Shown: positions 1 through 64,000 of the stretch, in pieces
Numbering within the stretch: the first letter of the stretch is position 1
Layout: every line of letters begins with the position of its first letter
NCBI RefSeq assembly: GCF_023028345.1
Contig: NZ_CP095487.1
Span: 3,596,001 to 3,660,000 of the forward strand
DNA length: 64,000 nucleotides
Reading direction: 5' to 3'
Source: Halorientalis marina
GTDB taxonomy: Archaea; Halobacteriota; Halobacteria; Halobacteriales; Haloarculaceae
Program-made: the position numbers and the translations under genes
Notes under the pieces: generated by a model
What the model saw: only the letters and a program-made list of their open reading frames with translations
The model's database searches: none
What the model was told of the DNA's origin: nothing

Positions 1-485
1 TACAGTTCCGCGGCGGGCTTGAGCGTCCGCACGTCGTCGGCGCTGACGAGTTCGCCGACGCTGTCCCCGATGCCCGTGGACTCGACGAGCGACGCCAGCA
101 TCTCCGGGTTCCCGTTCGAGCAGATCGAGGGCTCGTAGCCGGCCGCCGCCAGCCGCTCGAAGCACCGGGCCACGTCCGCGAAGGGGTCCAGGTCGTGGTA
201 CACCGCGGTCCGCTCTCGCGGGTCCACGTCGTCGAGGGCGACGCCCTCCGCACGGAGCGCGTCCCGGAGGGCGTCGACGTGCAGGTCGAAGTACGTCGCG
301 TACTGGTCGAGGTCGTTCGCGACGACCGAGTAAAACAGCGCCCGCTCGCGCCAGTCCCTGGCGACGGCCTCGGGGTCGGCCACGAGGTCCGTCACCGCTT
401 GCGCCGCGGCAGTCGTGTCCACGAGCGTCCCGTATGAGTCGAACAGGACCGTCTCCACCCGGTCGGTATCGAACGCGTCCGTCAT
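1..485 (-). CDS. HAD-superfamily hydrolase (haloacid dehalogenase type II-like), 3' end off the window
   Basis: The frame opens with ATG at 485 and runs leftwards off the window edge, giving about 161 visible residues. Residues 15-22 read FDSYGTLV, the HAD motif I with its nucleophilic Asp. Further on come an acidic cap-like region and an ICSNGNPEML stretch that fits motif II (Ser/Asn before the core). LKPAAE near the edge fits the motif III lysine. The family hydrolyses C-halogen or phosphate esters through an aspartyl intermediate; the fold and layout resemble the L-2-haloacid dehalogenase subfamily. The substrate cannot be told. The motif IV acidic pair lies beyond the window. Upstream lies the methyltransferase on the same strand, 67 bp away. 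Confidence 0.85.
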   Translation of the reverse strand, partial: MTDAFDTDRVETVLFDSYGTLVDTTAAAQAVTDLVADPEAVARDWRERALFYSVVANDLDQYATYFDLHVDALRDALRAEGVALDDVDPRERTAVYHDLDPFADVARCFERLAAAGYEPSICSNGNPEMLASLVESTGIGDSVGELVSADDVRTLKPAAEL

Positions 486-552
486 ACCAGCAACCAGGAG
501 ACGGACCCACAAAGCGTTCGCCCCGGCCCGCCCGCAACGGCGACGGCGCCTC

Positions 553-1170
553 TCAGGGCACCCGGAACACCCGCACCGTGTCGCGGTCGGTCGGCTCCCG
601 GAGGAGCTGTGCCAGCCCGCGGTCGGTGAACACGTCCTTCCAGTTCCGGTGATAGAGCGGGAACTCGCCCTCGACGCGGCTCACGTCGACCTCGCCGCGG
701 CCCCGCTGGGGGCTGTTGCCCTCGTTTTCCGCGGTCACGAGCAGGTCGTCCGTGACGCGGACCAGTTCGTCGAACACCCACTCGTCGTCGGGGTGGACGT
801 GCTGGAGCGTCTCCACCGAGTAGACGACGTCGACGGCGTCGTCCGGGTACTCCGGCAGCAACTCTTCCAGCGCGCCGGTCCGGAAGGAGCCCTCCTCGGC
901 CAGCCGAGGGTAGTGCTCGGCCATCACGTCGAAGGCGTCGTCGTTGATGTCGATGCCGGCGAGGTTCTCGAAGCCCTCGTCGAGCAGGTGCGCGAGGTGG
1001 CGCCCCGAGCCACAGCCGACTTCGAGGACGGCGGCCCCGGAGTCGGCGTAGTAGTCGAGGACGGTCGCGAGCGTCTCGCTGACCTCGTTGGGACCGATTT
1101 CGGCGTAGTACGACGGCGAGAACTTCCCGGCGCGTTCGGCCCAGCCGCGGCGGTTCTCCTCCGGCTCCAT
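553..1170 (-). CDS. Class I SAM-dependent methyltransferase
   Basis: A 205-residue protein. It has a Rossmann-type SAM-binding motif I (LEVGCGSGRHLAHLL, about residues 47-61), an acidic motif II (IDIND) that would hold the ribose, and a motif around VVYSVETLQHVHPDD. These are typical of the Methyltransf_11/25 class. The substrate is unknown. The frame is open further upstream to 1287. The ATG at 1170 was chosen because an AT-rich TATA-like element (around 1192-1200) sits about 27 bp before it, fitting a leaderless mRNA, and because the extra N-terminus is not conserved-looking. It ends 67 bp from the HAD gene and may be co-transcribed with it. Confidence 0.85.
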   Translation of the reverse strand: MEPEENRRGWAERAGKFSPSYYAEIGPNEVSETLATVLDYYADSGAAVLEVGCGSGRHLAHLLDEGFENLAGIDINDDAFDVMAEHYPRLAEEGSFRTGALEELLPEYPDDAVDVVYSVETLQHVHPDDEWVFDELVRVTDDLLVTAENEGNSPQRGRGEVDVSRVEGEFPLYHRNWKDVFTDRGLAQLLREPTDRDTVRVFRVP

Positions 1171-1236
1171 ACCGTCGGCTCGGACGGCCAGGGAGAAATG
1201 CCTTCCCGATTCCGGTCGCCGGTCCACCGCGGACAG

Positions 1237-1272
1237 TGTCGCAGACTCTGAAACACTGCGGCCCGGGTTAAG
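1237..1272 (+). promoter_or_regulatory. Palindrome P1 plus TATA element upstream of the leader ORF and CARDB/RND operon
   Basis: TGTCGCAG-ACT-CTGAAACA occupies 1237-1255 (two mismatches in 8-bp arms; the symmetry extends to CAG/CTG outside). Exactly 10 bp later comes the TATA-like GGTTAAG (1266-1272), and an ATG at 1300 lies about 30 bp further. The same arrangement recurs at 6384-6420, 8303-8338 and 14124-14159. The fixed spacing places the palindrome against the likely BRE, as expected for an activator or a repressor that competes with TFB. The binding protein is not known. Confidence 0.7.
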
Positions 1273-1299
1273 TTCCGCCTGGACCAACTATCGGCCGAG

Positions 1300-1440
1300 A
1301 TGACACGACAGCCCTCCCACCGGATCGGACGATCCGGCCAGGTCAGACGGACGCACCGGGCCGCCCGAACAGTTCCGCTCGCCGGACGCCGCCCGTTCGA
1401 CGAGGCCCGCCCGGCGTCCCGCGGTGGTGAGCACGAATGA
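1300..1440 (+). CDS. Putative leaderless leader peptide, 46 residues, coupled to the CARDB protein
   Basis: ATG lies about 30 bp after the TATA element of palindrome promoter P1, where a leaderless transcript should begin. The frame encodes a very basic peptide starting MTRQPSHRIG and ends with a TGA that overlaps the ATG of the next gene (ATGA at 1437-1440). A second short ORF behind a matching promoter (8201-8278) begins MTRHPPHRQ. That shared start is the best evidence that this is translated, either as a small protein or as a leader that delivers ribosomes to the downstream start. In GC-rich DNA a 46-codon frame can also be chance. Confidence 0.5.
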   Translation: MTRQPSHRIGRSGQVRRTHRAARTVPLAGRRPFDEARPASRGGEHE

Positions 1441-3392
1441 GGCCGACCGGACGCCACGGCGTCGTCCTCCTTCTGGCCGGCCTGCTGGTCGGCGCGGCGG
1501 TCGTCCCGGGCACCGCGGCCGCGGTGGTCCGGGGGAGTCCCGACCTGCAGGTCTCCCTCTCCGACGACACGGTCACAGCCGGGGAGAACGGCCAGCTCGA
1601 ACTCACGCTGACCAACGAGGGCGACGTCGACGCCGGGTCAGCAGGGAACCCCGCGCTCGCCTCGCAGGTCACGACCGCGCGCGGCGTCGACGTGACCGTC
1701 GACGCGGGCGGCACGCCCATCTCGGTCGAGACCGACACCCGGAGCCTCGGTCGCCTCCAGCAGGGCGGCGAGGCACCGCTCGCGTACGGCCTCTCCGTCG
1801 ACGAGGACGCCACCCCCGGCACGTACACGCTCGACGTGACCGCGGAGTACCGGTACACCTCCTCCATCGCGGAGCGCAACGGCGCCCGTAATCACGAGAC
1901 CGAGACCCGACACTTCGAGGTCGAGGTCGAAATCGACGACCGCGCCCGGTTCGAGGTCGTCGACACCGACGCGGCCGTCCGGGTCGGCTCGACCGGGACC
2001 GTCGGCGTGACGATGCGAAACGTGGGCTCGGAGGCCGCCAGCGACGCGACGGTCGCGCTCGCCTCGGAGAACGGCGACATCACGTTCGGCGAGTCCGGGT
2101 CGGCGACCCGCTTCGTCGGCGACTGGGCGCCCGGCGAGACCCGTACCGTCGAGTACGAGGCGGCCGCCGCCGAGAGCGCCGAAATCCAGCGGTACGCCCT
2201 CACCGCGACCGCGAACTTCGAGGACGAAGACGGCGTCGAGCGCCAGTCGGAGTCCCTCCCACTGGGGGTCGAGCCGCTGCCCGAACAGCGGTTCCCGGTC
2301 GTCGACGCCGAGCATTCTGTCGCGGTCGGCGACACCGGGACGGTCCGGCTGACCCTGGAAAACGACGGCGCCGTGCCCGTGCGCGACGCCACCGTCACCC
2401 TCGGCTCGGGGAGTCCCGCGCTCGCGTTCGGCGAGAGCGAGTCGGCGACCCGCTTCGTCGGCGACTGGGCGCCCGGCGAGACCCGTACCGTCGAGTACGA
2501 CCTGAGCGCGACGGACGCGGCGGAGGCGCGGAGCTACGCGCTCGACGCGACGGTCGACTACGTGACCCCGGACGGCGAGCGGGGGAGCGCCCCGCCCGCG
2601 TCGGTCGGCGTGACGCCCGCGCCCGAGCGGGGCTTCACCCTGTCGAACGTCTCGACCGACCTCCGCGTCGGCGAGGAGGGACAGGTCCGCGGAACGATCA
2701 CCAACGAGGGCGAGACGGCCGCGCGGAACGTCGTGGTGGAGTTCACGACCGAGAACGCGAACGTCAGCCCGCTGGAGACGGCGTACTCCGTTGGCACGCT
2801 CGAACCCGGCGAGACCGCCGACTTCGCGTTCACCGCCGAAGTTGGGTCCGCCGCGGACGCCGGCCCCCGGCAGTTCTCCTTCGTCGCCACCTACCGGGAC
2901 GGCGAGGGCGAGACGCGAACGAGCGACGAACTGCTGACCCGCCAGCGCATCGCTCCGGGCGCCGACACCCTCGCGGTCGAACCGGTCGAGGCGACCTACG
3001 CCCCCGGCGGCGGCGGCGAACTCACCGTCCGGGTCACGAACACGGCCGACGAGACGCTGACCGACGTGTCGGCGAACCTCTTCGCAGACGACCCCATCTC
3101 GGTCGACGACGGCGAGGCGGTCGTCGCGGAACTCGCCCCCGGCGAATCGACGACGCTGACCTTCGGCGTCTCCGCCGGGAGCGACGCGATAGCGAAGTCC
3201 TACCCCGTCTCGGTCGACTTCCAGTACGAGGACGCCGACGGCGACACGCACGTCTCGGACTCCCACCAGGTCCCCGTGACCGTCGCCGAACCGGAGACTG
3301 ACGGCGGGGGCGGCGGTCTGCCCCTCCCGCTGCTCGGCTTCGGCGCCGTGGGTGTCGTCGGCGTCGGCGTCGTCCTGCGGCGCCGGAGGTAA
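1437..3392 (+). CDS. Secreted, membrane-anchored CARDB-type repeat protein
   Basis: A 651-residue surface protein. Residues 1-31 form a signal peptide (basic start, then a LLLAGLLVGAAVV core and an ATA-type cleavage zone). The body holds four to five beta-sandwich repeats of about 110-120 residues resembling CARDB/NEW3 (COG1361, S-layer-like) domains, with recurring phrases such as TVRLTLENDG and APGETRTVEY. A Gly-rich linker precedes a C-terminal membrane segment (LPLLGFGAVGVVGVGVV) and a terminal RRRR. It precedes the RND exporter by one base. Such exported Ig-like proteins often partner MMPL/RND transporters, so an extracytoplasmic adaptor role is likely by inference. Repeats two and three contain an exact 60-bp duplication. 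Confidence 0.85.
   Translation: MRPTGRHGVVLLLAGLLVGAAVVPGTAAAVVRGSPDLQVSLSDDTVTAGENGQLELTLTNEGDVDAGSAGNPALASQVTTARGVDVTVDAGGTPISVETDTRSLGRLQQGGEAPLAYGLSVDEDATPGTYTLDVTAEYRYTSSIAERNGARNHETETRHFEVEVEIDDRARFEVVDTDAAVRVGSTGTVGVTMRNVGSEAASDATVALASENGDITFGESGSATRFVGDWAPGETRTVEYEAAAAESAEIQRYALTATANFEDEDGVERQSESLPLGVEPLPEQRFPVVDAEHSVAVGDTGTVRLTLENDGAVPVRDATVTLGSGSPALAFGESESATRFVGDWAPGETRTVEYDLSATDAAEARSYALDATVDYVTPDGERGSAPPASVGVTPAPERGFTLSNVSTDLRVGEEGQVRGTITNEGETAARNVVVEFTTENANVSPLETAYSVGTLEPGETADFAFTAEVGSAADAGPRQFSFVATYRDGEGETRTSDELLTRQRIAPGADTLAVEPVEATYAPGGGGELTVRVTNTADETLTDVSANLFADDPISVDDGEAVVAELAPGESTTLTFGVSAGSDAIAKSYPVSVDFQYEDADGDTHVSDSHQVPVTVAEPETDGGGGGLPLPLLGFGAVGVVGVGVVLRRRR
2099..2500 (+). 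repeat. Exact 60-bp internal repeat inside the CARDB gene
   Basis: Bases 2099-2158 and 2441-2500 are identical over 60 bp and lie 342 bp apart (114 codons), in register. The flanking parts of the two domains have diverged. Identity at the DNA level, including third positions, points to recent domain duplication or gene conversion. Confidence 0.85.
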
Positions 3393-3393
3393 C

Positions 3394-5835
3394 ATGGGCG
3401 CTCGAGCCATCGAGTGGGTCGACGACCGCATCGCCGCCCACCCCGGCAAGGTCGCCCTCGTCTTCCTCGCGCTGACGGTCGTGTTCGTCGGTGGGCTGGG
3501 GACGCTCGACAGCGAGTCGGGCAGCAGCCAGTTCACCGCCGACCTGGAGAGCGCGGAGGCGATGGAGGAAATCAACCGGGAGTTCGGCGCCAGTTTCGGC
3601 GGCGACCCGACGACAGCGAGTACCATCCTCCACGACGGCGGGAACGTCCTCGCCAAGCCCGCGCTCGTCCGGTCGCTCCGGGCACAGGAGCGGCTGGCGG
3701 CCCACGACGACCTCCGGGTCACCGGGACCACGAGCGCGGCCGGCGTCGTCGCCACGCGCCTCGACCCGTCGGCGGCGACGCTCGAGGCGAAACGCCGGGC
3801 CGTCGAGCGCGCGACGCCGAGCGAGATCGACGCCGCCGTCCGCGAGGCGGCGGCCGCCGACGCCTTCGGGACGACCGTCAGCGAGGACGTCAACGCCGAG
3901 AGCGCGACCGCGTCGGCCGCGAAGACGACCGTGACCCACGGCGTCGGCGAGCTCTCGGACAGGGAGCGGCGCGTCCAGGCCGTCGTCGACACCGTCCCCG
4001 GCGAGATGCGGGTCCTCGGCGACTCGCCCAACACGATGGCCGACTCGCTGTTGCTGGTCGTCCCGGCGGCGCTCGTGCTCATCGTCGCGTTCCTGATCGT
4101 GGCCTTCCGGGACCCGTTCGACCTCTGTCTCGGCGTCCTCTCGCTCGTGATGGCGATCCTGTGGACGTTCGGGGCCACCGGGCTGGTCGGCATCCCGTTC
4201 AACATGCTGATGGTCGCGCTCGTCCCGCTTCTGATCGCCGTCGGCGTCGACTTCGGCATCCACTCCATCAACCGCTACCGCGAGGAGCGGGTCGACGGGC
4301 GCGGGATCGTGCCCTCGATGCGGACCACGACCGACCAGCTGCTGGTCGCCTTCTTCATCGTCACCGGGACGACGGTCATCGGCTTCCTCTCGAACCTGGC
4401 GAGCGCGCTCGAACCCATCCGCGACTTCGGCGTCGTCGCGGCCATCGGGATCGTCGCCACCTTCCTCGTGTTCGGGATCTTCCTGCCCGCGGCGAAGGTG
4501 TATCTCGACGGCGTCCGCGAGCGGTACCCCATCCCGGCGTTCGGGCGCACGCCGCTGGGTGCCGACGAATCGGCGTTGAGCCGGGTCCTGAGCAGCGGCG
4601 CGGTCGTCGCGAACCGCGCGCCCGCCCTCCTGTTGGCTGTCATGATCGTCGCGACGCTCGGCGCCGGCGTCTACGCGACCGGCATCGGGACCGGCTTCTC
4701 CACCGACGACTTCCAGCCCGCGGAAGAGACGCCGGACGCCCTCCAGACCCTGCCCGAGCCGTTCGCACCGCCCGAATCCTACCCATACGTGCGGGACACG
4801 AACTTCCGGGACCGCCACTTCGAGTCGTCCGGCCGCGTCATGATGTACGTCCGCGGCCAGCTCGACGAGGATCACGCGCTCGCGGCCATCCACGCCGCGG
4901 GCCGTGACCCGCCGGGCGCCGTCGAGCGCGACGGCCGCCAGGCCGAGGCCCGGAGCATCGTGTCCGTCATCGAGAGCCGAGCGGCCGCGGATTCGGAGTT
5001 CCGCGCGCTCGTCGCCCGCAACGACGCCGACGACGACGGTATCCCGGACGACAACCTCGACGAGGTCTACGACGCCCTGCTCTCCTCGCCCGCCCGCGAC
5101 CGGGCGCTCCAGTACGTCGACGCGGACCGGGGGAGCGCGAAGGTGGCCTACACCGTCGACGGCGACGCCGACCCGTCGACGGTCGCGGCCGACGGGGCCG
5201 AACTCGCCGCCGAGTACCCCTATCCGGCGACCGCGACCGGCGGAAAGATCATCTGGAACGAGGCCTCGACGCTGATCATGCAGACGGTCGTCCAGAGCCT
5301 CGCGATCACGCTCGTCGGCGCCGCGCTCTTTCTCGTGGTCGTCTACTGGGTCCTCGAGGACAGCCCGACGCTCGGGCTCGCCAACGTCGTCCCCATCGCG
5401 ATGACGGTCACGTTCGTCGTGGCGACGATGCGGTACGTCGGCGTGACCTTCAACGTCTTCAACGCGATGATCCTCTCGCTGACCATCGGGCTGGGGATCG
5501 ATTACTCGGTCCACGTCACCCACCGCTTCGCCGACGAACTCGAACGGCGCCCGCTCTCCGAGGCGCTCGTCCGGGCCACCCGCGGCACCGGCGGCGCGCT
5601 GACCGGGAGCCTCCTCACCACCGTCGGCGGCGTCGGCGTCCTCGTGCTCGCCGTGAACCCCGCGATCGGCGTCTTCGGTCTCCTCACGATGCTCAGCGTC
5701 TGCTACGCCTACCTCACCTCGGTGTTCGTCCTCCCGTCGGTGCTCGTCGTCCAGCACCGCGTCGCGTCGTGGTGGCAGGCCGAAACCGGCGACCTGCTCG
5801 CCGACCGCCCGGCCGTCACGCCAGGCGACGACTGA
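3394..5835 (+). CDS. RND-superfamily (MMPL / HAE3-type) exporter
   Basis: An 813-residue protein in two similar halves. TM1 lies near residues 18-37, followed by a large external loop to about 210 and a bundle of helices at 215-380 (MADSLLLVVPAALVLIVAF onward). The second half repeats this: a TM near 405-430, a loop to about 625, then helices to about 790. GVDFGIHSINRYREE and GIDYSVHVTHRFADE are the paired TM4-type motifs of MMPL/SecDF-like permeases, with charged residues for proton coupling. The family moves hydrophobic or amphiphilic molecules; the cargo here is unknown. The ATG at 3394 lies one base after the CARDB stop, so the two form one operon. Confidence 0.92.
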   Translation: MGARAIEWVDDRIAAHPGKVALVFLALTVVFVGGLGTLDSESGSSQFTADLESAEAMEEINREFGASFGGDPTTASTILHDGGNVLAKPALVRSLRAQERLAAHDDLRVTGTTSAAGVVATRLDPSAATLEAKRRAVERATPSEIDAAVREAAAADAFGTTVSEDVNAESATASAAKTTVTHGVGELSDRERRVQAVVDTVPGEMRVLGDSPNTMADSLLLVVPAALVLIVAFLIVAFRDPFDLCLGVLSLVMAILWTFGATGLVGIPFNMLMVALVPLLIAVGVDFGIHSINRYREERVDGRGIVPSMRTTTDQLLVAFFIVTGTTVIGFLSNLASALEPIRDFGVVAAIGIVATFLVFGIFLPAAKVYLDGVRERYPIPAFGRTPLGADESALSRVLSSGAVVANRAPALLLAVMIVATLGAGVYATGIGTGFSTDDFQPAEETPDALQTLPEPFAPPESYPYVRDTNFRDRHFESSGRVMMYVRGQLDEDHALAAIHAAGRDPPGAVERDGRQAEARSIVSVIESRAAADSEFRALVARNDADDDGIPDDNLDEVYDALLSSPARDRALQYVDADRGSAKVAYTVDGDADPSTVAADGAELAAEYPYPATATGGKIIWNEASTLIMQTVVQSLAITLVGAALFLVVVYWVLEDSPTLGLANVVPIAMTVTFVVATMRYVGVTFNVFNAMILSLTIGLGIDYSVHVTHRFADELERRPLSEALVRATRGTGGALTGSLLTTVGGVGVLVLAVNPAIGVFGLLTMLSVCYAYLTSVFVLPSVLVVQHRVASWWQAETGDLLADRPAVTPGDD

Positions 5836-5999
5836 GCCGGGCGGACACCGACCGCTGCGGCCGGAGAACGGGCGAGACTGCGGCCGGCGGACTCGCATCC
5901 GTTCGCTCCTCGCAGCTCGCAAAACAGGCAGTTCGAATCCGGGAGCGGTGGGGACCGGGGCGGGTCAGAACAGGGCGGAGGGGGGCGGTGGCGACTGCG
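5836..5999. other. Gene-free spacer between converging units
   Basis: G-rich spacer after the exporter and before the end of the opposing 119-residue gene. No coding signature, RNA gene or clear hairpin terminator was seen. Confidence 0.5.
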
Positions 6000-6359
6000 T
6001 CAGAACGCGCCTTCGGCGACGCTCACGAGGCCGTTCCCGACCTCGACGAGCGCGGTCTCGTGGGGGCCGCTCCCGACGAGACACTCGGCGCTGGCCGTGG
6101 ACTCGTCGTCGATCCGGGCGTCGACGCGGTAGACCGCACGCGGGAGCCGCAGGCTGATGCTCACGGCCGACCCCGGGGGGACCGCGTACGTCTCCCGGAA
6201 CGTGACGTCGTCGTCGGCGTCCACGAACCGGACCGTCACCTCGTGTGTCCGCTCGCTGTCGTAGTTCCGACAGACGAGACTCTCCTCGTCGACGTACCGG
6301 TCCCCGCGGTCGTCGGGGTCGGCGTTCGGTCGCTGTCCGAGTGGTGCTTCGGAGGGCAT
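6000..6359 (-). CDS. Conserved-looking small beta-rich protein, function unknown
   Basis: 119 residues with no signal peptide or membrane segment. After a disordered acidic start, the rest alternates as beta strands (THEVTVRFVDADDDVTF, SAVSISLRLPRAVYRVDARI), suggesting an Ig-like or transthyretin-like sandwich. Two cysteines (in LVCRN and AECLV) could pair. I do not recognise a characterised family. It is expressed from its own palindrome promoter (6384-6420), with the TATA element 28 bp before ATG 6359. The winged-helix gene 6438-6896 lies just upstream on the same strand. Shared regulation with the CARDB/RND operon and the FAD oxidoreductase is inferred from the promoter motif. Confidence 0.75.
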   Translation of the reverse strand: MPSEAPLGQRPNADPDDRGDRYVDEESLVCRNYDSERTHEVTVRFVDADDDVTFRETYAVPPGSAVSISLRLPRAVYRVDARIDDESTASAECLVGSGPHETALVEVGNGLVSVAEGAF

Positions 6360-6383
6360 GTGTGGAGAGACGGCCTCCCCCGT

Positions 6384-6420
6384 AGTAAACCGTCGAGCAG
6401 TGTTTCAGGGTCTGAAACAC
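6384..6420 (-). promoter_or_regulatory. Palindrome P2 (perfect) plus TATA element
   Basis: GTGTTTCAG-GGT-CTGAAACAC (6400-6420) is a perfect inverted repeat with 9-bp arms and a 3-bp spacer. Reading on the minus strand, 10 bp separate its 19-bp core from the TATA-like GTTTACT (6384-6390). The ATG of the 119-residue protein at 6359 lies 28 bp from that element. This is the best copy of the four-site family. Confidence 0.8.
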
Positions 6421-6437
6421 CGCGAATTGCGGCGGAG

Positions 6438-6896
6438 TCAGACCGTCCACTCGGTGTCGTCAGCGGCGGCGGACGCTGACGAGGCGGGAGTGGATGCGGG
6501 CGACGCGGTCACCGTGATGGCGCCGTCCTCGATCCGGACGGTCAGACGGTCGCGGACGAGGCGGAACTCCTTGCAGTGATGGCCGTCGGGGTCGACGGAC
6601 GTCTCGGTCGCGACGAGCCCCGCCGATTCGAGGCTGTTGAGCCGGCGGTACACGGTCGGCCGCGACGCCTCGCAGCGTGCCGCCAGTTCCCGGCCGCGCA
6701 TGGGGCCGGCAGTGAGGGTTGTGAGGAGTTCGCGTGCGTACTCGTCGTCGAGCAGGCTGAGCCGTGTCGGTGCCTCGCTGTCGCTCCGGGACACGAGCGA
6801 GTCGTCCGTCGGGTCGGTGCGCCGGTCGTGACGGGGTGAGCGGGGACGCGCTCCGTCGGCAGTCGTCGTCATCGTACTCCGCTCTTTCGCGGCCAT
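6438..6896 (-). CDS. Winged-helix transcriptional regulator (haloarchaeal ArsR-like)
   Basis: 152 residues. A disordered charged N-terminus precedes a winged helix from about residue 45 (LLDDEYARELLTTL, then RELAARCEASRPTVYRRLNSL as the recognition helix), ending in a wing with DGHHCKEF. The protein is a paralogue of the one at 8478-8906, which has the same LLxDEYA opening and DGHHxxEF wing. ATG 6872 is an alternative start that would drop eight residues. It lies just upstream of palindrome promoter P2 and near P3. It is therefore one of several candidates to bind that palindrome, but nothing in the sequence proves it. Confidence 0.8.
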   Translation of the reverse strand: MAAKERSTMTTTADGARPRSPRHDRRTDPTDDSLVSRSDSEAPTRLSLLDDEYARELLTTLTAGPMRGRELAARCEASRPTVYRRLNSLESAGLVATETSVDPDGHHCKEFRLVRDRLTVRIEDGAITVTASPASTPASSASAAADDTEWTV

Positions 6897-6908
6897 CCCC
6901 GTAGCCGT

Positions 6909-6945
6909 CCTGTCACGGTGGACTACCGTGGGACCGCGTGACAGG
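6909..6945. promoter_or_regulatory. Inverted repeat in the promoter region of the winged-helix gene
   Basis: CCTGTCACG (6909-6917) and CGTGACAGG (6937-6945) are perfect 9-bp arms around 19 bp. Nested inside are ACGGT and ACCGT. It lies 13 bp upstream of the ATG at 6896 and after the stop of nothing on the plus strand, so a terminator for a plus-strand gene is unlikely. An operator for autoregulation is the simpler reading. Confidence 0.5.
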
Positions 6946-7002
6946 GCTATTCACATTGACCGCGGCCGGCGAGACGGGGCGGCGGGGCCGTCCGGGGGCG
7001 GT

Positions 7003-8196
7003 TCAAAGCGCGTCGGGGACGGACCTGGCGAGTTCGGGGACGCGGCCGTCGACGACGTGGCCGAACGCGAGCGTGCGGGCGGCACACAACCGCCGGAGCG
7101 GTGGGCAGAGAGCGGCGTCGACGCGAGTGCCAGCGGCGTTGCCGTGGCCGGGTAGTAACTCGGTCGACCGGCGCCGGCGTCGGCGTTCGTACGCGTCGAG
7201 TGCGTCGTCGATATCGGGCGGCCCGTACGCGAGCGTGTCGGCCAGGACCCACGCATCCTCCACGCCGAGTGCAGCCCGCAGCGGGTTCCCCGGGAGCGTC
7301 GTCCGCGCGGCCGGGCCGACGAGCGCGACGCGACCGGGCCGCATCGACGCGGGAACGACGAGCGGGACCCGCCGATACCGGAGCGTATGCTGGTCGAGGC
7401 GGGCGAAGGGGTCGCCGGTCGCCGCGAACAGGGGACCGAACAGGCCGCCGAGTTCGTCGACGGACACCGCCGTGGCGGGGGCCGTTTCCACACCCGCGAC
7501 GAGACGAACGAGTGTGCCGTCGGCCACGGGCACGGTAAACGCGGCGAGGGCGTCGTCCCACGCTTCCGTCGGTGCGTCGGGCGACGGCACCCCGTCCGGC
7601 CACTCGAACGCCCAGGTGTGGACGCTCCGTGCCGTCGGGGTGGCCTCCCGCGTCCACAGGAGCGACCGGTCGGTCGTGACGACCGTGTCGAAGGGCTCGT
7701 CGATACCGGACTCGAACGTCGCACTGACGCCGTCCGCGGTCGGCTCGATGTCCGTCACCGGACGCTCGGCCGTTCGGAGACGGCCGCGCAGTTGCCGGTC
7801 GAGTAGCGCCCGGAGCCGGGACCGCCGGACGGCGACGAGCGACGGGCGGGCGTCGCCGTTTCGCATCCACGACTGCGCCGCGTCGGGACGCGCCAGGCGG
7901 TCCAGCGGCGTGCCAAGTCGTTCGACCGGCCGCCGGAGCCCGATCCGTTCGAGCAGCGCCAGGCCCGGCTCCCAGAGCGTGACCAGGGGCGACCGCGTGC
8001 GCTCGCTCGACGCGGACGCGAGCACCGGATCGAACCCCGCCTGCCCGAGGAACCCGGCCGTCGCCGCGGCGGCGAGGCCGTCGCCGACGACCAGTATCTG
8101 CCGGTCCCGCGGCCGAGCGGTCGCCGGCGATCGCCCCCGTTCGTCCCCGGCAGGGCCCCGTTCGCTTCGGTCGGCGGACGAGAGTGGTCCGACCAT
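7003..8196 (-). CDS. FAD-dependent oxidoreductase (monooxygenase / geranylgeranyl-reductase-like)
   Basis: 397 residues. After a disordered 30-residue start comes an N-terminal Rossmann strand-helix (ILVVGDGLAAAATAGFLGQAGF), a variant of GxGxxG. Near residue 300 VALVGPAARTTLPGNP occupies the place of the second FAD motif, but the usual GD-AAH is GP-AAR, so the Asp that binds FAD ribose is changed. The overall layout is that of PHBH/UbiH and geranylgeranyl-reductase-type flavoproteins. The substrate is unknown; altered motifs leave activity open. It follows a 25-codon leader ORF by four bases and is driven by palindrome promoter P3. Confidence 0.7.
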   Translation of the reverse strand: MVGPLSSADRSERGPAGDERGRSPATARPRDRQILVVGDGLAAAATAGFLGQAGFDPVLASASSERTRSPLVTLWEPGLALLERIGLRRPVERLGTPLDRLARPDAAQSWMRNGDARPSLVAVRRSRLRALLDRQLRGRLRTAERPVTDIEPTADGVSATFESGIDEPFDTVVTTDRSLLWTREATPTARSVHTWAFEWPDGVPSPDAPTEAWDDALAAFTVPVADGTLVRLVAGVETAPATAVSVDELGGLFGPLFAATGDPFARLDQHTLRYRRVPLVVPASMRPGRVALVGPAARTTLPGNPLRAALGVEDAWVLADTLAYGPPDIDDALDAYERRRRRRSTELLPGHGNAAGTRVDAALCPPLRRLCAARTLAFGHVVDGRVPELARSVPDAL

Positions 8197-8200
8197 CCGT

Positions 8201-8278
8201 TCAGTCGAGTCGTCCCGTGGTCGAGCGTTCGGAGTCGGTCGGCGCGGTCCACTGTCGGTGGGGCGGGTGTCTCGTCAT
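8201..8278 (-). CDS. Putative leaderless leader peptide, 25 residues
   Basis: ATG at 8278 lies 28 bp from the TATA element of palindrome promoter P3, and the frame stops four bases before the ATG of the FAD oxidoreductase. The peptide begins MTRHPPHRQW, matching MTRQPSHRI of the leader at 1300-1440 at six of the first eight residues. The shared start, promoter and position make a real translated leader more likely than chance. Confidence 0.5.
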   Translation of the reverse strand: MTRHPPHRQWTAPTDSERSTTGRLD

Positions 8279-8302
8279 GGGTCGAGCTACGACGGACGCC
8301 AC

Positions 8303-8338
8303 CGTAAACCGGCGGCGCGTGTTTCTGACACAGCAACA
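8303..8338 (-). promoter_or_regulatory. Palindrome P3 plus TATA element
   Basis: TGTTTCTG-ACA-CAGCAACA (8320-8338) has one arm mismatch. On the minus strand, 10 bp separate it from GTTTACG (8303-8309), and ATG 8278 follows 28 bp later. No TATA element lies at that distance on the plus strand, so the site serves the leader ORF and FAD oxidoreductase rather than the divergent regulator at 8478. Confidence 0.75.
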
Positions 8339-8477
8339 GGCCCCACCGACCGCATCCGCGACGGGATCGCGTCCCGCGGTTTCGAGGGGGCAGTCAATAT
8401 GCATAGCCCCGTCGCACGGCGCCGGGCAGTCAGTGTTTCCATCACGGTTGGGAGGATGGGTGTCGTTGACCGATACG

Positions 8478-8906
8478 ATGACGGCACACCGCAGCCCACC
8501 CCGGACGGACGGCCCCACCGACGAACGGGGTCTCCCGGCCGAACAGCACGGTCCGACCCACGAGCCGGCCGACGAATCGGTCGCCGGCGACCGACCGACG
8601 GCGGCAGCGGCCGACGACCTCCTGGCCCTCCTCGGCGACGAGTACGCGTGTGACATCCTGCGTGCGCTCGCCGACGGGCCGCTGCCGGCCAGGGACCTCA
8701 TCGAGCGCCACGGGATGTCCCGGACGACGGTCTACCGGCGCCTCGACCGGCTGACCGACGCCGGCATCGTCGACTCCAGGCTGCGGCCCGCGAGCGACGG
8801 CCACCACCGGCGGGAGTTCCACCTCGCCGTCGACGAGATCGAGTTCCAGGTCGGTGCGGACGGCGTCGACGGTGCCGTCCGTGGGACCGACACCGCGAGC
8901 GACTGA
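8478..8906 (+). CDS. Winged-helix transcriptional regulator, paralogue of 6438-6896
   Basis: 142 residues. A disordered, polar first 45 residues precede a winged helix: LLGDEYACDILRALADG, then ARDLIERHGMSRTTVYRRL as the recognition helix and a DGHHRREFHL wing. ATG 8478 is the only sensible Met before the domain; the frame is open further upstream but that part lacks conserved features. It diverges from the FAD oxidoreductase. The paralogy with 6438-6896 and the location beside palindromes P2 and P3 make both candidates for the regulator of the local regulon. Confidence 0.8.
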   Translation: MTAHRSPPRTDGPTDERGLPAEQHGPTHEPADESVAGDRPTAAAADDLLALLGDEYACDILRALADGPLPARDLIERHGMSRTTVYRRLDRLTDAGIVDSRLRPASDGHHRREFHLAVDEIEFQVGADGVDGAVRGTDTASD

Positions 8907-8988
8907 CGTCACGGCGGCCCCGTCATCGCGCTGGCGCCCGCACTCGGCGCTCCCGTCGCACCCGCTGACGCTCGGCCCTCCTCCGGTT

Positions 8989-9056
8989 CCCCCACGCGTT
9001 CGGCCCTCCCTCTTGTCCCCCGACACTCGGCCCGCTCCCCCACGCGTTCGGCCCTC
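8989..9056. repeat. Direct repeat in the intergenic spacer
   Basis: A 20-bp sequence beginning CCCCCACGCGTTCGG occurs exactly at 8989-9008 and 9037-9056 (period 48). A weaker unit (GACGCTCGGCCCTC) lies just before it at about 8968-8981. The region separates two convergent genes (ends 8906 and 9116). No coding function was seen. Confidence 0.65.
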
Positions 9057-9115
9057 GCCGACGGCCGCACTGCCCGACGCCGCCACGCGCCCTGGGTCCG
9101 TCCCCGCGGACCGTG

Positions 9116-12100
9116 CTACGCCGGCGTGTCGGACGCCGAGCCGAACAGCAGGTCGAACACCTTCCCCTCGCCGAGCCGGATGTGTTTGTTCACCGTCGGC
9201 TGCGTGATGCCGAGCGTCGCCGCGACCTCCTCGCCGCTGCTCTCGCGCGGCCACTCGAAGTAGCCCATCGCGTGAGCCGTCTCCAGCGCCTCGTACTGGC
9301 GGTCGCTCAGCCGGCGCTGGAGGCGGCTCCGCATCTCGCTCGGGGTCGCGTCCGTCTCGTGGTGCTGGCGCTGTGCGGTGAGTTCGAGCGCCGGGAACTC
9401 CTCGCGGAGGCGGTCGACGATGGTCCGCGTGTCCGCCTCCTTTGGGAGTTCGACGACCAGTTCGACGCCCCCGTCGGTCGCCCGGCCGCGCCGGAGGACG
9501 CCCCCGTACTCCGAGATCAGGGCGCCGAACCAGGACGACCCGCGGCGTTCGAGGACCGCCTCGCCGTCCCCCTCCGAGACGACCTCGACCTCGCCCGGCA
9601 GCGTCTCGACGGCCGTCTCGTCGACGTCGGCCGGGACGTCGTCCCGGAGCGTGTAGTAGACGCTGACCGAGCCGTCCTGGCGCCGGATGGTCCGCTCGTG
9701 GCGGACCCGGCAGCCCGTTTCCCGCGCCAGGCGGGCGAACGGGAGGTCCATGTCGGTCCCCCGGAACTCCAGTTCGAGGGTGTCGTCGGACTCCAGGGCG
9801 CGCTGGCGCTCGATGGCCGTGATCGCGTAGCCGATGGACGTACCGAGCTGTGCGAGCACCTCTCGCACCCGGTCGCCGAAGGCGTCCGGCTCGTCGGCGG
9901 CGACGGTGAGCACGCCGTAGGTGATCCCGCCGTAGGCGAGCGGGACGGCACACACCGAGCCGACGCCCGTCTTGAGGAGGAGCTGTCGCCAGTCGCTCCG
10001 CCTCCCCCCGCCCACGAGGTCGTTGACGACGCGTGGCTCGCCCGTCTCCCAGACCTCGACCGCCGGGTGCGTGTCGGTCCCGTCGGGCCGCTCGCCGTCG
10101 AGCGCCCGCTCGGCGTCGTCGCGGTCGATACCGGCGACCGTCCGCGGCGTCAGGCGGTCGGTACCGACCTCCGCCGCGACGATCCAGGCCGCCTCGAAGG
10201 GGTCGACGTCGACCAGTTCCGCACAGACCGCGTTCTGAATCCCCTGTCTCGACGACTGCGTGGTGATGGCGGCCTCGACGCGGCGGGTCAGCTCCGTGAT
10301 CGCCTCCAGCCGGCGGGCCCGCTCGGTCTGGGCTTCGAGTTCCGCCCGCCGGCTCTCGAGCTGTCGCTCCCCGCGCAACCGGTTCAGCGCGGCTTCGAGC
10401 GTCGCCGCGAGGATGCTCGCCGCGTCCGTGTCGAACGCCTCCCCGGTCCGCCAGACCGCGAGCACGCCGTTGCCGCCCAGCGGGAACAGCAGCGCCTCCC
10501 GGCCCGCGCCCACGTCGAGGGCTGGTGCCTCGTCGACGGTGACGCGGTGCATCGTCTCGCCGACGAACGCCTCCCAGGCGCGGGTGTCGTCGGCACTGAC
10601 CGTCGGGAGGTCGCCCGGGGCCGGCACCGCGGGCCCGGTCGCCGTCGGATCGAGTTCGGCGGTCTCCTCGTCGTATCGGTAGACCGCGGTGGCGGGGATG
10701 TCGAAGACGTCCGCGGCGGCGGTGACCGCCACGTCCCCGGCGTCGGTGACGGTGTCGGCCGTCGTCAGGGCCGCGGTCGCGTCGTGGAACGACTCCAGGG
10801 TCCGCTCGCGCTCCTTCCGGTCGGTCACGTCGCGGCTGACGATGACGACCCGCGAGACGCCGTCGTCCCACTCCGTCGGGTAGAAATCGGAGTGGACCCA
10901 CCGGACCTCGCCGTCGGGCCGCTCGATGCGGTACTCCCGGCTGTACCGGTCCGGGGCAGTGCCGCGCTCGACCTCGTCGGTGATTCGGTCGACGAACGCC
11001 CGATACCCGTCGTAATCGTCGGGGTGGAGCGTCCCGAAAAATCCCTCCTCGTAGGTCTCGTGGAGGCCCTCCAGCGACTGGCCCCAGATCGTCTCGTAGC
11101 CGGAACTGACGAACTCCGGTGCCGGCCGCGGTTCGCTCAGTTCCGCGGCCGGCGCGAGGAAGATCGCCTCGTCGATGCGGTCGACGATGGCCTCGAGCCG
11201 GCGCTGGCTCTCGCGTGACTGCCGGGCGCGGTGGACCCGTTCCAGCGCGCTCGCGACGTGGCCGGCGAGTACCCCCGTCACGTCGACGAGGTAGGACGCG
11301 TAGTCCTCGCGGCCTCGCTCGCCCGCCGCCAGCAGCCCGTGGTCACCCAGCGAGACGATGATCGACGCGTCGAGCGGGTTGTGGTCGTGATGCTCGCTCG
11401 GGTCGTACGTCGTCGCCGCGTCGCGCTCGAAGGCCGCGTACTCCCAGTCGCCGGCCGTAAACGGGACCGGTCCGTCGGGCATCTCTTCGACCGGCTCCGT
11501 CCCGGCGACGTACGTGAGCCGTTCGGCGTCGTCGTCGTGGCGCCAGCAGGCGGTCATCGGCAGGCCGAGCACGTCACGTGCCGTCTCGACGGCGATCCGA
11601 TACACCTCGTCGGTCGTCTCGGCGCCCTGGAGCCGCTCGGTGGCCGTCTGGAGCTGTTCGACCGTCCGCTCCCGCTCGCGCCGTTCCGTCACGTCCCGGA
11701 AGTTCGCCATCGTCGCCGGCTCGCCCTCGTGCTGGATGCGCGACACCGAGAGTTCGAGCGTGATCCGCTCGCCCGTCTTCGTCTCGACCTCGACGTCGTA
11801 CTGGTTGGGCGGCGACTCGCCGGCGACGCGGCGCTCGTACCGTTCCTCGACGAGTTCCCGCGAGGCCGGCGTGAACACGTCCTGGAACGGCATGTCGAGC
11901 AGTTCCGCCTCGTCGTAGCCGGTGATCTCACAGAAGCGGTCGTTGACGAACACGTACTGGCCGTCCCTGACGACGACGACGGCGTCGGTGCTCTGCTCGA
12001 CCAGCGTCGTGTACTTCTGTCGCTCCTCCTCGATGGCCCGCTCGCGCCGTTTTCGCTCCGTGATGTCGGTGTACCAGACGTAGGCGTGGTGCGAGTCGTT

Positions 12101-14026
12101 GCTCTCGAAGGGGAGGACCCGGAGGATGAAATCGCGGACGCCGTCGGCGGTCTCCCGGCGGACCTCCGCCTCGACCGGTTCGCCCGCGAGGGTCTGCTCC
12201 CGGATTCGCTCGTAGCCCGCCCGCTCCTCGTCGGGGACGATGACGTCGGCGATGGGGCGGTCCGCGACGCGCTCGGCTTCGAACCCGAAGGCGTCCTCGA
12301 AGGCTGAGTTGACCTCGGTAATGTAGGGGTCGCCGTCCGTGAACTCGACGGCCATGATCGGGTCCGGCGTGTTCTCGAACAGGACCGAGCGGCGGTCGCG
12401 TTCGGCCGCCAGCCGCCGCTGGCGCTCGCGGCGCTCGGTCACGTCCGTCGTCAGCCCGACGTAGGAGTAGTCGTTGTCCTCCTCGAGGAGCGGGTAGCCG
12501 GTCCAGTGGAACCACCGCGTCTCGCCGTCCGGCCGCTGGAACCGGAACTCGAACTGGTAGCTGTCGTCGGCCTCGCCGGCGAGGATGTCCTCGACCATCG
12601 CGCCCACGTCCGACACGTACCCGTCCCGGTCCGCCGGATGGATGCACTCGACGAACCGCTCGGGGTCGTACAGTTCTTCGACCGGAATCCCGGTCAGGTC
12701 CTCGTAGACCGGGTTGAGGTACGCCGGCTCGGTCTCGCCCTCGGGGACGAGCATCACGCCGGCGTCGATCCGCTCGACGATGGTCTGGAACCGGGCCTCC
12801 GTCTCCCTGCGCTCGGAGACGTCACGCACGCTGGCGAGGACGCGCTCGGTCCCGCGGAACGCCGCCAGCGTCAGGTGAACTTCGACCGGGTAGGTCTCGC
12901 CGTTTTTCCGTTCGCCGCGCCACTCGAACAGCTGTGCCCCCTCCTCGGGGACCTGCTCGATCAGTTCGCGTGCCCGGTCGTAGGTGTACTCGGCGTCCGA
13001 CGCGGTGACGAGGCTGACGGGTTCGCCCACGAGTTCGTCGTGGTCGTAACCGGTCATCTCGCAGAACCGGGCGTTGGCGTCGACGATTTCGCCCGTCTCG
13101 GGCTCGTGGACCACCAGCCCGTCCGAGACGTTCTCGAACAGTTCGCGGTAGGTCCGTTCGAGCTCGCGGCGCTCGGTGACGTCCTCGGCGATCCCGACGT
13201 ACCAGTCGTCGCCGGTCTCGTTCGTGACCGGATAGCCGTTCGCGAGGACCCACCGGACCTCGCCGTCCGGCTGCTCGACGCGGAACTCGAACTCGTAGCT
13301 CTCCGCCGGCTCTCCCGCCCTGATGTCCTCGCGCATCGCCGCGAAGTCGGCCTCGAACGCCTCGCGGTCCCGCGGGTCGATCCCCTCGATGAAAGCGGTC
13401 GCGTCCTCGTACAGCTCCGCGACCGGGCGGCCCCAGACCGCCTCGTACGCCCCGTTGACGTACTCGATCTCCGAGAAGTCCTCGTTGGCGACGTAGACGA
13501 TCTCGTCGACGTTCTCCGCGACCAGCCGGAACTGGTCGTCGCTGGCGAACGGCGACGCGGCCGATTCGTCGGTCGCGCTCGCCGCGTCCTGCGCCACGTC
13601 GTCGGTGTTCGCGGTGTCCGCCCCCGCGTCGGTCGCGTCCGCGGTGGCGGTTCCCGAGACGTACTCGGCGATACGGGTCGTGACGGCCGCGGGGTCGGTC
13701 TCGGTCAGCGACCGGGGGAGGTAGTCGGTCGCGCCGGCCTCGATTGCCGTCGGCACGACCGCCTCGAAGTCGCCGGCGACGAGCACGACGACCGGCAGCC
13801 CCGGCCGCCGGGCCGTGGCACGGTCGACGAGCCCGTCCCACGAGTCGGTAGTCGCCTGGTCGATCAACAGACAGTCGGTAGTGTCGAGCGCGTCCGGGAG
13901 GGCTCCCGGCGGTGTCCTCGTCAGTTCGAGCGACGTGCCGGCGTCGGCTCCCGCCGTCCCGAGCCGGGACGCGATCTCGTCGTCCCCTACCACAGCCACC
14001 CGACGTGATTGACGCGTAGATGTCAT
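9116..14026 (-). CDS. Giant PAS/GAF sensor with C-terminal HTH-10 (bacterioopsin-activator-like regulator)
   Basis: 1,636 residues. A degenerate receiver-like domain (residues about 8-125, with IDQATTD where a phospho-Asp would be expected) leads into five PAS domains (about 160-785, each ending in DVTERRE-type PAC motifs), a GAF (about 795-945), a sixth PAS (950-1085), two more GAFs (1090-1410) and a Bat-type domain. The C-terminus is an HTH-10 domain (LSDRQYEALETAHAMGYFEWPRESSGEEVAATLGI region) that binds DNA. There is no histidine kinase core, so ligand sensing is coupled directly to transcription. Light, redox or small ligands are the usual inputs. It sits between regulators and palindrome promoters. 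Confidence 0.93.
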   Translation of the reverse strand: MTSTRQSRRVAVVGDDEIASRLGTAGADAGTSLELTRTPPGALPDALDTTDCLLIDQATTDSWDGLVDRATARRPGLPVVVLVAGDFEAVVPTAIEAGATDYLPRSLTETDPAAVTTRIAEYVSGTATADATDAGADTANTDDVAQDAASATDESAASPFASDDQFRLVAENVDEIVYVANEDFSEIEYVNGAYEAVWGRPVAELYEDATAFIEGIDPRDREAFEADFAAMREDIRAGEPAESYEFEFRVEQPDGEVRWVLANGYPVTNETGDDWYVGIAEDVTERRELERTYRELFENVSDGLVVHEPETGEIVDANARFCEMTGYDHDELVGEPVSLVTASDAEYTYDRARELIEQVPEEGAQLFEWRGERKNGETYPVEVHLTLAAFRGTERVLASVRDVSERRETEARFQTIVERIDAGVMLVPEGETEPAYLNPVYEDLTGIPVEELYDPERFVECIHPADRDGYVSDVGAMVEDILAGEADDSYQFEFRFQRPDGETRWFHWTGYPLLEEDNDYSYVGLTTDVTERRERQRRLAAERDRRSVLFENTPDPIMAVEFTDGDPYITEVNSAFEDAFGFEAERVADRPIADVIVPDEERAGYERIREQTLAGEPVEAEVRRETADGVRDFILRVLPFESNDSHHAYVWYTDITERKRRERAIEEERQKYTTLVEQSTDAVVVVRDGQYVFVNDRFCEITGYDEAELLDMPFQDVFTPASRELVEERYERRVAGESPPNQYDVEVETKTGERITLELSVSRIQHEGEPATMANFRDVTERRERERTVEQLQTATERLQGAETTDEVYRIAVETARDVLGLPMTACWRHDDDAERLTYVAGTEPVEEMPDGPVPFTAGDWEYAAFERDAATTYDPSEHHDHNPLDASIIVSLGDHGLLAAGERGREDYASYLVDVTGVLAGHVASALERVHRARQSRESQRRLEAIVDRIDEAIFLAPAAELSEPRPAPEFVSSGYETIWGQSLEGLHETYEEGFFGTLHPDDYDGYRAFVDRITDEVERGTAPDRYSREYRIERPDGEVRWVHSDFYPTEWDDGVSRVVIVSRDVTDRKERERTLESFHDATAALTTADTVTDAGDVAVTAAADVFDIPATAVYRYDEETAELDPTATGPAVPAPGDLPTVSADDTRAWEAFVGETMHRVTVDEAPALDVGAGREALLFPLGGNGVLAVWRTGEAFDTDAASILAATLEAALNRLRGERQLESRRAELEAQTERARRLEAITELTRRVEAAITTQSSRQGIQNAVCAELVDVDPFEAAWIVAAEVGTDRLTPRTVAGIDRDDAERALDGERPDGTDTHPAVEVWETGEPRVVNDLVGGGRRSDWRQLLLKTGVGSVCAVPLAYGGITYGVLTVAADEPDAFGDRVREVLAQLGTSIGYAITAIERQRALESDDTLELEFRGTDMDLPFARLARETGCRVRHERTIRRQDGSVSVYYTLRDDVPADVDETAVETLPGEVEVVSEGDGEAVLERRGSSWFGALISEYGGVLRRGRATDGGVELVVELPKEADTRTIVDRLREEFPALELTAQRQHHETDATPSEMRSRLQRRLSDRQYEALETAHAMGYFEWPRESSGEEVAATLGITQPTVNKHIRLGEGKVFDLLFGSASDTPA

Positions 14027-14123
14027 CGGTGGCGCATCCTATTGTTCGGACGGAGGATGCGCGACCGGATAAAATCCCCCACACGTTCGCGGCGACGAGG
14101 GGCGTTGGCGGTGGCTGGGACGG

Positions 14124-14159
14124 TGTTTCCGGTTCGGAAACAGTGCGGCCCGGTATATG
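14124..14159 (+). promoter_or_regulatory. Palindrome P4 (perfect) plus TATA element
   Basis: TGTTTCCG-GTT-CGGAAACA (14124-14142) is a perfect inverted repeat. Ten bp later comes GTATATG (14153-14159), and the ATG of the ArsR-like regulator is at 14188, 32 bp from the TATA centre. The 10-bp spacer GTGCGGCCCG is nearly the same as that of P1 (CTGCGGCCCG), so part of the BRE context is conserved too. Confidence 0.8.
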
Positions 14160-14187
14160 CGGCTGGAGCGCCGAGTGCCTGTCACAG

Positions 14188-14595
14188 ATGGCACAAAGCG
14201 CGTTCCCGATGGGGCCGTCCGACGTCGACCCGGAGCAGGAACCGACCGTCGTCTCGCTCGACGACGCCGACGCGATGATCGAGGCACTGGCCTCGGAGAC
14301 GAGACGACGGATCGTGGCGGCCCTGGGCGAGGAGCCGATGCCTCCCTCGGGGGTCGCCGAGGCGGTCGACACGTCCCTCCAGAACGTCGTCTACCACCTC
14401 GATACGCTGACCGATGTCGGACTCGTCGAGGTCGTCGAGACCGGGTACTCCGCCCGCGGCGCCGAGATGGACCTGTACGCACCCGCGGCCGCCCCCGTCG
14501 TCATCTGCGTCGGCGACGAGCGCAGCGAACGACTCGTCGCCAGCGCCGTCGACGACGAGCCGACCCCCGCCGTCTCCCCCACCAGTTCCGACTGA
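14188..14595 (+). CDS. ArsR-like winged-helix regulator
   Basis: 135 residues. The winged helix covers about residues 30-95: ALASETRRRIVAALGEE, then SGVAEAVDTSLQNVVYHLDTL as the recognition helix and a wing with the ARGAEMDLYAP end typical of haloarchaeal ArsR/HTH_20 regulators. No metal-binding cysteines were seen. ATG 14188 was chosen because promoter P4 lies at leaderless distance; an upstream in-frame extension has no support. It is divergent from the giant HTH-10 gene. Its own promoter carries the palindrome, so autoregulation or membership of the regulon are both possible. Confidence 0.82.
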   Translation: MAQSAFPMGPSDVDPEQEPTVVSLDDADAMIEALASETRRRIVAALGEEPMPPSGVAEAVDTSLQNVVYHLDTLTDVGLVEVVETGYSARGAEMDLYAPAAAPVVICVGDERSERLVASAVDDEPTPAVSPTSSD

Positions 14596-14820
14596 TCGAT
14601 GTGGCCCCGCCCGACACCGACCAGCGTCCCGGGTAGTCGGCAATAACATCCGGTTTCGGGTCGACCTCGTCGCCCGGGGACGTAAACGGACGCACGGACG
14701 GTCGAACACGTCGAACTGGCCGCAGTGGTCACGCGTCGAGCCTGCCGGTGGGGTGGATGGAAGAGCGGTCGTCACTGGTCCCCGTCGCTGCCCTGTCCGT
14801 CGCCGCCCGGAGGAGAACAC

Positions 14821-15492
14821 ATGATCGGAACCAGACTCAACACGGTCCTCGTAGCCCTCGTGGTGGTCTCCGTCGTCGGCACCGCCGGCGCGACGCTGTT
14901 CTACGAACACCGTGTCGACACGGCACAGCAACAGGTCGAACAGGCCCGCGAACGGAACGCCGAGCTCAATCAATCCCTTCAGCAGGTACGTGGCCGTCTC
15001 GACGCGGCGCGCGACCAGCTCCGCGACCTCAACGCCAGCGTCTCTGCGCGGACGACCGACGTCGTCTCCCTGACCGAGTCGCTGAACGAGACGGAGACGG
15101 AACTGAACGAAACCGAGCAGACCCTCTCGGAAGCGCGGCGGTCCCTCTCGGCCGCGGAGGCGACCATCGAGGACCTGGAAGCGGAGAACGACCAGCTCTC
15201 GACGCGAGTCCGGAATCTCGAATCGGAGACCGAACGCCTCCAGTCCGAGGCCGACGAGCTCAGAACGCGGGTCGAGGACCTCCAGGAGCGAAACACCGAA
15301 CTGGAGATCACGCTCGAACGGCGGTCGGACCTGCTCGACGAGAAAAACGGGACTATCGAGGACCAGGAGGAGACCATCGTCGACCTCGAAGACGATCTGG
15401 AGGACGCCGAGACGGACATCCAGTACGTCTGTAACAACGCAAACACCACGGGGAAACCCAACGTCCAGGCCCGGTGTGACGACTACGAGTGA
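14821..15492 (+). CDS. Membrane-anchored long coiled-coil protein
   Basis: 223 residues. One N-terminal membrane helix (about residues 8-28, TVLVALVVVSVVGTAGATLF) is followed by an almost unbroken heptad-repeat coiled coil to about residue 200, rich in Glu, Leu, Arg and Gln. The tail ends in a small region with two cysteines (VCNN and ARCDD) that could form a disulfide. No enzymatic domain is visible. It resembles the SMC-like stalk proteins that act as envelope spacers or scaffolds, but no precise function can be named. The 225 bp before it contain no other gene. Confidence 0.75.
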   Translation: MIGTRLNTVLVALVVVSVVGTAGATLFYEHRVDTAQQQVEQARERNAELNQSLQQVRGRLDAARDQLRDLNASVSARTTDVVSLTESLNETETELNETEQTLSEARRSLSAAEATIEDLEAENDQLSTRVRNLESETERLQSEADELRTRVEDLQERNTELEITLERRSDLLDEKNGTIEDQEETIVDLEDDLEDAETDIQYVCNNANTTGKPNVQARCDDYE

Positions 15493-15526
15493 ACCGGGCA
15501 GCTGGCAGCGTCGAACGGCGGACGCG

Positions 15527-15883
15527 TCAGAACGTGAGGATCTCGTAGTCGTCGTCGACGAGCGACCGGACGCTCGGGTGGCCGTCGTGGTCGTCCAGGC
15601 GGGCGACGCCGGCGTCGGTCACCGCGTCGTCGACGCCGAACGCGCCGGCACAGAAGTCACAGGCGGCGGCGTCGTCCCGGACGGCCCGGTAGAGTTCGTG
15701 GTAGTCGCTGTCCGGGTCCTCGAGCTCGGGAATCCACTGCGTCCCGGCCCCGTCGAAGATGACCTCCACCTCGTCGCCGTCGGTCTCGGCGAACTCCTTT
15801 GCCGCTTCCAGCCCGTTGACGAGTCGGCCAGTGTCCGCGTGCGATTCCGTTCCCGCGAGGATGACGATTGCTGCGTTAGCCAT
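15527..15883 (-). CDS. DsrE/DsrF-like family protein
   Basis: 118 residues covering a single DsrE-like sulfur-relay fold: VILAGTESHADTGRLVNGLEAAKEF at the N-terminus, EVIFDGAGTQWIPEL in the middle, and two cysteines in ACDFCAGAFG. In DsrE/TusD proteins a cysteine in this area carries sulfane sulfur; here the first Cys is a candidate. A TATA-like stretch lies 20-35 bp before the ATG at 15883. It stands alone upstream of the flavoprotein at 15969, same strand, so co-expression is possible. Confidence 0.8.
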   Translation of the reverse strand: MANAAIVILAGTESHADTGRLVNGLEAAKEFAETDGDEVEVIFDGAGTQWIPELEDPDSDYHELYRAVRDDAAACDFCAGAFGVDDAVTDAGVARLDDHDGHPSVRSLVDDDYEILTF

Positions 15884-15968
15884 TGCAGGTGACGAGACGA
15901 TATCGGGTTACAAATAGACCCTCTAACGCCGCGGTAACCCGGTCACGCCGACGTTACGGCGGGTGACC

Positions 15969-17408
15969 TCAGTGGTCGTGCTGGTGGTCGTGGTCGCCGC
16001 CGCGGGTGAACCGCCCGGAGAAGGCCCGCTGGACGACTTCCGGCAGCGCCGGATGGATGTGGACCGCGTCCTGGATGGCCTGGATCGTGCCCGACCCCGA
16101 TTGCATCACGACGACGACCTCCTGGACGAGCGTCGAGGCCTCGGGACCGATGACGTGACAGCCGAGGATCTCGCCGTCAAGGTCGATGATGGCCTTCACG
16201 AACCCCTCGGCTTTCATCGCGTCGCCGCGGGCGGTGTCCTCGTAGCGGTAGGTGTTGGTCGCGTAGTCGCGGCCCGCGGCGCGGAGGTCCTGCTCCAGCG
16301 CACCCACGCCGGCGACTTCGGGTGAGGCGAAGACGGCGAAGGGCATCGCGCTGTAGTCGACCGCTTCGAGTTCGTCGCGGACGAGGTTCCGGGCGACCGT
16401 CCGGGCCTCGTGGTTGGCGCTGTGTTTCAGGAGGAACTCGCCGACGATGTCGCCCAGCGCCCAGACGCCGTCCGCGCTCGTCCGCAGGTACTCGTCGGTC
16501 TCGACGAACCCCCGGTCGTCGGTCTCGATACCGGCGGCGTCGACGTTCAGCGTGTCCGTGTTCGGCCGGCGGCCGGCCGCCACGAGGAGTTCGTCGCCCG
16601 TCACCGCGACCGGCTCCGCGCCCGTGACGACGCCGCCGTCGTCGCCGTACTCGTAAGGCCGTGCCTCGACGGTGATTTCGCCGTTCGCCTCCGAGGCCGC
16701 AGTGACTTCGTGGCCGGTGTGGACGGTGAAGCGGTCGCGGTAGCGGTCGGTGAACGCCTCGGCGACCGCCTCGTCGGCCTCCGGGAGGAGGTGTGGCCGG
16801 CGGCCGACGATGGTCACGTCGCTCCCGAAGGTCCCGAAGAAGTGGCCGAGTTCCGCCGCGATGTAGCCGCCGCCGACGACGACGAGACGGTCGGGCGGCG
16901 ATTCGAGCCGCAGCGCCTCCTTGCTCGTGAGATAGTCCACGTCCTCGATACCGTCGATGTCCGGAATCGCGGGCCTGGTGCCGGCCGCGACCAGCACCGT
17001 CTCGGCGCGGATTTCGGCGCCGTCGTCGTCGCCGCCGTCGACCTCGACCGTCCGCTCGTCCACGAAGCGGGCCTCGCCGTCGTAGAGCGTGTGCCGGTCC
17101 GAGGAGGAGAGGCCCCGCCGAATCGAGGCCGCGTCCTCGCTCACGTCGTCGTTGATCTCCGCGACGAACGCCGCGAAGTCCACGTCCCCGACCTCGACGT
17201 CGATACCGAACTCGCCGGCGCGTTCGACGGTCTCCAGCACGTCGGCGTGGTACAGCAGCATCTTCGAGGGGATACAGCCGCGGTTGAGACAGGTGCCGCC
17301 GAGCGGCCCCTTCTCGACGACGGCGACGGACTGCCCCTGGTTCGCGACCGCGTTCGCCACGTCGAGTCCCGAACCCGAGCCGATGACCAGGAAGTCGAAC
17401 TCGTCCAT
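15969..17408 (-). CDS. Dihydrolipoamide-dehydrogenase / mercuric-reductase-like flavoprotein
   Basis: 479 residues. The FAD motif GSGSGLDVANA (residues 10-20) is followed by the redox-active pair in GGTCLNRGCIPSK. A second NAD(P)H Rossmann (VVVGGGYIAAEL, about 182-193), a C-terminal dimerisation domain and the conserved HIHPALPEVV follow. It is thus a pyridine-nucleotide disulfide reductase. No E1/E2 genes of a 2-oxoacid complex are near, so a stand-alone thiol or disulfide reductase is likely. The tail DHDHQHDH may bind metal. It is paralogous to 38883-40247. Confidence 0.88.
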   Translation of the reverse strand: MDEFDFLVIGSGSGLDVANAVANQGQSVAVVEKGPLGGTCLNRGCIPSKMLLYHADVLETVERAGEFGIDVEVGDVDFAAFVAEINDDVSEDAASIRRGLSSSDRHTLYDGEARFVDERTVEVDGGDDDGAEIRAETVLVAAGTRPAIPDIDGIEDVDYLTSKEALRLESPPDRLVVVGGGYIAAELGHFFGTFGSDVTIVGRRPHLLPEADEAVAEAFTDRYRDRFTVHTGHEVTAASEANGEITVEARPYEYGDDGGVVTGAEPVAVTGDELLVAAGRRPNTDTLNVDAAGIETDDRGFVETDEYLRTSADGVWALGDIVGEFLLKHSANHEARTVARNLVRDELEAVDYSAMPFAVFASPEVAGVGALEQDLRAAGRDYATNTYRYEDTARGDAMKAEGFVKAIIDLDGEILGCHVIGPEASTLVQEVVVVMQSGSGTIQAIQDAVHIHPALPEVVQRAFSGRFTRGGDHDHQHDH

Positions 17409-17520
17409 GACGGAGCTACGGTCGCGCGCTCCTTGAAGCCCCAGTTACCTCCAGGTGAGCGCTCGACCGCCGTCCCGTGAGCGCTCGACAGTCCGGGCGA
17501 CGGCCGGTCGACGCCGCGGC

Positions 17521-18573
17521 TCACTTCCCCGCGAGGAACTCGCTCGCGCGCTCGTGGCCGAGTTTCATCAGTTCGTCCAGAAAGTCGCGGTCCCGGTCGA
17601 CCTTCGTCGCACAGTGGAACCGTTTGCCCATCTCGATGCGGTGAATATCGGTGTGAGAGAACTCCGATTCGGGGAGATAGCCCTCGTCGATCCAGGCGTT
17701 GACCTGCTCGATGAAGTTCAGCTCCTGGTTGAGCGAGATGTTCCCCGAGAGCTCGTTGCGGCGGTCGGCGATGACGTCCAGCGTCTCGGGTTCGCCCTCG
17801 AACTCCTGGGGGTTGATCTGGACGACCCACAGCTCGTCGGGTTTGCGAGCCGGCGGGACCGACATGAGGGCGTTGATGGGCGGGTTCTGGGAGAACAGGC
17901 CGTCCCAGTGGAGGTGGCCGTGAATCTCGACGGCCTCGAAGAGGTTCGGGACGGCCGCCGACGCGAGGACGGCCTCCGGCGTCACGTCCTCGTTCGTGAA
18001 CGTCTCGAACTCGCCGGCGTTGATGTCGACCGTCCCGACGACGAGTTCGGGGGCGTCCGTCCCACAGAGGTCCGGGATGGAGTCGAAGTCGATGTGGCGC
18101 TCCAGCGTCTCCGTGATGCGTTCCTTCCCGACCTCGGGGCCGGGAATCTGGTAGGGGCTGACGGAGGGCAGCGGAACCCCGGCGCTCTCCATCCGGGAGA
18201 GGGACGTGACCCACTGGTTCATCAGCCGGTCGGAGAAGCCGTCGGTGGCGAGGTCGTCCCAGATCGAGTCGAGGATACCGATGGCTTTCGCCCGGTCGCC
18301 GGTCACGATGCCGAACCAGGCCGCCAGGGCGTTGTAGGCGCCGCCGGAGGTGCCGCTGATGCCCACGAGTTCGTACTCGTCGTCGTCCCACTCTTCGAGC
18401 AGGTGCTGGAGGACGCCCGCGGTGAAGGCCGTGTGACTGCCGCCGCCCTGACAGGCGATGGCGACGTTCGTGGCCTCCGTCCCGCCGTCGGTCGCGACGG
18501 TCGCGGCCGCGCGGTCGGTGTCACCGTCGGACACGGTCCCGGTCTCGGCCCCCACGTCGTCTGACTCACTCAT
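17521..18573 (-). CDS. phaZh1: Patatin-like PHA depolymerase (PhaZh1-type)
   Basis: 350 residues. The patatin fold shows an oxyanion GGG at 43-45, the lipase box GTSGG with Ser76, and the catalytic Asp224 in WDGLFSQNP. The Ser-Asp spacing (148) equals that I recall for the Haloferax mediterranei granule depolymerase PhaZh1 (Ser47-Asp195), which degrades native polyhydroxyalkanoate. A polar N-terminal extension of about 29 residues is the difference. Its start overlaps the end of bdhA by 8 bp, the same pairing as in Haloferax. No signal peptide is present, fitting an intracellular granule enzyme. Confidence 0.85.
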   Translation of the reverse strand: MSESDDVGAETGTVSDGDTDRAAATVATDGGTEATNVAIACQGGGSHTAFTAGVLQHLLEEWDDDEYELVGISGTSGGAYNALAAWFGIVTGDRAKAIGILDSIWDDLATDGFSDRLMNQWVTSLSRMESAGVPLPSVSPYQIPGPEVGKERITETLERHIDFDSIPDLCGTDAPELVVGTVDINAGEFETFTNEDVTPEAVLASAAVPNLFEAVEIHGHLHWDGLFSQNPPINALMSVPPARKPDELWVVQINPQEFEGEPETLDVIADRRNELSGNISLNQELNFIEQVNAWIDEGYLPESEFSHTDIHRIEMGKRFHCATKVDRDRDFLDELMKLGHERASEFLAGK

Positions 18574-19426
18574 ACGTGTGGGTATAGCCGCCGTCGAACA
18601 AGAGGTCGGCGCCGTTGAGGTGCTTCGCGTGACTCGAGAAGCCGAAGGTGAAGAGGTTCGCGACCTCGGCGGGGGTCATCATCTCCTTCGTGCGGGCCTG
18701 GCCGAGCATCACGTCCTCGACGACTTCCCGCTCGGAGATGCCCCGCTCCGCGGCGGTATCGGCGATCTGGTCGACCATCAGCGGCGTCAACACGTAGCCG
18801 ACGCTGACCGAGAAACCGCGCAGGGTTCCCTCGCCTTCGGCGGCGATGGCGCGGGTCAGGCCCGTCAGGCCGTGTTTGGCCGTGATGTAGGCCGGCTTGT
18901 CCTTCGTCGCGTAGTGGCCGTGGACCGAGGACATGTTCCCGATGGCACCCGCGCCGTCGTCGGTCGCCCGGATGTGGGGCATCGCCGCCTGGGCCATCTT
19001 GAACGGCGAGCGGAGCATGATGTCGGTCAGCAGGTCGTACTGCTCCATCGGGAACTCGTGGATGCCGGCGATGTGTTGCATCCCGGCGATGTTGGCGACG
19101 TAGCGGAGGTCGCCCTCGTCGGCGGCCGCCGCGACGACCGCCTCGACGTCCTCGTCGTCGGTCAGGTCCGTCTCGATCCCGTGGATCGTCCCCGCCACGC
19201 CGAGGTCGGCGGCGATCTCCTCGGTCTCGGCCAGCCCCGCCTCGTCGATGTCGGCGCCGACGACTGTGAGGGCGTTTGCGGCGAGAGCGAGGGCCGTCGC
19301 CCGGCCGATGCCCGAAGCCGCGCCAGTCACGATGGCGACCGTCTCCGGGCCGAAGTACGGGTCCTCGAGCACGAGCAGGTCCTCGCTCGCCAGTTCCGGC
19401 GCGCTCAGATCGAAATCGTCAGTCAT
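18566..19426 (-). CDS. bdhA: 3-hydroxybutyrate dehydrogenase, SDR family
   Basis: 286 residues. The SDR cofactor motif TGAASGIG lies near residues 35-42, and the catalytic Ser, Tyr and Lys appear in MSSVHGHYATKDKPAYITAKHG. The C-terminus (DLLFDGGYTHTYE) is typical of classical SDRs of the 3-hydroxybutyrate dehydrogenase type, here with a roughly 30-residue acidic N-terminal extension. It would oxidise the 3-hydroxybutyrate released by the adjacent depolymerase to acetoacetate with NAD. A TATA-like GTTAAC stretch lies about 32 bp upstream of ATG 19426. Confidence 0.88.
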   Translation of the reverse strand: MTDDFDLSAPELASEDLLVLEDPYFGPETVAIVTGAASGIGRATALALAANALTVVGADIDEAGLAETEEIAADLGVAGTIHGIETDLTDDEDVEAVVAAAADEGDLRYVANIAGMQHIAGIHEFPMEQYDLLTDIMLRSPFKMAQAAMPHIRATDDGAGAIGNMSSVHGHYATKDKPAYITAKHGLTGLTRAIAAEGEGTLRGFSVSVGYVLTPLMVDQIADTAAERGISEREVVEDVMLGQARTKEMMTPAEVANLFTFGFSSHAKHLNGADLLFDGGYTHTYE

Positions 19427-19523
19427 GGTTCGGGTGGACCGACAGGCCCACCAGGGTTAACGTCACCTCACGTCGGGGTAACTCCCCCACCGGGCGGGGA
19501 GCGGACGGACCGACGGTGGGCGA

Positions 19524-19745
19524 TCAGCAACAGCCGTCGCCGTCCGGCGACCACTCGCAGGCGTCACCGGTCGTCAAACCGTTCTCCTCGACGTAGACGG
19601 AGAGGCAGGCGTAGTTACAGAAGTAGGTCGGCGAGCCACAGTCGTCGGCACAGTCGCGGACACAGATGGGGTCGTGGTCGAAGATGCGTGACCCGCAGTA
19701 CGCACACGTCTCGTCCGTATCGGGCGTCGTGACGGTCGTGGACAT
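19524..19745 (-). CDS. Small cysteine-rich zinc-ribbon protein
   Basis: 73 residues with ten cysteines: C14-x2-C17, C28, C32, C36, C43-x3-C47, C63 and a terminal CC. The spacing implies one or two bound zinc ions in a treble-clef or FCS/MYM-like finger. A longer upstream frame exists, but ATG 19745 gives the compact protein. Role unknown; haloarchaea hold many such small zinc-finger proteins acting as regulators or adaptors. It follows bdhA after a 97-bp spacer, on the same strand, and precedes it in transcription. Confidence 0.8.
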   Translation of the reverse strand: MSTTVTTPDTDETCAYCGSRIFDHDPICVRDCADDCGSPTYFCNYACLSVYVEENGLTTGDACEWSPDGDGCC

Positions 19746-20041
19746 GGTCGCCTTTCGACCGGAACGGGAAAGAGCGTTTGGTGGGTTCCCGCGGGCGTCG
19801 GCCGACCACTGTCGTCGGGTGGCGCTCGGAACACGCCAGCGCCCGAGAACGCGCCCGCACCCGGGAGGAGTTCGTGGTGACACGCCTGCCACACGGTCGG
19901 GCCGTACTGGGCGAAACAGCGTCTCTCGGTCTCGCACAGTTCGCAGGTGGTCTCCGTCCCGTACTGTGGCCCTTGGTGGTGGCTCGTCCGGGATGGACCG
20001 ACCCGTCGCTCGCCGTCGCTCGTCCGCGAGGACGCCGCCAT
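19574..20041 (-). CDS. Possible second small zinc-binding protein or a remnant of one
   Basis: From ATG 20041 a frame encodes a segment with TCELCETERRC and WQACHHELL, a CxxC...CxxH-like spacing that does not look random. A TATA-like GAATATACGG lies about 42 bp upstream on the minus strand. After about residue 65 the sequence becomes proline/arginine-rich and overlaps the zinc protein 19524-19745 in another frame, so the true end may be earlier through a frameshift, or the gene is decayed. Low confidence. Confidence 0.28.
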   Translation of the reverse strand: MAASSRTSDGERRVGPSRTSHHQGPQYGTETTCELCETERRCFAQYGPTVWQACHHELLPGAGAFSGAGVFRAPPDDSGRPTPAGTHQTLFPVPVERRPCPRPSRRPIRTRRVRTAGHASSTTTPSVSATVPTTVARRPTSVTTPASPSTSRRTV

Positions 20042-20320
20042 TTCTCGTCCGGAACTACCGATCTGGGACGGCGGAGGCCGTATATTCAGGGCGTTTCGAC
20101 CGCCAGGCCCGTCTGCTCGATTTCCCGTTTGCCAGCGAGCCGTTCTGTTGGGTGTTCTCGAACGGAGCACCGCCGGTGAACTGGCGGCCGACCAGCAACC
20201 CGGGCCGGTCCTGTCTCGCCCGTCCTTACCGGTCGGTTACCGGGTGAGGGCTCGGTGCGGGAACGCCTTTAGATCACCACTCGTACCACTGTGTATGCCC
20301 CTCGCAGGAAGTGAGACACG
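19746..20320. other. Mostly non-coding stretch between zinc proteins
   Basis: Apart from the doubtful minus-strand frame ending inside it, I see no convincing gene in this 575 bp. It carries an AT-rich island (CGTATATTCAGG around 20079-20090) that could serve as a minus-strand promoter, and GC-rich filler after it. Confidence 0.4.
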
Positions 20321-20500
20321 ATGACGACCGACACGCGGGGTCCGAGCGACCGGTTTCCCACGAGCGGCCCCGAACGGGCACCGTACGACCAGTACCGGTT
20401 CGTCACGACGGCGGACGGACACGGCATCATCTACCACGTCGCGGAGACGGAGGAGTGGATCCAGGCCGCCTCGACGGTCGCGCTCGACGGCTGGCGGTGA
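20321..20500 (+). CDS. Small conserved-looking haloarchaeal protein, 59 residues
   Basis: ATG 20321 opens a compact acidic protein with a PYDQYRFVTTADGHGIIYHV core and an EEWIQAASTV end. It is similar in size and pattern to small haloarchaeal domain-of-unknown-function proteins (YDQY...IY...W(I/V)Q), probably of the DUF7331 kind; that family name is from memory. It may form a small beta meander. It precedes the lipoprotein at 20571 by 70 bp, same strand. No catalytic residues are apparent. Confidence 0.65.
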   Translation: MTTDTRGPSDRFPTSGPERAPYDQYRFVTTADGHGIIYHVAETEEWIQAASTVALDGWR

Positions 20501-20570
20501 CCGCCGCGGCTGTGTGCTCCGGCCGGCACACCGGCGGAAGACTGGTAATCGGACGCCCCGACTTCCGGGT

Positions 20571-21878
20571 ATGACCGACGACGAGTTCCTCCACCCGAAC
20601 CAGGATGGAGCCGCCGACACGCGCGTCTCGCGACGCCTCCTGCTGGCCGGTACTGCCGCCGCCGGCGTCACCGCGACCGCCGGCTGTTCGTCGGACGCCG
20701 GCGACGGCACGGCCACCCGCGACGGCACCGCCACCGGAACCGGAGCGGAGGGGGGAGAGGCCGCGACCGCGGACACGGTGTACGTCTTCAACACCGGCGA
20801 CCGGACGGTGAGCGTCGTCGACGTCGAATCGGATTCGGTCGTCGGCACCGCGGACATCGGCGTGACGGCCTCTTTCCCCGCGAACCAGCACGCGCCCGGC
20901 CTCACCGACGCGGCGGACGACCCCCTCTGGCTCAACGTCGGCCGGGGGGTTCGGGGAGTCGCCGTCGGGTCGCTCTCGGAGGTCGCCGCCGTCGAGACCG
21001 GTTCGGGCGCGAACTGGCAGGCGGTCACGCCGGACGGCGCTCACCTGATCGTCAGCGCCCGCGAACCGGCACACCGCCAGGTCCGGATCGACGCCGACCC
21101 CGTTTCGGAGTCGTTCGGGAGCGTCACGGCCGAACTCGACCGCACCGCGGAGGGCGGCCGCGGGAGCAACGACGGCCCCGGCCCCTGTGACGTGACCGTC
21201 CACCCCGACGGCGAGTACGCCTACGTCCCCGACCTGTACGGCGACACGCTGACCGTCCTCGACGTCGCGGCCTTCGAGATCGCCACGCAGATCGACGTGC
21301 CCGCGGTCGTCGGCGACGCCGGCAAACCCTGGATGGGCACGGTCGCACCCGACGGCGAGACGCTGCTGGTCGAGCACAACGAGGGCAGCGCCGGCACCGA
21401 GAGCGTCTGGGACACGAGCGACCCGGCGGCCCCGACCGAGCGCGTCCGGCTGACGGCCGACGACGGCCTCGGACGGCGACCGCTTACCAGCGAAATCGGC
21501 CCGGACTCGGCGACCGGCTACGTGTTCACGCCGGGGACGAACGACGTGAGCGTGATCGACCTCGACGCCGGCACCGTCACCGGCCGCATCGACGTGGGCG
21601 GTTCTGCCTTCGTCGGCACCTGGGGGCCGAGCCACGAGAAACTGTACGTGCCCGTCCAGACCGAAAACGAGGTGAAGGTCATCGACCACGAAAGCAGGTC
21701 GGTGACGGCGACGATTCCCGTGGGACCGCGGCCCTACGGCGCGACCGCCGCCACGGTGCGCCCGCCCGAGAGCGCCCTCGGCGAGTCGGGGCCGGCGAGC
21801 GAGAGTCTGCGACGGCGACTGGCCGGCGAGGGGACGACCTACTGCATCGGCAACTGCGCCTGCGGACACGAGCTGTGA
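20571..21878 (+). CDS. YVTN/YncE-type beta-propeller lipoprotein
   Basis: 435 residues. A Tat-type lipoprotein signal is visible: RR at 21-22, a hydrophobic run, and a lipobox TAGC with Cys39. A Thr/Gly/Asp-rich linker leads to repeated blades of the YVTN kind (VYVFNTGDRTVSVVDVESD, AYVPDLYGDTLTVLDVAAF, GYVFTPGTNDVSVIDLDAG, LYVPVQTENEVKVIDHESR), forming one seven-bladed propeller. The end TTYCIGNCACGHEL is unusual for the family: three cysteines that could bind metal or form disulfides. An extracytoplasmic binding or scaffold role is likely; ligand unknown. Confidence 0.85.
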   Translation: MTDDEFLHPNQDGAADTRVSRRLLLAGTAAAGVTATAGCSSDAGDGTATRDGTATGTGAEGGEAATADTVYVFNTGDRTVSVVDVESDSVVGTADIGVTASFPANQHAPGLTDAADDPLWLNVGRGVRGVAVGSLSEVAAVETGSGANWQAVTPDGAHLIVSAREPAHRQVRIDADPVSESFGSVTAELDRTAEGGRGSNDGPGPCDVTVHPDGEYAYVPDLYGDTLTVLDVAAFEIATQIDVPAVVGDAGKPWMGTVAPDGETLLVEHNEGSAGTESVWDTSDPAAPTERVRLTADDGLGRRPLTSEIGPDSATGYVFTPGTNDVSVIDLDAGTVTGRIDVGGSAFVGTWGPSHEKLYVPVQTENEVKVIDHESRSVTATIPVGPRPYGATAATVRPPESALGESGPASESLRRRLAGEGTTYCIGNCACGHEL

Positions 21879-21955
21879 GGGCGCAGTGAGCCGTCACTAA
21901 TCGGGTTACCCCGGTGTGAGGTACGGCTTTTAGCCGGTTCCGCGAACTCCCGTCC

Positions 21956-22510
21956 GTGACCCGAGTCGACCTGCTCGAACTGGACGAGATTCCCGAGGAG
22001 TACCACTACCTCTTCACCGACGACTACCTCGGCGACAGGCACATTTTCCGGGCGTGGGCGCACAACCCCGAGGTGCTGGAAGCGACGCTTGAGTACCTGA
22101 ACACGCTCTACGACCAGCTGACCCCGCGCAAGAAGGAACTCGTGATCCTCACCGTCGCGTGGGCGCGGGGCGCCCGCTACGAGTGGCACCAGCACGTCGA
22201 CATCGCCCGCGAGAAGGGCGTCGAGACGGCGGAGATGCGAGCCATCGGCGGCGGCGACTTCTCGACGTTCGACGGCGCGGAGTTCGTTCTGCTCCAGTAC
22301 GCCGAGACCGTCGCGACGGGCGACGTGACCGACGAGATTCACGCGGCGGTGGCCCGCCACTACGACCCGAGCGAGATCGTCGCCGTCGGCCTGCTCGTGG
22401 ACTTCTACGTCGGCCTCTGTAACTACGTCGCGTCGGTCGAACTCCCCTTCGAAGGCGGCGAGTTCGTCGGCTGGACGCCGAGCGACGAGGAAATCGCCGA
22501 GCTATTCTAG
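21956..22510 (+). CDS. Carboxymuconolactone decarboxylase / AhpD-fold protein
   Basis: 184 residues from a GTG start; a CTTTTAG TATA element about 25 bp before supports a leaderless start. The protein is an all-helical AhpD-like domain (LTPRKKELVILTVAWARGARYEWHQHVDIAREKGV) with the E/H pattern of the family. The CxxC pair of true alkylhydroperoxidases is missing, so peroxidase activity is unlikely; gamma-CMD or related hydrolytic or isomerising activity is possible. The stop codon directly abuts the TauE/SafE gene, so the two are one unit. Confidence 0.85.
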   Translation: MTRVDLLELDEIPEEYHYLFTDDYLGDRHIFRAWAHNPEVLEATLEYLNTLYDQLTPRKKELVILTVAWARGARYEWHQHVDIAREKGVETAEMRAIGGGDFSTFDGAEFVLLQYAETVATGDVTDEIHAAVARHYDPSEIVAVGLLVDFYVGLCNYVASVELPFEGGEFVGWTPSDEEIAELF

Positions 22511-23602
22511 ATGCGACGGGCACTCGGCGCCGGCCTGGTCGCGGTCGGACTGTTCACGACGGTCGGCACCGCCCTCGGGGCGACGGGTGGGGGGTCGGCG
22601 GTCGCCGCGGGCGGGTCCGCAGTCGCGGGTGGGGCCGCGGTCGCCGCGTGCGGGTCCGGGGTCGCCGGCGGATTCGCGGTGCCGGGCGTGCTGTCGGTGC
22701 CGGGCGTGCTGTCGGTGCCGGGCGTGCTGTCGGTGCCGGGTGGGTTCCCGATGGCGAAGTTCCTCGCGCACTGGTGGGTGTTCCCGGCCTCGGTCGCCTT
22801 CTCGACGGTCGCGCTCGCCTCCGGCGTCTCCGGGGCACTCTTTTTTAGCCCCTTCTTCATGCTCGGCGTCGGGCTGACCCCCTCACAGGCCATCGGCGCG
22901 GGGCTGCTGACCGAGGTGTTCGGCATGGGCAACGGGCTTCGCTCCTACGTGAAACAGCAGGTCGTCGACTTCCGGACGGCGAAGTGGCTGCTGGCCGGGG
23001 CCGTCCCGGCCGTCGTCGTCGGCGCGTTCGCCGCGCACTACGTCGACCCGCGACTCCTGAAGGGCATCTTCGGCGTCGGCCTGATCGCCCTCGGCGCGTT
23101 CCTCGTCTACTACGAGTCGCCGGAGAACTGCGAGCCAGGGGAGTGCGAGGGCGAGTACCTGAAAGAGAAGAACACGGGGCGCGGGACGACGACCATCGAG
23201 GCGACCGACGGCGAGACGTTCACCTACGACACCTGCTGGCGAGCGCCGGGCGTCGCGCTGTCGACAGTCGGGGCGTTCGTCACCGGCCTCATCAGTGCGG
23301 GCCTGCCCGAAATCGTGACGACACAGCTCATCGTCCGCTGTCGGGTCCCACCGCGGGTCGCCGTCGCGACGAGCGTGTTCGTCCTCGCCGTCGCCGCGGG
23401 CGCCGGCGCACTCGTCCACGCCCTGACGGCGACGCCCGTCTGGTACGTCGTCGCGTGGTCGATCCCGGGCGTCCTGCTCGGCGGCACCGTCGGCACGCGC
23501 GTCGGGAAGTACCTCCCGAGCGAACTGATGGAGACCGGCCTCGGCGTCGTCTTCTCGCTCGTTGGCCTGCTCATCATCGTCACGGAGTTCGTGCTCGCGT
23601 GA
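22511..23602 (+). CDS. TauE/SafE-family sulfite/sulfonate exporter with repeat-bearing N-terminus
   Basis: 363 residues; ATG follows the previous stop without a gap. Residues 80-363 form the normal TauE/SafE permease (WWVFPASVAFSTVALASGVSGALFFSPFF, then AIGAGLLTEVFGMGNGL, with about eight helices). Residues 1-78 are an unusual Ala/Gly/Val-rich extension ending in VPGVLS repeats. The ATG at 22751 (MAKFLAHWW) is a plausible alternative start that would remove this part. The family exports sulfite, sulfoacetate or other organosulfur anions. A similar second permease lies at 37472-38254. Confidence 0.85.
   Translation: MRRALGAGLVAVGLFTTVGTALGATGGGSAVAAGGSAVAGGAAVAACGSGVAGGFAVPGVLSVPGVLSVPGVLSVPGGFPMAKFLAHWWVFPASVAFSTVALASGVSGALFFSPFFMLGVGLTPSQAIGAGLLTEVFGMGNGLRSYVKQQVVDFRTAKWLLAGAVPAVVVGAFAAHYVDPRLLKGIFGVGLIALGAFLVYYESPENCEPGECEGEYLKEKNTGRGTTTIEATDGETFTYDTCWRAPGVALSTVGAFVTGLISAGLPEIVTTQLIVRCRVPPRVAVATSVFVLAVAAGAGALVHALTATPVWYVVAWSIPGVLLGGTVGTRVGKYLPSELMETGLGVVFSLVGLLIIVTEFVLA
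22678..22740 (+). repeat. Tandem 18-bp repeat, 3.5 copies, in frame
   Basis: GGTGCCGGGCGTGCTGTC is repeated exactly at 22678, 22696 and 22714, with a half copy to 22740. It encodes VPGVLS units at the end of the permease's N-terminal extension. Exact copies indicate recent slippage and probable length variation between strains. Confidence 0.9.
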
Positions 23603-23690
23603 CCGGCGCCGTCCCACCGCGGCGTCCCTTGGGGGCGTGCTATCGCGCGGTCCCCCGGCGACGGTCGCGGCGAGTCCGCCCCCCTCGCCG

Positions 23691-24419
23691 TTACTTGTCC
23701 CGAACCACCAGCAGCGGATCGGAGGACTGCTCGATCACGCGGCTGGTCACCTCGCCGACGATGCGTTCGGTCAGCGAAGGCTTCGTTTCGCCGACGACCA
23801 GCAGGTCGTATTCCGCCGCGACCTCGCTGATCGTACTCGTGACCGAGCCCGACCCCGCTTCCTGTCGCCAGTCGACGCGATCCGGTCCGACCCCTTCCCG
23901 TTCCTCCAGTCGGTCACAGGCCCCACGGACGAGGAGTTCGCCGCGGGACGCCGCTTCGTCGGATTCCGAGACGTGGAAGATCGTGGCCGTCGCGTCGCTC
24001 TCGCGGAGCAGGACGCCGACGAACCCGAGGATGCGGTCGAGGTTGTCGTCGCCGCGCAACGGGACCAGGATCCGATCCAGCGTGTCGCCGATGTGACCGG
24101 CGGTGAGAACCGCGTCGACGTCGTACTCGGCCGCGATGCTGTCTATCGTCGACGACCGGTCGTGGGTGAACACGACGACGGAGTCGGCTCCGGACCCCTG
24201 TCCAGCGAAGCGGTCCGCGATCACCTCGGTCGCCTCGGTCGCCTCGTCCCCGAACTGCGAGCGTGCCTGGTCGGTCGCCGTCTGGTCCGGGACCGGATAG
24301 TAGCCGAGCACGACCAGCCGGTGGGGGCTCAACAGCTCCACGAGCGCTTCTGACGGCCCGCCCGGGTCGCTGGCGTCGACGGGGACGAGAATCATCGGAT
24401 CGGAGACTGTCTCTGACAT
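23691..24419 (-). CDS. Universal stress protein, tandem-domain
   Basis: 242 residues. Two USP-like halves: ILVPVDASDPGGPSEALV at the start, and DRILVPLRGDDNLDRILGFVG in the middle, ending DLLVVGETKPSLTERIVGEVTSRVIEQSSDPLLVV, a degenerate ATP-binding loop. ATG 24419 was preferred; ATG 24449 would add ten residues, and both have an AT-rich element at suitable distance (see the repeat entry). It diverges from the amino acid permease at 24612. Haloarchaeal APC permeases are often fused or linked to USP domains, so a role in regulating that permease is plausible. Confidence 0.85.
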   Translation of the reverse strand: MSETVSDPMILVPVDASDPGGPSEALVELLSPHRLVVLGYYPVPDQTATDQARSQFGDEATEATEVIADRFAGQGSGADSVVVFTHDRSSTIDSIAAEYDVDAVLTAGHIGDTLDRILVPLRGDDNLDRILGFVGVLLRESDATATIFHVSESDEAASRGELLVRGACDRLEEREGVGPDRVDWRQEAGSGSVTSTISEVAAEYDLLVVGETKPSLTERIVGEVTSRVIEQSSDPLLVVRDK

Positions 24420-24423
24420 CGGC

Positions 24424-24467
24424 GGATTCAGTGCGTGATATTTTGCCATAGAGGGATTTAGTGATAT
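24424..24467 (-). promoter_or_regulatory. Duplicated promoter-like element upstream of the USP
   Basis: GGATTCAGTGCGTGATAT (24424-24441) and GGATTTAGTGATAT (24454-24467) are two near copies in the same orientation. Each ends in an AT-rich GATAT that lies at TATA distance from one of the two possible USP start codons (24419 and 24449). A small tandem duplication of a promoter is the likely origin. Confidence 0.45.
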
Positions 24468-24611
24468 CCCCTCCGCGGCCCGGCCCTCGCCGCGTACCGC
24501 TCGTCGGTGCGGCCCGGCGGGTCGGGGCCAACCCGGAGCCCCCCGGACCGGCCAGCCCCGGCCGGCTTCGGCAGCGCACATTTATACCGGACTCCGCCAT
24601 ACCTGCCGACC

Positions 24612-25982
24612 GTGTCCGAGCGGACGGAGACCGACGACGGCGGTGAACTCGACCGGACCATCGGCTTGGCGGGTGCCATGACGATCGGCACGGGAACGAT
24701 GATCGGGGCGGGAATCTTCGTGTTCCCCGGGCTCGCCGCGGGTCGGGCCGGACCAGCGGCCGCCGTTTCCTTCGCCATCGGGGCCGTGATCGCCCTGCTA
24801 GTCGCCCTCCCCACCTCGGAGCTCGCGACCGCGATGCCACAGAGCGGCGGCGGGTACTACTTCATCTCCCGCGGGCTCGGGACCCTCCCGGGTGCGGTCG
24901 TCGGAATCGGACTCACCCTCGGGCTCATGTTCGCCTCGGCGTTCTACCTCGTCGGCCTCGGCGAGTACGCGGCCGCGATCCTCCTCGAAGCGGGCGTCAT
25001 CGGCGCGACCGACGTCGCCGTTGGCCCCCTCGATCTGGTCCTCCTGTTCGGGATCGGTGCCGGCCTGCTGTTGACCGTGCTCAGCATCTCCGGGACCGAG
25101 AACACCGAGTCCCTCCAGAACGCCGTCGTCGGCTTCCTGCTGGCGATCCTCGCCGTCTTCCTCTCGATCAGCGGCCTCGATATCCTCGGCGTGCTCGGGG
25201 ACTCGAGCGTGCCGGCGCGGTTCGCACCCCGGGGGTTCGGCCCGGTCCTGTCGACCGCCGCGCTGGTGTTCACCTCGTATCTCGGCTTCGCACAGATCGC
25301 GACCGTCGCGGAGGACATCGAGGACCCGGACCGGAACCTACCCCTGTCGATGGTCGGCTCGGTCGTGCTGGTCGCCGTTCTCTACGTCGTGACGCTCCTG
25401 ATCGCCGGCGGGACCTTCGCGCCGGACGTGATCGGCCCGATGGGCGAGACGGCAATCGTCGAGGTCGCACGCGAGTACCTCGGACTCGCCGGTGTCGTGG
25501 TCATCCTCGTCGCCGGATTGCTCGCCACGATCTCCTCGGCGAACGCGTCGATCCTCAGCGCGTCCCGCGCGCTGTACGGGCTGAGTTCGGACGCCATCGT
25601 CCCCGCGTCGGTCGCCCGGATCAACCGCCAGTACGGCACGCCACACTTCGCGCTCTCGTTCGTGGGCGGCGTGACCGTCGTCCTCGTCGCCACCGGCCGG
25701 ACGGCAGTCCTCGCCGAGGTGGCGTCGTTTCTCCATCTCGTCATGTACGGACTCATCTGTGTCGCCCTGCTCGTGATCCGTCGCCGGGACCCGGCGTGGT
25801 ACGACCCCGCCTTCGAGTGCCCAGGCTACCCGGCCGTCCCGGTCGTCGGGGGCGTCGCGAGTTTCGCACTCATCGCGTTCATGCAACCGCTCTCGCGGCT
25901 CCTCGGCGTCGTCCTGTCGCTCGTCGCGGTCGCCTGGTATTTCCTCTACGCGAGGGATATCGAGCTGAAGGACGCGGTGTAA
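24612..25982 (+). CDS. APC-family amino acid permease
   Basis: 456 residues with about 12 membrane helices. The helix-1 motif GTGTMIGAGIFVFPG is the substrate and Na+/H+ hinge of the APC (LeuT-fold) family; QSGGGYYFISRGLGTLPG follows in helix 2-3. GTG start (VSERTETDD): TTTATA at 24581-24586 lies 28 bp upstream, so the transcript is leaderless; there is no ATG in a sensible place. The family imports amino acids, commonly cationic ones. No fused USP domain is present; a separate one is divergently encoded. Confidence 0.92.
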   Translation: MSERTETDDGGELDRTIGLAGAMTIGTGTMIGAGIFVFPGLAAGRAGPAAAVSFAIGAVIALLVALPTSELATAMPQSGGGYYFISRGLGTLPGAVVGIGLTLGLMFASAFYLVGLGEYAAAILLEAGVIGATDVAVGPLDLVLLFGIGAGLLLTVLSISGTENTESLQNAVVGFLLAILAVFLSISGLDILGVLGDSSVPARFAPRGFGPVLSTAALVFTSYLGFAQIATVAEDIEDPDRNLPLSMVGSVVLVAVLYVVTLLIAGGTFAPDVIGPMGETAIVEVAREYLGLAGVVVILVAGLLATISSANASILSASRALYGLSSDAIVPASVARINRQYGTPHFALSFVGGVTVVLVATGRTAVLAEVASFLHLVMYGLICVALLVIRRRDPAWYDPAFECPGYPAVPVVGGVASFALIAFMQPLSRLLGVVLSLVAVAWYFLYARDIELKDAV

Positions 25983-26094
25983 CGTGATCTCCGGGCTCCC
26001 CGCGATGGGCCACGGAGGGCCGTTCTGCGGGGTCCCATCGACCTGGCGACTGGCAATCAGGGCCGAGTCCGCGGAGGACCCGACGGCGGCGCGA

Positions 26095-27657
26095 TCACCG
26101 GTAGAGGTCTAGCCGTTGCAGGATCGACCCGAGCAGGACCGCGATCGGGATGATTTCGAGCCGCCCGACCCACATGTTGATTATCAGCATCGCCTTTGCG
26201 GTGTCGGGCATCGTCGGCCCGGTGATCCCCGAGTCCAGACCGACGTTGCTCTGGGCGCTCATCACGTCGAAGATCACGTACTCCAGCGGGTGTGCCGGCG
26301 AGAGCACGCGAAGGAGGACGGCGACCCCGATCACGAGGAACGTGATCCAGAGCAGGAACACGACCGTCGCCTCGGTGTACTCCCGTTGCGCCTGTTCCTC
26401 GCTGAGTCGACGGTCGCCGATCTGGAGATACCGGATCGCCGACGATGGCCGGAACACCTCCCGGATTTGCCAAGCTGTTCCTCTGATCAAGGTGACCATC
26501 CGGATGATTTTGAGCCCACTGGTCGTCGACCCGGCCGCGCCACCGGTGAGCATCCCGAGACACATCAGTAGTGTCGTGCCGGCACTCCAGACCTGTTCGG
26601 TCCCGCCACCGATCGTCTCAGTCCCGAAGCCGGTGTTCGAGACCGCGGAGACGAACTGGAACAGGCTCGCTCGGAACGTGTGTTCGAGCGTGTCGTACTG
26701 CCCGTTCGCGTACAGGAGCGCTGCCAGCGCGAGTGAGCCGGCGGTGAACCAGATGAACACCCACCGCGTCTGCAGGTCGGCGTAGAAGTTCCGGAGTTCG
26801 CCTCTGTAAATCAGGTAGTGGATCGGAAACGCGATGCTGCCGGCGAACATCACTGGCACGACAGCGTACTCGATTAGTGGACTGTCGTAGTGGCCGATCG
26901 AGTCCGCGTGCACGGAGAACCCGCCGGTCGCGATACCGGTCATGCCGTGGTTGATCGCGTCCCACAGCGGCATCCCGACCAGCAGGAACAGGACGATCGA
27001 GCCGACGGTGAGGCCGACGAAAATCTTCCAGATCTCCTGGACCGTGGTCACGATACTCGGATGGATTTTCTCGGACCGTGCCTCGCTCTCGTAGAGAGTG
27101 TAGGAGCCGCTACTCCCGCCGCCGCGCCGCAGGATCGCGACGGTAAGGACGATGACGCCGACGCCGCCGACCCATTCGATGAACGACCGCCACCAGTGGA
27201 GTGAGCGTGGCAGGTCCTCCTCGACGGCCGCCATCGTGAGACCGGTCCCAGTGAAGCCACTCATGCTCTCGAAGACCGAATCGAGCGGATTGAGGAAGAT
27301 CGCAGTCGTGGGATACACCGTCGCCGGTGCCGGCGTGTTCATCCACGCGGGAAACGGGTCGATCTGGATGGTCCAGGCGATGAGGAGGAACGGGAGGCCG
27401 CCGAGCACGCCGACGACCGCCCAGGCCGAGGCGGCGGTGACCATCGCCTCGCGCTTCTCGGGCGGGGCCGCATCCCGATACCGCCAGACGAGGGCGCTCC
27501 CGAGTCCGGCCATGACGATGGCCGAGACGAGAAACGCCGGAATCGTGAAGAACTCCATGTTGACCGCCGCCACGACGATTGAAACCAGCATCATCACCGA
27601 GACGGCCTGTACGATACGGCCGACGTCACGTCCGACAGTGCGGGTATTTACTCTCAT
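26095..27657 (-). CDS. trkH: TrkH-type potassium uptake channel subunit
   Basis: 520 residues with four M1-P-M2 repeats. The four filter segments are visible: SGFTGTGL, GIATGGFS, SNTGFGTE and SNVGLDSG, each with its central Gly. It is the K+-translocating subunit, gated by the RCK protein TrkA (27773-28483), whose gene is upstream on the same strand. A GAAAAAGG A-rich element lies about 33 bp before ATG 27657. It anchors a K+-homeostasis island together with the K+ channel at 30489-32117 and the Lrp-RCK regulator. Confidence 0.95.
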   Translation of the reverse strand: MRVNTRTVGRDVGRIVQAVSVMMLVSIVVAAVNMEFFTIPAFLVSAIVMAGLGSALVWRYRDAAPPEKREAMVTAASAWAVVGVLGGLPFLLIAWTIQIDPFPAWMNTPAPATVYPTTAIFLNPLDSVFESMSGFTGTGLTMAAVEEDLPRSLHWWRSFIEWVGGVGVIVLTVAILRRGGGSSGSYTLYESEARSEKIHPSIVTTVQEIWKIFVGLTVGSIVLFLLVGMPLWDAINHGMTGIATGGFSVHADSIGHYDSPLIEYAVVPVMFAGSIAFPIHYLIYRGELRNFYADLQTRWVFIWFTAGSLALAALLYANGQYDTLEHTFRASLFQFVSAVSNTGFGTETIGGGTEQVWSAGTTLLMCLGMLTGGAAGSTTSGLKIIRMVTLIRGTAWQIREVFRPSSAIRYLQIGDRRLSEEQAQREYTEATVVFLLWITFLVIGVAVLLRVLSPAHPLEYVIFDVMSAQSNVGLDSGITGPTMPDTAKAMLIINMWVGRLEIIPIAVLLGSILQRLDLYR

Positions 27658-27772
27658 TTGTGGGCTCGCGTGTCCGCCTGGCGACTACCTTTTTCTCCGT
27701 GTATAGTCGCCAGATGTCCGATACCGGCTCGTTCCAGTCGATGCTATCATGCGTCGATCACTGCCCTGTTTT

Positions 27773-28483
27773 TCACAGACCGAACCCGTTGGGTTCGTCG
27801 GACTCGTGGTCCTCGTAGTGTCCGAAGATGTCCGTCACCTCGGGGGTCGCGCCGGTGCCGGAGTAGACCGTCAACATGTCTCCAGCCTCGATCCGGGTGC
27901 CACCGCGGGGCGTAATCGGTGACTCTGCCGCCTCTCGTTCGATCGCAACCACGAGCGTATCGTCGCCGAGCAGGCCCTCCTCGTCCGCCTCAACGAGCGT
28001 CTTACCGTCGATGGGCGCACCCTCTGCGACCGTGATTTCGAACACCTCGGCCACGTCGCCGACCCGCATATAATCGACAATCGACGGCCGTTCGACGGCT
28101 CGAAAGAGCGATTCCGCGATGAGCCGCTGTGGATTCTCCATCGTGTTGACCCCGATCTGCCTGAAGAGATTCATATGCTCGGGGTTGTGAACCACGGAGA
28201 CGATGGCGGGGATGTCGAGTTCCTGCGCCAGCAGGCAGATCATGACGTTGGTCGCGTCCTGATCCGTCGTCGAAATGATCGCGTCGGCACGCTCGGCGCC
28301 GGCGTCGAGCAGCGTGTCCTTGACCGTCGCGTCGGCATCGAGCACCAGACAGTCGAACTCGCTGGCGACTTCGTCCGCTCGCTCGGTGTCGTTCTCGATG
28401 ACGACGACCTCGTAGCCGGACCCAGTCGCGATCTCGATGAGCGGCGTTCCGATGTCGCCCGCGCCGACGATGATTATGTACAT
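27773..28483 (-). CDS. trkA: TrkA-type RCK potassium-uptake regulator
   Basis: 236 residues. The RCK N-lobe begins MYIIIVGAGDIGTPL, a nucleotide-binding GxGxxG with acidic VIENDTERADEV at the end of strand 2. About residues 135-225 form the RCK_C (TrkA-C) domain (EVFEITVAEGAPIDGKTL). It is one RCK unit, so the protein works as an oligomeric ring that gates TrkH in response to NAD(H)/ATP and possibly c-di-AMP on RCK_C. The next gene downstream is trkH (115 bp away). Confidence 0.93.
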   Translation of the reverse strand: MYIIIVGAGDIGTPLIEIATGSGYEVVVIENDTERADEVASEFDCLVLDADATVKDTLLDAGAERADAIISTTDQDATNVMICLLAQELDIPAIVSVVHNPEHMNLFRQIGVNTMENPQRLIAESLFRAVERPSIVDYMRVGDVAEVFEITVAEGAPIDGKTLVEADEEGLLGDDTLVVAIEREAAESPITPRGGTRIEAGDMLTVYSGTGATPEVTDIFGHYEDHESDEPNGFGL

Positions 28484-28532
28484 GTCCAGTCTCCTCCAGT
28501 GGATCGGACGTCCCCTCCCCGTGTGTTCCCGC

Positions 28533-28982
28533 TCACGCGTCGCTCACCTCGGATTCGGGAAAGACCAGCACCGGAACGTCACTGCTGTTGACGAGGTTGT
28601 GTGTCACGTCGCCCGTCAACAGTTTCGTCCAGCGACTCCCGCCGCGCGGGGTGAACACGATGGCACTCGCGTCCACGTCGTGGGCCGTCTCGACGAGCGT
28701 CGCCGCGACGTCGGTGCCGTAGCGAATCTCCGTCTCGGCATCGACTTCGGTGTCGTCGAGCCCGTCGGTCACGGCGGCGAAGATATCCGCTGCCGCCTCC
28801 TCGCGCTGCTCGACTGACGCCTTGTCGAGCGCCCCACCGGCCTTCTCGATGACGTGAACCGCGATGACGGTTCCGCCGACCTCGTCGACATGTGACGCCA
28901 GCGCAGCCGTTGTCGACGCGGCGTCCTCGCGGTTGGCGACCGGCACCAGCACTCGCGAGAGCAACGAGGACACGTTACTCAC
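28533..28982 (-). CDS. Universal stress protein
   Basis: 149 residues from GTG 28982. The USP fold starts LSRVLVPVANREDAASTTAAL and ends TPRGGSRWTKLLTGDVTHNLVNSSDVPVLVF, with a G-rich ATP-loop-like stretch. The GTG start overlaps the stop of the previous gene (GTGAGTAA), so translation is coupled. It lies in a run 115-residue protein, USP, TrkA, TrkH on one strand, suggesting a K+-uptake operon in which the USP senses nucleotide or stress. Confidence 0.85.
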   Translation of the reverse strand: MSNVSSLLSRVLVPVANREDAASTTAALASHVDEVGGTVIAVHVIEKAGGALDKASVEQREEAAADIFAAVTDGLDDTEVDAETEIRYGTDVAATLVETAHDVDASAIVFTPRGGSRWTKLLTGDVTHNLVNSSDVPVLVFPESEVSDA

Positions 28983-29322
28983 CCTCCGGGTCGTCGACCT
29001 TTCCGAGATATTGCCATCGGTATTTCCCTTCGTCGTCGCCGATTCCGGATTGCCACTTGACCCGGTAGGCGTAGGGTCCAGTATCTCCACCCGAATCGTC
29101 GGACCGTTCGACCACCACGTGCGTGTACGAGCCGTGGTCTTCCGTCCGGAGGACTTCTTCACCGTCCCGTGACTCGATTTCGTCGGTCAGTGACGGCTGC
29201 TCCTCGAGGAGTTGCTGCGCGTAATGGATAATCTCCCGAAGCTGCTCGTCGCTACTCGATTCGAGCGCCTCGGCGACCGTCTCGGGGATATCCTCCGGCC
29301 GTTCGATGTCGGGTGTGGTCAT
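28975..29322 (-). CDS. Conserved hypothetical protein heading the Trk operon
   Basis: 115 acidic residues. A helical N-terminal half (EDIPETVAEALESSSDEQLREIIHYAQQLLEE) precedes a beta-rich C-terminal half (YTHVVVERSDDSGG, YAYRVKWQSG, YRWQYLGKV). No known enzyme motif. Its stop codon overlaps the GTG of the USP gene. The C-terminal part looks like a small domain that could bind a partner protein. It is divergent from the Lrp-RCK regulator, with a 315-bp AT-rich region between them. Confidence 0.7.
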   Translation of the reverse strand: MTTPDIERPEDIPETVAEALESSSDEQLREIIHYAQQLLEEQPSLTDEIESRDGEEVLRTEDHGSYTHVVVERSDDSGGDTGPYAYRVKWQSGIGDDEGKYRWQYLGKVDDPEGE

Positions 29323-29637
29323 GGTTTGCTACCGTTCCTGGTCCGGATCCGGTGACGGCGACCGTATCGAGCTGCACTCGGGCAGTCCGTCCACGGTCTC
29401 GGATTCCGTCTATCCACCCGACAGTTTTTGCCGACATATAATACTTCGCCTTCTATTTCGCCTGGCAGAATTATATTCCTAGTATATTTCGCAATCCGAA
29501 AATCGGCAGTCGGATTTGCAGCAGCATACGATAAATCCCCTCACAGATTGTACAAGAATTACAGGCCAATTCGCTCGGCCCGTCCGAGAACGGGGAAACA
29601 GGGAAGACGATTTAATAGCCGTGTTCGTAGTTCTTCC
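29323..29637. promoter_or_regulatory. AT-rich divergent regulatory region
   Basis: A 315-bp gap between the Trk operon and the Lrp-RCK regulator. It is far more AT-rich than its surroundings, with ATATAATAC, AATTATATTCC and AGTATATTTCG at 29430-29490. GATTTAATAGC at about 29608-29618 is at leaderless TATA distance from ATG 29638. It probably holds promoters and operators for both directions. No gene was recognised in it. Confidence 0.6.
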
Positions 29638-30381
29638 ATGGCTCACCGCATCGACGAGATCGACAAGCGCATCCTCTACTACTTGTCCCTGGATGCGCGG
29701 AACACCGCCACGTCGGACATCGCCGAGGAGATGGACGTCACGCCGGCGACGATCCGCAACCGGATCGAGCAGCTCGAAGACCGGGGTATCCTCCGGCGGT
29801 ACCTCGCCGACATCGACTACAAAACGATCAACGGATACGTCACCTACCAGTTTCGTTGCACGGCAAACATCCCGGACCGTTCACGGCTCGCACAGTCCGC
29901 GCTGGAGATCACCGGTGTCGTTTCCGTCCGGGAGTTGATGGCCGGCTCCGCGAACCTCGTGATTACGGTCGTCGGTGCTGACACCGACGACGTCAACAGT
30001 ATTGCAGGCGAACTCTCCGATATCGGGCTGGACATCGAGGACGAGAGCGTGATCGAAGGCGAGTACCACACGCCGTACGGTCCGTTCGGACCGGAAGACG
30101 TCCCGAAAGGGCCGTCACTGACGGACTTCATGAGTCTCGCCGGCGACGCGGAAGTCGTGGAGTTCACCGTCTCGGAGGGTGCCGAGATCGCCGACCTGAC
30201 CATCCAGCAGGCCGTCGAGGAGGGGCTGCTGGCCGACGAGATGCTCGTCGTCGGGATCGAGCGCGATGGGGACGTCCTCACGCCGAAAGGCGAGACCGTC
30301 ATCCAGACGGGCGACGTCGTCTCCCTGTTCTCGAAGGCCCCGCTTGAGAAGGAATCGCTCGACAGCTTCGGGACGCGGTGA
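29638..30381 (+). CDS. Lrp/AsnC regulator fused to a TrkA-C (RCK_C) domain
   Basis: 247 residues in three parts: an N-terminal Lrp HTH (about 3-50, IDEIDKRILYYL then VTPATIRNRIEQLEDRGIL), an AsnC/RAM-like alpha-beta domain (about 55-140), and a C-terminal TrkA-C domain (about 165-240, VEFTVSEGAEIADLTIQQAVEEGLL). RCK_C domains sense small ligands (c-di-AMP in several bacterial K+ systems), so this protein is likely to be a transcription factor tuned to the same signal as the Trk channel. Its place between the Trk operon and the K+ channel gene supports regulation of both. Confidence 0.88.
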   Translation: MAHRIDEIDKRILYYLSLDARNTATSDIAEEMDVTPATIRNRIEQLEDRGILRRYLADIDYKTINGYVTYQFRCTANIPDRSRLAQSALEITGVVSVRELMAGSANLVITVVGADTDDVNSIAGELSDIGLDIEDESVIEGEYHTPYGPFGPEDVPKGPSLTDFMSLAGDAEVVEFTVSEGAEIADLTIQQAVEEGLLADEMLVVGIERDGDVLTPKGETVIQTGDVVSLFSKAPLEKESLDSFGTR

Positions 30382-30488
30382 ACGTCAATCGCCACGCAGG
30401 CGCGAACCACGCGGTACTGTAGGTGCCGGGACGGTGGTAGGGGGTACGGGGACGCACGTTATGAGTCTGTCTCACGATTGTGGCTAGT

Positions 30489-32117
30489 ATGGACCGACGG
30501 ACCCGTGTCACGGTGTACTATCTCGGGTTGGTCGTGGGCGTGCTCTGCGGGTTCGCCCTCCTCTACAACTACGGTATGGCCGCGTGGGAGGGGCGGCCAC
30601 AGCCGTTATATCGGTCGATTGAGGTCGTCGTCCAGACGGTCACGACCGTCGGCTACGGCGGCGACGCCCCGTGGTCGAGCCCACAGATGAACTATCTCGT
30701 CTCGCTCATGGCGCTCTCGGGGCTGGTCCTCATCTTCGCCGCGCTGCCGGTCCTCGTCGTCCCGCTGTTCGAGGACGCGTTCGAGTCCAGCGCCCCCTCG
30801 TCGATTCGGGGGGTCGAGGACCACGTCGTCCTCTGTAACTACGGCCCGCGGGAGGAGGTCCTCATCGACGAACTCACCGACCGGGACGTCGAGTACGTCA
30901 TCGTCGATAGCGACCGGGACAGCGCCGACGAGCGCCACTCGGCTGGCTACGTGGTGATGTACGGGGACCCGGAGTCGGACACGACGCTCCAGCGGGCGCG
31001 GTTGGCACACGCCAACGCGGTGATCGCGAACGTCGACGACGAGACGAACCTGAGCGTCCTCCTCTCGGCCCGGGCCGTCAATCCCGACGTCCGGATGGTG
31101 AGTCTGACCGAGAACCCGAACGCTGGGAACTATCACCGCTACGCGGGTGCGGACCACGTCCTCTCGCCCAAGCAGATACTGGGCGAACAGCTCGCGGACA
31201 AGGCGGTCGGCACGTTCGATCCGGCGGCCATCGAGGCCGTCGAGATCGGCGACGATTTCGACATCGCGGAGTTCCCGCTCCAGAGCGGGAGCGAACTGAT
31301 CGGACAGACCATCGCGGAGAGCAACATCGTCGAGCGCACCGGCGCCGCCGTCATCGGGGTCTGGTACCGCGGGCGGTTCCGGAGCCCGCCACCGCCCGAC
31401 GCCCGGTTCGACGCTCGGAGCATCCTCGTCGCGACCGGTCGCGAGGAGGCGCTCGATCAGCTGAAGGGGATGACCCGCTCCCAGGGCCGACGGCGACGGG
31501 GAGGGGTGGTCATCGCGGGGCTGGGCGTGGTCGGTCGTGCGGTGGGAGCCACGCTTTCCGACGCCGGGTTCGAGTACACGACCATCGACGAAGTCGACGG
31601 GCCGGCCGTCGACGTGGTCGGCGACGTCACCGAAGGGGGGGTCCTCCGGGACGCCGGCATCGAGGACGCTGGGACCGTGGTCCTCGCACTGCCGGACGAC
31701 GCGACCGCGATCTACGCGACGTTCGCCATCCGCGAGCTGAACCCCCAGATCGAACTTATCGCCCGGGCGAACGACCGCGAGAGCGTCTCGAAGCTCTACC
31801 GCGCCGGCGCGGACTACGTCCTCTCGCTGGCGACGGTCAGCGGCCGGATGCTCGCGTCCATCGTGCTCGACGAGGAGATCCTGTCCCCCGGCACACAGTT
31901 GAAACTCGTTCGGACCACGGCCCCGGGCGTCGTCGGTGACTCGCTCGCCGACGTGGACATCCGGAACCGCACCGGCTGTACCGTGGTCGCAGCCGACCGG
32001 AACGGCAGCGTCGTCACCGATCTCGGACCGGCGTTCGTGGTCGAGCCAGGCGACGAACTGGTCGTCGCCGGGACCGACGAGAGCATCAGTCGGTTCCAGG
32101 CCGAGTTCACGACGTAG
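30489..32117 (+). CDS. Two-TM potassium channel with two RCK domains
   Basis: 542 residues. TM1 (about 8-28), a pore helix and the filter TTVGYG at 52-57, and TM2 (about 68-92) form the K+ channel module. Two RCK units follow: the first has a degenerate nucleotide motif (VVLCNYGPREEVLID) and the second a good GxGxxG (VVIAGLGVVGRAVG), each with a TrkA-C-like domain. Eight RCK lobes per tetramer would form a gating ring, as in MthK or GsuK. ATG 30489 is chosen from a TATA-like TTATGA 28 bp upstream; GTG 30480 would add three residues. Confidence 0.92.
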   Translation: MDRRTRVTVYYLGLVVGVLCGFALLYNYGMAAWEGRPQPLYRSIEVVVQTVTTVGYGGDAPWSSPQMNYLVSLMALSGLVLIFAALPVLVVPLFEDAFESSAPSSIRGVEDHVVLCNYGPREEVLIDELTDRDVEYVIVDSDRDSADERHSAGYVVMYGDPESDTTLQRARLAHANAVIANVDDETNLSVLLSARAVNPDVRMVSLTENPNAGNYHRYAGADHVLSPKQILGEQLADKAVGTFDPAAIEAVEIGDDFDIAEFPLQSGSELIGQTIAESNIVERTGAAVIGVWYRGRFRSPPPPDARFDARSILVATGREEALDQLKGMTRSQGRRRRGGVVIAGLGVVGRAVGATLSDAGFEYTTIDEVDGPAVDVVGDVTEGGVLRDAGIEDAGTVVLALPDDATAIYATFAIRELNPQIELIARANDRESVSKLYRAGADYVLSLATVSGRMLASIVLDEEILSPGTQLKLVRTTAPGVVGDSLADVDIRNRTGCTVVAADRNGSVVTDLGPAFVVEPGDELVVAGTDESISRFQAEFTT

Positions 32118-32248
32118 ACCGACGGCCGACGGGAGCGGGGTCGCGTGCCGGCCGGTTCGGACACCGACAGCGGCCCCGGCCACACCCCTGTCCACGCCGC
32201 ACCACGAGCCACCGCCGGCGCTTAGTAGCGTCGGGTACAAGACCGCCC

Positions 32249-32680
32249 ATGGCGCCGTCACACGTCCTCGTCCCGCTCGATGGCTCGCCGCTGGCGGACG
32301 AGGCGCTGGAACAGGCACTGGAACTGTTCGACTGTCGAGTGACGGTGTTGAACGTCGTCACACCGATCGACACGACGATGAGCGAAGGCGGGATCCTCGA
32401 ACCCGGCGCCGAGCGGCGCGAGAACGCACGGGAGCGGGCCGACCGGCTCGTCGAGCGGGCGAGCGACCGCGCGACCGATGTCGACCGGACGGTCGAGACG
32501 GCAGTGGTGACCGGCGATCCGGCGGAGAGCATCCTGGAGTACGTCGACGAACACGACGTCGACCACGTCGTGATGGGCGGTCACGGCGGCGAGCGAAACG
32601 CGGTCGCCCGTCGGTTGCTCGGCACCGTCGCGACGACCGTCGTCGGCGAGTCGCCCGTGACGGTGACCGTCGTCCGCTGA
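32249..32680 (+). CDS. Universal stress protein
   Basis: 143 residues, single domain. SHVLVPLDGSPLADEALEQAL at the N-terminus and the ATP loop GGHGGERNAVARRLLGTVATTV near the end (G-x2-G-x9-G-T) are canonical. CTTAGTAG lies 26 bp before ATG 32249. It is convergent with the PiT carrier at 32684 (3 bp between the stops) and follows the K+ channel gene. Confidence 0.9.
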   Translation: MAPSHVLVPLDGSPLADEALEQALELFDCRVTVLNVVTPIDTTMSEGGILEPGAERRENARERADRLVERASDRATDVDRTVETAVVTGDPAESILEYVDEHDVDHVVMGGHGGERNAVARRLLGTVATTVVGESPVTVTVVR

Positions 32681-32683
32681 CCG

Positions 32684-33889
32684 CTAGCCACCGAGGACCG
32701 CGGCGAAGGCCCGGTAGAGCCCGAAGCCGATGACGATGGACGAGACGAGCGTAATGAGCCAGAACGCGAGTGTGACGCCGATTTTCCGCCGGGAGACCCC
32801 TGCCGAACCGCCCGCCAGCCCGCCGCCGATGACGCCGGAGATGATGATGTTGTTGAACGAGATGGGGATCCCCAGTGCGATGGCTAGCTGGGCGATGACG
32901 AATCCGGGTACCAGCGCGGCGATGGAGCGCCTGACCCCGAGCTGTGCGTACTCCCGGGAGGTCGCCTGGAGCAGTTTCGGCGCGCCCATCCACGCGCCGG
33001 CGAGAATGCCCGTCGCACCGAGCGCGAGCAGGACGATCCCCGGCAGGCCGAGTTCCGCACCGTAGAGGTTCTCCAGCGGGCCGGTCGCCAGTCCGACCTG
33101 ACTGCCGCCACTGGAGAAGGCCACGACGCTCCCGAGGACGAGCAGGAACGTCCGGATGCCTTTTTCCGGCGACTCCCGTGTTCGTTTGCGGATGAACTGG
33201 AAACTGACCGCGGCGGCGGCCAGTGTCACCAGCACGGCGAGCGGGTCGACGCCGGCGGCCGTCGGCGTCTCGACGACGCCCGCGAGAAAGCCCGCAATCG
33301 AGTTCTCCGTGGCGTCGGGCGGCGAGGGGATGACCGCCAGCCGGACGTTCGCGATGATCCCGCCGACGACCGCCGCCAGGAGCGGCACGCTGATCGTCTC
33401 GGGGACGTCGTCACGGCGGAGGAGCGTGGCGGTGAGATACGCGAGCCCGCCGGAGACCGGCGGGACGAGCGCCCAGAAGATCACGATCCGCCGGTAGGTG
33501 TCGAACGCCGGTGCGCCGCCGAGCGAGAGCCCGACGCCGACGATTGCCCCCGTCGTCGCGAACGCCGCGGGGACCGGATAGCCGGTGTAGACGCCGAAGG
33601 CCATGAAGCCGGTCGCGGTCAACAGGCCCGCCGTCGCCGCCAGCGACGTGATCTGCACGCCGTTGATGAGCCCGCCACCGACCGTCTCGGAGATCGCGCC
33701 GCCCTGTACCAGGGCACCGAGCGCGGCGAGGATGCCGATCAGGAAGGCGGCCTGCATCGTCGAGACCGCGTTCGCGCCGATCGCCGGGGCGAACGGCGGC
33801 GAGTTGCTGTTCGCGCCCAGTGCCCACGCCGTCGCGAGGCTCGTGAGCGTCGCCAACACGACGAGGGCCCAGAAGACGATCCCCGGCAC
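32684..33889 (-). CDS. PiT-family inorganic phosphate transporter
   Basis: 401 residues, about 10-11 membrane helices in two inverted repeats. The duplicated GANSNSPPFAPAIGANAVST and FNNIIISGVIGGGLAGGSAGVSRRK segments match PiT signature regions. GTG 33889 (PGIVFWALVVLATL) is the likely start; a GATAAAAAC element about 50 bp upstream suggests a short leader. The family co-transports metal-phosphate or Na+/phosphate with H+. A second PiT lies directly upstream, same strand. Confidence 0.88.
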   Translation of the reverse strand: MPGIVFWALVVLATLTSLATAWALGANSNSPPFAPAIGANAVSTMQAAFLIGILAALGALVQGGAISETVGGGLINGVQITSLAATAGLLTATGFMAFGVYTGYPVPAAFATTGAIVGVGLSLGGAPAFDTYRRIVIFWALVPPVSGGLAYLTATLLRRDDVPETISVPLLAAVVGGIIANVRLAVIPSPPDATENSIAGFLAGVVETPTAAGVDPLAVLVTLAAAAVSFQFIRKRTRESPEKGIRTFLLVLGSVVAFSSGGSQVGLATGPLENLYGAELGLPGIVLLALGATGILAGAWMGAPKLLQATSREYAQLGVRRSIAALVPGFVIAQLAIALGIPISFNNIIISGVIGGGLAGGSAGVSRRKIGVTLAFWLITLVSSIVIGFGLYRAFAAVLGG

Positions 33890-33999
33890 GGTTAGCGCCC
33901 TCCACGGATCGGGGGCGAGATCATGTCTTCAGTTTTTATCGACGACGCGAATAAGCGTTCGTGTCGGAGCGCAACTGTCGAACCCACGGGACGCCCCGC

Positions 34000-35286
34000 T
34001 CAGAGCAGGAATGCAAAGAGGAGGTACGACCCGGCGACGGAGAGCGACGGCGTCAGAATCCAGAGGGCGACGATCCGGGTCGTCGCCGCGGGGTCGAACA
34101 GGGCCTCCGCGGTCAGTTCCTCCATGTCCTCCTCGCCGATCTCCGGGATCGGCGGTGCCTCGTCCGGTTGTTCGTCGGGGCCGGGTCCTTCTCCGGTGGC
34201 GAGTTCGCCCACCGTCGGGCCGGCGGCGGCGCCCTCCTCTTTGGCCTGGGTAGCGAGCGCGCCGGTCGGGTGGTTCGGTCTCGGCTCCCCCGCGGGCTTC
34301 GGCGTGGCGAGTTCCGCGAGCGTGGCGGCGCGGCTCGCCCGGCCCCAGCCGAGGCCGATGATACAGCAGGTCGTACTCACCGCGAGGCTGGCGGGGATGC
34401 CGTAGAACGACAGAATGGTGATGATGGTCGCGCCCACTGTCGAGACGATGAGCGCCGCCAGGATGGGGAGGTCCGTAATCCCGTCGCCGACCGTCGCGAG
34501 CGTGCGCCTGGCGATAGTGAATCCACCGAGGCTGATGGCGGCGACGGCCAGCAACACGCCCTGATCGACGTCGAGAGCGCCGTTGCCGACGAGCGGCGCG
34601 ACCGCGTTCGCCGCGTTCGACGCCCCCGCGCTGAATCCCATGTAGCAGGCGATAGCCAGCACCAGCGCCGAGCCGACGATGTCACGGAGCGACGCGTTCT
34701 CGTTGAACCGGAGGCGAGGGAGCCCACCTGTGCGGTCGATCTGTATCAGTTGCCGCTGGAGGCGGGTGAACGACATACGGGCTTCGAGTTGGGGGTACAG
34801 GTACCGGCCGATAACGGCCCCGATCGCCAGCCCGATCAGCGGGGCGACGATCCAGGCCGAGACGATGGTGAACATCAGCGCGGCGTTGAGCGAGTCCGTC
34901 GCCAGCCCGAGGCCGACGATGGCACCCACCGCCGTCATCGAGGTCGAGGCGGGGACGCCGTAGAGGTTCGAGACCAGCAGCGAGAGGCCGGTGAAAAACA
35001 GGACCCCGACACCGGCCACCGGGGTGAACTGTGTGGCCGGGACGATCCCCTCGCTCATCGTCACGATGACGTTCCGGCCGACCGTCCACGCCCCGAGGAA
35101 CGCGAACGCGCTGAAGAGTACTGCCGCGGTGAATTTCCGGACGAGCCGGCTTCCGACGGCCGGTCCGAACGCGACACCGGTCGACGATCCACCAATGTTG
35201 AACCCGACGAAGGCGGCGACGAACAACCCAATGATGAGTAGTACCGAAACCACTGCGATCCCTGTGTGCCCCACCGTCTGGGCCAC
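34000..35286 (-). CDS. Second PiT-family phosphate transporter
   Basis: 428 residues. FVGFNIGGSSTGVAFGPAVGSRLV and FSAGASNAANAVAPLVGNGAL are the paired PiT signatures. Between helices 8 and 9 lies an acidic, Pro/Glu-rich cytosolic loop (about 325-400, GPGPDEQPDEAPPIPEIGEED) absent from its neighbour. The start is uncertain: GTG 35286 lies only a few bases from the ATTATATAT element (35287-35295), so GTG 35274 or GTG 35253 may be the true leaderless starts. Two carriers in tandem suggest different affinity or co-ions. Confidence 0.85.
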   Translation of the reverse strand: MAQTVGHTGIAVVSVLLIIGLFVAAFVGFNIGGSSTGVAFGPAVGSRLVRKFTAAVLFSAFAFLGAWTVGRNVIVTMSEGIVPATQFTPVAGVGVLFFTGLSLLVSNLYGVPASTSMTAVGAIVGLGLATDSLNAALMFTIVSAWIVAPLIGLAIGAVIGRYLYPQLEARMSFTRLQRQLIQIDRTGGLPRLRFNENASLRDIVGSALVLAIACYMGFSAGASNAANAVAPLVGNGALDVDQGVLLAVAAISLGGFTIARRTLATVGDGITDLPILAALIVSTVGATIITILSFYGIPASLAVSTTCCIIGLGWGRASRAATLAELATPKPAGEPRPNHPTGALATQAKEEGAAAGPTVGELATGEGPGPDEQPDEAPPIPEIGEEDMEELTAEALFDPAATTRIVALWILTPSLSVAGSYLLFAFLL

Positions 35287-35295
35287 ATATATAAT
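35287..35295 (-). promoter_or_regulatory. TATA element of the second PiT gene
   Basis: ATATATAAT on the plus strand (ATTATATAT on the minus strand). A leaderless transcript from it would begin around 35266, downstream of the first possible GTG, which argues for a shorter protein. Confidence 0.5.
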
Positions 35296-35497
35296 CTCAC
35301 GTTCGCCCGTCCCGGCGGCCGTCCGCTGCCGATATCCGCGCCGCCCGGGCGCCCCGGGCGGCTCCGCTGACCAGCCCCAGGGTTTCAGAGACGTAACCGG
35401 CTTTCACAGCCCTCAACGCGGCTTTATCCGAGTCGACGATAGTTAGTTACCTGTAGTAACCCGATAACCAATCGAAGGTTTTTACGGAGGTCACACA

Positions 35498-35926
35498 ATG
35501 GCAGATCCAAGCATACTGAACGGACTCGCGGGCGGACTGGTCGCGACGGTCGTCATGACCGTCTTCATGATGGCACTGGGCGACGACTCGCCGCCGCCGA
35601 CGGCAGCACTGTGGTCGAAATACGTCGGCGACGGGGCGCCCGAGGACTATATGCCACAGGGGATGGCCCTACACATGCTGTACGGGATCGGCGCCGGTGC
35701 GGCGCTGGCGATCGCGATCCCGTTCCTCGGCGTATCCCTTTCGCTCCCGCTGGCCGTCGGTCTCGGCCTCGGCTACGGCGTGGTCCTGACGATGGTCGGC
35801 GCCATCCTGTGGATGCGGCTCGTCCTCGCGATGGACCCGGAGCCCAACGTGGTCGGGCTCTTCCTACTCTTCCACCTCGTCTACGGTGGCGTCCTCGGCG
35901 CGTGGCTCTCGCTGGGCCTCGTCTGA
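35498..35926 (+). CDS. Small integral membrane protein, function unknown
   Basis: 142 residues with four predicted helices (LAGGLVATVVMTVFMMAL; MALHMLYGIGAGAALAIAIPFLGV; SLPLAVGLGLGYGVVLTMVGAIL; VVGLFLLFHLVYGGVLGAWL). Conserved-looking polar spots are the short DDSPPPTAALW loop and HMLYG / FHLVYG. An unusual feature for this organism is a good Shine-Dalgarno (GGAGGT) 9 bp before ATG 35498. Its 3' end overlaps the antisense end of the next gene by 63 bp. Confidence 0.75.
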   Translation: MADPSILNGLAGGLVATVVMTVFMMALGDDSPPPTAALWSKYVGDGAPEDYMPQGMALHMLYGIGAGAALAIAIPFLGVSLSLPLAVGLGLGYGVVLTMVGAILWMRLVLAMDPEPNVVGLFLLFHLVYGGVLGAWLSLGLV

Positions 35927-36379
35927 GGCGCGCTCCGCAGCCTCCCCGGACTCGTACGCCGAGAGTCGGTCGCTCACGCTCGTTTTCTCCGTGTCGTCCG
36001 CAGACGGTGCCACGAACGTCAGGTCGCCGTCGCGGTACTCCGCCAGGACGACCCGCGGAAAGACGATCCCCGTGACCGTGGTGCCGGTCAGGATGGATTT
36101 GGTGTCCCGCTGCTCGAAGCCCGACAGTTCGCGGTCGCGGTCGTCGGCCCAGGCCTCGAAGGCCTCGTAGCTGGTCAGCAGGCGCTCGCCCGGTTCCGTC
36201 TCGGCCGTGGCGGCCTGCGGACAGACACACTCCCCACAGAGGACCACCTCGAAGTCGCGGACGACGTTCTCCTCGTCGAGCGTCCGGAGCCGCTCGACGA
36301 TCCGTTCCTGTCCGTCCCGGCCGGTGGCCGGTGCGAGCGATCTGAGGAACAACTCGATGCGCGGGCGGTCCCCGGCCAT
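35864..36379 (-). CDS. Conserved haloarchaeal-type protein with a CxxCxCP motif, function unknown
   Basis: 171 residues. The start MAGDRPRIELFLRSLAP and the following helical region (RDGQERIVERLRTLDEE) precede a beta element with CGECVCPQAA, a cluster of three cysteines that could bind zinc. SYEAFEAWADDRDREL and a hydrophobic TVTGIVFPRVVLAEYRDGDLTFV follow. I recognise this as a recurrent haloarchaeal hypothetical, without known role. The acidic C-terminal tail (about 140-171) overlaps the membrane-protein gene on the opposite strand. Confidence 0.75.
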   Translation of the reverse strand: MAGDRPRIELFLRSLAPATGRDGQERIVERLRTLDEENVVRDFEVVLCGECVCPQAATAETEPGERLLTSYEAFEAWADDRDRELSGFEQRDTKSILTGTTVTGIVFPRVVLAEYRDGDLTFVAPSADDTEKTSVSDRLSAYESGEAAERASDEAQREPRAEDATVDEVEE

Positions 36380-36570
36380 CGTTACCGAACCCCGCTGTGG
36401 TCGGCGGCGGACGGCCCGGGTCGGCGAAGCGAACGCATGAGAAAACGGGGACCTCGCGGCCATTTGAGCGTGGCTGAGGTGCGCGTAAGTGGGTGAGCGG
36501 AAGGTACGGAGGCGGTTTTAGGGAGTGACCCGACCACCGGATACGGCGCGCGGACCGTCGGCACCCATCG

Positions 36571-36831
36571 ATGACCGTCTCCCCACACGAGATACTGGCG
36601 TTCGCCGTCAGGGTTTACGACGAGCGCGAGGAGCCGTTGACACCGTCGGCGGTCGCCGACCGGTTCGGACTGACGGCCGAGACGGCGACCGAACGCCTCG
36701 ACCGGCTGGCGGACTGTGAACTGCTCGCGCCCGAGAGCGACGGGTTCAGGCCGACGGTGACGGCACGGGAGTTGCTGGCACTCGATATCGACGACGAGTT
36801 CGTCGTCGTGGACGCGAGCGATGAACAGTAG
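36571..36831 (+). CDS. Small winged-helix DNA-binding protein
   Basis: 86 residues, essentially one winged helix: HEILAFAVRVYDEREEPLTPSAVADRFGLTAETATERLDRLADCELL followed by a hydrophobic wing region. No ligand domain. It lies 68 bp before the zinc-HTH regulator and could act with it. Start at ATG 36571 by domain fit; a GGTTTTAGGG element lies further upstream. Confidence 0.75.
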   Translation: MTVSPHEILAFAVRVYDEREEPLTPSAVADRFGLTAETATERLDRLADCELLAPESDGFRPTVTARELLALDIDDEFVVVDASDEQ

Positions 36832-36898
36832 CGTCGACGGGGACACCAACCTTTACGTTCGCCATCACGACGTTCGAACCGAGCGCAGGAGACCGGGC

Positions 36899-37468
36899 AT
36901 GACCGACGACACTACCATCGGGCCGCCGGGTGAACGCCAGTACAACATCTACGAGTGCACCGACTGCGAGAACGTGGCTCTCACGCTCCGGGACTGCGAC
37001 GGCGGGATGACCTGCCACGGGAAGCCGATGGAGGAAGTCACCGGCGTCGCGATGGACGTCCAGCCGCCCGATATCAAGCAGGTACTGCTGGACGCCTTCG
37101 GCCTCCCCAAGCCCGGGCTGGACATCTGTCTCTGTGTCATCGGCGAAGGGGCGATGTCGCCGGCCGACGTGGCCGACCACCTGGACTACGACGAGTCGAC
37201 CGTCCGCCGCTACCTCAACCGCCTCGTCGAGATCGGCCTCCTCCAGAAGTCACAGCTCAACCGCGAGGACGGCGGCGTCGTCAACGTCTATCACTCCATC
37301 GACCTCGCCGAGATGCGCCGGGAGACGCTGGTCGGCTTCTACGCCTGGGCCGGCGAGGCCGCCGCCCTCATCGAGGAGGCCAACCTCACCAAGGAGGACT
37401 ACCTCGCGGCGGACTACTCCGAGGGGCTGGACGAGGTGTTCTGGGAGGAGTTCCAGTCGGAGTCCTGA
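36899..37468 (+). CDS. Zinc-ribbon plus winged-helix regulator (TrmB/MarR-like)
   Basis: 189 residues. The N-terminus has a rubredoxin-like zinc ribbon with C20-x2-C23, C33 and C39 (ending CHGKPMEEV, a desulforedoxin-type phrase). A winged helix follows (about 75-135: ICLCVIGEGAMSPADVADHLDYDESTVRRYLNRLVEIGLL). A helical C-terminal part completes it. A regulator that senses metal or redox through the ribbon is inferred. It converges on the TauE/SafE permease at 37472 (3 bp apart), so sulfur-related control is worth considering. Confidence 0.85.
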   Translation: MTDDTTIGPPGERQYNIYECTDCENVALTLRDCDGGMTCHGKPMEEVTGVAMDVQPPDIKQVLLDAFGLPKPGLDICLCVIGEGAMSPADVADHLDYDESTVRRYLNRLVEIGLLQKSQLNREDGGVVNVYHSIDLAEMRRETLVGFYAWAGEAAALIEEANLTKEDYLAADYSEGLDEVFWEEFQSES

Positions 37469-37471
37469 GGG

Positions 37472-38254
37472 CTACGCGAGAGCGACCAGCCCGTCACCCA
37501 GGAGTTTCGCGCCGATGACCGAAAGCAGGACGTAGACGGCACCGTCACGCTGGGCCGGCGAGATACGCGGCCGGAGGCGTTTGCCGGTTACGACCCCGAC
37601 GAGACCCGGAACCGCTGCGAGCGTCGAGAGAACCACGAGATCGGTCGAATCGTAGAGCCCGAGCCACCAGGCGACCGCCACCCGGACGCCGCCGATCCCG
37701 AGGAACATCATCGCGACGACGCCGACGAACGTCGAGTGGTCCAGGTCGAACGCCTCGAGGTAGGCGATCACCTGCACGCCCGCGTTCGTCGCGCCGAACA
37801 CCGCCCCGGAGACGAGTCCCAGCACCGCCTTCTTGGGCCGGGACTCGCCGACACAGACCTCGGCGAGCCACGCCTGGCCCGGAACCGTGAGCCAGGGCTG
37901 TTCGGTGGCGACGTACGCGAGCGTAAAGAGGCCGAGACCCGCCGCGAGCGGTGCCGGCGAGACACTGGCGAGCCCGATCATCCCCACGACCGTCCCCGCG
38001 GCGGCCGCGGCGACGAACGGCCAGAACCGGCGCGCACACGACCGCAGGCCGCTCCGGTCGAGTTCGCGCACCAGCGAGACGTTCGCCGCGAGGATCGGGA
38101 TGATGACGATGACGACCGCGGTCTGTGGGTCCAGCACCGAGGCGAGCGTCGCCGTCGCGAAGATGGCGTAGCCGAACCCGGTGACGCCGGTGACGAACCC
38201 GCCGGCGAACACGACCGCCGCGATCAGTGCCGTCTCCGGACCCGTCGGAACCAC
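37472..38254 (-). CDS. TauE/SafE-family permease
   Basis: 260 residues, about eight helices. FAGGFVTGVTGFGYAIFATATLAS and AVLGLVSGAVFGATNAGVQVIAYLEAF are the two repeated signature regions. GTG 38254 start: GCTTTATCGG lies about 27 bp upstream, fitting a leaderless transcript. The family exports sulfite or organosulfonates. The convergent zinc-HTH regulator ends 3 bp away. Confidence 0.87.
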   Translation of the reverse strand: MVPTGPETALIAAVVFAGGFVTGVTGFGYAIFATATLASVLDPQTAVVIVIIPILAANVSLVRELDRSGLRSCARRFWPFVAAAAAGTVVGMIGLASVSPAPLAAGLGLFTLAYVATEQPWLTVPGQAWLAEVCVGESRPKKAVLGLVSGAVFGATNAGVQVIAYLEAFDLDHSTFVGVVAMMFLGIGGVRVAVAWWLGLYDSTDLVVLSTLAAVPGLVGVVTGKRLRPRISPAQRDGAVYVLLSVIGAKLLGDGLVALA

Positions 38255-38426
38255 GTGGCTATCCCCGTTGACGACCGATAAAGCCCCTTCGAACCCGTGA
38301 GTAACTGCCGTTCGGCGACCCGCTCTGAAAATGGTATAAATAACTATCGCCGACGAGTACCGGCAGTGCGGCCGCGGGCTGGGTTAAGTACCGTCTCCGT
38401 CGTCGGTACGGGTACGTGATGCACCA

Positions 38427-38882
38427 ATGAGTTCGGATCGAACGGAAGCGCTCGACGGAACCGACGCTCGCGGCCCGTCCGTGCCGCTGTTCGCGGACAT
38501 CGAGGATTCCCTGCTGTCGATGCAGTCGGTCGTGGGTCGGAAGTGGCACCCGGTCATCCTCTACTACCTGCTCGCGGACGGCCCGATGGGGTTCAGCGCG
38601 CTCAAAGACAGCGTCGACGGCATCTCCTCGAAGATGCTCTCGGAGGGGCTGGACGACCTCGAATCGGCGGGACTGGTCAGTCGGTCGCTACTGAGCGACC
38701 GCCCGGTCCGCGTCGAGTACGAGCTCACCGAGAAGGGGCGGTCGCTGGAGGGACTCGTCACGGAGATGGTCCACTGGGCCGACACCCACGATCTGCGCGC
38801 GGACGGCGAAGCGGACGAGAGCGATCACGAAACCGAGACCGACGCCCCGCGGCCGTCGGCGGCGTACGCGGAGGGGGAGTAG
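38427..38882 (+). CDS. HxlR-family transcriptional regulator
   Basis: 151 residues. The HxlR winged helix is clear: VGRKWHPVILYYLLADGPMGFSALKDSVDGISSKMLSEGLDDLESAGLV then a wing VRVEYELTEKG. The C-terminal third is acidic and disordered. Its stop abuts the ATG of the flavoprotein at 38883, so the pair forms one operon. A redox-sensitive cysteine, common in HxlR proteins, is not seen here. Confidence 0.9.
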   Translation: MSSDRTEALDGTDARGPSVPLFADIEDSLLSMQSVVGRKWHPVILYYLLADGPMGFSALKDSVDGISSKMLSEGLDDLESAGLVSRSLLSDRPVRVEYELTEKGRSLEGLVTEMVHWADTHDLRADGEADESDHETETDAPRPSAAYAEGE

Positions 38883-40247
38883 ATGCCACACCACGACCTC
38901 CTCGTCATCGGCGGCGGCACCGGCAACAACGTCGCGGCCGCCGGCGCGGACGCCGGACTGGACACGGCGCTGGTCGAACCCGGGCCGCTCGGCGGCACCT
39001 GTCTCAACCGCGGCTGTAACCCCTCGAAGATGCTGATTCAGGCCGCGACCGCCGCGAACCACGTCCGCGACGCCGGCGACTTCTATCTCGACGCCAGCCT
39101 CGACGGGATCGACTTCGCCGCCGTCGTCGACGACATGGACGAGACCCTCTCGGCGCTGGCCGAGGGGATGGACGAGGGCTACCAGGACGAAGAGAACCTC
39201 ACGATGTACCGCGAGAAGACCGCGTTCGTCGACGAGCGGACGGTCGAGATCGACGGTGAGGAAGTCAGCGCCGAGAAGGTCGTCGTCGCGGCCGGGAGCC
39301 GCCCGCTCGTGCCGCCCATCGACGGCCTCGACGAGGTGGATTACCTCACGAGCCGCGAGGCGCTCTACCTGCGGGACCAACCCGAGTCGCTCGTCGTCCT
39401 CGGCGGCGGCTACATCGCCGTCGAACTCGGCTACTTCTTCGAGTCGATGGGGACCGACGTGACCATCGTCGAGATGCTCGACTCGCTCGTCCCCCGCGAG
39501 GACCCGGCCGTGGCCGAGGCCTTCACCGAAATCGCAAGCGAGCGCCACGATGTGTACACCGGTCACCGCGTCACGGCGGTCGAACCCGACGGCGAGGGGA
39601 TCGTCGCCCACGCCGAGACGGAGGCCGGCGACGAGATCGCCGTCGAGGGCGACGAACTGCTGGTCGCGCTCGGACGCCGACCCAACACCGACACCCTCGA
39701 CGTCGAAGCCGGCGGCATCGAGACCGACGACGACGGCTTCGTCGTGACGAACGACCGCCTGGAGACCTCGGCGGACGGCGTCTGGGCGCAGGGCGATATC
39801 GCGGACAACGCCATGTTCAAACACTCCGGGGACTACGAGACGGAGATCACGACCGAGAACGTCGTCCGCGACGGCGACGCGACCGCGGACTTCTCGGCGA
39901 TGCCCCACGCCATCTTCACCGAGCCACAGATGGCCGGCGTCGGACGGACCGAGGCGGAACTCGAAGAAGCCGGCCGGGAGTACGTCGTCGGCCGCGAGGA
40001 ACTCCCGGACACGCCGATGGGCCGGGCCAAGAAGTTGGAGGAGGGGTTCGTGAAGGTGCTGGCCGCGCCCGACGGCGAGATTCTGGGCTGTCACGCGCTG
40101 GGCTACGAGGCCTCGACGATGATCCACGAGGTCGTCGTCGCCATGCGAGCGGGGTCGGGCCACGTCTCCGACATCACGGACACCATCCACGCCCACCCGA
40201 CGCTGAACAAGGTCGTCGAGTACGCCTTCGACGACGTCCCGCTCTAG
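38883..40247 (+). CDS. Pyridine nucleotide-disulfide oxidoreductase, lipoamide-dehydrogenase-like
   Basis: 454 residues. FAD motif GGGTGNNVAAAGADAG (residues 10-25), redox pair in GGTCLNRGCNPSK, NAD(P) motif LGGGYIAVELGYFFE, and a dimerisation domain ending TIHAHPTLNKVVEYAF. The His-Pro pair supplies the catalytic base. Like 15969-17408 it stands outside any 2-oxoacid complex. Pairing with an HxlR regulator suggests a stress-induced thiol reductase (mercuric or coenzyme A disulfide type cannot be excluded). Confidence 0.88.
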   Translation: MPHHDLLVIGGGTGNNVAAAGADAGLDTALVEPGPLGGTCLNRGCNPSKMLIQAATAANHVRDAGDFYLDASLDGIDFAAVVDDMDETLSALAEGMDEGYQDEENLTMYREKTAFVDERTVEIDGEEVSAEKVVVAAGSRPLVPPIDGLDEVDYLTSREALYLRDQPESLVVLGGGYIAVELGYFFESMGTDVTIVEMLDSLVPREDPAVAEAFTEIASERHDVYTGHRVTAVEPDGEGIVAHAETEAGDEIAVEGDELLVALGRRPNTDTLDVEAGGIETDDDGFVVTNDRLETSADGVWAQGDIADNAMFKHSGDYETEITTENVVRDGDATADFSAMPHAIFTEPQMAGVGRTEAELEEAGREYVVGREELPDTPMGRAKKLEEGFVKVLAAPDGEILGCHALGYEASTMIHEVVVAMRAGSGHVSDITDTIHAHPTLNKVVEYAFDDVPL

Positions 40248-40268
40248 CGACCGCCGGTCGAACCCCGC

Positions 40269-40814
40269 TCAGCAGTCCACCAGGTCGCAGTCGAAGACGA
40301 ACGACTCCTGCAGGGCGTCGACCTCCGAGAGCAACGTCGCCACGTCGGGCCTGTCGCTCGGTGCCTTGCCTTCGTAGGTAAAGACGATCTCCGCGTCCTC
40401 GCCGCGCACGTCGAGGACGAGGCTCTCGGGCATCCGGCCGATAACGTCGTGGAGACGGCCGAGCGCGCCGAACCGCGTCGGCTGGTCGTACTTCTCGGCC
40501 ATCGCCTTCTCGGGGTCGGCCAGGAGCGGGAAGGGGAGATCGAAGGCCTCCTGCCAGTCGGCGGCCCGCTCGCGTGGCTCCGGGAGGATGGGGACGACGA
40601 CGGTGTTCAGCTCCGCGAAGGACTGTGCCTGCTCGGCGACCGTGCGGACCTGTGCCTTGCACTTCGGACAGTGGTAGTCCCGCAACAACAGCAACACGGC
40701 GAAGTCGGCCCGCTCCCTGACGTCCGCGAGCGTCAGCGGGTCCGGCCCGACACCCACGTTCGGTAACTCGAACTCGGGGGGTGCTTCCCCCGCTATCGTG
40801 TCAGCCTCGGCCAT
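40269..40814 (-). CDS. Thioredoxin-fold redoxin (peroxiredoxin-like)
   Basis: 181 residues. The redox-active site is RDYHCPKCKAQV with C49 and C52, a CxxC where most AhpC/TSA peroxiredoxins have TPVCT; the rest follows the redoxin pattern (VVPILPEPRERAADW, PFPLLADPEKAMAEKYDQ). The tail adds two cysteines (FDCDLVDC) that could resolve a disulfide. ATG 40814 gives the compact protein; a TATA-like ATGATAGG lies about 25 bp upstream. It converges on the flavoprotein at 38883, which might serve as its reductant. Confidence 0.82.
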   Translation of the reverse strand: MAEADTIAGEAPPEFELPNVGVGPDPLTLADVRERADFAVLLLLRDYHCPKCKAQVRTVAEQAQSFAELNTVVVPILPEPRERAADWQEAFDLPFPLLADPEKAMAEKYDQPTRFGALGRLHDVIGRMPESLVLDVRGEDAEIVFTYEGKAPSDRPDVATLLSEVDALQESFVFDCDLVDC

Positions 40815-40992
40815 ACACGCACGTGGACCGCCATACCTATCATTTTTCAGTAACTTCCCGGAAACCCGGTGAGCCGCGCGAAAGGGGAGTACCGAGCGGT
40901 AACCGTGGCCTGCGGCGACGCCGGGCACTCGGCCAGCGGGACGGAGGGGGCCTGACCAGCAGGTTTAGACGCGTTCGGCCACACTCGTCGGT

Positions 40993-41805
40993 ATGCGCCG
41001 TATGGCGGCCTGGGTAGTGGTCGTGGTCGTCGTGACGGCTGGCTGTGGCTCGCTCGCTGGCGACAGCGGCGAGACAGCGGACTCGGCCACGGTGACGCCG
41101 GTCCCGGTCGAGACGCCGCGGCCGACGCCGGCACCGGAGACGGTGGCGCCCGGACTGGCGACCGACCGCGTCGTCGACTACACCGCCCTCGCCGAGAATC
41201 ACGGGCGAGTCATCAACAGCACCGCCCACACCTACCGCAGGAACGTGACGCGGCGGTACGCGAACGGCACGGTCTGGCGGGCGTACTCGACGGTCATCGA
41301 GCGCAACGGGTCGGCGCTCCGCTACCGGTACAACTGGACGACCGCAACCGACGACGCGACGGGGCAGGTCATCGACCGCTGGAGCGCCGGCGGCCGGACG
41401 TTCGTCGCGAGAACGGACGGGAACCGCACGACCTACGCCGTCGAGAACGCCACGGCCGACGGCGGGCCGGTGCTGGGCACGCGCAGCGGCTACGCCTCGT
41501 CGCTACCACAGTTCCTCCAGCGGCTCAACGTCACCGTCGCGGGCACGGAATCCCGGAACGGCCAGCGACTGTACCGGCTGGAGACGCCGGAACCGAAAAC
41601 GCTCCCCCCGTCACGGAACGTGACGTTCGTCGGGTACGTGACACCCGACGGGGTGTTCACCGAGTATCGCCTCTCCTACGAGGTCGTCCGCCGGGACACC
41701 AGCATCGGCGTGACGGTCGAAGCCACCTTCGAAGGCATAAATTCGACGACCGTCTCCCGTCCGGCGTGGGTCGACGACATCCCCGAGGACGACCGGCCGG
41801 GGTGA
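40993..41805 (+). CDS. Haloarchaeal lipoprotein of unknown function
   Basis: 270 residues. A short hydrophobic signal is followed by a lipobox TAGC with Cys18, then a Pro/Thr-rich linker (to about 50). The mature part is beta-rich with many potential N-glycosylation sites (NST, NVT, NGT, NWT, NRT) and a terminal FEGINSTTV region. GTTTAGACG lies about 31 bp before the ATG. It resembles the DUF7537-type haloarchaeal lipoproteins, remembered rather than verified. Met4 is an alternative start. Confidence 0.78.
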   Translation: MRRMAAWVVVVVVVTAGCGSLAGDSGETADSATVTPVPVETPRPTPAPETVAPGLATDRVVDYTALAENHGRVINSTAHTYRRNVTRRYANGTVWRAYSTVIERNGSALRYRYNWTTATDDATGQVIDRWSAGGRTFVARTDGNRTTYAVENATADGGPVLGTRSGYASSLPQFLQRLNVTVAGTESRNGQRLYRLETPEPKTLPPSRNVTFVGYVTPDGVFTEYRLSYEVVRRDTSIGVTVEATFEGINSTTVSRPAWVDDIPEDDRPG

Positions 41806-41850
41806 GAACGGCGGAGGGGCCGGCCGGTCGGCTGCTCGACCGGCAGCAGC

Positions 41851-42270
41851 TCAGTCGGCCAGCCGGACGGTCGCTTCGAGGGCGCCGTCCTGCAGGGTCC
41901 GCTGTTCCATGGCGCGGAGGTCCTCGCGCGGCGTGTCGAGCGTGGCGAAGTGGTTGCCGGCGAGTTCGCCGGCCGGACTCTTGAAGCAGGTCGGCCCACA
42001 GGGGACGAGAATCTCCTGTTCGTTCCGGTAGCCGGGATAGAGCAGGAGGTCGCCACAGGAGGGGTAGACGGTGTGGTTCTCGCGGGGGATCTCCGGCAGG
42101 TCGATCTCGTCGATGTTGATCCAGGTGGCGATGCCGCTCCAGCGGACGTGCATCAGTTCGGTGTGCAGGGGCGTGAACTCGCGGACGGCGGCGACCGACT
42201 CCGGTGCCGCGTCCGGGTGGAGTTCGGCGGTCAGCACGTCGCCGTCGACGACGAGTTCGAGTTCGCTCAT
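41851..42270 (-). CDS. DUF3830-like (cyclophilin-like fold) protein in the purine cluster
   Basis: 139 residues. LHPDAAPESVAAVREFTPLHTELMHVRWSGIATWINIDEI and SCGDLLLYPGYRNEQEILVPCGPTCFKSPAGELAGNHFATL match the DUF3830 pattern, a cyclophilin-like fold often linked to amidohydrolase and cyclic-amide clusters. Function unknown. It is the last gene of the minus-strand M20-to-DUF3830 run and lies 111 bp from the amidohydrolase. Confidence 0.78.
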   Translation of the reverse strand: MSELELVVDGDVLTAELHPDAAPESVAAVREFTPLHTELMHVRWSGIATWINIDEIDLPEIPRENHTVYPSCGDLLLYPGYRNEQEILVPCGPTCFKSPAGELAGNHFATLDTPREDLRAMEQRTLQDGALEATVRLAD

Positions 42271-42336
42271 CGTCGACGCCTCCGGGTGTCCGCGGGCTGG
42301 TCGATGGTCGGTTCGTCGTCGGTCGTCGGCGGGCTG

Positions 42337-42376
42337 TCGTGGCGTGTCATCGGTCGTGGCGTGTCGTCGGTCGTGG
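42337..42376. repeat. Short 17-bp tandem repeat between purine genes
   Basis: TCGTGGCGTGTCATCGG and TCGTGGCGTGTCGTCGG stand in tandem, followed by TCGTGG. It includes GGCGTGTC elements like those in the CACAC/GTGTG family and separates DUF3830 from the M20 gene. Confidence 0.5.
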
Positions 42377-42381
42377 TCGAG

Positions 42382-43698
42382 TCAGTCGGTGGTCGATTCG
42401 GCGAGCGAGGCGAGTGCCGTCGTCAGCACGGCGGTCGCGGCGGCACAGTCCGCCCAGTCGGTCCACTCCAGTGGATTGTGCGAATGGCCGTCGCGGGAGG
42501 GGGCAAAGAGCAGGCCGGCGTCGGTCACGCGGCCGACCTGCATCGAGTCGTGGCCCGCACCCGAGTGCAGATCGGCCGTCTCGATGTCGAGCGCGTCGCC
42601 GGCGTCGTGCAGGGCCGTCCGGCAGGTCGCCGCCATGTCCACCGGCGGCACGTCGTAGGGACGGTCGAGCGACGTTTCGACCCCGCGCTCGGTCTCCAGG
42701 TCGGCGAGTGTCGACTCGGCGCGGTCGACGAGGCGGTCGATGACCGCCCCGTCCACGTCGCGGATGTCCGCGCTGAACGCCACCTCGCCGGGAACGACGT
42801 TGACCGCACCCGGGTCGACGTCGAGTTCCCCGACGGTCCCGACGGCCGTTCCGTCGGTGTCGGCGGCGGCCTCCCGCGCCGCGTCCTCCAGTGCGAGGAC
42901 GAACTCGCTGGCGGCGGCGAGGGCGTCCGTTCGGCCTGCCATCGCCGTCGTCCCGCTGTGTGCCGCTTCGCCCTCGATGGTGCCCCGGAGACGCGCCGTC
43001 CCCGTGATCGACGTGACGACGCCGGCCGGGGCACCGAGGTCTTCGAGGCGTTCACCCTGTTCGACGTGGAGTTCCAGCCAGGCGTGCCACTCGCTCGCGT
43101 CGAGGCGCCCCTCGCCGTGGAAGCCGATCCCGTCCAGCGCCTCGCGGAGCGTCACCTCGTCGCCGCCACCCGTCCGGCCGTCAGCGGTGCCTCGCACCTC
43201 GCTGTCGTCGGTCAGCGCGAGCGCCTCCTCGACGGCGAGCAGCCCGGCGGCGACCGACGAGCCGAGGACGCCGTCGGCGAAGCGAGTCCCTTCCTCGCCG
43301 GTGAAGGCGACCACCTGGATCGGCCGCATCGGGGTCACGCCGGCGTCCTGCATCGCCCGGACCGCTTCGAGGCCGGCGTAGACGCCCAGCGGCCCGTCAA
43401 AGATGCCCCCGTTCGGCACGGAGTCGAGGTGGCTGCCGACGGCGACCGGCGCGGCGTCGGTCTCACAGCCGTCGGGCCGCCACGTCCCGGCGACGTTCCC
43501 GACGGCGTCGACCGTGACATCGAGGTCCGCGGCGACCATCCGGTTGACCAGGTTCTCGCGGGCACGCCGGTTCGGCTCGGTCCCCGGGAGGACCGTCCGG
43601 CCCTGCCCCTCGTCGGTCGCAGTCGCGCCGAACTGTGCGTTCCGTTCGATGTCGCGCCGGAGGCGCTCGCCGTCGACCGGAAAGCGCCGTGCGGTCAT
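42382..43698 (-). CDS. M20-family amidohydrolase (allantoate amidohydrolase / N-carbamoyl-amino-acid hydrolase)
   Basis: 438 residues. Metal-site elements are present: GSHLDSVPNGG (His and Asp), FTGEEGTRFADG (Glu pair), and HVEQGERLE. The dimerisation-type lid HSGTTAMAGRTDAL contributes to the substrate pocket. A late HSGAGHDSMQV holds the last ligand His. In this cluster it follows uricase, HIU hydrolase and an allantoinase, so hydrolysis of allantoate is the natural assignment; a carbamoylase acting on other N-carbamoyl amides is the alternative. The C-terminus of the enzyme is at 42382. Confidence 0.85.
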   Translation of the reverse strand: MTARRFPVDGERLRRDIERNAQFGATATDEGQGRTVLPGTEPNRRARENLVNRMVAADLDVTVDAVGNVAGTWRPDGCETDAAPVAVGSHLDSVPNGGIFDGPLGVYAGLEAVRAMQDAGVTPMRPIQVVAFTGEEGTRFADGVLGSSVAAGLLAVEEALALTDDSEVRGTADGRTGGGDEVTLREALDGIGFHGEGRLDASEWHAWLELHVEQGERLEDLGAPAGVVTSITGTARLRGTIEGEAAHSGTTAMAGRTDALAAASEFVLALEDAAREAAADTDGTAVGTVGELDVDPGAVNVVPGEVAFSADIRDVDGAVIDRLVDRAESTLADLETERGVETSLDRPYDVPPVDMAATCRTALHDAGDALDIETADLHSGAGHDSMQVGRVTDAGLLFAPSRDGHSHNPLEWTDWADCAAATAVLTTALASLAESTTD

Positions 43699-43749
43699 CG
43701 GTCGGGGATCGCCGGTGGGTCAGTCATCGTGTGTGGAGTCCGCCAGTCC

Positions 43750-44097
43750 TCAGCTCCCACGGTAGGTCGTGTACCCGCCCGGGGACAGGAGCAGGGGGAC
43801 GTGGTAGTGCTCGTCGGGGGCGTCGATCATAAATCGCACCGGCACCTCGTCGAGGAACGACGACTCGCCGTCCCCCTCGCGGTAGTAGGTCCCCACGTCG
43901 AAGACGAGTTCGTAGGTCCCGGCCGCGATCTCGCCCTCGTCGAGCAGGGGGTCGTCGACGCGGCCGTCGTGGTTGGTCGTCATCGCGGTGACCTGCTCGC
44001 GCTCGTCGTCATCCAGCCGGTAGAGCGTCACGCCGACGCCCTCGGCAGGCCCTTCACGGCTCGTGTCCAGCACGTGGGTCGTCAGCCCGGCGGTCAT
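43750..44097 (-). CDS. uraH: 5-hydroxyisourate hydrolase (transthyretin-like)
   Basis: 115 residues. LTTHVLDTSREGPAEGV at the start, the TYELVFDVGTYY core and the terminal YTTYRGS tetrapeptide are the signature of HIU hydrolase (family-specific C-terminus YRGS). It converts 5-hydroxyisourate to OHCU. The ATG overlaps the stop of uricase by 4 bp (ATGA), matching consecutive reactions. Confidence 0.95.
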   Translation of the reverse strand: MTAGLTTHVLDTSREGPAEGVGVTLYRLDDDEREQVTAMTTNHDGRVDDPLLDEGEIAAGTYELVFDVGTYYREGDGESSFLDEVPVRFMIDAPDEHYHVPLLLSPGGYTTYRGS

Positions 44098-45047
44098 CGT
44101 TCCCCCTCCAGGTCGCTGCGGTCCATCGAGAACTGCTGGAAGCCGGTGGGCCGCGGCGGTTCGCGGAGCACCTTCGCGTCGCCCTCGATGTCGTCGCGCA
44201 CCGTCAGCCAGGTGCGGTTGTTGGCCTCGAACTCGACGGATTCGAGCTGGGGGAACCGCTCGAGAATCCGGAGGCCGACCTGGTAGATGAGGTCCTGAAT
44301 GGAGTTGACGTCCTTCTCGTCGAAGACGACCTGTGCGATGTCACGCACCTGTTCGGCCGGGACGTACTGCTCGGGGTCGTCGCCCAGCGCCGCCTCGGGG
44401 TCGGCGTACTCCCAGAAGATGTCCAGCCCGATGTACAGCGTCCGGTTCTCCCGCTCGGGCAGGGTCGTGTACTCGTCCTGGACGTAGCCCACGAAGGAAT
44501 TGTCTTTGACCTTCACGAGTTCGATGTCGGTCACGCCGCTCTTCTGTTCCTCGACGACGATCTCGCCGTCCTCGCGGTGGAGGTAGAACTCCCCGTAGGC
44601 CGACTCGTCGTCGGTGACGCGAAAGACGAGGTCGCTCGGCTCGAAGCCACCGTCGCCGTCCGGCACGGGCCGCTCGTCGAACTGGAGTTCGTCCGCGGAG
44701 ATGCGCACGGCCTCCATCTGGTCGTAGGTCCGGAGGAACTCCGCGCCCACGTAGTGGAGGAAGCCCTCGACGGTCGCGCCGTCGTACTCGCCGGCGTGGT
44801 GGAGGATGAAGTTCTTCATCGAGTCCGTCGCCACGACCTTCTCGTTGTCGCCGTCGCGGAACGAGGGCAGGAACTCCTCGCCCTCGACCTGGACGCGTAC
44901 CTCCATGCCGAGGAGGGTGTTGGGCTTGCCGTCGAACTCCGATTCCGGAATCGTTCGGATGCCCTCGAGCGGGGCCGCGTACGTCCGGTAGACGTTGACG
45001 TGTTCTTTGCCGTAGTTCATCGTCCGGCCGCCGTCGTCGGCGGCCAT
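44094..45047 (-). CDS. uox: Urate oxidase (uricase)
   Basis: 317 residues from ATG 45047 (308 from ATG 45020, MNYGKEHVNVYRT, which is also a good start). The T-fold repeat is visible, with VEGEEFLPSFRDGDNEKVVATDSMKNFILHHAGEY containing the catalytic Thr/Lys region, and FVGYVQDEYTTLPERENRTLYIGLDIFWEY in the second half. Cofactor-free oxidation of urate to 5-hydroxyisourate. Located directly before HIU hydrolase. The frame is open further upstream but the added N-terminus has no support. Confidence 0.94.
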   Translation of the reverse strand: MAADDGGRTMNYGKEHVNVYRTYAAPLEGIRTIPESEFDGKPNTLLGMEVRVQVEGEEFLPSFRDGDNEKVVATDSMKNFILHHAGEYDGATVEGFLHYVGAEFLRTYDQMEAVRISADELQFDERPVPDGDGGFEPSDLVFRVTDDESAYGEFYLHREDGEIVVEEQKSGVTDIELVKVKDNSFVGYVQDEYTTLPERENRTLYIGLDIFWEYADPEAALGDDPEQYVPAEQVRDIAQVVFDEKDVNSIQDLIYQVGLRILERFPQLESVEFEANNRTWLTVRDDIEGDAKVLREPPRPTGFQQFSMDRSDLEGER

Positions 45048-45273
45048 TATCGGCCCCTCCCGACACGGCCGGCCCGTCCCGGCCGTTCCCGAGTCCATCG
45101 ACTCACGGTCCGCGTGTTGCGTACTGTCATCGTCCGGTCCGACTTCCCGGCCCCCGTACAAAATAGTTCGTCCCCCAACGGGTCGTGTGGCGACCGGGCG
45201 GTCGCTGCCACGACGCGCACCGACGGACACATCCGTGCCACGAGACCCCCAAACCATCACTCGCCGCGACCGC

Positions 45274-45777
45274 TCACTCGCCGAACCGGTCTTCGAGGCG
45301 GAGCCGTGCGATCTCGTGGACCTGGTCCAGAGCCGTCTCGAACTCCGTCGGCTCGGAGTTGTCGATGCGCTCCTCCATCGCCGCCTGAATCTCGTCCGGC
45401 GTGGCCCCCTTGACCGCCATGATGAACGGGAACGCGAACCGGTCGCGGTAGATCTCGTTCAGCTCCTGGAACCGCTCGTACTGCTCGGGACGCAGTTCGT
45501 CCAGCCCCGCCGAGGCCTGCTCTTTCTCCGAGGCGTCGGTCAGCTCCGTCTGCTCGCCGAGGTCCGGATGCGCCCGCAACAGTTCGAGTTTGCGCTCCTC
45601 GGAGGCGTTCCGCACCGCCTCGGCCATGTGCTCGTGGAGGTCGTCGACGGACGAGAACGGCCGCTCGCCGATGACGCGCTCGGCGACCCACGGCGAGTGC
45701 TCGTACACGTCGCCGAGCGTCTCCACGAACGCCGCGTCGTCGCAGTCGTTGAGGGCCGCGATGGTGTCGATGCTCAT
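45274..45777 (-). CDS. uraD: OHCU decarboxylase
   Basis: 167 residues. RAHPDLGEQ holds the catalytic His, SAGLDELRPEQYERFQELNEIYRDRFAFPFIMAVKG is the C-terminal signature of OHCU decarboxylases. ATG 45777 was preferred over 45804 because it starts the fold. The enzyme makes S-allantoin and follows HIU hydrolase in the pathway. It is in the same direction as uricase (226 bp apart) and divergent from the permease at 45958. Confidence 0.93.
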   Translation of the reverse strand: MSIDTIAALNDCDDAAFVETLGDVYEHSPWVAERVIGERPFSSVDDLHEHMAEAVRNASEERKLELLRAHPDLGEQTELTDASEKEQASAGLDELRPEQYERFQELNEIYRDRFAFPFIMAVKGATPDEIQAAMEERIDNSEPTEFETALDQVHEIARLRLEDRFGE

Positions 45778-45837
45778 CCCGTGAAATCGACGCCCACACG
45801 CCACTTAATCGCTCGCATGGTGTGCTCGCCAGCCAGT

Positions 45838-45884
45838 CCGCACACAGCCACACGACCAGTGTGGCGCGTGTGTCGGCGTGTGTC
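45838..45884. promoter_or_regulatory. CACAC/GTGTG operator cluster between uraD and the xanthine/urate permease
   Basis: A perfect inverted repeat GCCACAC-GACCA-GTGTGGC lies at 45847-45865. Next to it GCGTGTGTC occurs twice with a 10-bp period (45866-45874 and 45876-45884), so the sites face the same side of the helix. AT-rich ATATAATGTGTATAACG (45904-45920) supplies TATA elements for the permease. The divergent placement fits joint control of uraD and the permease. Confidence 0.65.
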
Positions 45885-45957
45885 CGGTAGGGCGTTCGTA
45901 TCAATATAATGTGTATAACGGGAAGGTTGAAATGTTGTACTTCGGGATTGTGTGATT

Positions 45958-47385
45958 ATGGCTAGCACGGACGAGGGCGACACCGGACGTAGTTCGGTCG
46001 TCCTGTACGGTATCGAGGACAGGCCGCCGCTCGGGGAGGCGATACCGCTCGGCATCCAGCACGTCCTGGCGATGTTCCTGGGGAACGTCGCGCCGCCGCT
46101 GATACTTGCCGGCGCGGTCGGGTCAGTCACGGGCGAGACGACGTTTCTCGTCCAGATGGCACTGATCGTCGCCGGCGTCTCGACGCTGGTCCAGGCGTTC
46201 CCGGTCGGCCCGGTCGGGGCACGGCTCCCCATCGTGATGGGGACGAGTTTCGCCTTCCTCGGGCCGCTGATCGGCATCGGCAACCAGTTCGGCATCGCGG
46301 CGGTGTTCGGCGCGGCACTGGTCGCCGCGCCCGTCGAGATGGTCATGGGCGTCTCGCTGGACCGGTTCCGGCACTACTTCCCACCGCTCGTGACCGGCAT
46401 CGTCGTGATGCTCATCGGCCTGACGCTCATCCCGACGGGGATGAACTACGCGGCCGGCGCGTCCGCCGGCCCGTCCGCGCAGGGCTACGGCTCGTTCACG
46501 AACCTCGGGCTCGCGGGGCTCGTCCTCGTCGTGACGCTCGTCCTCAACCAGTTCTTCGAGGGATTCCTCCGCGTCATCAGCGTGTTCGTCGGCATCGCCG
46601 TCGGCTACATCGCCGCGCTCGCGCTCGGCGTGGTCGACCTCTCAGCGGTCGGTTCGGCCGGGTGGATCACCGTCCCCGTCCCGCTGAAGTACGGGCTCGC
46701 CTTCGAGCCGAGCGCCATCCTCACCGTCGCCTTCCTCTACGTCATCACCGGCATGGAGACCATCGGCGACATCTCGGGGACCGTCTCCGCGACGGGACGG
46801 GACGCGACCCAGGACGAGATGCGGGGCGGCCTCATCGCCGACGGCGTGATGAGCGCCTTCGGCGCCGTGTTCAACGCCCTCCCGAACACCTCCTTCTCGC
46901 AGAACGTCGGCCTCGTGAACTTCACGGGCGTCGCGAGCCGCTACGTCGCCGGCATCGGCGGCGCCGTCCTCCTCGTCCTCGGGTTCGTCCCGAAGGTCGG
47001 CGCCATCGTCTCGGCTATGCCCGACGCGGTGCTGGGCGGCGGGGCACTGATCCTGTTCGCGATGATCTTCTCCTCGGGCGCGCGGATCGTCGCCCAGAAC
47101 GTCACGCTCGACCACCGCAACTCGACCATCCTCGCGATGTCGATGGCGCTCGGCCTCGGCGTCGCCTTCCGCCCGGAGGTCCTCCAGCAGTTCCCGACGG
47201 AGGTCCAGACCTTCTTCGGCTCCGCGCTCGTGACCGGCGGCTTCACCGCGCTCCTGCTCAACGTCCTCATCCCAGGCGGCGGCGTCGGCACCGGCCCCAC
47301 GGAGTACTCCGACGGCCTCGCCCCCGAGACCCCGACCGACATCGACGAGGCGGTCCCGGAATCGGCCGCCGGCGCGGAGGACTGA
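45958..47385 (+). CDS. NCS2-family xanthine/urate permease
   Basis: 475 residues, about 14 helices. LGIQHVLAMFLGNVAPPLI opens the family; the signature QNVGLVNFTGVASRYVA (NCS2 motif: polar residue-N-x-G then T/G) contacts substrate, and MGTSFAFLGPLIGIGNQFG is also typical. Urate/xanthine transporters differ from uracil ones by the residues around QN; the purine setting supports xanthine or urate. ATG 45958 chosen; GTG 45952 would add two residues. The C-terminal tail is acidic and disordered. Confidence 0.9.
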   Translation: MASTDEGDTGRSSVVLYGIEDRPPLGEAIPLGIQHVLAMFLGNVAPPLILAGAVGSVTGETTFLVQMALIVAGVSTLVQAFPVGPVGARLPIVMGTSFAFLGPLIGIGNQFGIAAVFGAALVAAPVEMVMGVSLDRFRHYFPPLVTGIVVMLIGLTLIPTGMNYAAGASAGPSAQGYGSFTNLGLAGLVLVVTLVLNQFFEGFLRVISVFVGIAVGYIAALALGVVDLSAVGSAGWITVPVPLKYGLAFEPSAILTVAFLYVITGMETIGDISGTVSATGRDATQDEMRGGLIADGVMSAFGAVFNALPNTSFSQNVGLVNFTGVASRYVAGIGGAVLLVLGFVPKVGAIVSAMPDAVLGGGALILFAMIFSSGARIVAQNVTLDHRNSTILAMSMALGLGVAFRPEVLQQFPTEVQTFFGSALVTGGFTALLLNVLIPGGGVGTGPTEYSDGLAPETPTDIDEAVPESAAGAED

Positions 47386-47409
47386 CGACCGTCCCGACCG
47401 GACATCGCC

Positions 47410-47465
47410 GGACACCACCGGGGGCGGTGTCCCCACACCGCGTGTGTCCGGTTCGAGGTTATTTG
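47410..47465 (+). promoter_or_regulatory. CACAC/GTGTG operator and TATA element before the allantoinase-like gene
   Basis: GGACAC (47410-47415) and GTGTCC (47427-47432) form one inverted repeat; CACAC-CGC-GTGTG at about 47434-47446 a second. TTATTTG at about 47459-47465 lies 29 bp before ATG 47491 of a short leader frame. Confidence 0.6.
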
Positions 47466-47490
47466 TAGGGGCGACGCGACAGCAGGGAGC

Positions 47491-47580
47491 ATGGAACGAA
47501 CACACACGGATGCCGACACGCGCGACCGCCAGCCCCTCGCGGACGCGGCGGGCGCTCGGCCGCCACGCGGGGAGCGATAA
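47491..47580 (+). CDS. Putative leader peptide, 29 residues, before the hydantoinase gene
   Basis: ATG 47491 lies 29 bp past a TATA element and the frame (starting MERTHTDADTRDRQ) stops three bases before the ATG of the amidohydrolase at 47584. The arrangement repeats that at 1300, 8201 and 52150. Whether the peptide matters, or only its translation, cannot be said. Confidence 0.4.
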   Translation: MERTHTDADTRDRQPLADAAGARPPRGER

Positions 47581-47583
47581 CCG

Positions 47584-48957
47584 ATGGGTCAAATCGACAC
47601 GGTGCTGGCCGGCGGGACCGTCGTGACGGCGGACGGAACGTACGACGCGGCAGTCGGGATCGACGACGGCACCATCGTCGGGGTCGGCAGCGAGGCGGCC
47701 CTGCCCGACGCCGACGAGCGGGTCGACGCCGACGGCAACCTCGTCCTCCCGGGAGTCGTCGACCCGCACACGCACCTCTACGGCTACAACTCGGTCGACT
47801 CCTACGAGACCGGGACGGCAGCGGCGGCGGCCGGCGGTGTCACCACCCTCCTGACGTTCGCGTGGCAACGCTGGGACGACGGCGAGTGGGGCGCAGAGGG
47901 CACGCTGGCCGAGGCCGTCGAGCGCCACGAGACCGGGACCGAGCCGCTGATCGACTGCGGCGTCCACCCCGTCATCACCGAGGAGAGCGAGGCGGTACTC
48001 GACGAACTCGCCGCCCTCGTCGACGACGGCGTGACCTCGTTCAAGATGTTCACGACCGACGACATCCGCCTCTCGAACGGGTTCATCGGCGAGGTGTTCC
48101 GGGAACTCGCCGACCTCGGCGCCGTCGGGATGGTCCACACGGAGGACTACTCGGTGTGCGAGCACCGTGGGGAGGCGGTCCGGGCGGAACCGGACGGCGA
48201 CGCGCCCGCGGCGTATCCGCGGTCGCGGCCGGACTACGCCGAGGCGATGGCCGCCGGCTCGGTCGCCCGACTCGCCGTCGCCGCCGACGCGAAGTACTAC
48301 GCCGTCCACACCACCTCGGAAGCGGCCGCCGACGCGCTCGCGGCGGTCCAGACCGACGGCGCGAACGTCAGGGCGGAGACCTGCACCCACTACACCGTCC
48401 TCGACGAGTCCACGTACGAGCGCCTGGGGAACCGCTCGATCATGGCCCCGCCGCTCCGGACGCCCGCGGACAGCGACGCGCTGTTCGACTCCCTCCGGGA
48501 CGGCGCGCTCTCGGTCGTCTCGACCGACCACGTCCCCCTCCCGCTCGACCGGAAGGAAGGGGGCCCCTGGTGGGACAGCGCCTTCGGCATCAACAGCCTC
48601 CAGACGAGCCTCCCGGTCTTCCACGACGAGGCCGTCAATCGGCGGGGGTTCTCCTATCCCGACCTGGTGCGGTTCGCGTGCCGGAACCCCGCCGACACGT
48701 TCGGCCTGCCACGGAAGGGACGGATCGAACCGGGCGCAGACGCCGACCTCGTCGTGTTCGACCCAGAGGAAACGTACACCATCACGGCAGAAGACAATCT
48801 CTCGAACGCGGACTACTCGGTCTACGAGGGCCGAGAGGTGACCGGGCGCGTCGAGCGGACGTTCGTGCGCGGCGAGCTCGTCGCCGACGATGGCGAAATC
48901 GTCGCCGACCCGGGCCACGGACGGTTCCTCGACCGCGACGTCCCCGACTGGGGGTGA
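47584..48957 (+). CDS. Dihydropyrimidinase/allantoinase-family amidohydrolase
   Basis: 457 residues. The full two-metal site of the hydantoinase/allantoinase/DHOase family is present: H62 and H64 (PHTH), carboxylated K154 (SFKMF), H185, H242 and D315 (STDHVPL). In a uricase/OHCU/allantoate pathway, allantoinase is the expected step and no other candidate is in the window. D-hydantoinase or dihydropyrimidinase activity is the alternative. It is preceded by the leader frame 47491-47580. Confidence 0.87.
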   Translation: MGQIDTVLAGGTVVTADGTYDAAVGIDDGTIVGVGSEAALPDADERVDADGNLVLPGVVDPHTHLYGYNSVDSYETGTAAAAAGGVTTLLTFAWQRWDDGEWGAEGTLAEAVERHETGTEPLIDCGVHPVITEESEAVLDELAALVDDGVTSFKMFTTDDIRLSNGFIGEVFRELADLGAVGMVHTEDYSVCEHRGEAVRAEPDGDAPAAYPRSRPDYAEAMAAGSVARLAVAADAKYYAVHTTSEAAADALAAVQTDGANVRAETCTHYTVLDESTYERLGNRSIMAPPLRTPADSDALFDSLRDGALSVVSTDHVPLPLDRKEGGPWWDSAFGINSLQTSLPVFHDEAVNRRGFSYPDLVRFACRNPADTFGLPRKGRIEPGADADLVVFDPEETYTITAEDNLSNADYSVYEGREVTGRVERTFVRGELVADDGEIVADPGHGRFLDRDVPDWG

Positions 48958-49152
48958 TTACGGCGCCGTGGACTCCTCGCGCATCTGCCGGGTGACGTAG
49001 CCCGCGATGCGGTTGCGGACGCGACGCGACTCCACGTCTGTCAGGTTCGCGACGCGGTGGCGGTTCTCCTCGAAGTCGTCGGTGAACCGGTCGGGATGCC
49101 GCTGGACGAGCGTGTCGCCGATACTGATGATCTCTTCGGAGTCCAGCGTCAC
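48958..49152 (-). CDS. Stand-alone ribosomal protein S17e paralogue
   Basis: 64 residues from GTG 49152. The family pattern is clear: LVQRHPDRFTDDFEENRHRV, then LTDVESRRVRNRIAGYVTRQM, matching archaeal/eukaryotic S17e (ERYPDAF..DF..NK...L(T)(N)(I)(E)SK.VRNRIAGYVTRK). The N-terminal lysine-rich region of true S17e is replaced by VTLDSEEIISIG. It stands alone, tail-to-tail with the allantoinase (abutting at 48957/48958) and divergent from the deaminase at 49364. GAACTAATCGG lies about 30 bp upstream, giving a leaderless GTG start. A ribosome copy should exist elsewhere; this may be an alternative or moonlighting copy. Confidence 0.8.
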   Translation of the reverse strand: MTLDSEEIISIGDTLVQRHPDRFTDDFEENRHRVANLTDVESRRVRNRIAGYVTRQMREESTAP

Positions 49153-49201
49153 ACTCGGCGATTGCGGAGCGCCCCGATTAGTTCTTTCGTGTCCATCGAC
49201 C

Positions 49202-49259
49202 GGGCACGACCAGGTCCGGTCGTGTCCATCCCGTGGCACACGGCACACACGACACGTGG
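49202..49259. promoter_or_regulatory. CACAC/GTGTG operator cluster between the S17e paralogue and the deaminase
   Basis: GGGCACGACC-AGGTCC-GGTCGTGTCC (49202-49227) is a near-perfect 10-bp inverted repeat. CACACGACACGTGG (49246-49259) recurs exactly at 56434-56447 before the BMP lipoprotein gene. Just after, CGGCAGTGCCG is an 11-bp palindrome. The sites lie between divergent genes and the GCTTTTGG TATA element (about 49329-49336) of the deaminase follows. Confidence 0.6.
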
Positions 49260-49363
49260 GACGGCAGTGCCGACGGGACACGGTTCCGCGGCCCACGCTT
49301 CGACTGCCGTGTGGCCGTGCGAGGGGAAGCTTTTGGTCGGTCCAGCGCCGACGTGGGAGGGGT

Positions 49364-50698
49364 ATGCTACTCACAGGAACGGTCGTCGTGGATTCGACGA
49401 CCGTGATCGAGGACGGCGCCGTCGCCGTCGACGGGTCGCGAATCGCGGCCGTCGGGGAGCGTGCGGACCTCGTCGACGGCACCAGGGACGAGGAAGTCCA
49501 CTCCTACGACGTCCTGCTCCCCGGGTTCGTCGGGGGCCACATCCACTCCGTCCAGAGTCTCGGGCGGGGCATCGCCGACGACACCGAACTGCTCGACTGG
49601 CTGTTCGACTACGTCCTCCCGATGGAGGCGTCGCTCTCGGCCGAGGAGATGGAAGTCGCCGCCAAACTCGGCTACCTCGAACTGATCGAGAGCGGGACGA
49701 CGACCTGTATCGACCACCTCTCGGTCGCCCACGCCGACCGCGCCTTCGAGGCCGCCGGCGAGATGGGCATCCGCGGCGTCCTCGGCAAAGTGCTCATGGA
49801 CCAGCGCTCGCCCGAACCGCTCCGCGAGGACACCGACGAGGCACTGGCCGAGTCCGAACGCCTCATCGAAGACTACCACGGCGCCTTCGACGACCGCATC
49901 CGCTACGCCGTGACCCCGCGGTTCGCCGTCTCCTGTACCGAGGCCTGTCTCCGCGGCGCCCGCGACCTCGCCGACGCCTACGACGACGTTCGCATCCACA
50001 CCCACGCCAGCGAGAACCGGGGCGAGATCGAGACGGTCGAGGACGACACCGGCCTCCGGAACATCCACTGGCTCGACGAGGTGGGACTCACCGGCGAGGA
50101 CGTGGTCCTGGCACACTGCGTCTGGACCGACGAGAGCGAGCGCGAGGTGCTCGCCGAGACCGGGACGCACGTCACCCACTGCCCGTCCTCGAACATGAAA
50201 CTCGCCAGCGGCGTCGCCCCGGTCGAGGACTACCTCGACCGCGGCATCAACGTCGCCCTGGGCAACGACGGCGCCCCCTGTAACAACACGCTCGACCCCC
50301 TCACCGAGATGCGGCAGGCGAGCCTCCTCGGGAAGGTCGAGGGGCTGGACCCGACCGCTACCCCGGCGCGGACGATCTTCGAGATGGCGACCCGCAACGG
50401 CGCGACGGCGGCCGGCTTCGACGACCTCGGCGAACTCCGCGAGGGCTGGCGCGCGGACATCGTCGGCCTCGATACGGACCTGACCCGCGCGGTCCCGCTG
50501 CACGACGTGTTCTCCCACCTCGTCTATTCGGCCCACGGCGAGGACGTGCAGTTCACCATGGTCGACGGCGAGGTGCTCATGGAAGACGGCGAGGTGACCG
50601 TCGCCGACGCCGACGACATCCGCCGGCGCGCCTCGGAGGTCGGCCTCGGGATGGACCTCGACGACGAGCGACGGGCGGCGCAGGCGGAGAAACCCTGA
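49364..50698 (+). CDS. Guanine/8-oxoguanine deaminase-type amidohydrolase (SsnA/AtzB-like)
   Basis: 444 residues. Metal ligands H59 and H61 (GGHIHS), H214 (IHTHASEN), H251 (LAHCVW) and D302 (GNDGAPCNN) are in place; HCPSSNMKLASG and PRFAVSCTEACLRGA are typical of the Atz/Trz/8-oxoguanine deaminase branch. Best guess: guanine to xanthine, or 8-oxoguanine to urate, both of which would feed uricase. A close paralogue is at 60782-62086. GCTTTTGG lies 28-33 bp before ATG 49364. Confidence 0.85.
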   Translation: MLLTGTVVVDSTTVIEDGAVAVDGSRIAAVGERADLVDGTRDEEVHSYDVLLPGFVGGHIHSVQSLGRGIADDTELLDWLFDYVLPMEASLSAEEMEVAAKLGYLELIESGTTTCIDHLSVAHADRAFEAAGEMGIRGVLGKVLMDQRSPEPLREDTDEALAESERLIEDYHGAFDDRIRYAVTPRFAVSCTEACLRGARDLADAYDDVRIHTHASENRGEIETVEDDTGLRNIHWLDEVGLTGEDVVLAHCVWTDESEREVLAETGTHVTHCPSSNMKLASGVAPVEDYLDRGINVALGNDGAPCNNTLDPLTEMRQASLLGKVEGLDPTATPARTIFEMATRNGATAAGFDDLGELREGWRADIVGLDTDLTRAVPLHDVFSHLVYSAHGEDVQFTMVDGEVLMEDGEVTVADADDIRRRASEVGLGMDLDDERRAAQAEKP

Positions 50699-50737
50699 CC
50701 GATTCGGCGCCGACCCTGCCCCGTCGTCCGGTCCGAC

Positions 50738-52153
50738 CTACTCGTAGCCCGTCCGCTCGACGATTTCTGCCGCCGTCTCGCTGGCCCGGTCGAGCACGTC
50801 GTCGACGTCTACGTCGAACGACTCGATCTCGCGGTCCTGCATGACGATTTCGCCGGCACAGACGACCGTGTCGACCTCGAACCCCTGTGCGTTGTGGACG
50901 AGGGAGAACACCGGGTCCGGACTCGGCGTCAGGTGCGGGTGATCCATGTCGACGATGGCGAGGTCGGCTTCCTTGCCGGCTTCGAGCGAGCCGAGGTCGT
51001 CGCCGCGGCCGATGGCACCCGCGGCCTCGACGGTGATCATGTCGAAGGCCCGCTGGGTGGGCACGACGCTCGGGTCGCGGTGGTGGCCCCTGTGACCGCC
51101 GGCCATCGCGCGGGCGTCGCCGAGGGGGTTGACCGTGTCGCTCAGGATGGAGTTGTCCGTGCCGAGGCCGACGGTGACGCCCGTGTCGAGCATCCCCACG
51201 ACCGGCGCGTAGCCCGCGGCGAGGCGCATGTTCGCCCGGTAGTTGTGCGCGACCGCGGTGCCGGTCTCCGCGAGCAGGCGCACGTCCCCCTGGTCGATCT
51301 GGACGCAGTGGCCCAGCAGCGCCCGCTCGCCGAGGTAGTCGACGTTGCGGAGGTACTCGATACTGGAGATGTCCCGGCTTTCCTGTGCCTCGGCCTCGGC
51401 GACGTGGGCGGTCGTCATCACGTCGTGTTTCTCGGCGAGTTCGTACGCCCGGCGGAACCCCTCGTTGGTCGTGGTCTCGACGACGACCGGCGCGGGCCAG
51501 ATCGACTGCCGGCCCTCCGCGGTGCCGTGGTAGGTCTCGATCAGCGAGTCGACCTCCGCCAGCACGTCGTCGGTCTCCTCGACGAACGTGCCGAGCGGCG
51601 GGTGGTCGACGCCGTCCTCGCGGGCCTGGATGTCCCGGATGAGTCGCTGGAACTCGTCGTCGGCGCCGCGGTCGACGATCCCCGCGCCGTAGACGTTCCG
51701 GACCCCCGAACGCTCGTAGACGTCGAGTTTCGCCTCGATCTCCGCCCAGTCGTCCCAGAGGACCTCGGTGTCGTTCTCGACGAACGTGGTCACGCCCGAC
51801 TGGATCGCCTCGATGCAGTACAGCGTCGCCGCGAGTTCGTGTTCCGCCGGCTCCATCGCGAGCGCGCCGGGCCGCTTGACGTTGTAGAGCCAGTCCAGCA
51901 GGTCGCGGTCCTCGGCGAACGACCCCCGGAGGAGGATGTCCGAGACGTGCGTGTGCGGATTGACGAGGCCGGGGATCACGGCCCCGCCGTCGGCGTCGAG
52001 GACGCGGTCTGCGTCGTGGTCGGCGGTGACGTCGTCGGTCGGCCCGACCGCGAGGATCTCGCCGTCCGCGACCGCGACGGCACCGTCCGCGATTACGCGG
52101 CGGTCCGGGTCCTGTGTGACGACACGTCCGTTCCTGACGAGCAGGTCCGTCAT
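50738..52153 (-). CDS. Amidohydrolase of the Atz/Trz/SAH-deaminase branch (third copy)
   Basis: 471 residues, more distant from the other two. Metal residues sit in VNPHTHVSDILLRG, TTAHVAEAE, LLGHCVQ and GLGTDNS. SIWPAPVVVETTTNEGF and VAHNYRANMRLAAG replace the HCPSSNMKL motif, so the substrate should differ (nucleoside, cyclic amide or pterin-like). HRGHHRD is a His-rich insert near residue 337. The ATG at 52153 overlaps the TGA of a 52-codon frame. Divergent from the ABC transporter. Confidence 0.83.
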   Translation of the reverse strand: MTDLLVRNGRVVTQDPDRRVIADGAVAVADGEILAVGPTDDVTADHDADRVLDADGGAVIPGLVNPHTHVSDILLRGSFAEDRDLLDWLYNVKRPGALAMEPAEHELAATLYCIEAIQSGVTTFVENDTEVLWDDWAEIEAKLDVYERSGVRNVYGAGIVDRGADDEFQRLIRDIQAREDGVDHPPLGTFVEETDDVLAEVDSLIETYHGTAEGRQSIWPAPVVVETTTNEGFRRAYELAEKHDVMTTAHVAEAEAQESRDISSIEYLRNVDYLGERALLGHCVQIDQGDVRLLAETGTAVAHNYRANMRLAAGYAPVVGMLDTGVTVGLGTDNSILSDTVNPLGDARAMAGGHRGHHRDPSVVPTQRAFDMITVEAAGAIGRGDDLGSLEAGKEADLAIVDMDHPHLTPSPDPVFSLVHNAQGFEVDTVVCAGEIVMQDREIESFDVDVDDVLDRASETAAEIVERTGYE

Positions 52154-52308
52154 CGTCCCCCCGCGTGACGCGGTGTCGCTGACCGGGCGCGCCACGACGT
52201 GGCGGTCGCCGGTCGCCGCCTGCCCACTCCGTGCTGCCCATCGGTCGCCGTACCCGCACGCGGTCCGGCCCCATCGGTACCGCCGAGCGAGCGTGGTTTC
52301 GAGCCCAT
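52150..52308 (-). CDS. Putative leader peptide, 52 residues, coupled to the amidohydrolase
   Basis: The GGTTTTATGG element (around 52335-52344, minus strand) lies about 31 bp before ATG 52308. The frame (MGSKPRSLGG start, Arg-rich) ends in a TGA that overlaps the ATG of the amidohydrolase. This is the fourth such arrangement; the amidohydrolase itself has no TATA element at leaderless distance. Confidence 0.4.
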   Translation of the reverse strand: MGSKPRSLGGTDGAGPRAGTATDGQHGVGRRRPATATSWRARSATPRHAGGR

Positions 52309-52650
52309 TTCCCGTAGCTGGCATCCTCGCGGCCATAAAACCACGCCCCACCCATGCCCGGGACGCGCCGCGACGCCTCGTCGACAGTCCCGCCCGCGAG
52401 GCCGGCGACGCCGCCCGTGCCACACGCCCCGGCACACGGCCACACACGGTGTGTCGCGCCGGCGTGTGGGCGTCGATTGTCCCTGTCTGGCAGGAACCGG
52501 CGCGTTAGCCCGTACGTATCCACAGGGAGTGGGTTGAGACTTGAACATCCGGTAGCGTCCCGCGTCAAACGTACAGATATGTGCGACAGAACGGCGAAGG
52601 AAGGGGATTTTATATATTGGAGGCGCGACTGTATCGCACAATCACAGACC
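52154..52650. promoter_or_regulatory. Divergent regulatory region with nested CACAC/GTGTG inverted repeats
   Basis: CCACACGCC (52420-52428) and GGCGTGTGG (52461-52469) are perfect 9-bp arms. Nested within is ACACA-CGG-TGTGT (52442-52454). TTTTATATATTGG (52608-52620) is the strong TATA element of the ABC transporter operon, 38 bp before ATG 52651. The remainder carries the leader ORF for the opposite gene. No other gene seen in this 497-bp gap. Confidence 0.65.
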
Positions 52651-54300
52651 ATGAGCGAGGATGCGTTCGTCCGGCTCGACGGTATCCGGAAGGAGTTCCC
52701 CGGAGTCGTCGCCAACGACGATGTCTCGATGTCGATACGCGAGGGGGAGATACACGGCCTCCTCGGCGAGAACGGGGCCGGAAAGAGCACCCTGATGAAG
52801 ATCCTGTACGGCCTCTACTCCGCTGACAGCGGCGACATCTGGATCGACGGCGAGCGCGTCGAGATGGGGTCGCCACAGGACGCCATCGACGCCGGGATCG
52901 GGATGGTCCACCAGCATTTCAAGCTCATTCCGCGCCTCTCGGTCGCGAAGAACATCATCCTCGGTATGCGCGAGCCCGCCCGGGCGTTCCGCGACGACGA
53001 ACCCGACAGCGGCCTCCTCTCTCCGCTCGTCTCGAACCGCATCGCGAAGGGACTGGCGGCGCGGTTCACGCTCGGCCTCGAACGTCCGGAAGCGGAGATT
53101 CAGACCCTCGCCGACGACTACGGCTTCGACATCGACGTGACGGCGCCCGTCTGGCAACTCGACGTCGGGGAGCGCCAGCGCGTCGAGATTCTCAAGGCGC
53201 TCTACCGCGACGTCGACCTCCTGATCCTCGACGAGCCGACGGCGGTGCTCAGCCCGACCGAGGCCGAGCGGCTCTTCGACACCCTCCGGCGGCTCAGCGA
53301 GCGCGGGCTCTCGATCATCATCATCACGCACAAGCTGGAGGAGATCCAGACCATCACCGACCGCGTGACCGTCCTCCGGGACGGGGAAAACGTCGGGACC
53401 GTCGAGACCGCCGACGTGACCCGCGACGACCTGGCCCGGATGATGGTCGGCCGGGACGTGCTCTTCCGGATCGAGAAAGACGAGGTAGCGGCCGGCAATC
53501 CCGTCCTCGAAGCGACGGGCCTGCGTGCGAACAACGACCGGAACATCGAGGCCCTGTCGGGGATCGACCTCACCATCCACGAGGGCGAAATCGTCGGCAT
53601 CGCCGGCGTGAGCGGGAACGGCCAGCTCGAACTCGCCGAGTCGCTGGTAGGCCTCCGGGAACTCACCGACGGGACGATTCGTATTCGCGGCGAGGACATG
53701 ACCGGGCGCCCGCCGCGGGCGTTCATCGACAACGGCGTCTCGTTCGTCCCCGAGGACCGCCACCAGCACGGCTGTGCCGAGTCGCTGTCGGTCATGCACA
53801 ACGCCGTCATGAAAGGCTACACGGGCGAGGAGTTCGGCGAGGGCTTCCGGCTGGATTACGAGGCGTCGGCGGACTACGCCGAGTCGCTGGTCGAGGAGTT
53901 CGACGTGCGGGGCGTCACCGACGTGGCCGAGGCCCAGGCCGGCGAACTCTCCGGCGGGAACCTCCAGAAGCTCATCCTCGCGCGGGAGATCGACCGCGAT
54001 CCCGACCTGCTCATCGCCAACCAGCCGACACGGGGCGTCGACGTGGGAGCAATCGAGTTCATCCGGGAGCGGCTGGTCGAACAGCGCGACGAGGGGACCG
54101 GCATCCTGCTGTTCTCGGAGAACCTGGACGAGATCGTCGACCTCAGCGACCGCATCCTCGTCATCTACGAGGGGGAGTTCGTCTACGAGACGACGCCGGA
54201 GGGGGCCGACCGGCGCCGGATCGGACTGGAGATGAACGGCGGCGAAGGCAGCCAACAGCCATCGACGGTCGCCGTCGACGGTGGCCGGAGTGACTCCTGA
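52651..54300 (+). CDS. ABC transporter ATP-binding protein of the BMP/nucleoside family
   Basis: 549 residues with two nucleotide-binding domains. The first has Walker A GENGAGKST and Walker B LLILDEPTAVLSP. The second has the family-typical degenerate Walker A (GVSGNGQLELAESL), signature LSGGNLQKLILAREI and LLIANQPTRGVDVGA in place of a Walker B Asp-Glu. This pattern is that of the YufO/NupO class for simple nucleosides. ATG 52651 fits; the frame is open upstream without support. Heads the operon with two permeases; TGATG couples to the next gene. Confidence 0.93.
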   Translation: MSEDAFVRLDGIRKEFPGVVANDDVSMSIREGEIHGLLGENGAGKSTLMKILYGLYSADSGDIWIDGERVEMGSPQDAIDAGIGMVHQHFKLIPRLSVAKNIILGMREPARAFRDDEPDSGLLSPLVSNRIAKGLAARFTLGLERPEAEIQTLADDYGFDIDVTAPVWQLDVGERQRVEILKALYRDVDLLILDEPTAVLSPTEAERLFDTLRRLSERGLSIIIITHKLEEIQTITDRVTVLRDGENVGTVETADVTRDDLARMMVGRDVLFRIEKDEVAAGNPVLEATGLRANNDRNIEALSGIDLTIHEGEIVGIAGVSGNGQLELAESLVGLRELTDGTIRIRGEDMTGRPPRAFIDNGVSFVPEDRHQHGCAESLSVMHNAVMKGYTGEEFGEGFRLDYEASADYAESLVEEFDVRGVTDVAEAQAGELSGGNLQKLILAREIDRDPDLLIANQPTRGVDVGAIEFIRERLVEQRDEGTGILLFSENLDEIVDLSDRILVIYEGEFVYETTPEGADRRRIGLEMNGGEGSQQPSTVAVDGGRSDS

Positions 54301-55403
54301 TGCAGGTAGACGTCGACCTGGAGGCACGCACCGAAGTGCCGTGGTGGCTGGCGTACGGGACGCCGGTGTTTACGATCCTCGCGGCGCTGGTCGTGAGCGG
54401 GCTGGCCCTGCTCGCGCTCGGCGTGAGCCCGCTCGAAGCCTACCAAATTATGTTCGTCCAGACGGTCTCGACGGAGATCGGCCTCAACCGGACCATCGCG
54501 AAGGCCGTCCCGCTGATCTTCGCTGGCCTCGCCGTCTACCTCCCGCTGAAGGCCAACCTCTGGAACATCGGCGCGGAGGGGCAGCTGTTCATGGGTGCCA
54601 TCGCCGGCACCTGGATCGGCCTGAACGTCTCGCTGCCCATCTTCGCGCGACTGCCACTGATGCTCGTCGGGGCCGGGATCGCCGGCGCGCTCTGGGTTGC
54701 CATCCCCGCGTGGCTCCGCGCGAAGTGGGGCATCAACGAGATCATCACCACCCTGCTGTTCACGTTCGTCGCCGCCGACCTGAAAAACTACGTCGTCCGG
54801 GGACCGATGCAGGCGCCCGGCGCGAACTTCCCACAGACGGCACAGCTCCCGCTCGCGGCCCAACTCCCGACGATCCCCGGTCTGGGCTTCCCGTCGGGCA
54901 TCCTCCTCGCGATCCTCTTCGTCGCGCTGACGTACGTGCTCGTGAACCACACGCGACTCGGGTTCGAGATCAACTTCATCGGCGCGAACGACGACGCCGC
55001 CGAGCAGGCGGGCATGAGCAAGTACAAGATCTACCTGTTCGTGCTGATGACCGGGGGGTTCTTCGCGGGACTTGCGGGCATCAGCGAGATTTCCGGCGTC
55101 CAGACCCGCCTGCGGGCCTTCTTCGCGCCGGGGTACGGCTTCACCGCGATTCCCATCGCCCTGCTCGGGCGCAATGGCGCTCCCCAGGTGATGCTCGCGG
55201 CGCTGTTTTTCGCCGTACTCTTCGTCGGCGGCTCCTCGATACAGACGCTGTTGAGCGTCCCCTCGGCCATCGTCGACATCATCCAGGCGCTCATCATCCT
55301 GTTTCTGATCACCGCGGAGTTCTTCAAACGGTACTCGGTCAGCGTGTCCATCGAGCGGCCGGACCCGGAACCGCCGAGCACGCGCCCGGAGGGTGAGGTC
55401 TGA
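54300..55403 (+). CDS. ABC transporter permease, BMP/nucleoside family (YufP-like)
   Basis: 367 residues, about 10 helices. The BPD_transp_2 domain is clear: KANLWNIGAEGQLFMGAIAGTWIG and INEIITTLLFTFVAADLKNYVV. Its ATG overlaps the stop of the ATPase gene by one base (TGATG). The N-terminal 20 residues are cytosolic and the tail is Pro/Glu-rich. It pairs with the next gene to form a heterodimeric channel. Confidence 0.93.
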   Translation: MQVDVDLEARTEVPWWLAYGTPVFTILAALVVSGLALLALGVSPLEAYQIMFVQTVSTEIGLNRTIAKAVPLIFAGLAVYLPLKANLWNIGAEGQLFMGAIAGTWIGLNVSLPIFARLPLMLVGAGIAGALWVAIPAWLRAKWGINEIITTLLFTFVAADLKNYVVRGPMQAPGANFPQTAQLPLAAQLPTIPGLGFPSGILLAILFVALTYVLVNHTRLGFEINFIGANDDAAEQAGMSKYKIYLFVLMTGGFFAGLAGISEISGVQTRLRAFFAPGYGFTAIPIALLGRNGAPQVMLAALFFAVLFVGGSSIQTLLSVPSAIVDIIQALIILFLITAEFFKRYSVSVSIERPDPEPPSTRPEGEV

Positions 55404-56395
55404 TGGCGGGACTCCTCGCGGGCCTCGCGAACGCGACGGTCAACGCGAGTACCGTCCTCATCCTCGCCGGCCTCGGCGAACTCATCAGCGAGCGGGCGGG
55501 CGTCCTCAACCTCGGGGTCGAAGGAATCATGCTCGTCGGGGCACTGAGCGGGTTCGTCACGACCGTCGTCACCGGGAGCCCCTGGCTCGGCCTCGGCGTC
55601 GCCGTCATCGCGGGCGGGCTGATGTCGCTCATCCACGCCTTCCTCTGTATCTCCCTCAACTCCGACCAGGCGGTCAGCGGCATCATGCTCACGCTCTTGG
55701 GGACCGGGCTGACGACCTACTTCGGGAACTCATACTCGGGCAACTCCATCTCGGGGTTCCCCGAGCGGACGCTCCCCCTGATCGGGGAGTTCCTCGTCGA
55801 AATCCCGATCGTCGGGCCCGCGGTCTTCCAGAGCACGGTGACCGATTACATCGCGCTCGTGCTCGTGCCGGTCGTCTGGCTCTTTCTCTTCCGGACGAAC
55901 ATCGGCCTCGAACTCGTCTCCGTCGGGGAGGACCCCGAGACGGCCGACACGATGGGCGTCGACGTGTTCAAGATGCGCTATCTCGCGGTCATCATCGGCG
56001 GGGCGATGGCCGGCGCGGCCGGCGCGCACCTCTCGCTGGCGTTCAACCAGATCTGGTCGGCGAACATGACCGCCGGGCGCGGGTGGATCGCGGTCGCGCT
56101 CGTCATCTTCGCGCGGTGGCGCCCCGAGCGCATCCTGCTCGGCGCGTACCTCTTTGGCCTGTTCAACGCCCTGCAACTCTACTCGCAGGCGCTCGATTTC
56201 AGCCTCGCCGCCGGGACGCCGCTCGCGGGCACGCTCAACCCCGTCATCAACTTCGTGATGAACCCGACGATCATGTCGACCTACCCCTACCTGGCGACGC
56301 TTCTGGTGCTCGTCATCACCGTCATCCGGGCCGAGAACCGCGACCTGGCACAGCCGTCCGCGCTGGTCCAGTCCTACAGCCGCGAGACGGACTGA
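55403..56395 (+). CDS. ABC transporter permease, BMP/nucleoside family (YufQ-like)
   Basis: 330 residues, eight or nine helices. ELISERAGVLNLGVEGIMLVGALSGFV and VSVGEDPETADTMGVDVFKMRYLAVIIGGAMAGAAGAHLSL are the signature regions of the second permease of this family. The ATG overlaps the preceding TGA by one base. After a 194-bp gap the substrate-binding lipoprotein follows on the same strand. Confidence 0.93.
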   Translation: MAGLLAGLANATVNASTVLILAGLGELISERAGVLNLGVEGIMLVGALSGFVTTVVTGSPWLGLGVAVIAGGLMSLIHAFLCISLNSDQAVSGIMLTLLGTGLTTYFGNSYSGNSISGFPERTLPLIGEFLVEIPIVGPAVFQSTVTDYIALVLVPVVWLFLFRTNIGLELVSVGEDPETADTMGVDVFKMRYLAVIIGGAMAGAAGAHLSLAFNQIWSANMTAGRGWIAVALVIFARWRPERILLGAYLFGLFNALQLYSQALDFSLAAGTPLAGTLNPVINFVMNPTIMSTYPYLATLLVLVITVIRAENRDLAQPSALVQSYSRETD

Positions 56396-56589
56396 CCGAC
56401 CAGCCCGGTTGCCGGCCACACACACACGGCCCGCACACGACACGTGGAGCCCGGCACCGGCGTCGCAAGTACGGACCCATCGGGTATATTTATAATCGTG
56501 TGTGGTAACGTGGGCATGTAATAGAGAAACCGAGATCGTTGTAGACGGACGTAGACTAAGTCGTCAAAAAAGAAAACGGAAACTACACA
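56396..56589. promoter_or_regulatory. CACAC-rich operator and TATA region before the BMP lipoprotein
   Basis: CCACACACACACGG (56417-56429) leads into CACACGACACGTGG (56434-56447, an exact copy of 49246-49259). GGGTATATTTATAATCG (56483-56498) is the TATA element. The gene's ATG (56590) is about 100 bp further, giving a 70-75 nt AT-rich leader. At the expected transcription start sits ATG-TAA (56516-56521), a one-codon frame. Confidence 0.6.
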
Positions 56590-57666
56590 ATGAGCAGGAG
56601 AACGATAACGCGACGGGACGCATTGAAAACGGGAGCGGGGGCAGCAGGGCTCCTCGGACTGGCAGGCTGTTCGGGCGGCGGCGGCGGATCGGGCGGGGAC
56701 ACCGTCAACGCTGCCTTCATCTACCAGGCGGAGGTCGGCGACGTCGGCTGGGACCGCGCCCACGAGGACGCACGGCAGGCGGTCACCGAGGAGTTCGACT
56801 GGCTGGAGACGGAGTTCTCCGAGGCGGTCGCGCCCGGGGACGTCCAGCAGGTGATCGAACAGTACATCTCCAGCGGGATGGACGCCATCTTCGGGACGAC
56901 GTTCGGGTACATGGACCCGATACACAGCCTCGCGCCTGATTACTCCGATACGGTGTTCGAGCACTGCTCCGGGTTCAAGACACGCGAGAACATGGGCCGG
57001 TACTACGGCCGGCTCTACCAGGCACGGTACCTGTGTGGCGTCGCCGCCGGACTGTTGACGGAGTCGAACCAGATCGGGTACGTCGCGGCGTTCCCGATCC
57101 CCGAACTCGTGCGACAGATCAACGCGTTCGTACAGGGCGCCCGGACGGTCAACCCCGACGTGACCGCCGACGTGCGCTGGACCAACGCCTGGGTCGACCC
57201 GCCGGCGGTCACACAGGCCGTCAACGCCCTCACCAACAACGGGGCCGACGTGATCAACAACCACCAGACGACGACGGCAGCCACCCAGACCGCCGCCGAG
57301 AACGAGGCGTGGGCCTTCACCTACACCACGTCGATGGCCGAAGCCGGCGGCGACTGGTACGGCAACTCGGCGGTCTTCAACTGGGAGGAGTTCTACGCCC
57401 CCACGCTCCAGGCCATCAACAACGACGAGTGGGAGTCCGACGCCTACTGGGAGGGCCTCGACGCCGGCGTCGTCGGCCTCGGCGACTGGGGGCCACAGGT
57501 CCCCGACGACGTCATCAGCGAGGTCGAGAGCTACGAGGAAGAACTGGTCAACGGCGACCGCACGGTCTGGCAGGACACGCAGTTCGCGGGCGAATCCGAC
57601 GAGTTCCTCTTCGGCGAGATGGGGAGCTACGTCGAGGGGATCAACGGCGAAGTCCCGAGTTCGTAG
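56590..57666 (+). CDS. BMP-family substrate-binding lipoprotein (nucleoside/purine)
   Basis: 358 residues. Tat lipoprotein signal: TRRDALK at 7-13 and a lipobox LAGC with Cys27, then a Gly-rich linker. The BMP/PnrA fold begins VNAAFIYQAEVGDVGWDRAHEDARQAV. FGTTFGYMDPIHSLAPDYSDTVFEHCSG and YQARYLCGVAAGLL are characteristic; family members bind nucleosides or purines. The signal suggests Tat export of a folded, anchored binding protein that feeds the transporter encoded before it. Confidence 0.92.
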   Translation: MSRRTITRRDALKTGAGAAGLLGLAGCSGGGGGSGGDTVNAAFIYQAEVGDVGWDRAHEDARQAVTEEFDWLETEFSEAVAPGDVQQVIEQYISSGMDAIFGTTFGYMDPIHSLAPDYSDTVFEHCSGFKTRENMGRYYGRLYQARYLCGVAAGLLTESNQIGYVAAFPIPELVRQINAFVQGARTVNPDVTADVRWTNAWVDPPAVTQAVNALTNNGADVINNHQTTTAATQTAAENEAWAFTYTTSMAEAGGDWYGNSAVFNWEEFYAPTLQAINNDEWESDAYWEGLDAGVVGLGDWGPQVPDDVISEVESYEEELVNGDRTVWQDTQFAGESDEFLFGEMGSYVEGINGEVPSS

Positions 57667-57720
57667 GCTCGCGGACGGACGGCCGCCTATTTTTAACAGC
57701 ATCGCGCCCGAGCAACGGGT

Positions 57721-58104
57721 GTGAAACGAACCATCGATTCGACGGAGAACGCGGAGACGCTCGGCCCCTACAGCCACGGCGCGGTCGGCGGCGGCCTGCT
57801 CTTTACCGCCGGGCAGATCCCGGTCACGCCCGAGGGCGAGGTCCTCGCCGACGAACCCATCGGCGTCCAGACCGAGCAGTCGCTGTCGAACATCGAGCGC
57901 ATCCTCGCCGAGGAAGGGCTGACGATGGACGACGTGTGCAAGACGACGGTCTACATGACCGACATCGACCAGTTCGACGGCATGAACGAGGTGTACCGCA
58001 CGTTTTTCGACGGCGACCCGCCGGCGCGGACGGCACTGGAAGTCCGGCGCATCGCCGACGACGCCGCCATCGAGATCGAGGCCGTCGCAGCAGCCGAGGA
58101 CTGA
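57721..58104 (+). CDS. ridA: RidA-family enamine/imine deaminase
   Basis: 127 residues from GTG; TATTTTTAA (57688-57696) lies 28 bp before, fitting a leaderless transcript. GPYSHGAVGGGLLFTAGQIPVTPEGEV, the VYMTDIDQFDGMNEVYRTFF region and PPARTALEVRRIA (the Arg that binds the carboxylate) are all present. It removes reactive imines, or in purine and pyrimidine breakdown, aminoacrylate-type intermediates. Sits between the binding protein and the Rieske genes. Confidence 0.92.
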   Translation: MKRTIDSTENAETLGPYSHGAVGGGLLFTAGQIPVTPEGEVLADEPIGVQTEQSLSNIERILAEEGLTMDDVCKTTVYMTDIDQFDGMNEVYRTFFDGDPPARTALEVRRIADDAAIEIEAVAAAED

Positions 58105-58145
58105 ACTCCCGGGACGGGACGCCCCAGCCGGTGACACGGCCACAT

Positions 58146-58199
58146 CGTGTGTCGGTGTGGCACACGTGCGTGCGGCTGGCAGCGAGCCACCGACACACG
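58146..58199. promoter_or_regulatory. Perfect 12-bp inverted repeat between ridA and the Rieske operon
   Basis: CGTGTGTCGGTG (58146-58157) and CACCGACACACG (58188-58199) are exact 12-bp arms around 30 bp. It belongs to the CACAC/GTGTG family and is the longest. AAACTATTAGG (58253-58263) is the TATA element of the Rieske operon, about 33 bp before ATG 58291. Confidence 0.65.
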
Positions 58200-58290
58200 C
58201 GGATCGGGGCCCCGGCCAGCCACGGCGGTTCGACGGGAAACGGTGGCCGCACAAACTATTAGGCGTGTGCACGGATAGCTATCGGCATCA

Positions 58291-59739
58291 ATGAGCCGAC
58301 CGGAAACGGGCACCGACGACGGCGGCCCGAGTGAACTCATCGAGCAAACGGGGGCGGCGCTCGACGAAGGGCAGTATCCGCTCGCGATCACGAACAACCG
58401 CGACCTGTACGAACTGGAACTACGGCGGGTTTTCGGTCGTGCGTGGGTGTACCTGGGCCACGTCTCCGAGTTCGCGGAGCCCGGCGACTACGCCCGGCGC
58501 TACATCGGCGAAGACCCGTTCATCGTCACCCGCGACGAGAACGGCGAGCTACACGCCTTCCTCGACAGTTGTATGCACCGCGGCGCGCAGTTCTGTACCG
58601 CCGAGAGCGGCAACACCTCCCACTTCCGCTGTCCGTACCACGGCTGGACGTACAAGAACGACGGCTCGCTCCAGGGAATGCCCCACATGGCCGAAGCGTA
58701 CCAGGACCTCGACGAGGAAGAGATCAGCCTGGAGGAGGCACACCTCGACACCCACCAGGGCCTCGTCTTCGGGCGCATCGCCGACGAGGGGCCGTCCCTG
58801 CGGGAGTATCTCGGCGACTTCGCGTGGTACCTCGACCTGCTGTTCGGGACGACTGCCGAGGGCATGACCGTCGTGGGCGAACCCCACCGCTGGGAGTCCG
58901 ACCACGACTGGAAGACCTCCGCCGACAACTTCTCCGGGGACTCCTACCACGTCCTCACGACCCACCAGGCCGGTCTCGAGACGGAGAACCTCTCGCGGGG
59001 GCCGTGGGAGGAACTCGACGACTTCCCCGGGGCGTCGTATCTCGCCTGCACGGACCGCCACTCGATAGGCTACTACCTCTCGGAGGACGAGGGGACGTTC
59101 ATGGGCTACCCCGAGGAGATCGAGGAGTACCTGAACCCCGACCTCAGCGACGAGCAGCGGGACCTGTTCAGCCGCTCGGTCTTTCATTTCGGGACCGTCT
59201 TCCCGAATATGTCGATCATCCACGGCATCCAGTCGGGCGGCTGGGGCGGCCCGTGGGCCTGCATCCGGAAGTGGAACCCGCGCGGCCCGGGCACGACCGA
59301 GACGACGAGTTGGTGGCTCGTCCCGAAGGAACTCGCCGGCGACGAGTCGTTCCTGGAGGACTCCCACCGCGGCTGGGAGAGCCTGAGCCCCGGCGGTGCC
59401 TTCGAGTCCGACGACCTCACCATCTGGGAGGGCATCTCCGACTCGAGCGGCGCGGTCACTCACGAGCTCCGGGACACCCGCGGGAACATGCAGCAGGGGA
59501 TGGGCGCGATGAGCGACGAGGTGGAGACGATGGACGACCCGATCCACGGCCCCGCCGAGGTGACGAGCAAGGGGCTGTACTTCGACGAGCGCAACTCCCG
59601 GACCATCCTGCGGTCGTGGTACGAGATGATGCGCGAGGAGACACCGGCGACGGACGGCGGGACGGCCGGCAGGGCGGCGGGAGAGGTGGACTGCGGGGCT
59701 GACTGCGGGACGGGCGGCGGACCGGAGGGGGAGACGTGA
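58291..59739 (+). CDS. Rieske ring-hydroxylating oxygenase alpha subunit
   Basis: 482 residues. Rieske [2Fe-2S] ligands C94-x-H96 (CMHRG) and C114-x2-H117 (CPYHGW) are present. Mononuclear iron ligands H220 and H225 sit in ADNFSGDSYHVLTTHQAG with the bridging D217. So the enzyme should activate O2 for hydroxylation. The tail is Gly/Cys-rich (DCGADCGTGGG). Its partner beta subunit follows with a GTGA overlap. No reductase or ferredoxin is in the window. In this purine setting the substrate could be a purine or other azaheterocycle, but this is inference. Confidence 0.9.
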   Translation: MSRPETGTDDGGPSELIEQTGAALDEGQYPLAITNNRDLYELELRRVFGRAWVYLGHVSEFAEPGDYARRYIGEDPFIVTRDENGELHAFLDSCMHRGAQFCTAESGNTSHFRCPYHGWTYKNDGSLQGMPHMAEAYQDLDEEEISLEEAHLDTHQGLVFGRIADEGPSLREYLGDFAWYLDLLFGTTAEGMTVVGEPHRWESDHDWKTSADNFSGDSYHVLTTHQAGLETENLSRGPWEELDDFPGASYLACTDRHSIGYYLSEDEGTFMGYPEEIEEYLNPDLSDEQRDLFSRSVFHFGTVFPNMSIIHGIQSGGWGGPWACIRKWNPRGPGTTETTSWWLVPKELAGDESFLEDSHRGWESLSPGGAFESDDLTIWEGISDSSGAVTHELRDTRGNMQQGMGAMSDEVETMDDPIHGPAEVTSKGLYFDERNSRTILRSWYEMMREETPATDGGTAGRAAGEVDCGADCGTGGGPEGET

Positions 59740-60278
59740 GAGCCACGCCCGAGTCGGCGGCGGCCGTCGACGTCGAGACCCAGCACCGGGTCGAGCAGTT
59801 CCTCTACCGCGAGGCCGACCTGCTCGACACCTTCGCCCTGGAGGAGTGGCTCGACCTCCTCGACGAGGACATCACGCTGACAGTCCCGGTCCGGACGGCA
59901 CGCGACCCCGGCTCCGAGCGCCCGGAGTTCAGCGACGAGAGCAACTACCTCCGGGAGGACTACGAGATGATCCGCGAGCGGGTCGGGCGGCTGGAGAAGG
60001 AGTACGCCTGGTCCGAGAACCCGCGGTCACGGGTTCGACACGTCATCGGCAACGTCCAGGTCCGCGAGGCCGGCGAGGAGGAACTCACCGTCGCCAACAA
60101 TCAGCACGTGTTCCGGAGTTACGGCGACACGGCCGACCACGACCTCATCTCCGCACAGCGCCGGACCGTTCTGCGGCCGGCCGACGGCGGGGACGCCGAC
60201 TTCACTATCGGCGACCGGACGGTCTACCTCGACCACTCCATCCTGAACACCAAGAACCTCACCCTCCCGCTGCTATGA
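59736..60278 (+). CDS. Ring-hydroxylating oxygenase beta subunit
   Basis: 180 residues from GTG 59736, overlapping the alpha stop (GTGA). VEQFLYREADLLDTFALEEWLDLLDEDITLTVPVRTARD and RVRHVIGNVQVREAG show the SnoaL/NTF2-like cone of these beta subunits. It is structural, completing an alpha3beta3 complex. The C-terminus overlaps the next gene by ATGA. Confidence 0.9.
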   Translation: MRATPESAAAVDVETQHRVEQFLYREADLLDTFALEEWLDLLDEDITLTVPVRTARDPGSERPEFSDESNYLREDYEMIRERVGRLEKEYAWSENPRSRVRHVIGNVQVREAGEEELTVANNQHVFRSYGDTADHDLISAQRRTVLRPADGGDADFTIGDRTVYLDHSILNTKNLTLPLL

Positions 60279-60778
60279 GCGACCAGTACACCGCCGGCGC
60301 GACGCGGACGACCGCGGAACGCCGGCTCACGGCCGACGACGGGACCGTGACTGTCCGGAAGCTCGTCTCGAAGGGCGAGCGGCTGGGGATCGACACCGGC
60401 GAACACGGCATCAAACTCGACGCGCTCCTGCTCGAAGCCCTCTCCTGGCAGCGCGACCTCGAAGCCATCGACGACCTGCTCGGCGGGTGGGCGTTCGCGA
60501 CCGACCCGGTCGCGGCGGCCGCCGGCGAGGACGCAGAGATCGAATCGGCCGGCGAGGAGATCTCCATCTCCAGCGAGTACTCCCACGTCCTCGTCCGGGA
60601 CGTACAGACGCCGAACGGGCCGGGGCTGGAGATGACGACGCCCAACCGGGGGACGGCGCTCACGCTCGGCGTGCAGGCGCTGTCCGCGCTCGCGGCCGTC
60701 GAGGACACCTACGTCTTCTCGGTCTGGTTCGAGACGCCGTTCGGGCCGGAGGACACGGCACTCGAAGGGCCGCTCTAA
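60275..60778 (+). CDS. Small protein translationally coupled to the Rieske oxygenase, unknown
   Basis: 167 residues. VRKLVSKGERLGIDTGEHGIKLDALLLEALSWQ, then ISISSEYSHVLVRDVQTPNGPGLEMTTPNRGTALTLGVQALSALAAVEDTYVFSVWFETPFGPED. No iron-sulfur or flavin motif is visible, so it is not the reductase. The beta-rich C-terminal half ends in a hydrophobic pattern. ATG overlaps the beta stop (ATGA). An accessory, chaperone-like or substrate-modifying role is possible. Confidence 0.7.
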   Translation: MSDQYTAGATRTTAERRLTADDGTVTVRKLVSKGERLGIDTGEHGIKLDALLLEALSWQRDLEAIDDLLGGWAFATDPVAAAAGEDAEIESAGEEISISSEYSHVLVRDVQTPNGPGLEMTTPNRGTALTLGVQALSALAAVEDTYVFSVWFETPFGPEDTALEGPL

Positions 60779-60781
60779 ACG

Positions 60782-62086
60782 ATGTTGCTCCTGGGTACCG
60801 TCGTCGTCGATCACGAGACCGTCATCGAGGACGGCGCGGTCGCGGTCGAGGGCGACGAGATCGCCGCGGTCGGTCCCGCGGCCGAACTGCGTGACCGGTA
60901 CCCCGACCACGGACGCCGCGAGTTCGACGTCGTCAGCCCGGGGTTCGTCCAGACGCACGTCCACTCCGTCCAGAGTCCGGGCCGCGGCCTCGCCGACGAC
61001 ACGGACCTCTTCGAGTGGCTGGAAGACCACATCCTCCCCATCGAGGCCGAGTTGACCGCCGACGAACTCGAACTCGCCGCGACGCTCAGTTACGTCGAAC
61101 TGCTCGCCCACGGCACGACCTGCTGTGTCGACCACCTGACGGTCGACCACGCCGACCGCGCCTTCGCGGCCGCCGAGCGGACCGGGATCCGGGGCGTCCT
61201 CGGGAAGGTGCTGATGGACCGGAACTCGCCCGACGGACTCCAGGAGTCGACGGAGGCTGGGCTGGCGGAGACGAGAGAGTTGATCGAGGAACACCACCGC
61301 TCGGCCGACGACCGGCTCCGCTACGCCGTGACGCCGCGGTTCACGCCGACCTGCTCGGAGGCCTGTCTCCGGGGTGCTCGCGAGATCGCCGACGACTACG
61401 ACGGGGTGCGCATCCACACCCACGCCGCGGAGCACGAGTCGGTCGTCGAGGACGTGACCGAGGAGCGCGGGATGGGCGACATCGAGTGGCTCCACGAGGT
61501 CGGCTGCACCGGCGAGGACGTGGTGCTGGCCCACGTCATCCTGACCAGCGATAACGAGCGCGAACTCCTCGCGGAGACTGGCACGCACGTCACCTACTGT
61601 CCGTCCTCGAACATGAAGGTGGGCGCGGGCATCGCGCCCATCGTCGACTACCTCGATCGGGGCATCAACGTCACCCTGGGAAACGACGGCGCGCCGGCGA
61701 ACAACACGCTCGACCCGGTCGCGGAGATGCGCCAGGCGACGCTCCTCCAGAAGGTCGACCACCGGGACCCCCGCACGCTCCCCGCCGAGACGGTCTTCGG
61801 GATGGCGACGCGCAACGGCGCGAAAGCGGCGGGCTTCGAGCAGGTGGGCGCACTCCGCGAGGGCTGGAAAGCCGACGTGGTCGGCATCACGACCGACACC
61901 AGCCGCGGCGTGCCATTCCACGACCCGTACTCGTATCTCGTCTACGCCGCCAACGGCGAGGACGTGCAGTTCACCATGGTCGACGGCGAGGTGCTCGTCG
62001 AGGAGGGGTCCGTCGTCAGCGTCGACGAGGCCGACGTGTACCGCCGCGCCCGCGAGGCCTTCGAGGGCCGCGAGTGGGGCGAGTGA
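60782..62086 (+). CDS. Guanine/8-oxoguanine deaminase-type amidohydrolase, second copy
   Basis: 434 residues, closely similar in length and motif order to 49364-50698. H pair in QTHVHSVQS, IHTHAAEHE, LAHVILT, and GNDGAPANN as the Asp-containing motif; YCPSSNMKVGAG replaces HCPSSNMKLASG. ATG lies three bases after the previous stop, so it belongs to the Rieske operon. Two related deaminases could act on different purines (guanine versus 8-oxo- or N-methyl-purine). Confidence 0.85.
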   Translation: MLLLGTVVVDHETVIEDGAVAVEGDEIAAVGPAAELRDRYPDHGRREFDVVSPGFVQTHVHSVQSPGRGLADDTDLFEWLEDHILPIEAELTADELELAATLSYVELLAHGTTCCVDHLTVDHADRAFAAAERTGIRGVLGKVLMDRNSPDGLQESTEAGLAETRELIEEHHRSADDRLRYAVTPRFTPTCSEACLRGAREIADDYDGVRIHTHAAEHESVVEDVTEERGMGDIEWLHEVGCTGEDVVLAHVILTSDNERELLAETGTHVTYCPSSNMKVGAGIAPIVDYLDRGINVTLGNDGAPANNTLDPVAEMRQATLLQKVDHRDPRTLPAETVFGMATRNGAKAAGFEQVGALREGWKADVVGITTDTSRGVPFHDPYSYLVYAANGEDVQFTMVDGEVLVEEGSVVSVDEADVYRRAREAFEGREWGE

Positions 62087-62095
62087 AGTCGGTCC

Positions 62096-62509
62096 TCACT
62101 GCGCGTCGTCCACGGGTTCCGGCTCGGTCTCCCACGCGGAGTCGACCGGGGCCGTCGGGAAGACGCCGAGAAGCCGCGCGGTCCCCTCGCCGACGTTTTC
62201 GACGCTGTGTGGCGTCTCCGCCGGAACGACGGTGAGCGTCCCCGCGCCGACGGTCGCGGTCTCGTCGCCGACGCTGGCTTCGACGGTGCCCGTGAGGACG
62301 ACGAGGAGTTCGTCGACTTCGTCGGTGTGTCTCCCGATGCGGTTGCCGGGGGCGAGTTCGTTGTAGACGACGGTGGCGTCCTCGCTCGTCCCCGCCGTCT
62401 CGCCGGGGCGGTCGGGGGAGAACGGGAAGCCGGCGAGCCACTCCGCGTCGGGGTCGTCGGGCTGTCCGACGGCGTCGAGGTCGAGGTCGGCGAATCGAAC
62501 GGTGTCCAT
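62096..62509 (-). CDS. Cupin-domain protein
   Basis: 137 residues. A single cupin barrel: GNRIGRHTDEVDELLVVLTGTVEASVGDETATVGAGTLTVVPAETPHSVENVGEGTARLLGVF, with H-x-E-like metal ligands (RHTDEVDE; PHSVEN). The tail ends in PEPVDDAQ. It ends 10 bp from the amidohydrolase stop and is convergent with it; with adenine deaminase upstream on its own strand. The function could be ureidoglycolate- or purine-linked, but that is not shown. Confidence 0.82.
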   Translation of the reverse strand: MDTVRFADLDLDAVGQPDDPDAEWLAGFPFSPDRPGETAGTSEDATVVYNELAPGNRIGRHTDEVDELLVVLTGTVEASVGDETATVGAGTLTVVPAETPHSVENVGEGTARLLGVFPTAPVDSAWETEPEPVDDAQ

Positions 62510-62545
62510 GCCACTGCTGGGCGGGCCGGGAGGATAGGCCTTGCC

Positions 62546-64000
62546 TCACTCGACGACCACGTCGACGTACTCGCCGGCCGTGACGTCGACGAGGCCGTTG
62601 TTCGTCAGCCGGACCTCGGGGATCACTTCGAGCGCGAGGTAGGAGAGTTCGAGCACGCCACCGGGGACCGTGAGTCCGATGTCGTCGGCCGCGTCGCGGA
62701 CGGCCTCGAACCGCCGCGCGGTCTCCGCGGCGGGCGCCTCCGAGAGCATCCCGGCGACCGGGAGCGGAAGGGTCGTGAGAGTGTCAGCGGCGGGGTCGGA
62801 GACGGCGAGGCCGCCGCCGACCTCGCGGAGTTCGTTCGCGACGGCGGCCATCGCGTCGTGGGTGACGCCGGCGACGACGCAGTTGTGCGCGTCGTGGGCG
62901 ATGGTCGTCCCGATGGCACCCCGGTCCAGCCCGAGGTTGTGGACGAAGCCACAGCCGATGGTGCCGGGGCCGCCGTGGCGCTCGATGACGGCCATCGGGA
63001 GGACGTCGGCCTCGCGGTTCGCGGTCAGGACACCGGCAGCGTCGGTCTCCGCCGCCGGATCGTCGGTCTCGACGGGGACCTCGGCGGTCATCGACTCGGT
63101 GCGGAAACTCCCCACTGCGGACTCGACCCGGACGTCGACGGGCCCGGGGCCGTCGTGGGAAATTGCGAGGTCGGCGGGGTCGACCGGGTCGAAGGTCACG
63201 GTGTCGGTCGCGACCGCCGAGCCGACGGGCGGCTCGGTTCCGTCGGTCGGGTCGACGACGCCGTCGACGACGACGTGGGCCACGTCCCACGATTCGAGGT
63301 CGTCGAGCAGGACCATGTCGGCGGGTGCGCCGGGTTCGACGCGGCCGAAGGGAAGGTCGTAGGCCTCGGCGGTGTTGATGGTCGCCATCTGGACCGCCTC
63401 GACGGGGTCGACGCCGAGGTCGATGGCTTTCACCACGGCCTCGTTGATGCCGCCGCGGTCGAGGATGTCGACCACGCTCCGGTCGTCCGTACACAGCGAG
63501 AGCCGCCGCGTGTCGACCTCGTCGACGATACCCACGAGGGCATCGAGGTTCTTGCTCGTCGATCCCTCGCGGAGATGGACGTGGAAGCCGGCGTCGGCCT
63601 TGGCCCGTGCCTCCGCGCGCGTGACGCTCTCGTGGTCCGTATCGAGATAGCGGGCGAGTTCCTGCAGGTCCGAGCCGGTGATGCCGGGGACGTGCCCGTC
63701 GACGGTGAGGTCGCGCTCGCGTGCCGCCCGGATCTTCGCGTGCATCCCCGCGTCGCCGTCGAGGACGGCCGGGAGGTCCATCACCTCGCCGAGAGCGATG
63801 GCGCGCTCGGCATCGAGCAGGGCCGCGACCGCGTCGGCGTCGACGGTGGCGCCGGCGTCCTGGAGCGGCGAGGCAGGCACCGAGGAGGGGACGGTCATCC
63901 GGGCTTTCAGCGGCGTCTCGGCGGCGTCGGCGTCGAAGTTCCGCACGCCCTCGGCGCCGGTGACGTTCGCGATCTCGTGGGGGTCGTGGACGACGCTCGT
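62546..64000 (-). CDS. ade: Adenine deaminase (N-terminus cut by the window edge)
   Basis: 485 codons visible; the frame is still open at 64000 (HEIANV... region). The family motif SSVPASPLQDAG is near residue 35 of the visible part; AGFHVHLREGSTSKNL, LSLCTDDRSVVDIL and AVIERHGGPGTIGCGFVHNLGLDRGAIGTTIAHDAHN are clear adenine deaminase (AdeC) signatures, the last being the C-terminal domain. It converts adenine to hypoxanthine. Its direction is opposite to the Rieske operon. Confidence 0.92.
   Translation of the reverse strand, partial: TSVVHDPHEIANVTGAEGVRNFDADAAETPLKARMTVPSSVPASPLQDAGATVDADAVAALLDAERAIALGEVMDLPAVLDGDAGMHAKIRAARERDLTVDGHVPGITGSDLQELARYLDTDHESVTRAEARAKADAGFHVHLREGSTSKNLDALVGIVDEVDTRRLSLCTDDRSVVDILDRGGINEAVVKAIDLGVDPVEAVQMATINTAEAYDLPFGRVEPGAPADMVLLDDLESWDVAHVVVDGVVDPTDGTEPPVGSAVATDTVTFDPVDPADLAISHDGPGPVDVRVESAVGSFRTESMTAEVPVETDDPAAETDAAGVLTANREADVLPMAVIERHGGPGTIGCGFVHNLGLDRGAIGTTIAHDAHNCVVAGVTHDAMAAVANELREVGGGLAVSDPAADTLTTLPLPVAGMLSEAPAAETARRFEAVRDAADDIGLTVPGGVLELSYLALEVIPEVRLTNNGLVDVTAGEYVDVVVE

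Follow-up and report, generated by a model that had tools for sequence, protein, structure and literature searches.

Four promoters of Halorientalis marina share one palindrome, TGTTTC-N7-GAAACA, which raises the question of which protein reads it and whether the genes behind it are switched together. The host is a salt-loving archaeon with a 4.75 Mb genome, and the window, i.e. the whole stretch of DNA analysed, comprises 64,000 nucleotides of it. All four palindromes were found where an earlier note on this DNA had placed them, two being perfect, one having one mismatch and one having two, and the 10-nt spacer described there is exact in all four cases, leading to GGTTAAG, GTTTAC, GTTTAC and GTATAT, respectively. 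The distance to the following ATG, given as 28–32 bp, is 31–35 nt when counted from the first base past the spacer, and the proposed list of four targets had to be modified at two of them: the ATG next to operators 1 (1237) and 3 (8320) opens a short ORF and not the named gene. The putative operators, their TATA-like elements and the surrounding genes are as follows, with wH denoting the small winged-helix (wHTH) regulators.

1237–1255, plus strand: operator 1, TGTCGC-N7-GAAACA, two mismatches, both in the TATA-distal arm
1266–1272, plus strand: TATA-like element GGTTAAG, 10 nt past operator 1
1300–1440, plus strand: short ORF of 46 aa opened by the first ATG past operator 1; its stop and the CARDB start at 1437 overlap (ATGA)
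1437–3392, plus strand: CARDB-repeat protein (PF07705), first named gene of a presumed exporter operon
3394–5835, plus strand: MMPL/RND transporter; nearest NCBIfam model HAE3, score below the HAE3 cut-off
6000–6359, minus strand: small beta-rich protein, 119 aa; operator also at closer orthologues
6385–6390, minus strand: TATA-like element GTTTAC of the small-protein gene
6401–6419, minus strand: operator 2, perfect TGTTTC-N7-GAAACA
6438–6896, minus strand: wH1, small wHTH regulator with recognition helix SRPTVYRRL, proposed binder
7003–8196, minus strand: FAD_binding_3-type protein, member of the conserved cassette
8201–8278, minus strand: 25-aa ORF ahead of the FAD ORF; its ATG lies beside the operator-3 TATA and 4 nt lie between its end and the FAD start at 8196
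8304–8309, minus strand: TATA-like element GTTTAC of the FAD gene
8320–8338, minus strand: operator 3, TGTTGC-N7-GAAACA, one mismatch, in the TATA-distal arm
8478–8906, plus strand: wH2, proposed binder, a small wHTH regulator with helix SRTTVYRRL transcribed divergently from the FAD gene
9116–14026, minus strand: giant PAS/GAF/BAT/HTH_10 protein of the conserved cassette, unlikely to be the operator binder
14124–14142, plus strand: operator 4, perfect TGTTTC-N7-GAAACA
14153–14159, plus strand: TATA-like element GTATATG of the ArsR-type gene
14188–14595, plus strand: ArsR-type (HTH_20) regulator, 135 aa, presumed regulated cassette member

The start of the ArsR-type gene is best placed at 14188, the alternative ATG at 14157 falling within the TATA element. 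Both wH proteins score above the cut-offs of HTH_20 (27 bits; wH1 30.8, wH2 38.9) and HVO_A0261_N (35; 36.5 and 35.8), and for PF01978 (TrmB, cut-off 25.6) wH1 reaches 29.6 bits and wH2 23.5. The ArsR/SmtB metalloregulator model NF033788 (cut-off 55) is reached neither by wH1 (29.3) and wH2 (36.3) nor by the ArsR-type protein (40.7). Fold prediction for the small beta-rich protein gave a low-confidence model (mean pLDDT 61.7) with no Foldseek match at E 0.001 or better. The short MTR..HR ORFs before the FAD and exporter genes resemble a shared leader, but several relatives have an FAD ORF that begins at about this position.

A window search allowing up to three mismatches gave four matches against 0.86 expected, and at least four were seen in 2 of 100 shuffles. 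In the whole genome only three sites have at most one mismatch (6401, 8320 and 14124), all of them inside the window, while up to two mismatches yield 24 sites versus 3 for a reversed-pattern control. The corresponding counts are 25 versus 0 within the genus and 104 versus 10 in 77 genomes of the family. This motif search, which the earlier note had suggested for the host and related genomes, confirmed the four palindromes as genuine, fixed in their phase to TATA and conserved at orthologous genes.

The giant PAS/HTH_10 protein, the FAD-type protein and a wH regulator, often together with the ArsR-type regulator, form a cassette found in three families of the order, Halosimplex carlsbadense (L162) being among the genomes that have it; in genome G019 an ArsR-type match lies on another contig (L148). 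Of 15 loci having both wH and FAD genes, 14 carry an operator 10 bp before the TATA of the FAD promoter, L199 being the lone exception. Six of the 15 (the window, L132–L134, L138 and L149) are the window itself or were found through the site, and nine were chosen purely by FAD or HTH_10 similarity, eight of which have the operator. The 14 operators show at most two mismatches in 11 cases and three in 3; all 17 mismatches fall in the TATA-distal arm, which is degenerate in L138, L196 and L200, and the proximal arm GAAACA is intact in every one. Among eight FAD loci without wH, five of them with a long HTH_10 relative, no FAD-promoter operator was found. L203 belongs to neither group, having no tblastn FAD match and an apparent wH match that overlaps the ArsR-type gene, and L202, without an FAD match in the comparison of 24 loci, was counted via a separate locus map (L176). 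As the operator tracks wH and is absent at FAD loci lacking it, the likely binder is the small wHTH family (6438–6896, 8478–8906) and not the HTH_10 protein.

Conservation extends to the small-protein gene, for which 15 matches were found in 13 of the 77 family genomes. Seven of them carry the operator upstream (G000, G001, G002, G004, G019, the G040 copy on C41, and G074, the latter with a weak TATA), as do G003 and G007 outside this sample. No operator lies upstream of the other eight genes: L064, which is 58% identical, the second copy of each of G004 and G040, and L069–L073, which are more distant. At the exporter the site (1237) is the most mismatched of the four; among the 24 cassette-comparison loci the RND gene recurs in L202 only, whose maps show no site for it, and in L137, outside the cassette, an RND relative lies near a palindrome that is not phased toward it. 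Of the local undescribed regulon put forward in the earlier note, possibly serving to handle a hydrophobic compound, the shared operator, the fixed TATA spacing and the conservation at orthologous genes stand. Its purely local nature does not: operators of this type, of which the palindrome represents one class, accompany a wHTH family that has profile matches in 284 of 293 sampled genomes of the order.

The general form of this operator, NNYTKC-N7-GMARNN, adjoins 57 of 204 wH genes, any other spacer being found at two at most. Among 149 wH genes a spacer of 7 nt occurs at 37 and each other spacer from 3 to 11 at 0–2, a test biased by the pattern having been drawn from spacer-7 matches of the same genes. 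These 149 are nearly all of the genes most like wH1 among the best matches listed, seven duplicates having been removed beforehand; one ArsR-type row (SVQN) is counted among them and was omitted from the tree. Free of that bias, the test in other families gave a 7-nt spacer at 20 of 55 wH genes and other spacers at 0–1. These genes come from 50 loci in families other than that of the window (10 returned and 40 picked from the profile-match list), including the near-copies L405/L406 and L416/L417. By strict criteria 112 of the 149 and 35 of the 55 genes have no operator, among them SR-helix genes of the same genome (L145, L281). Perfect inverted repeats counted near wH genes independently of sequence have a spacer of 7 in 14 cases and of 5 and 9 in 10 each, nearly equal because all three share one centre, so that the even spacers (1, 2, 1 and 2) are the sole usable control.

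Up to 350 bp from a wH gene, operators number 0.285 per kb, compared with 0.024 in the rest of those loci and 0.005 in the 59 loci used as control. When no TATA was required, 82 of 96 starts of TTTA, TATA or TTAA in the next 40 nt lie 9–13 nt past the palindrome, 38 of them at exactly 11, and 44 of 69 TATA-phased operators in the wider wH family point at the wH gene itself. That every small wHTH gene encodes a TGTTTC binder could be dismissed, as only 5 of the 30 best-ranked wH loci showed a site with TATA, which led to an analysis by helix class. TGTTTC-N7-GAAACA lies within 1.5 kb of 20 of 41 SR-helix wH genes versus 14 of 108 other wH genes, and a reversed-arm control gave 0 of 149 within the same distance. 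In the window, operators 2 and 3 adjoin wH1 and wH2 and are TATA-phased, fitting the proposed system. Judged from these sequences, a part of the wH genes adjoin a TATA-phased NNYTKC-N7-GMARNN, and the window is one instance of this haloarchaeal arrangement. Among the 25 plasmid records listed, wH genes carry generic labels only.

The operator arms vary along with the protein: their bases follow residues 2 and 3 of the recognition helix S-x2-x3-T-x-Y-R-R, which are located at the start of this helix in the predicted fold. R, L, P or V at x2 pairs with T at arm base 3, and D, G or T with C. A rule written beforehand was right for base 3 in 36 of 36 arms in other families, its other parts not being discriminated there; only the best operator per gene was used, and helix residues E, A and others were unscored. 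Rows with E at x2 and A at x3 follow no clean rule, and the permutation test concerns a rule drawn from the same data. On the tree, helix and base change together three times for base 3 and three times for base 5, the independent pairs number from one (supported branches) to three (all branches), and the traits x2 = R and base 1 = T show 2 and 5 changes, which is too few for a phylogeny-corrected test, so a proof of the code in that form was ruled out. We regard it as fairly probable that the operator of wH switches throughout the order is readable from two helix residues, x2 for bases 1 and 3 and x3 for base 5, about 11 bp before TATA. It is improbable, in our estimate, that hybrid sites in which a TTTC arm is combined with a TTGC-type arm, as for instance in operators 1 and 3, are recognised by heterodimers of wH1 and wH2. 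That operator bases track recognition-helix residues is a known idea within bacterial regulator families such as LacI, whereas here the family is archaeal, of one-domain wHTH type, with TATA-phased operators.

Taken together, the four palindromes are probably operators of the one-domain wH proteins encoded at 6438–6896 and 8478–8906, by which the four promoters would be co-switched. A wH dimer would read two TGTTTC half-sites via the recognition helix SRPTVYRRL or SRTTVYRRL and would be positioned about one helical turn upstream of TATA, beside the BRE/TFB site. wH1 and wH2 would occupy each of the four sites and switch the promoters of the FAD, small-protein, ArsR-type and exporter genes in concert, and they might activate by helping TFB/TBP, activation being given a modest preference over repression. 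What speaks for this in the sequences themselves is the sites and their fixed spacing, their conservation in three families, their dependence on a wH gene nearby and the agreement of helix residues with operator bases.

Two other proteins of the cassette have to be weighed as binders. The giant HTH_10 (bacterio-opsin-activator-like) protein might bind the palindromes and activate the promoters, with the wH genes as merely co-regulated neighbours: 8 of 77 family genomes have a true orthologue (>370 bits), always together with the cassette and an FAD operator, its recognition region is nearly invariant between families, and in haloarchaeal denitrification the promoter motif CGAAYATDKTYG and Bat-like regulators are treated together in the part of the literature consulted (PMC11218638). 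However, operators are missing from the HTH_10/FAD clusters L204, L239, L241, L242 and L243, where they would then be expected, the last four having the ArsR-type gene and no wH, with a more distant HTH_10 protein (259–275 bits); they do precede the small-protein genes of G001 and G004, which have no HTH_10 orthologue, and adjoin wH genes outside the cassette. We thus consider this protein, whose HTH-10 domain the earlier note had listed for binding tests, very unlikely to be the binder, although it may have a joint role, given the cassette it shares with wH. Less likely still is that the ArsR-type protein (14188–14595) binds the palindromes and controls its own gene and the rest. A perfect operator does stand directly before its gene, with perfect arms in G002 too, and the protein is linked to sites in Halosimplex-type genomes, but its recognition segment differs (SLQNVxYHL), FAD operators occur with no ArsR-type match in the stretch compared (L149, L196–L198, L206, L244), and no sites were found in 27 loci with longer relatives or in clusters with ArsR-type but without wH genes.

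If wH proteins are the binders, they could also be repressors holding TFB off the BRE, with release from DNA as induction, which we judge possible but rather unlikely. An autoregulatory layout is common for repressors, and the wH-directed orientation of 44 of the 69 phased operators is of this kind; CsmR sites lie upstream of BRE/TATA as well, but it is in the deletion strain that the ChIP-linked genes go up most, as far as the excerpted account goes (PMC13286277). Against repression, the operator ends 10–11 nt before TATA, leaving TATA and start site uncovered, OxsR and the TrmB relatives TrmBL1 and Tgr are reported to activate from upstream positions in the portions seen of PMC9426492 and PMC10817205, and the invariant arm at FAD promoters is the TATA-proximal one, as would be expected if the proximal subunit touches TFB. 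A chance or structural origin of the palindromes, through hairpins or coding constraint and with no protein binding them, is extremely unlikely in view of the control counts in the genus and the 77 genomes, the out-of-sample spacer test and the TATA phase, even if some matches with one or two mismatches elsewhere resemble coding sequence and are probably coincidence (e.g. L009, L025).

One close known counterpart of the binding reading is OxsR (HVO_2970) of Haloferax volcanii, a one-domain TrmB-family regulator with a semipalindrome upstream of BRE/TATA linked to activation (PMC9426492). Like it, wH is a small, one-domain, winged-helix, haloarchaeal protein, but the motifs differ (CGGnCGnGCG versus NNYTKC-N7-GMARNN), OxsR requires a conserved N-terminal Cys24 whereas an alignment of 14 wH rows has no Cys in invariant or nearly invariant columns, and the sections in question describe no helix-operator rule as proposed for wH (PMC9426492). 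TrmB of Haloarcula hispanica and Halobacterium shares the wHTH domain; in H. hispanica its motif is 19 bp and partly palindromic, its targets are mainly carbon metabolism genes, and for TrmBL1 and Tgr an upstream position is linked to activation (PMC10817205, in part). TrmB proteins of the two-domain kind sense ligands through a C-terminal domain (PMC9426492, in part), which wH lacks. The cassette also includes a BAT and HTH_10 protein resembling Bat/NarO/DmsR-type regulators, and the binder of CGAAYATDKTYG is called undisclosed in the corresponding passages (PMC11218638), whereas the window palindrome tracks wH and not HTH_10. CsmR of Haloferax volcanii likewise has a semipalindrome consistently placed upstream of BRE/TATA, but its motif TATCA-N4-TGATA, compared there with Lrp/AsnC motifs, differs in sequence and spacer from the window operators (PMC13286277, in part).

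Among the top search matches in the open-licence literature neither the wH family nor its operator is apparently described. wH looks like a widespread family of small DNA-binding switches on which little work has been done, and the sites look like their docking sites, with letters that can apparently be deduced from the sequence of the protein. If true, regulons could be predicted from the wH protein sequence alone: operator grammar and helix-to-base rule would make the targets of many unnamed haloarchaeal regulators predictable, and an undescribed cassette of HTH_10 sensor, FAD-type protein and ArsR-type regulator would become tied to a switch. The wH operators would also offer clean tests of how a TFB-adjacent regulator works in archaea.

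A pattern search of the window confirmed the four palindromes of the earlier note (full form TGTTTC-N7-GAAACA), which lie among the following genes:

1237-1255, operator 1 (19-bp palindrome)
6000-6359, small protein
6401-6419, operator 2
6438-6896 (-), wH1, small one-domain winged-helix (wH) gene
7003-8196, FAD_binding_3-type gene
8320-8338, operator 3
8478-8906 (+), wH2, second wH gene
9116-14026, giant HTH_10 gene
14124-14142, operator 4
14188-14595, ArsR-type gene

The fixed spacing claimed for them also held, with exactly 10 nt between each palindrome and a TATA-like element. Allowing at most one mismatch, the entire 4.75-Mb genome contains just three sites, every one inside the window, and at most two mismatches gave 24 sites versus 3 for the reversed pattern. 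Across the genus, eight genomes searched with at most one mismatch yielded 25 sites versus 0 for the control, six of the eight being positive, and 77 genomes of the family yielded 104 versus 10 as summed totals, with 49 positive. Part of the matches in other genomes are probably coding coincidences, as at L009 and L025, loci from two genomes of the genus in which the palindrome recurs with one or two mismatches within apparent coding sequence; sequence of this kind (TGTTTCGACGCCAGAAACA) was found again in other genomes, and coding coincidence is its likely explanation. For 46 distinct sites retrieved by the palindrome alone and scored in both orientations, there are 34 TTTA, TATA or TTAA starts within 65 nt past the palindrome, of which 11 sit at exactly 11 nt and 23 at 11-14 nt.

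From the matches listed in a similarity search we collected 149 distinct wH genes, the proposed source of the operator binders. TGTTTC-N7-GAAACA was found within 1.5 kb of 20 of the 41 genes with an SR recognition helix versus 14 of the 108 others (Fisher p 1.3e-5, relatedness ignored), and the reversed-arm control near none of the 149. Any perfect 6-bp inverted repeat with a phased TATA occurs near wH genes 14 times at spacer 7 and, with the same centre, 10 times at spacer 5 and 10 at spacer 9, versus 0 at spacer 3 and 1, 2, 1 and 2 at spacers 4, 6, 8 and 10. The spacer-7 repeats differ in sequence next to other helix classes, and from them and further hits of the same genes we derived the general form NNYTKC-N7-GMARNN. 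It is present at spacer 7 for 37 of the 149 genes, and no other spacer between 3 and 11 gives more than two; as this count uses the genes that supplied the pattern, the fair test is the 55 wH genes (50 loci) of other families, where 20 have it at spacer 7 and at most one at other spacers. Operators number 0.285 per kb close to wH genes, compared with 0.024 in the remainder of these loci and 0.005 across 59 control loci. With the TATA condition dropped, the 40 nt past the palindrome hold 96 TATA-type starts, 82 of them at a distance of 9-13 nt, and the 69 phased operators point to the wH gene itself (44), a divergent gene (19) or the gene 3' of wH (6). On the second contig of the window genome (L145) no strict operator was found near the two SR-helix wH genes, which adjoin a response-regulator-like gene and a PAS/HTH_10-type gene.

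The arm bases follow residues 2 and 3 (x2, x3) of the recognition helix S-x2-x3-T-x-Y-R-R. In the window's family, x2 = R, L, P or V goes with T at arm base 3 (38/38 arms), D, G or T with C (28/28), and E with either base (5 T, 3 C); x3 = P goes with T at base 5 (50/50), S or T with G (14/16), and A with either (4 T, 2 G). For 17 cluster representatives a permutation test of the rule, itself drawn from the same data, gave p of 5e-5 or less. A further part, T at base 1 for x2 = R (20/20), comes from the window's family. The rule was then fixed in writing and applied to the 55 genes of other families, where base 3 agreed in 36/36 arms, from 6 genes carrying D and 12 carrying P or L, and base 5 in 34/34, the latter non-discriminating since every scored gene has x3 = P. 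Relatedness limits the proof, because x2, base 3, x3 and base 5 each change only three times on the tree. AlphaFold2 modelled wH1 at a mean pLDDT of 65.2 (about 83-87 within the winged-helix domain); helix 79-91 of this model begins directly after S78, so that x2 and x3 would be its first residues. Within the window, wH1 (SRPT) adjoins the perfect operator 2. Operator 3 adjoins wH2 (SRTT), for whose x3 = T the rule predicts G at base 5; this G is present in the distal arm of operator 3, TGTTGC, and the proximal arm carries T. As the distal arm of operator 1, TGTCGC, also has this G, the imperfect sites of the earlier note may reflect wH2.

Gene maps of fetched regions revealed a cassette of a giant PAS/GAF/BAT/HTH_10 gene, a FAD_binding_3-type gene and one or two wH genes, often with an ArsR-type gene, in three families (the window's own, f4 and f7), including Halosimplex carlsbadense (L162). 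A TATA-phased operator is found at the FAD promoter in 14 of the 15 loci with both wH and FAD genes, L199 being a doubtful case, L202 coming from a separate, earlier analysis, and six being the window itself or located via their sites. These operators have at most two mismatches in 11 cases and three in L138, L196 and L200; the TATA-proximal arm GAAACA is perfect in 14/14, all 17 mismatches falling in the distal arm. Of the nine wH-containing loci picked by FAD or HTH_10 similarity alone, eight have the operator. None of the eight FAD loci without wH has it, the best candidates there having 5-8 mismatches, with none whatever in L243; the contrast of 8/9 with 0/8 has a chance of about 4 in 10,000 by hand calculation, relatedness ignored. 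Five of the eight loci without wH (L204, L239, L241, L242, L243) have a long HTH_10 relative, four of the five also an ArsR-type gene; in L207 the HTH_10 match covers 54 aa only. L239, L241, L242 and L243 represent a second cluster version, HTH_10, ArsR-type and FAD genes without wH and palindrome.

The FAD_binding_3-type protein of the window and its aligned relatives have G-P/A in what we take to be the place of the conserved GD motif, and may for this reason not be ordinary monooxygenases. Short ORFs open at the first ATG past the TATA of operator 1 (1300-1440 (+), 46 aa, beginning MTRQPSHR) and of operator 3 (8201-8278 (-), 25 aa, beginning MTRHPPHR). Since several relatives use the equivalent ATG as the start of the FAD ORF itself, the latter may be an altered FAD N-terminus.

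Conservation at orthologous genes, a check named beforehand, was borne out at the small protein, whose query gave 15 matches in 13 of the 77 family genomes. The operator is upstream in seven (G000, G001, G002, G004, G019, one G040 copy and, with a weak TATA, G074) and in G003 and G007 outside this sample; none was found upstream of the other eight (L064, L069-L075). The two genes for the small protein and the ArsR-type regulator are adjacent in G002, each with a separate operator. The small-protein gene adjoins an MMPL transporter in the window. A low-confidence model of the protein gave weak best matches in Foldseek, among them MmpS5 and a chain of the mycobacterial MmpL5-S5 complex (TMq 0.23-0.27), a resemblance probably due to chance.

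The motifs of OxsR and CsmR, the haloarchaeal denitrification motif (PMC11218638) and the Natrinema sptA elements differ from the palindrome; PMC6085418 was also consulted. The TrmB motif is described in PMC10817205 as 19 bp and partly palindromic. Among the top-ranked literature matches, mostly excluding subscription papers and preprints, neither operator nor wH family is apparently described.

The operator ends about 10 nt ahead of TATA and, going by the general position of the BRE relative to TATA, would lie next to the BRE; the invariance of its proximal arm would fit contact with TFB. OxsR is reported to activate where its motif lies upstream and to repress where it lies downstream (PMC9426492), and TrmBL1/Tgr to show a like position effect (PMC10817205). 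For CsmR, the strongest increase in the deletion strain is reported for the genes it binds, despite a site upstream of BRE/TATA (PMC13286277). Because of the place beside the BRE, the upstream activation by OxsR and TrmBL1/Tgr and a proximal arm suited to TFB contact, we somewhat favour activation as the way in which the wH operators would act.

In two genomes (L139, L245) one gene group contains AIM24 and RDD together with wH and PAS/HTH_10-type genes; the palindromes adjoin AIM24 and RDD in L139, and L245 has none by the criteria applied to gene-mapped loci. Sites elsewhere precede AIM24-type genes (TATA-phased in L247 and L246, unphased in L139), an RDD gene (L139, weak TATA) and PF13796 'Sensor' genes (phased in L143, weak in L137), and in the window an MMPL/RND-type transporter gene. 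The proposed regulon might, as the earlier note suggested, handle a hydrophobic compound; our own guess is that it might act at the cell membrane or envelope.
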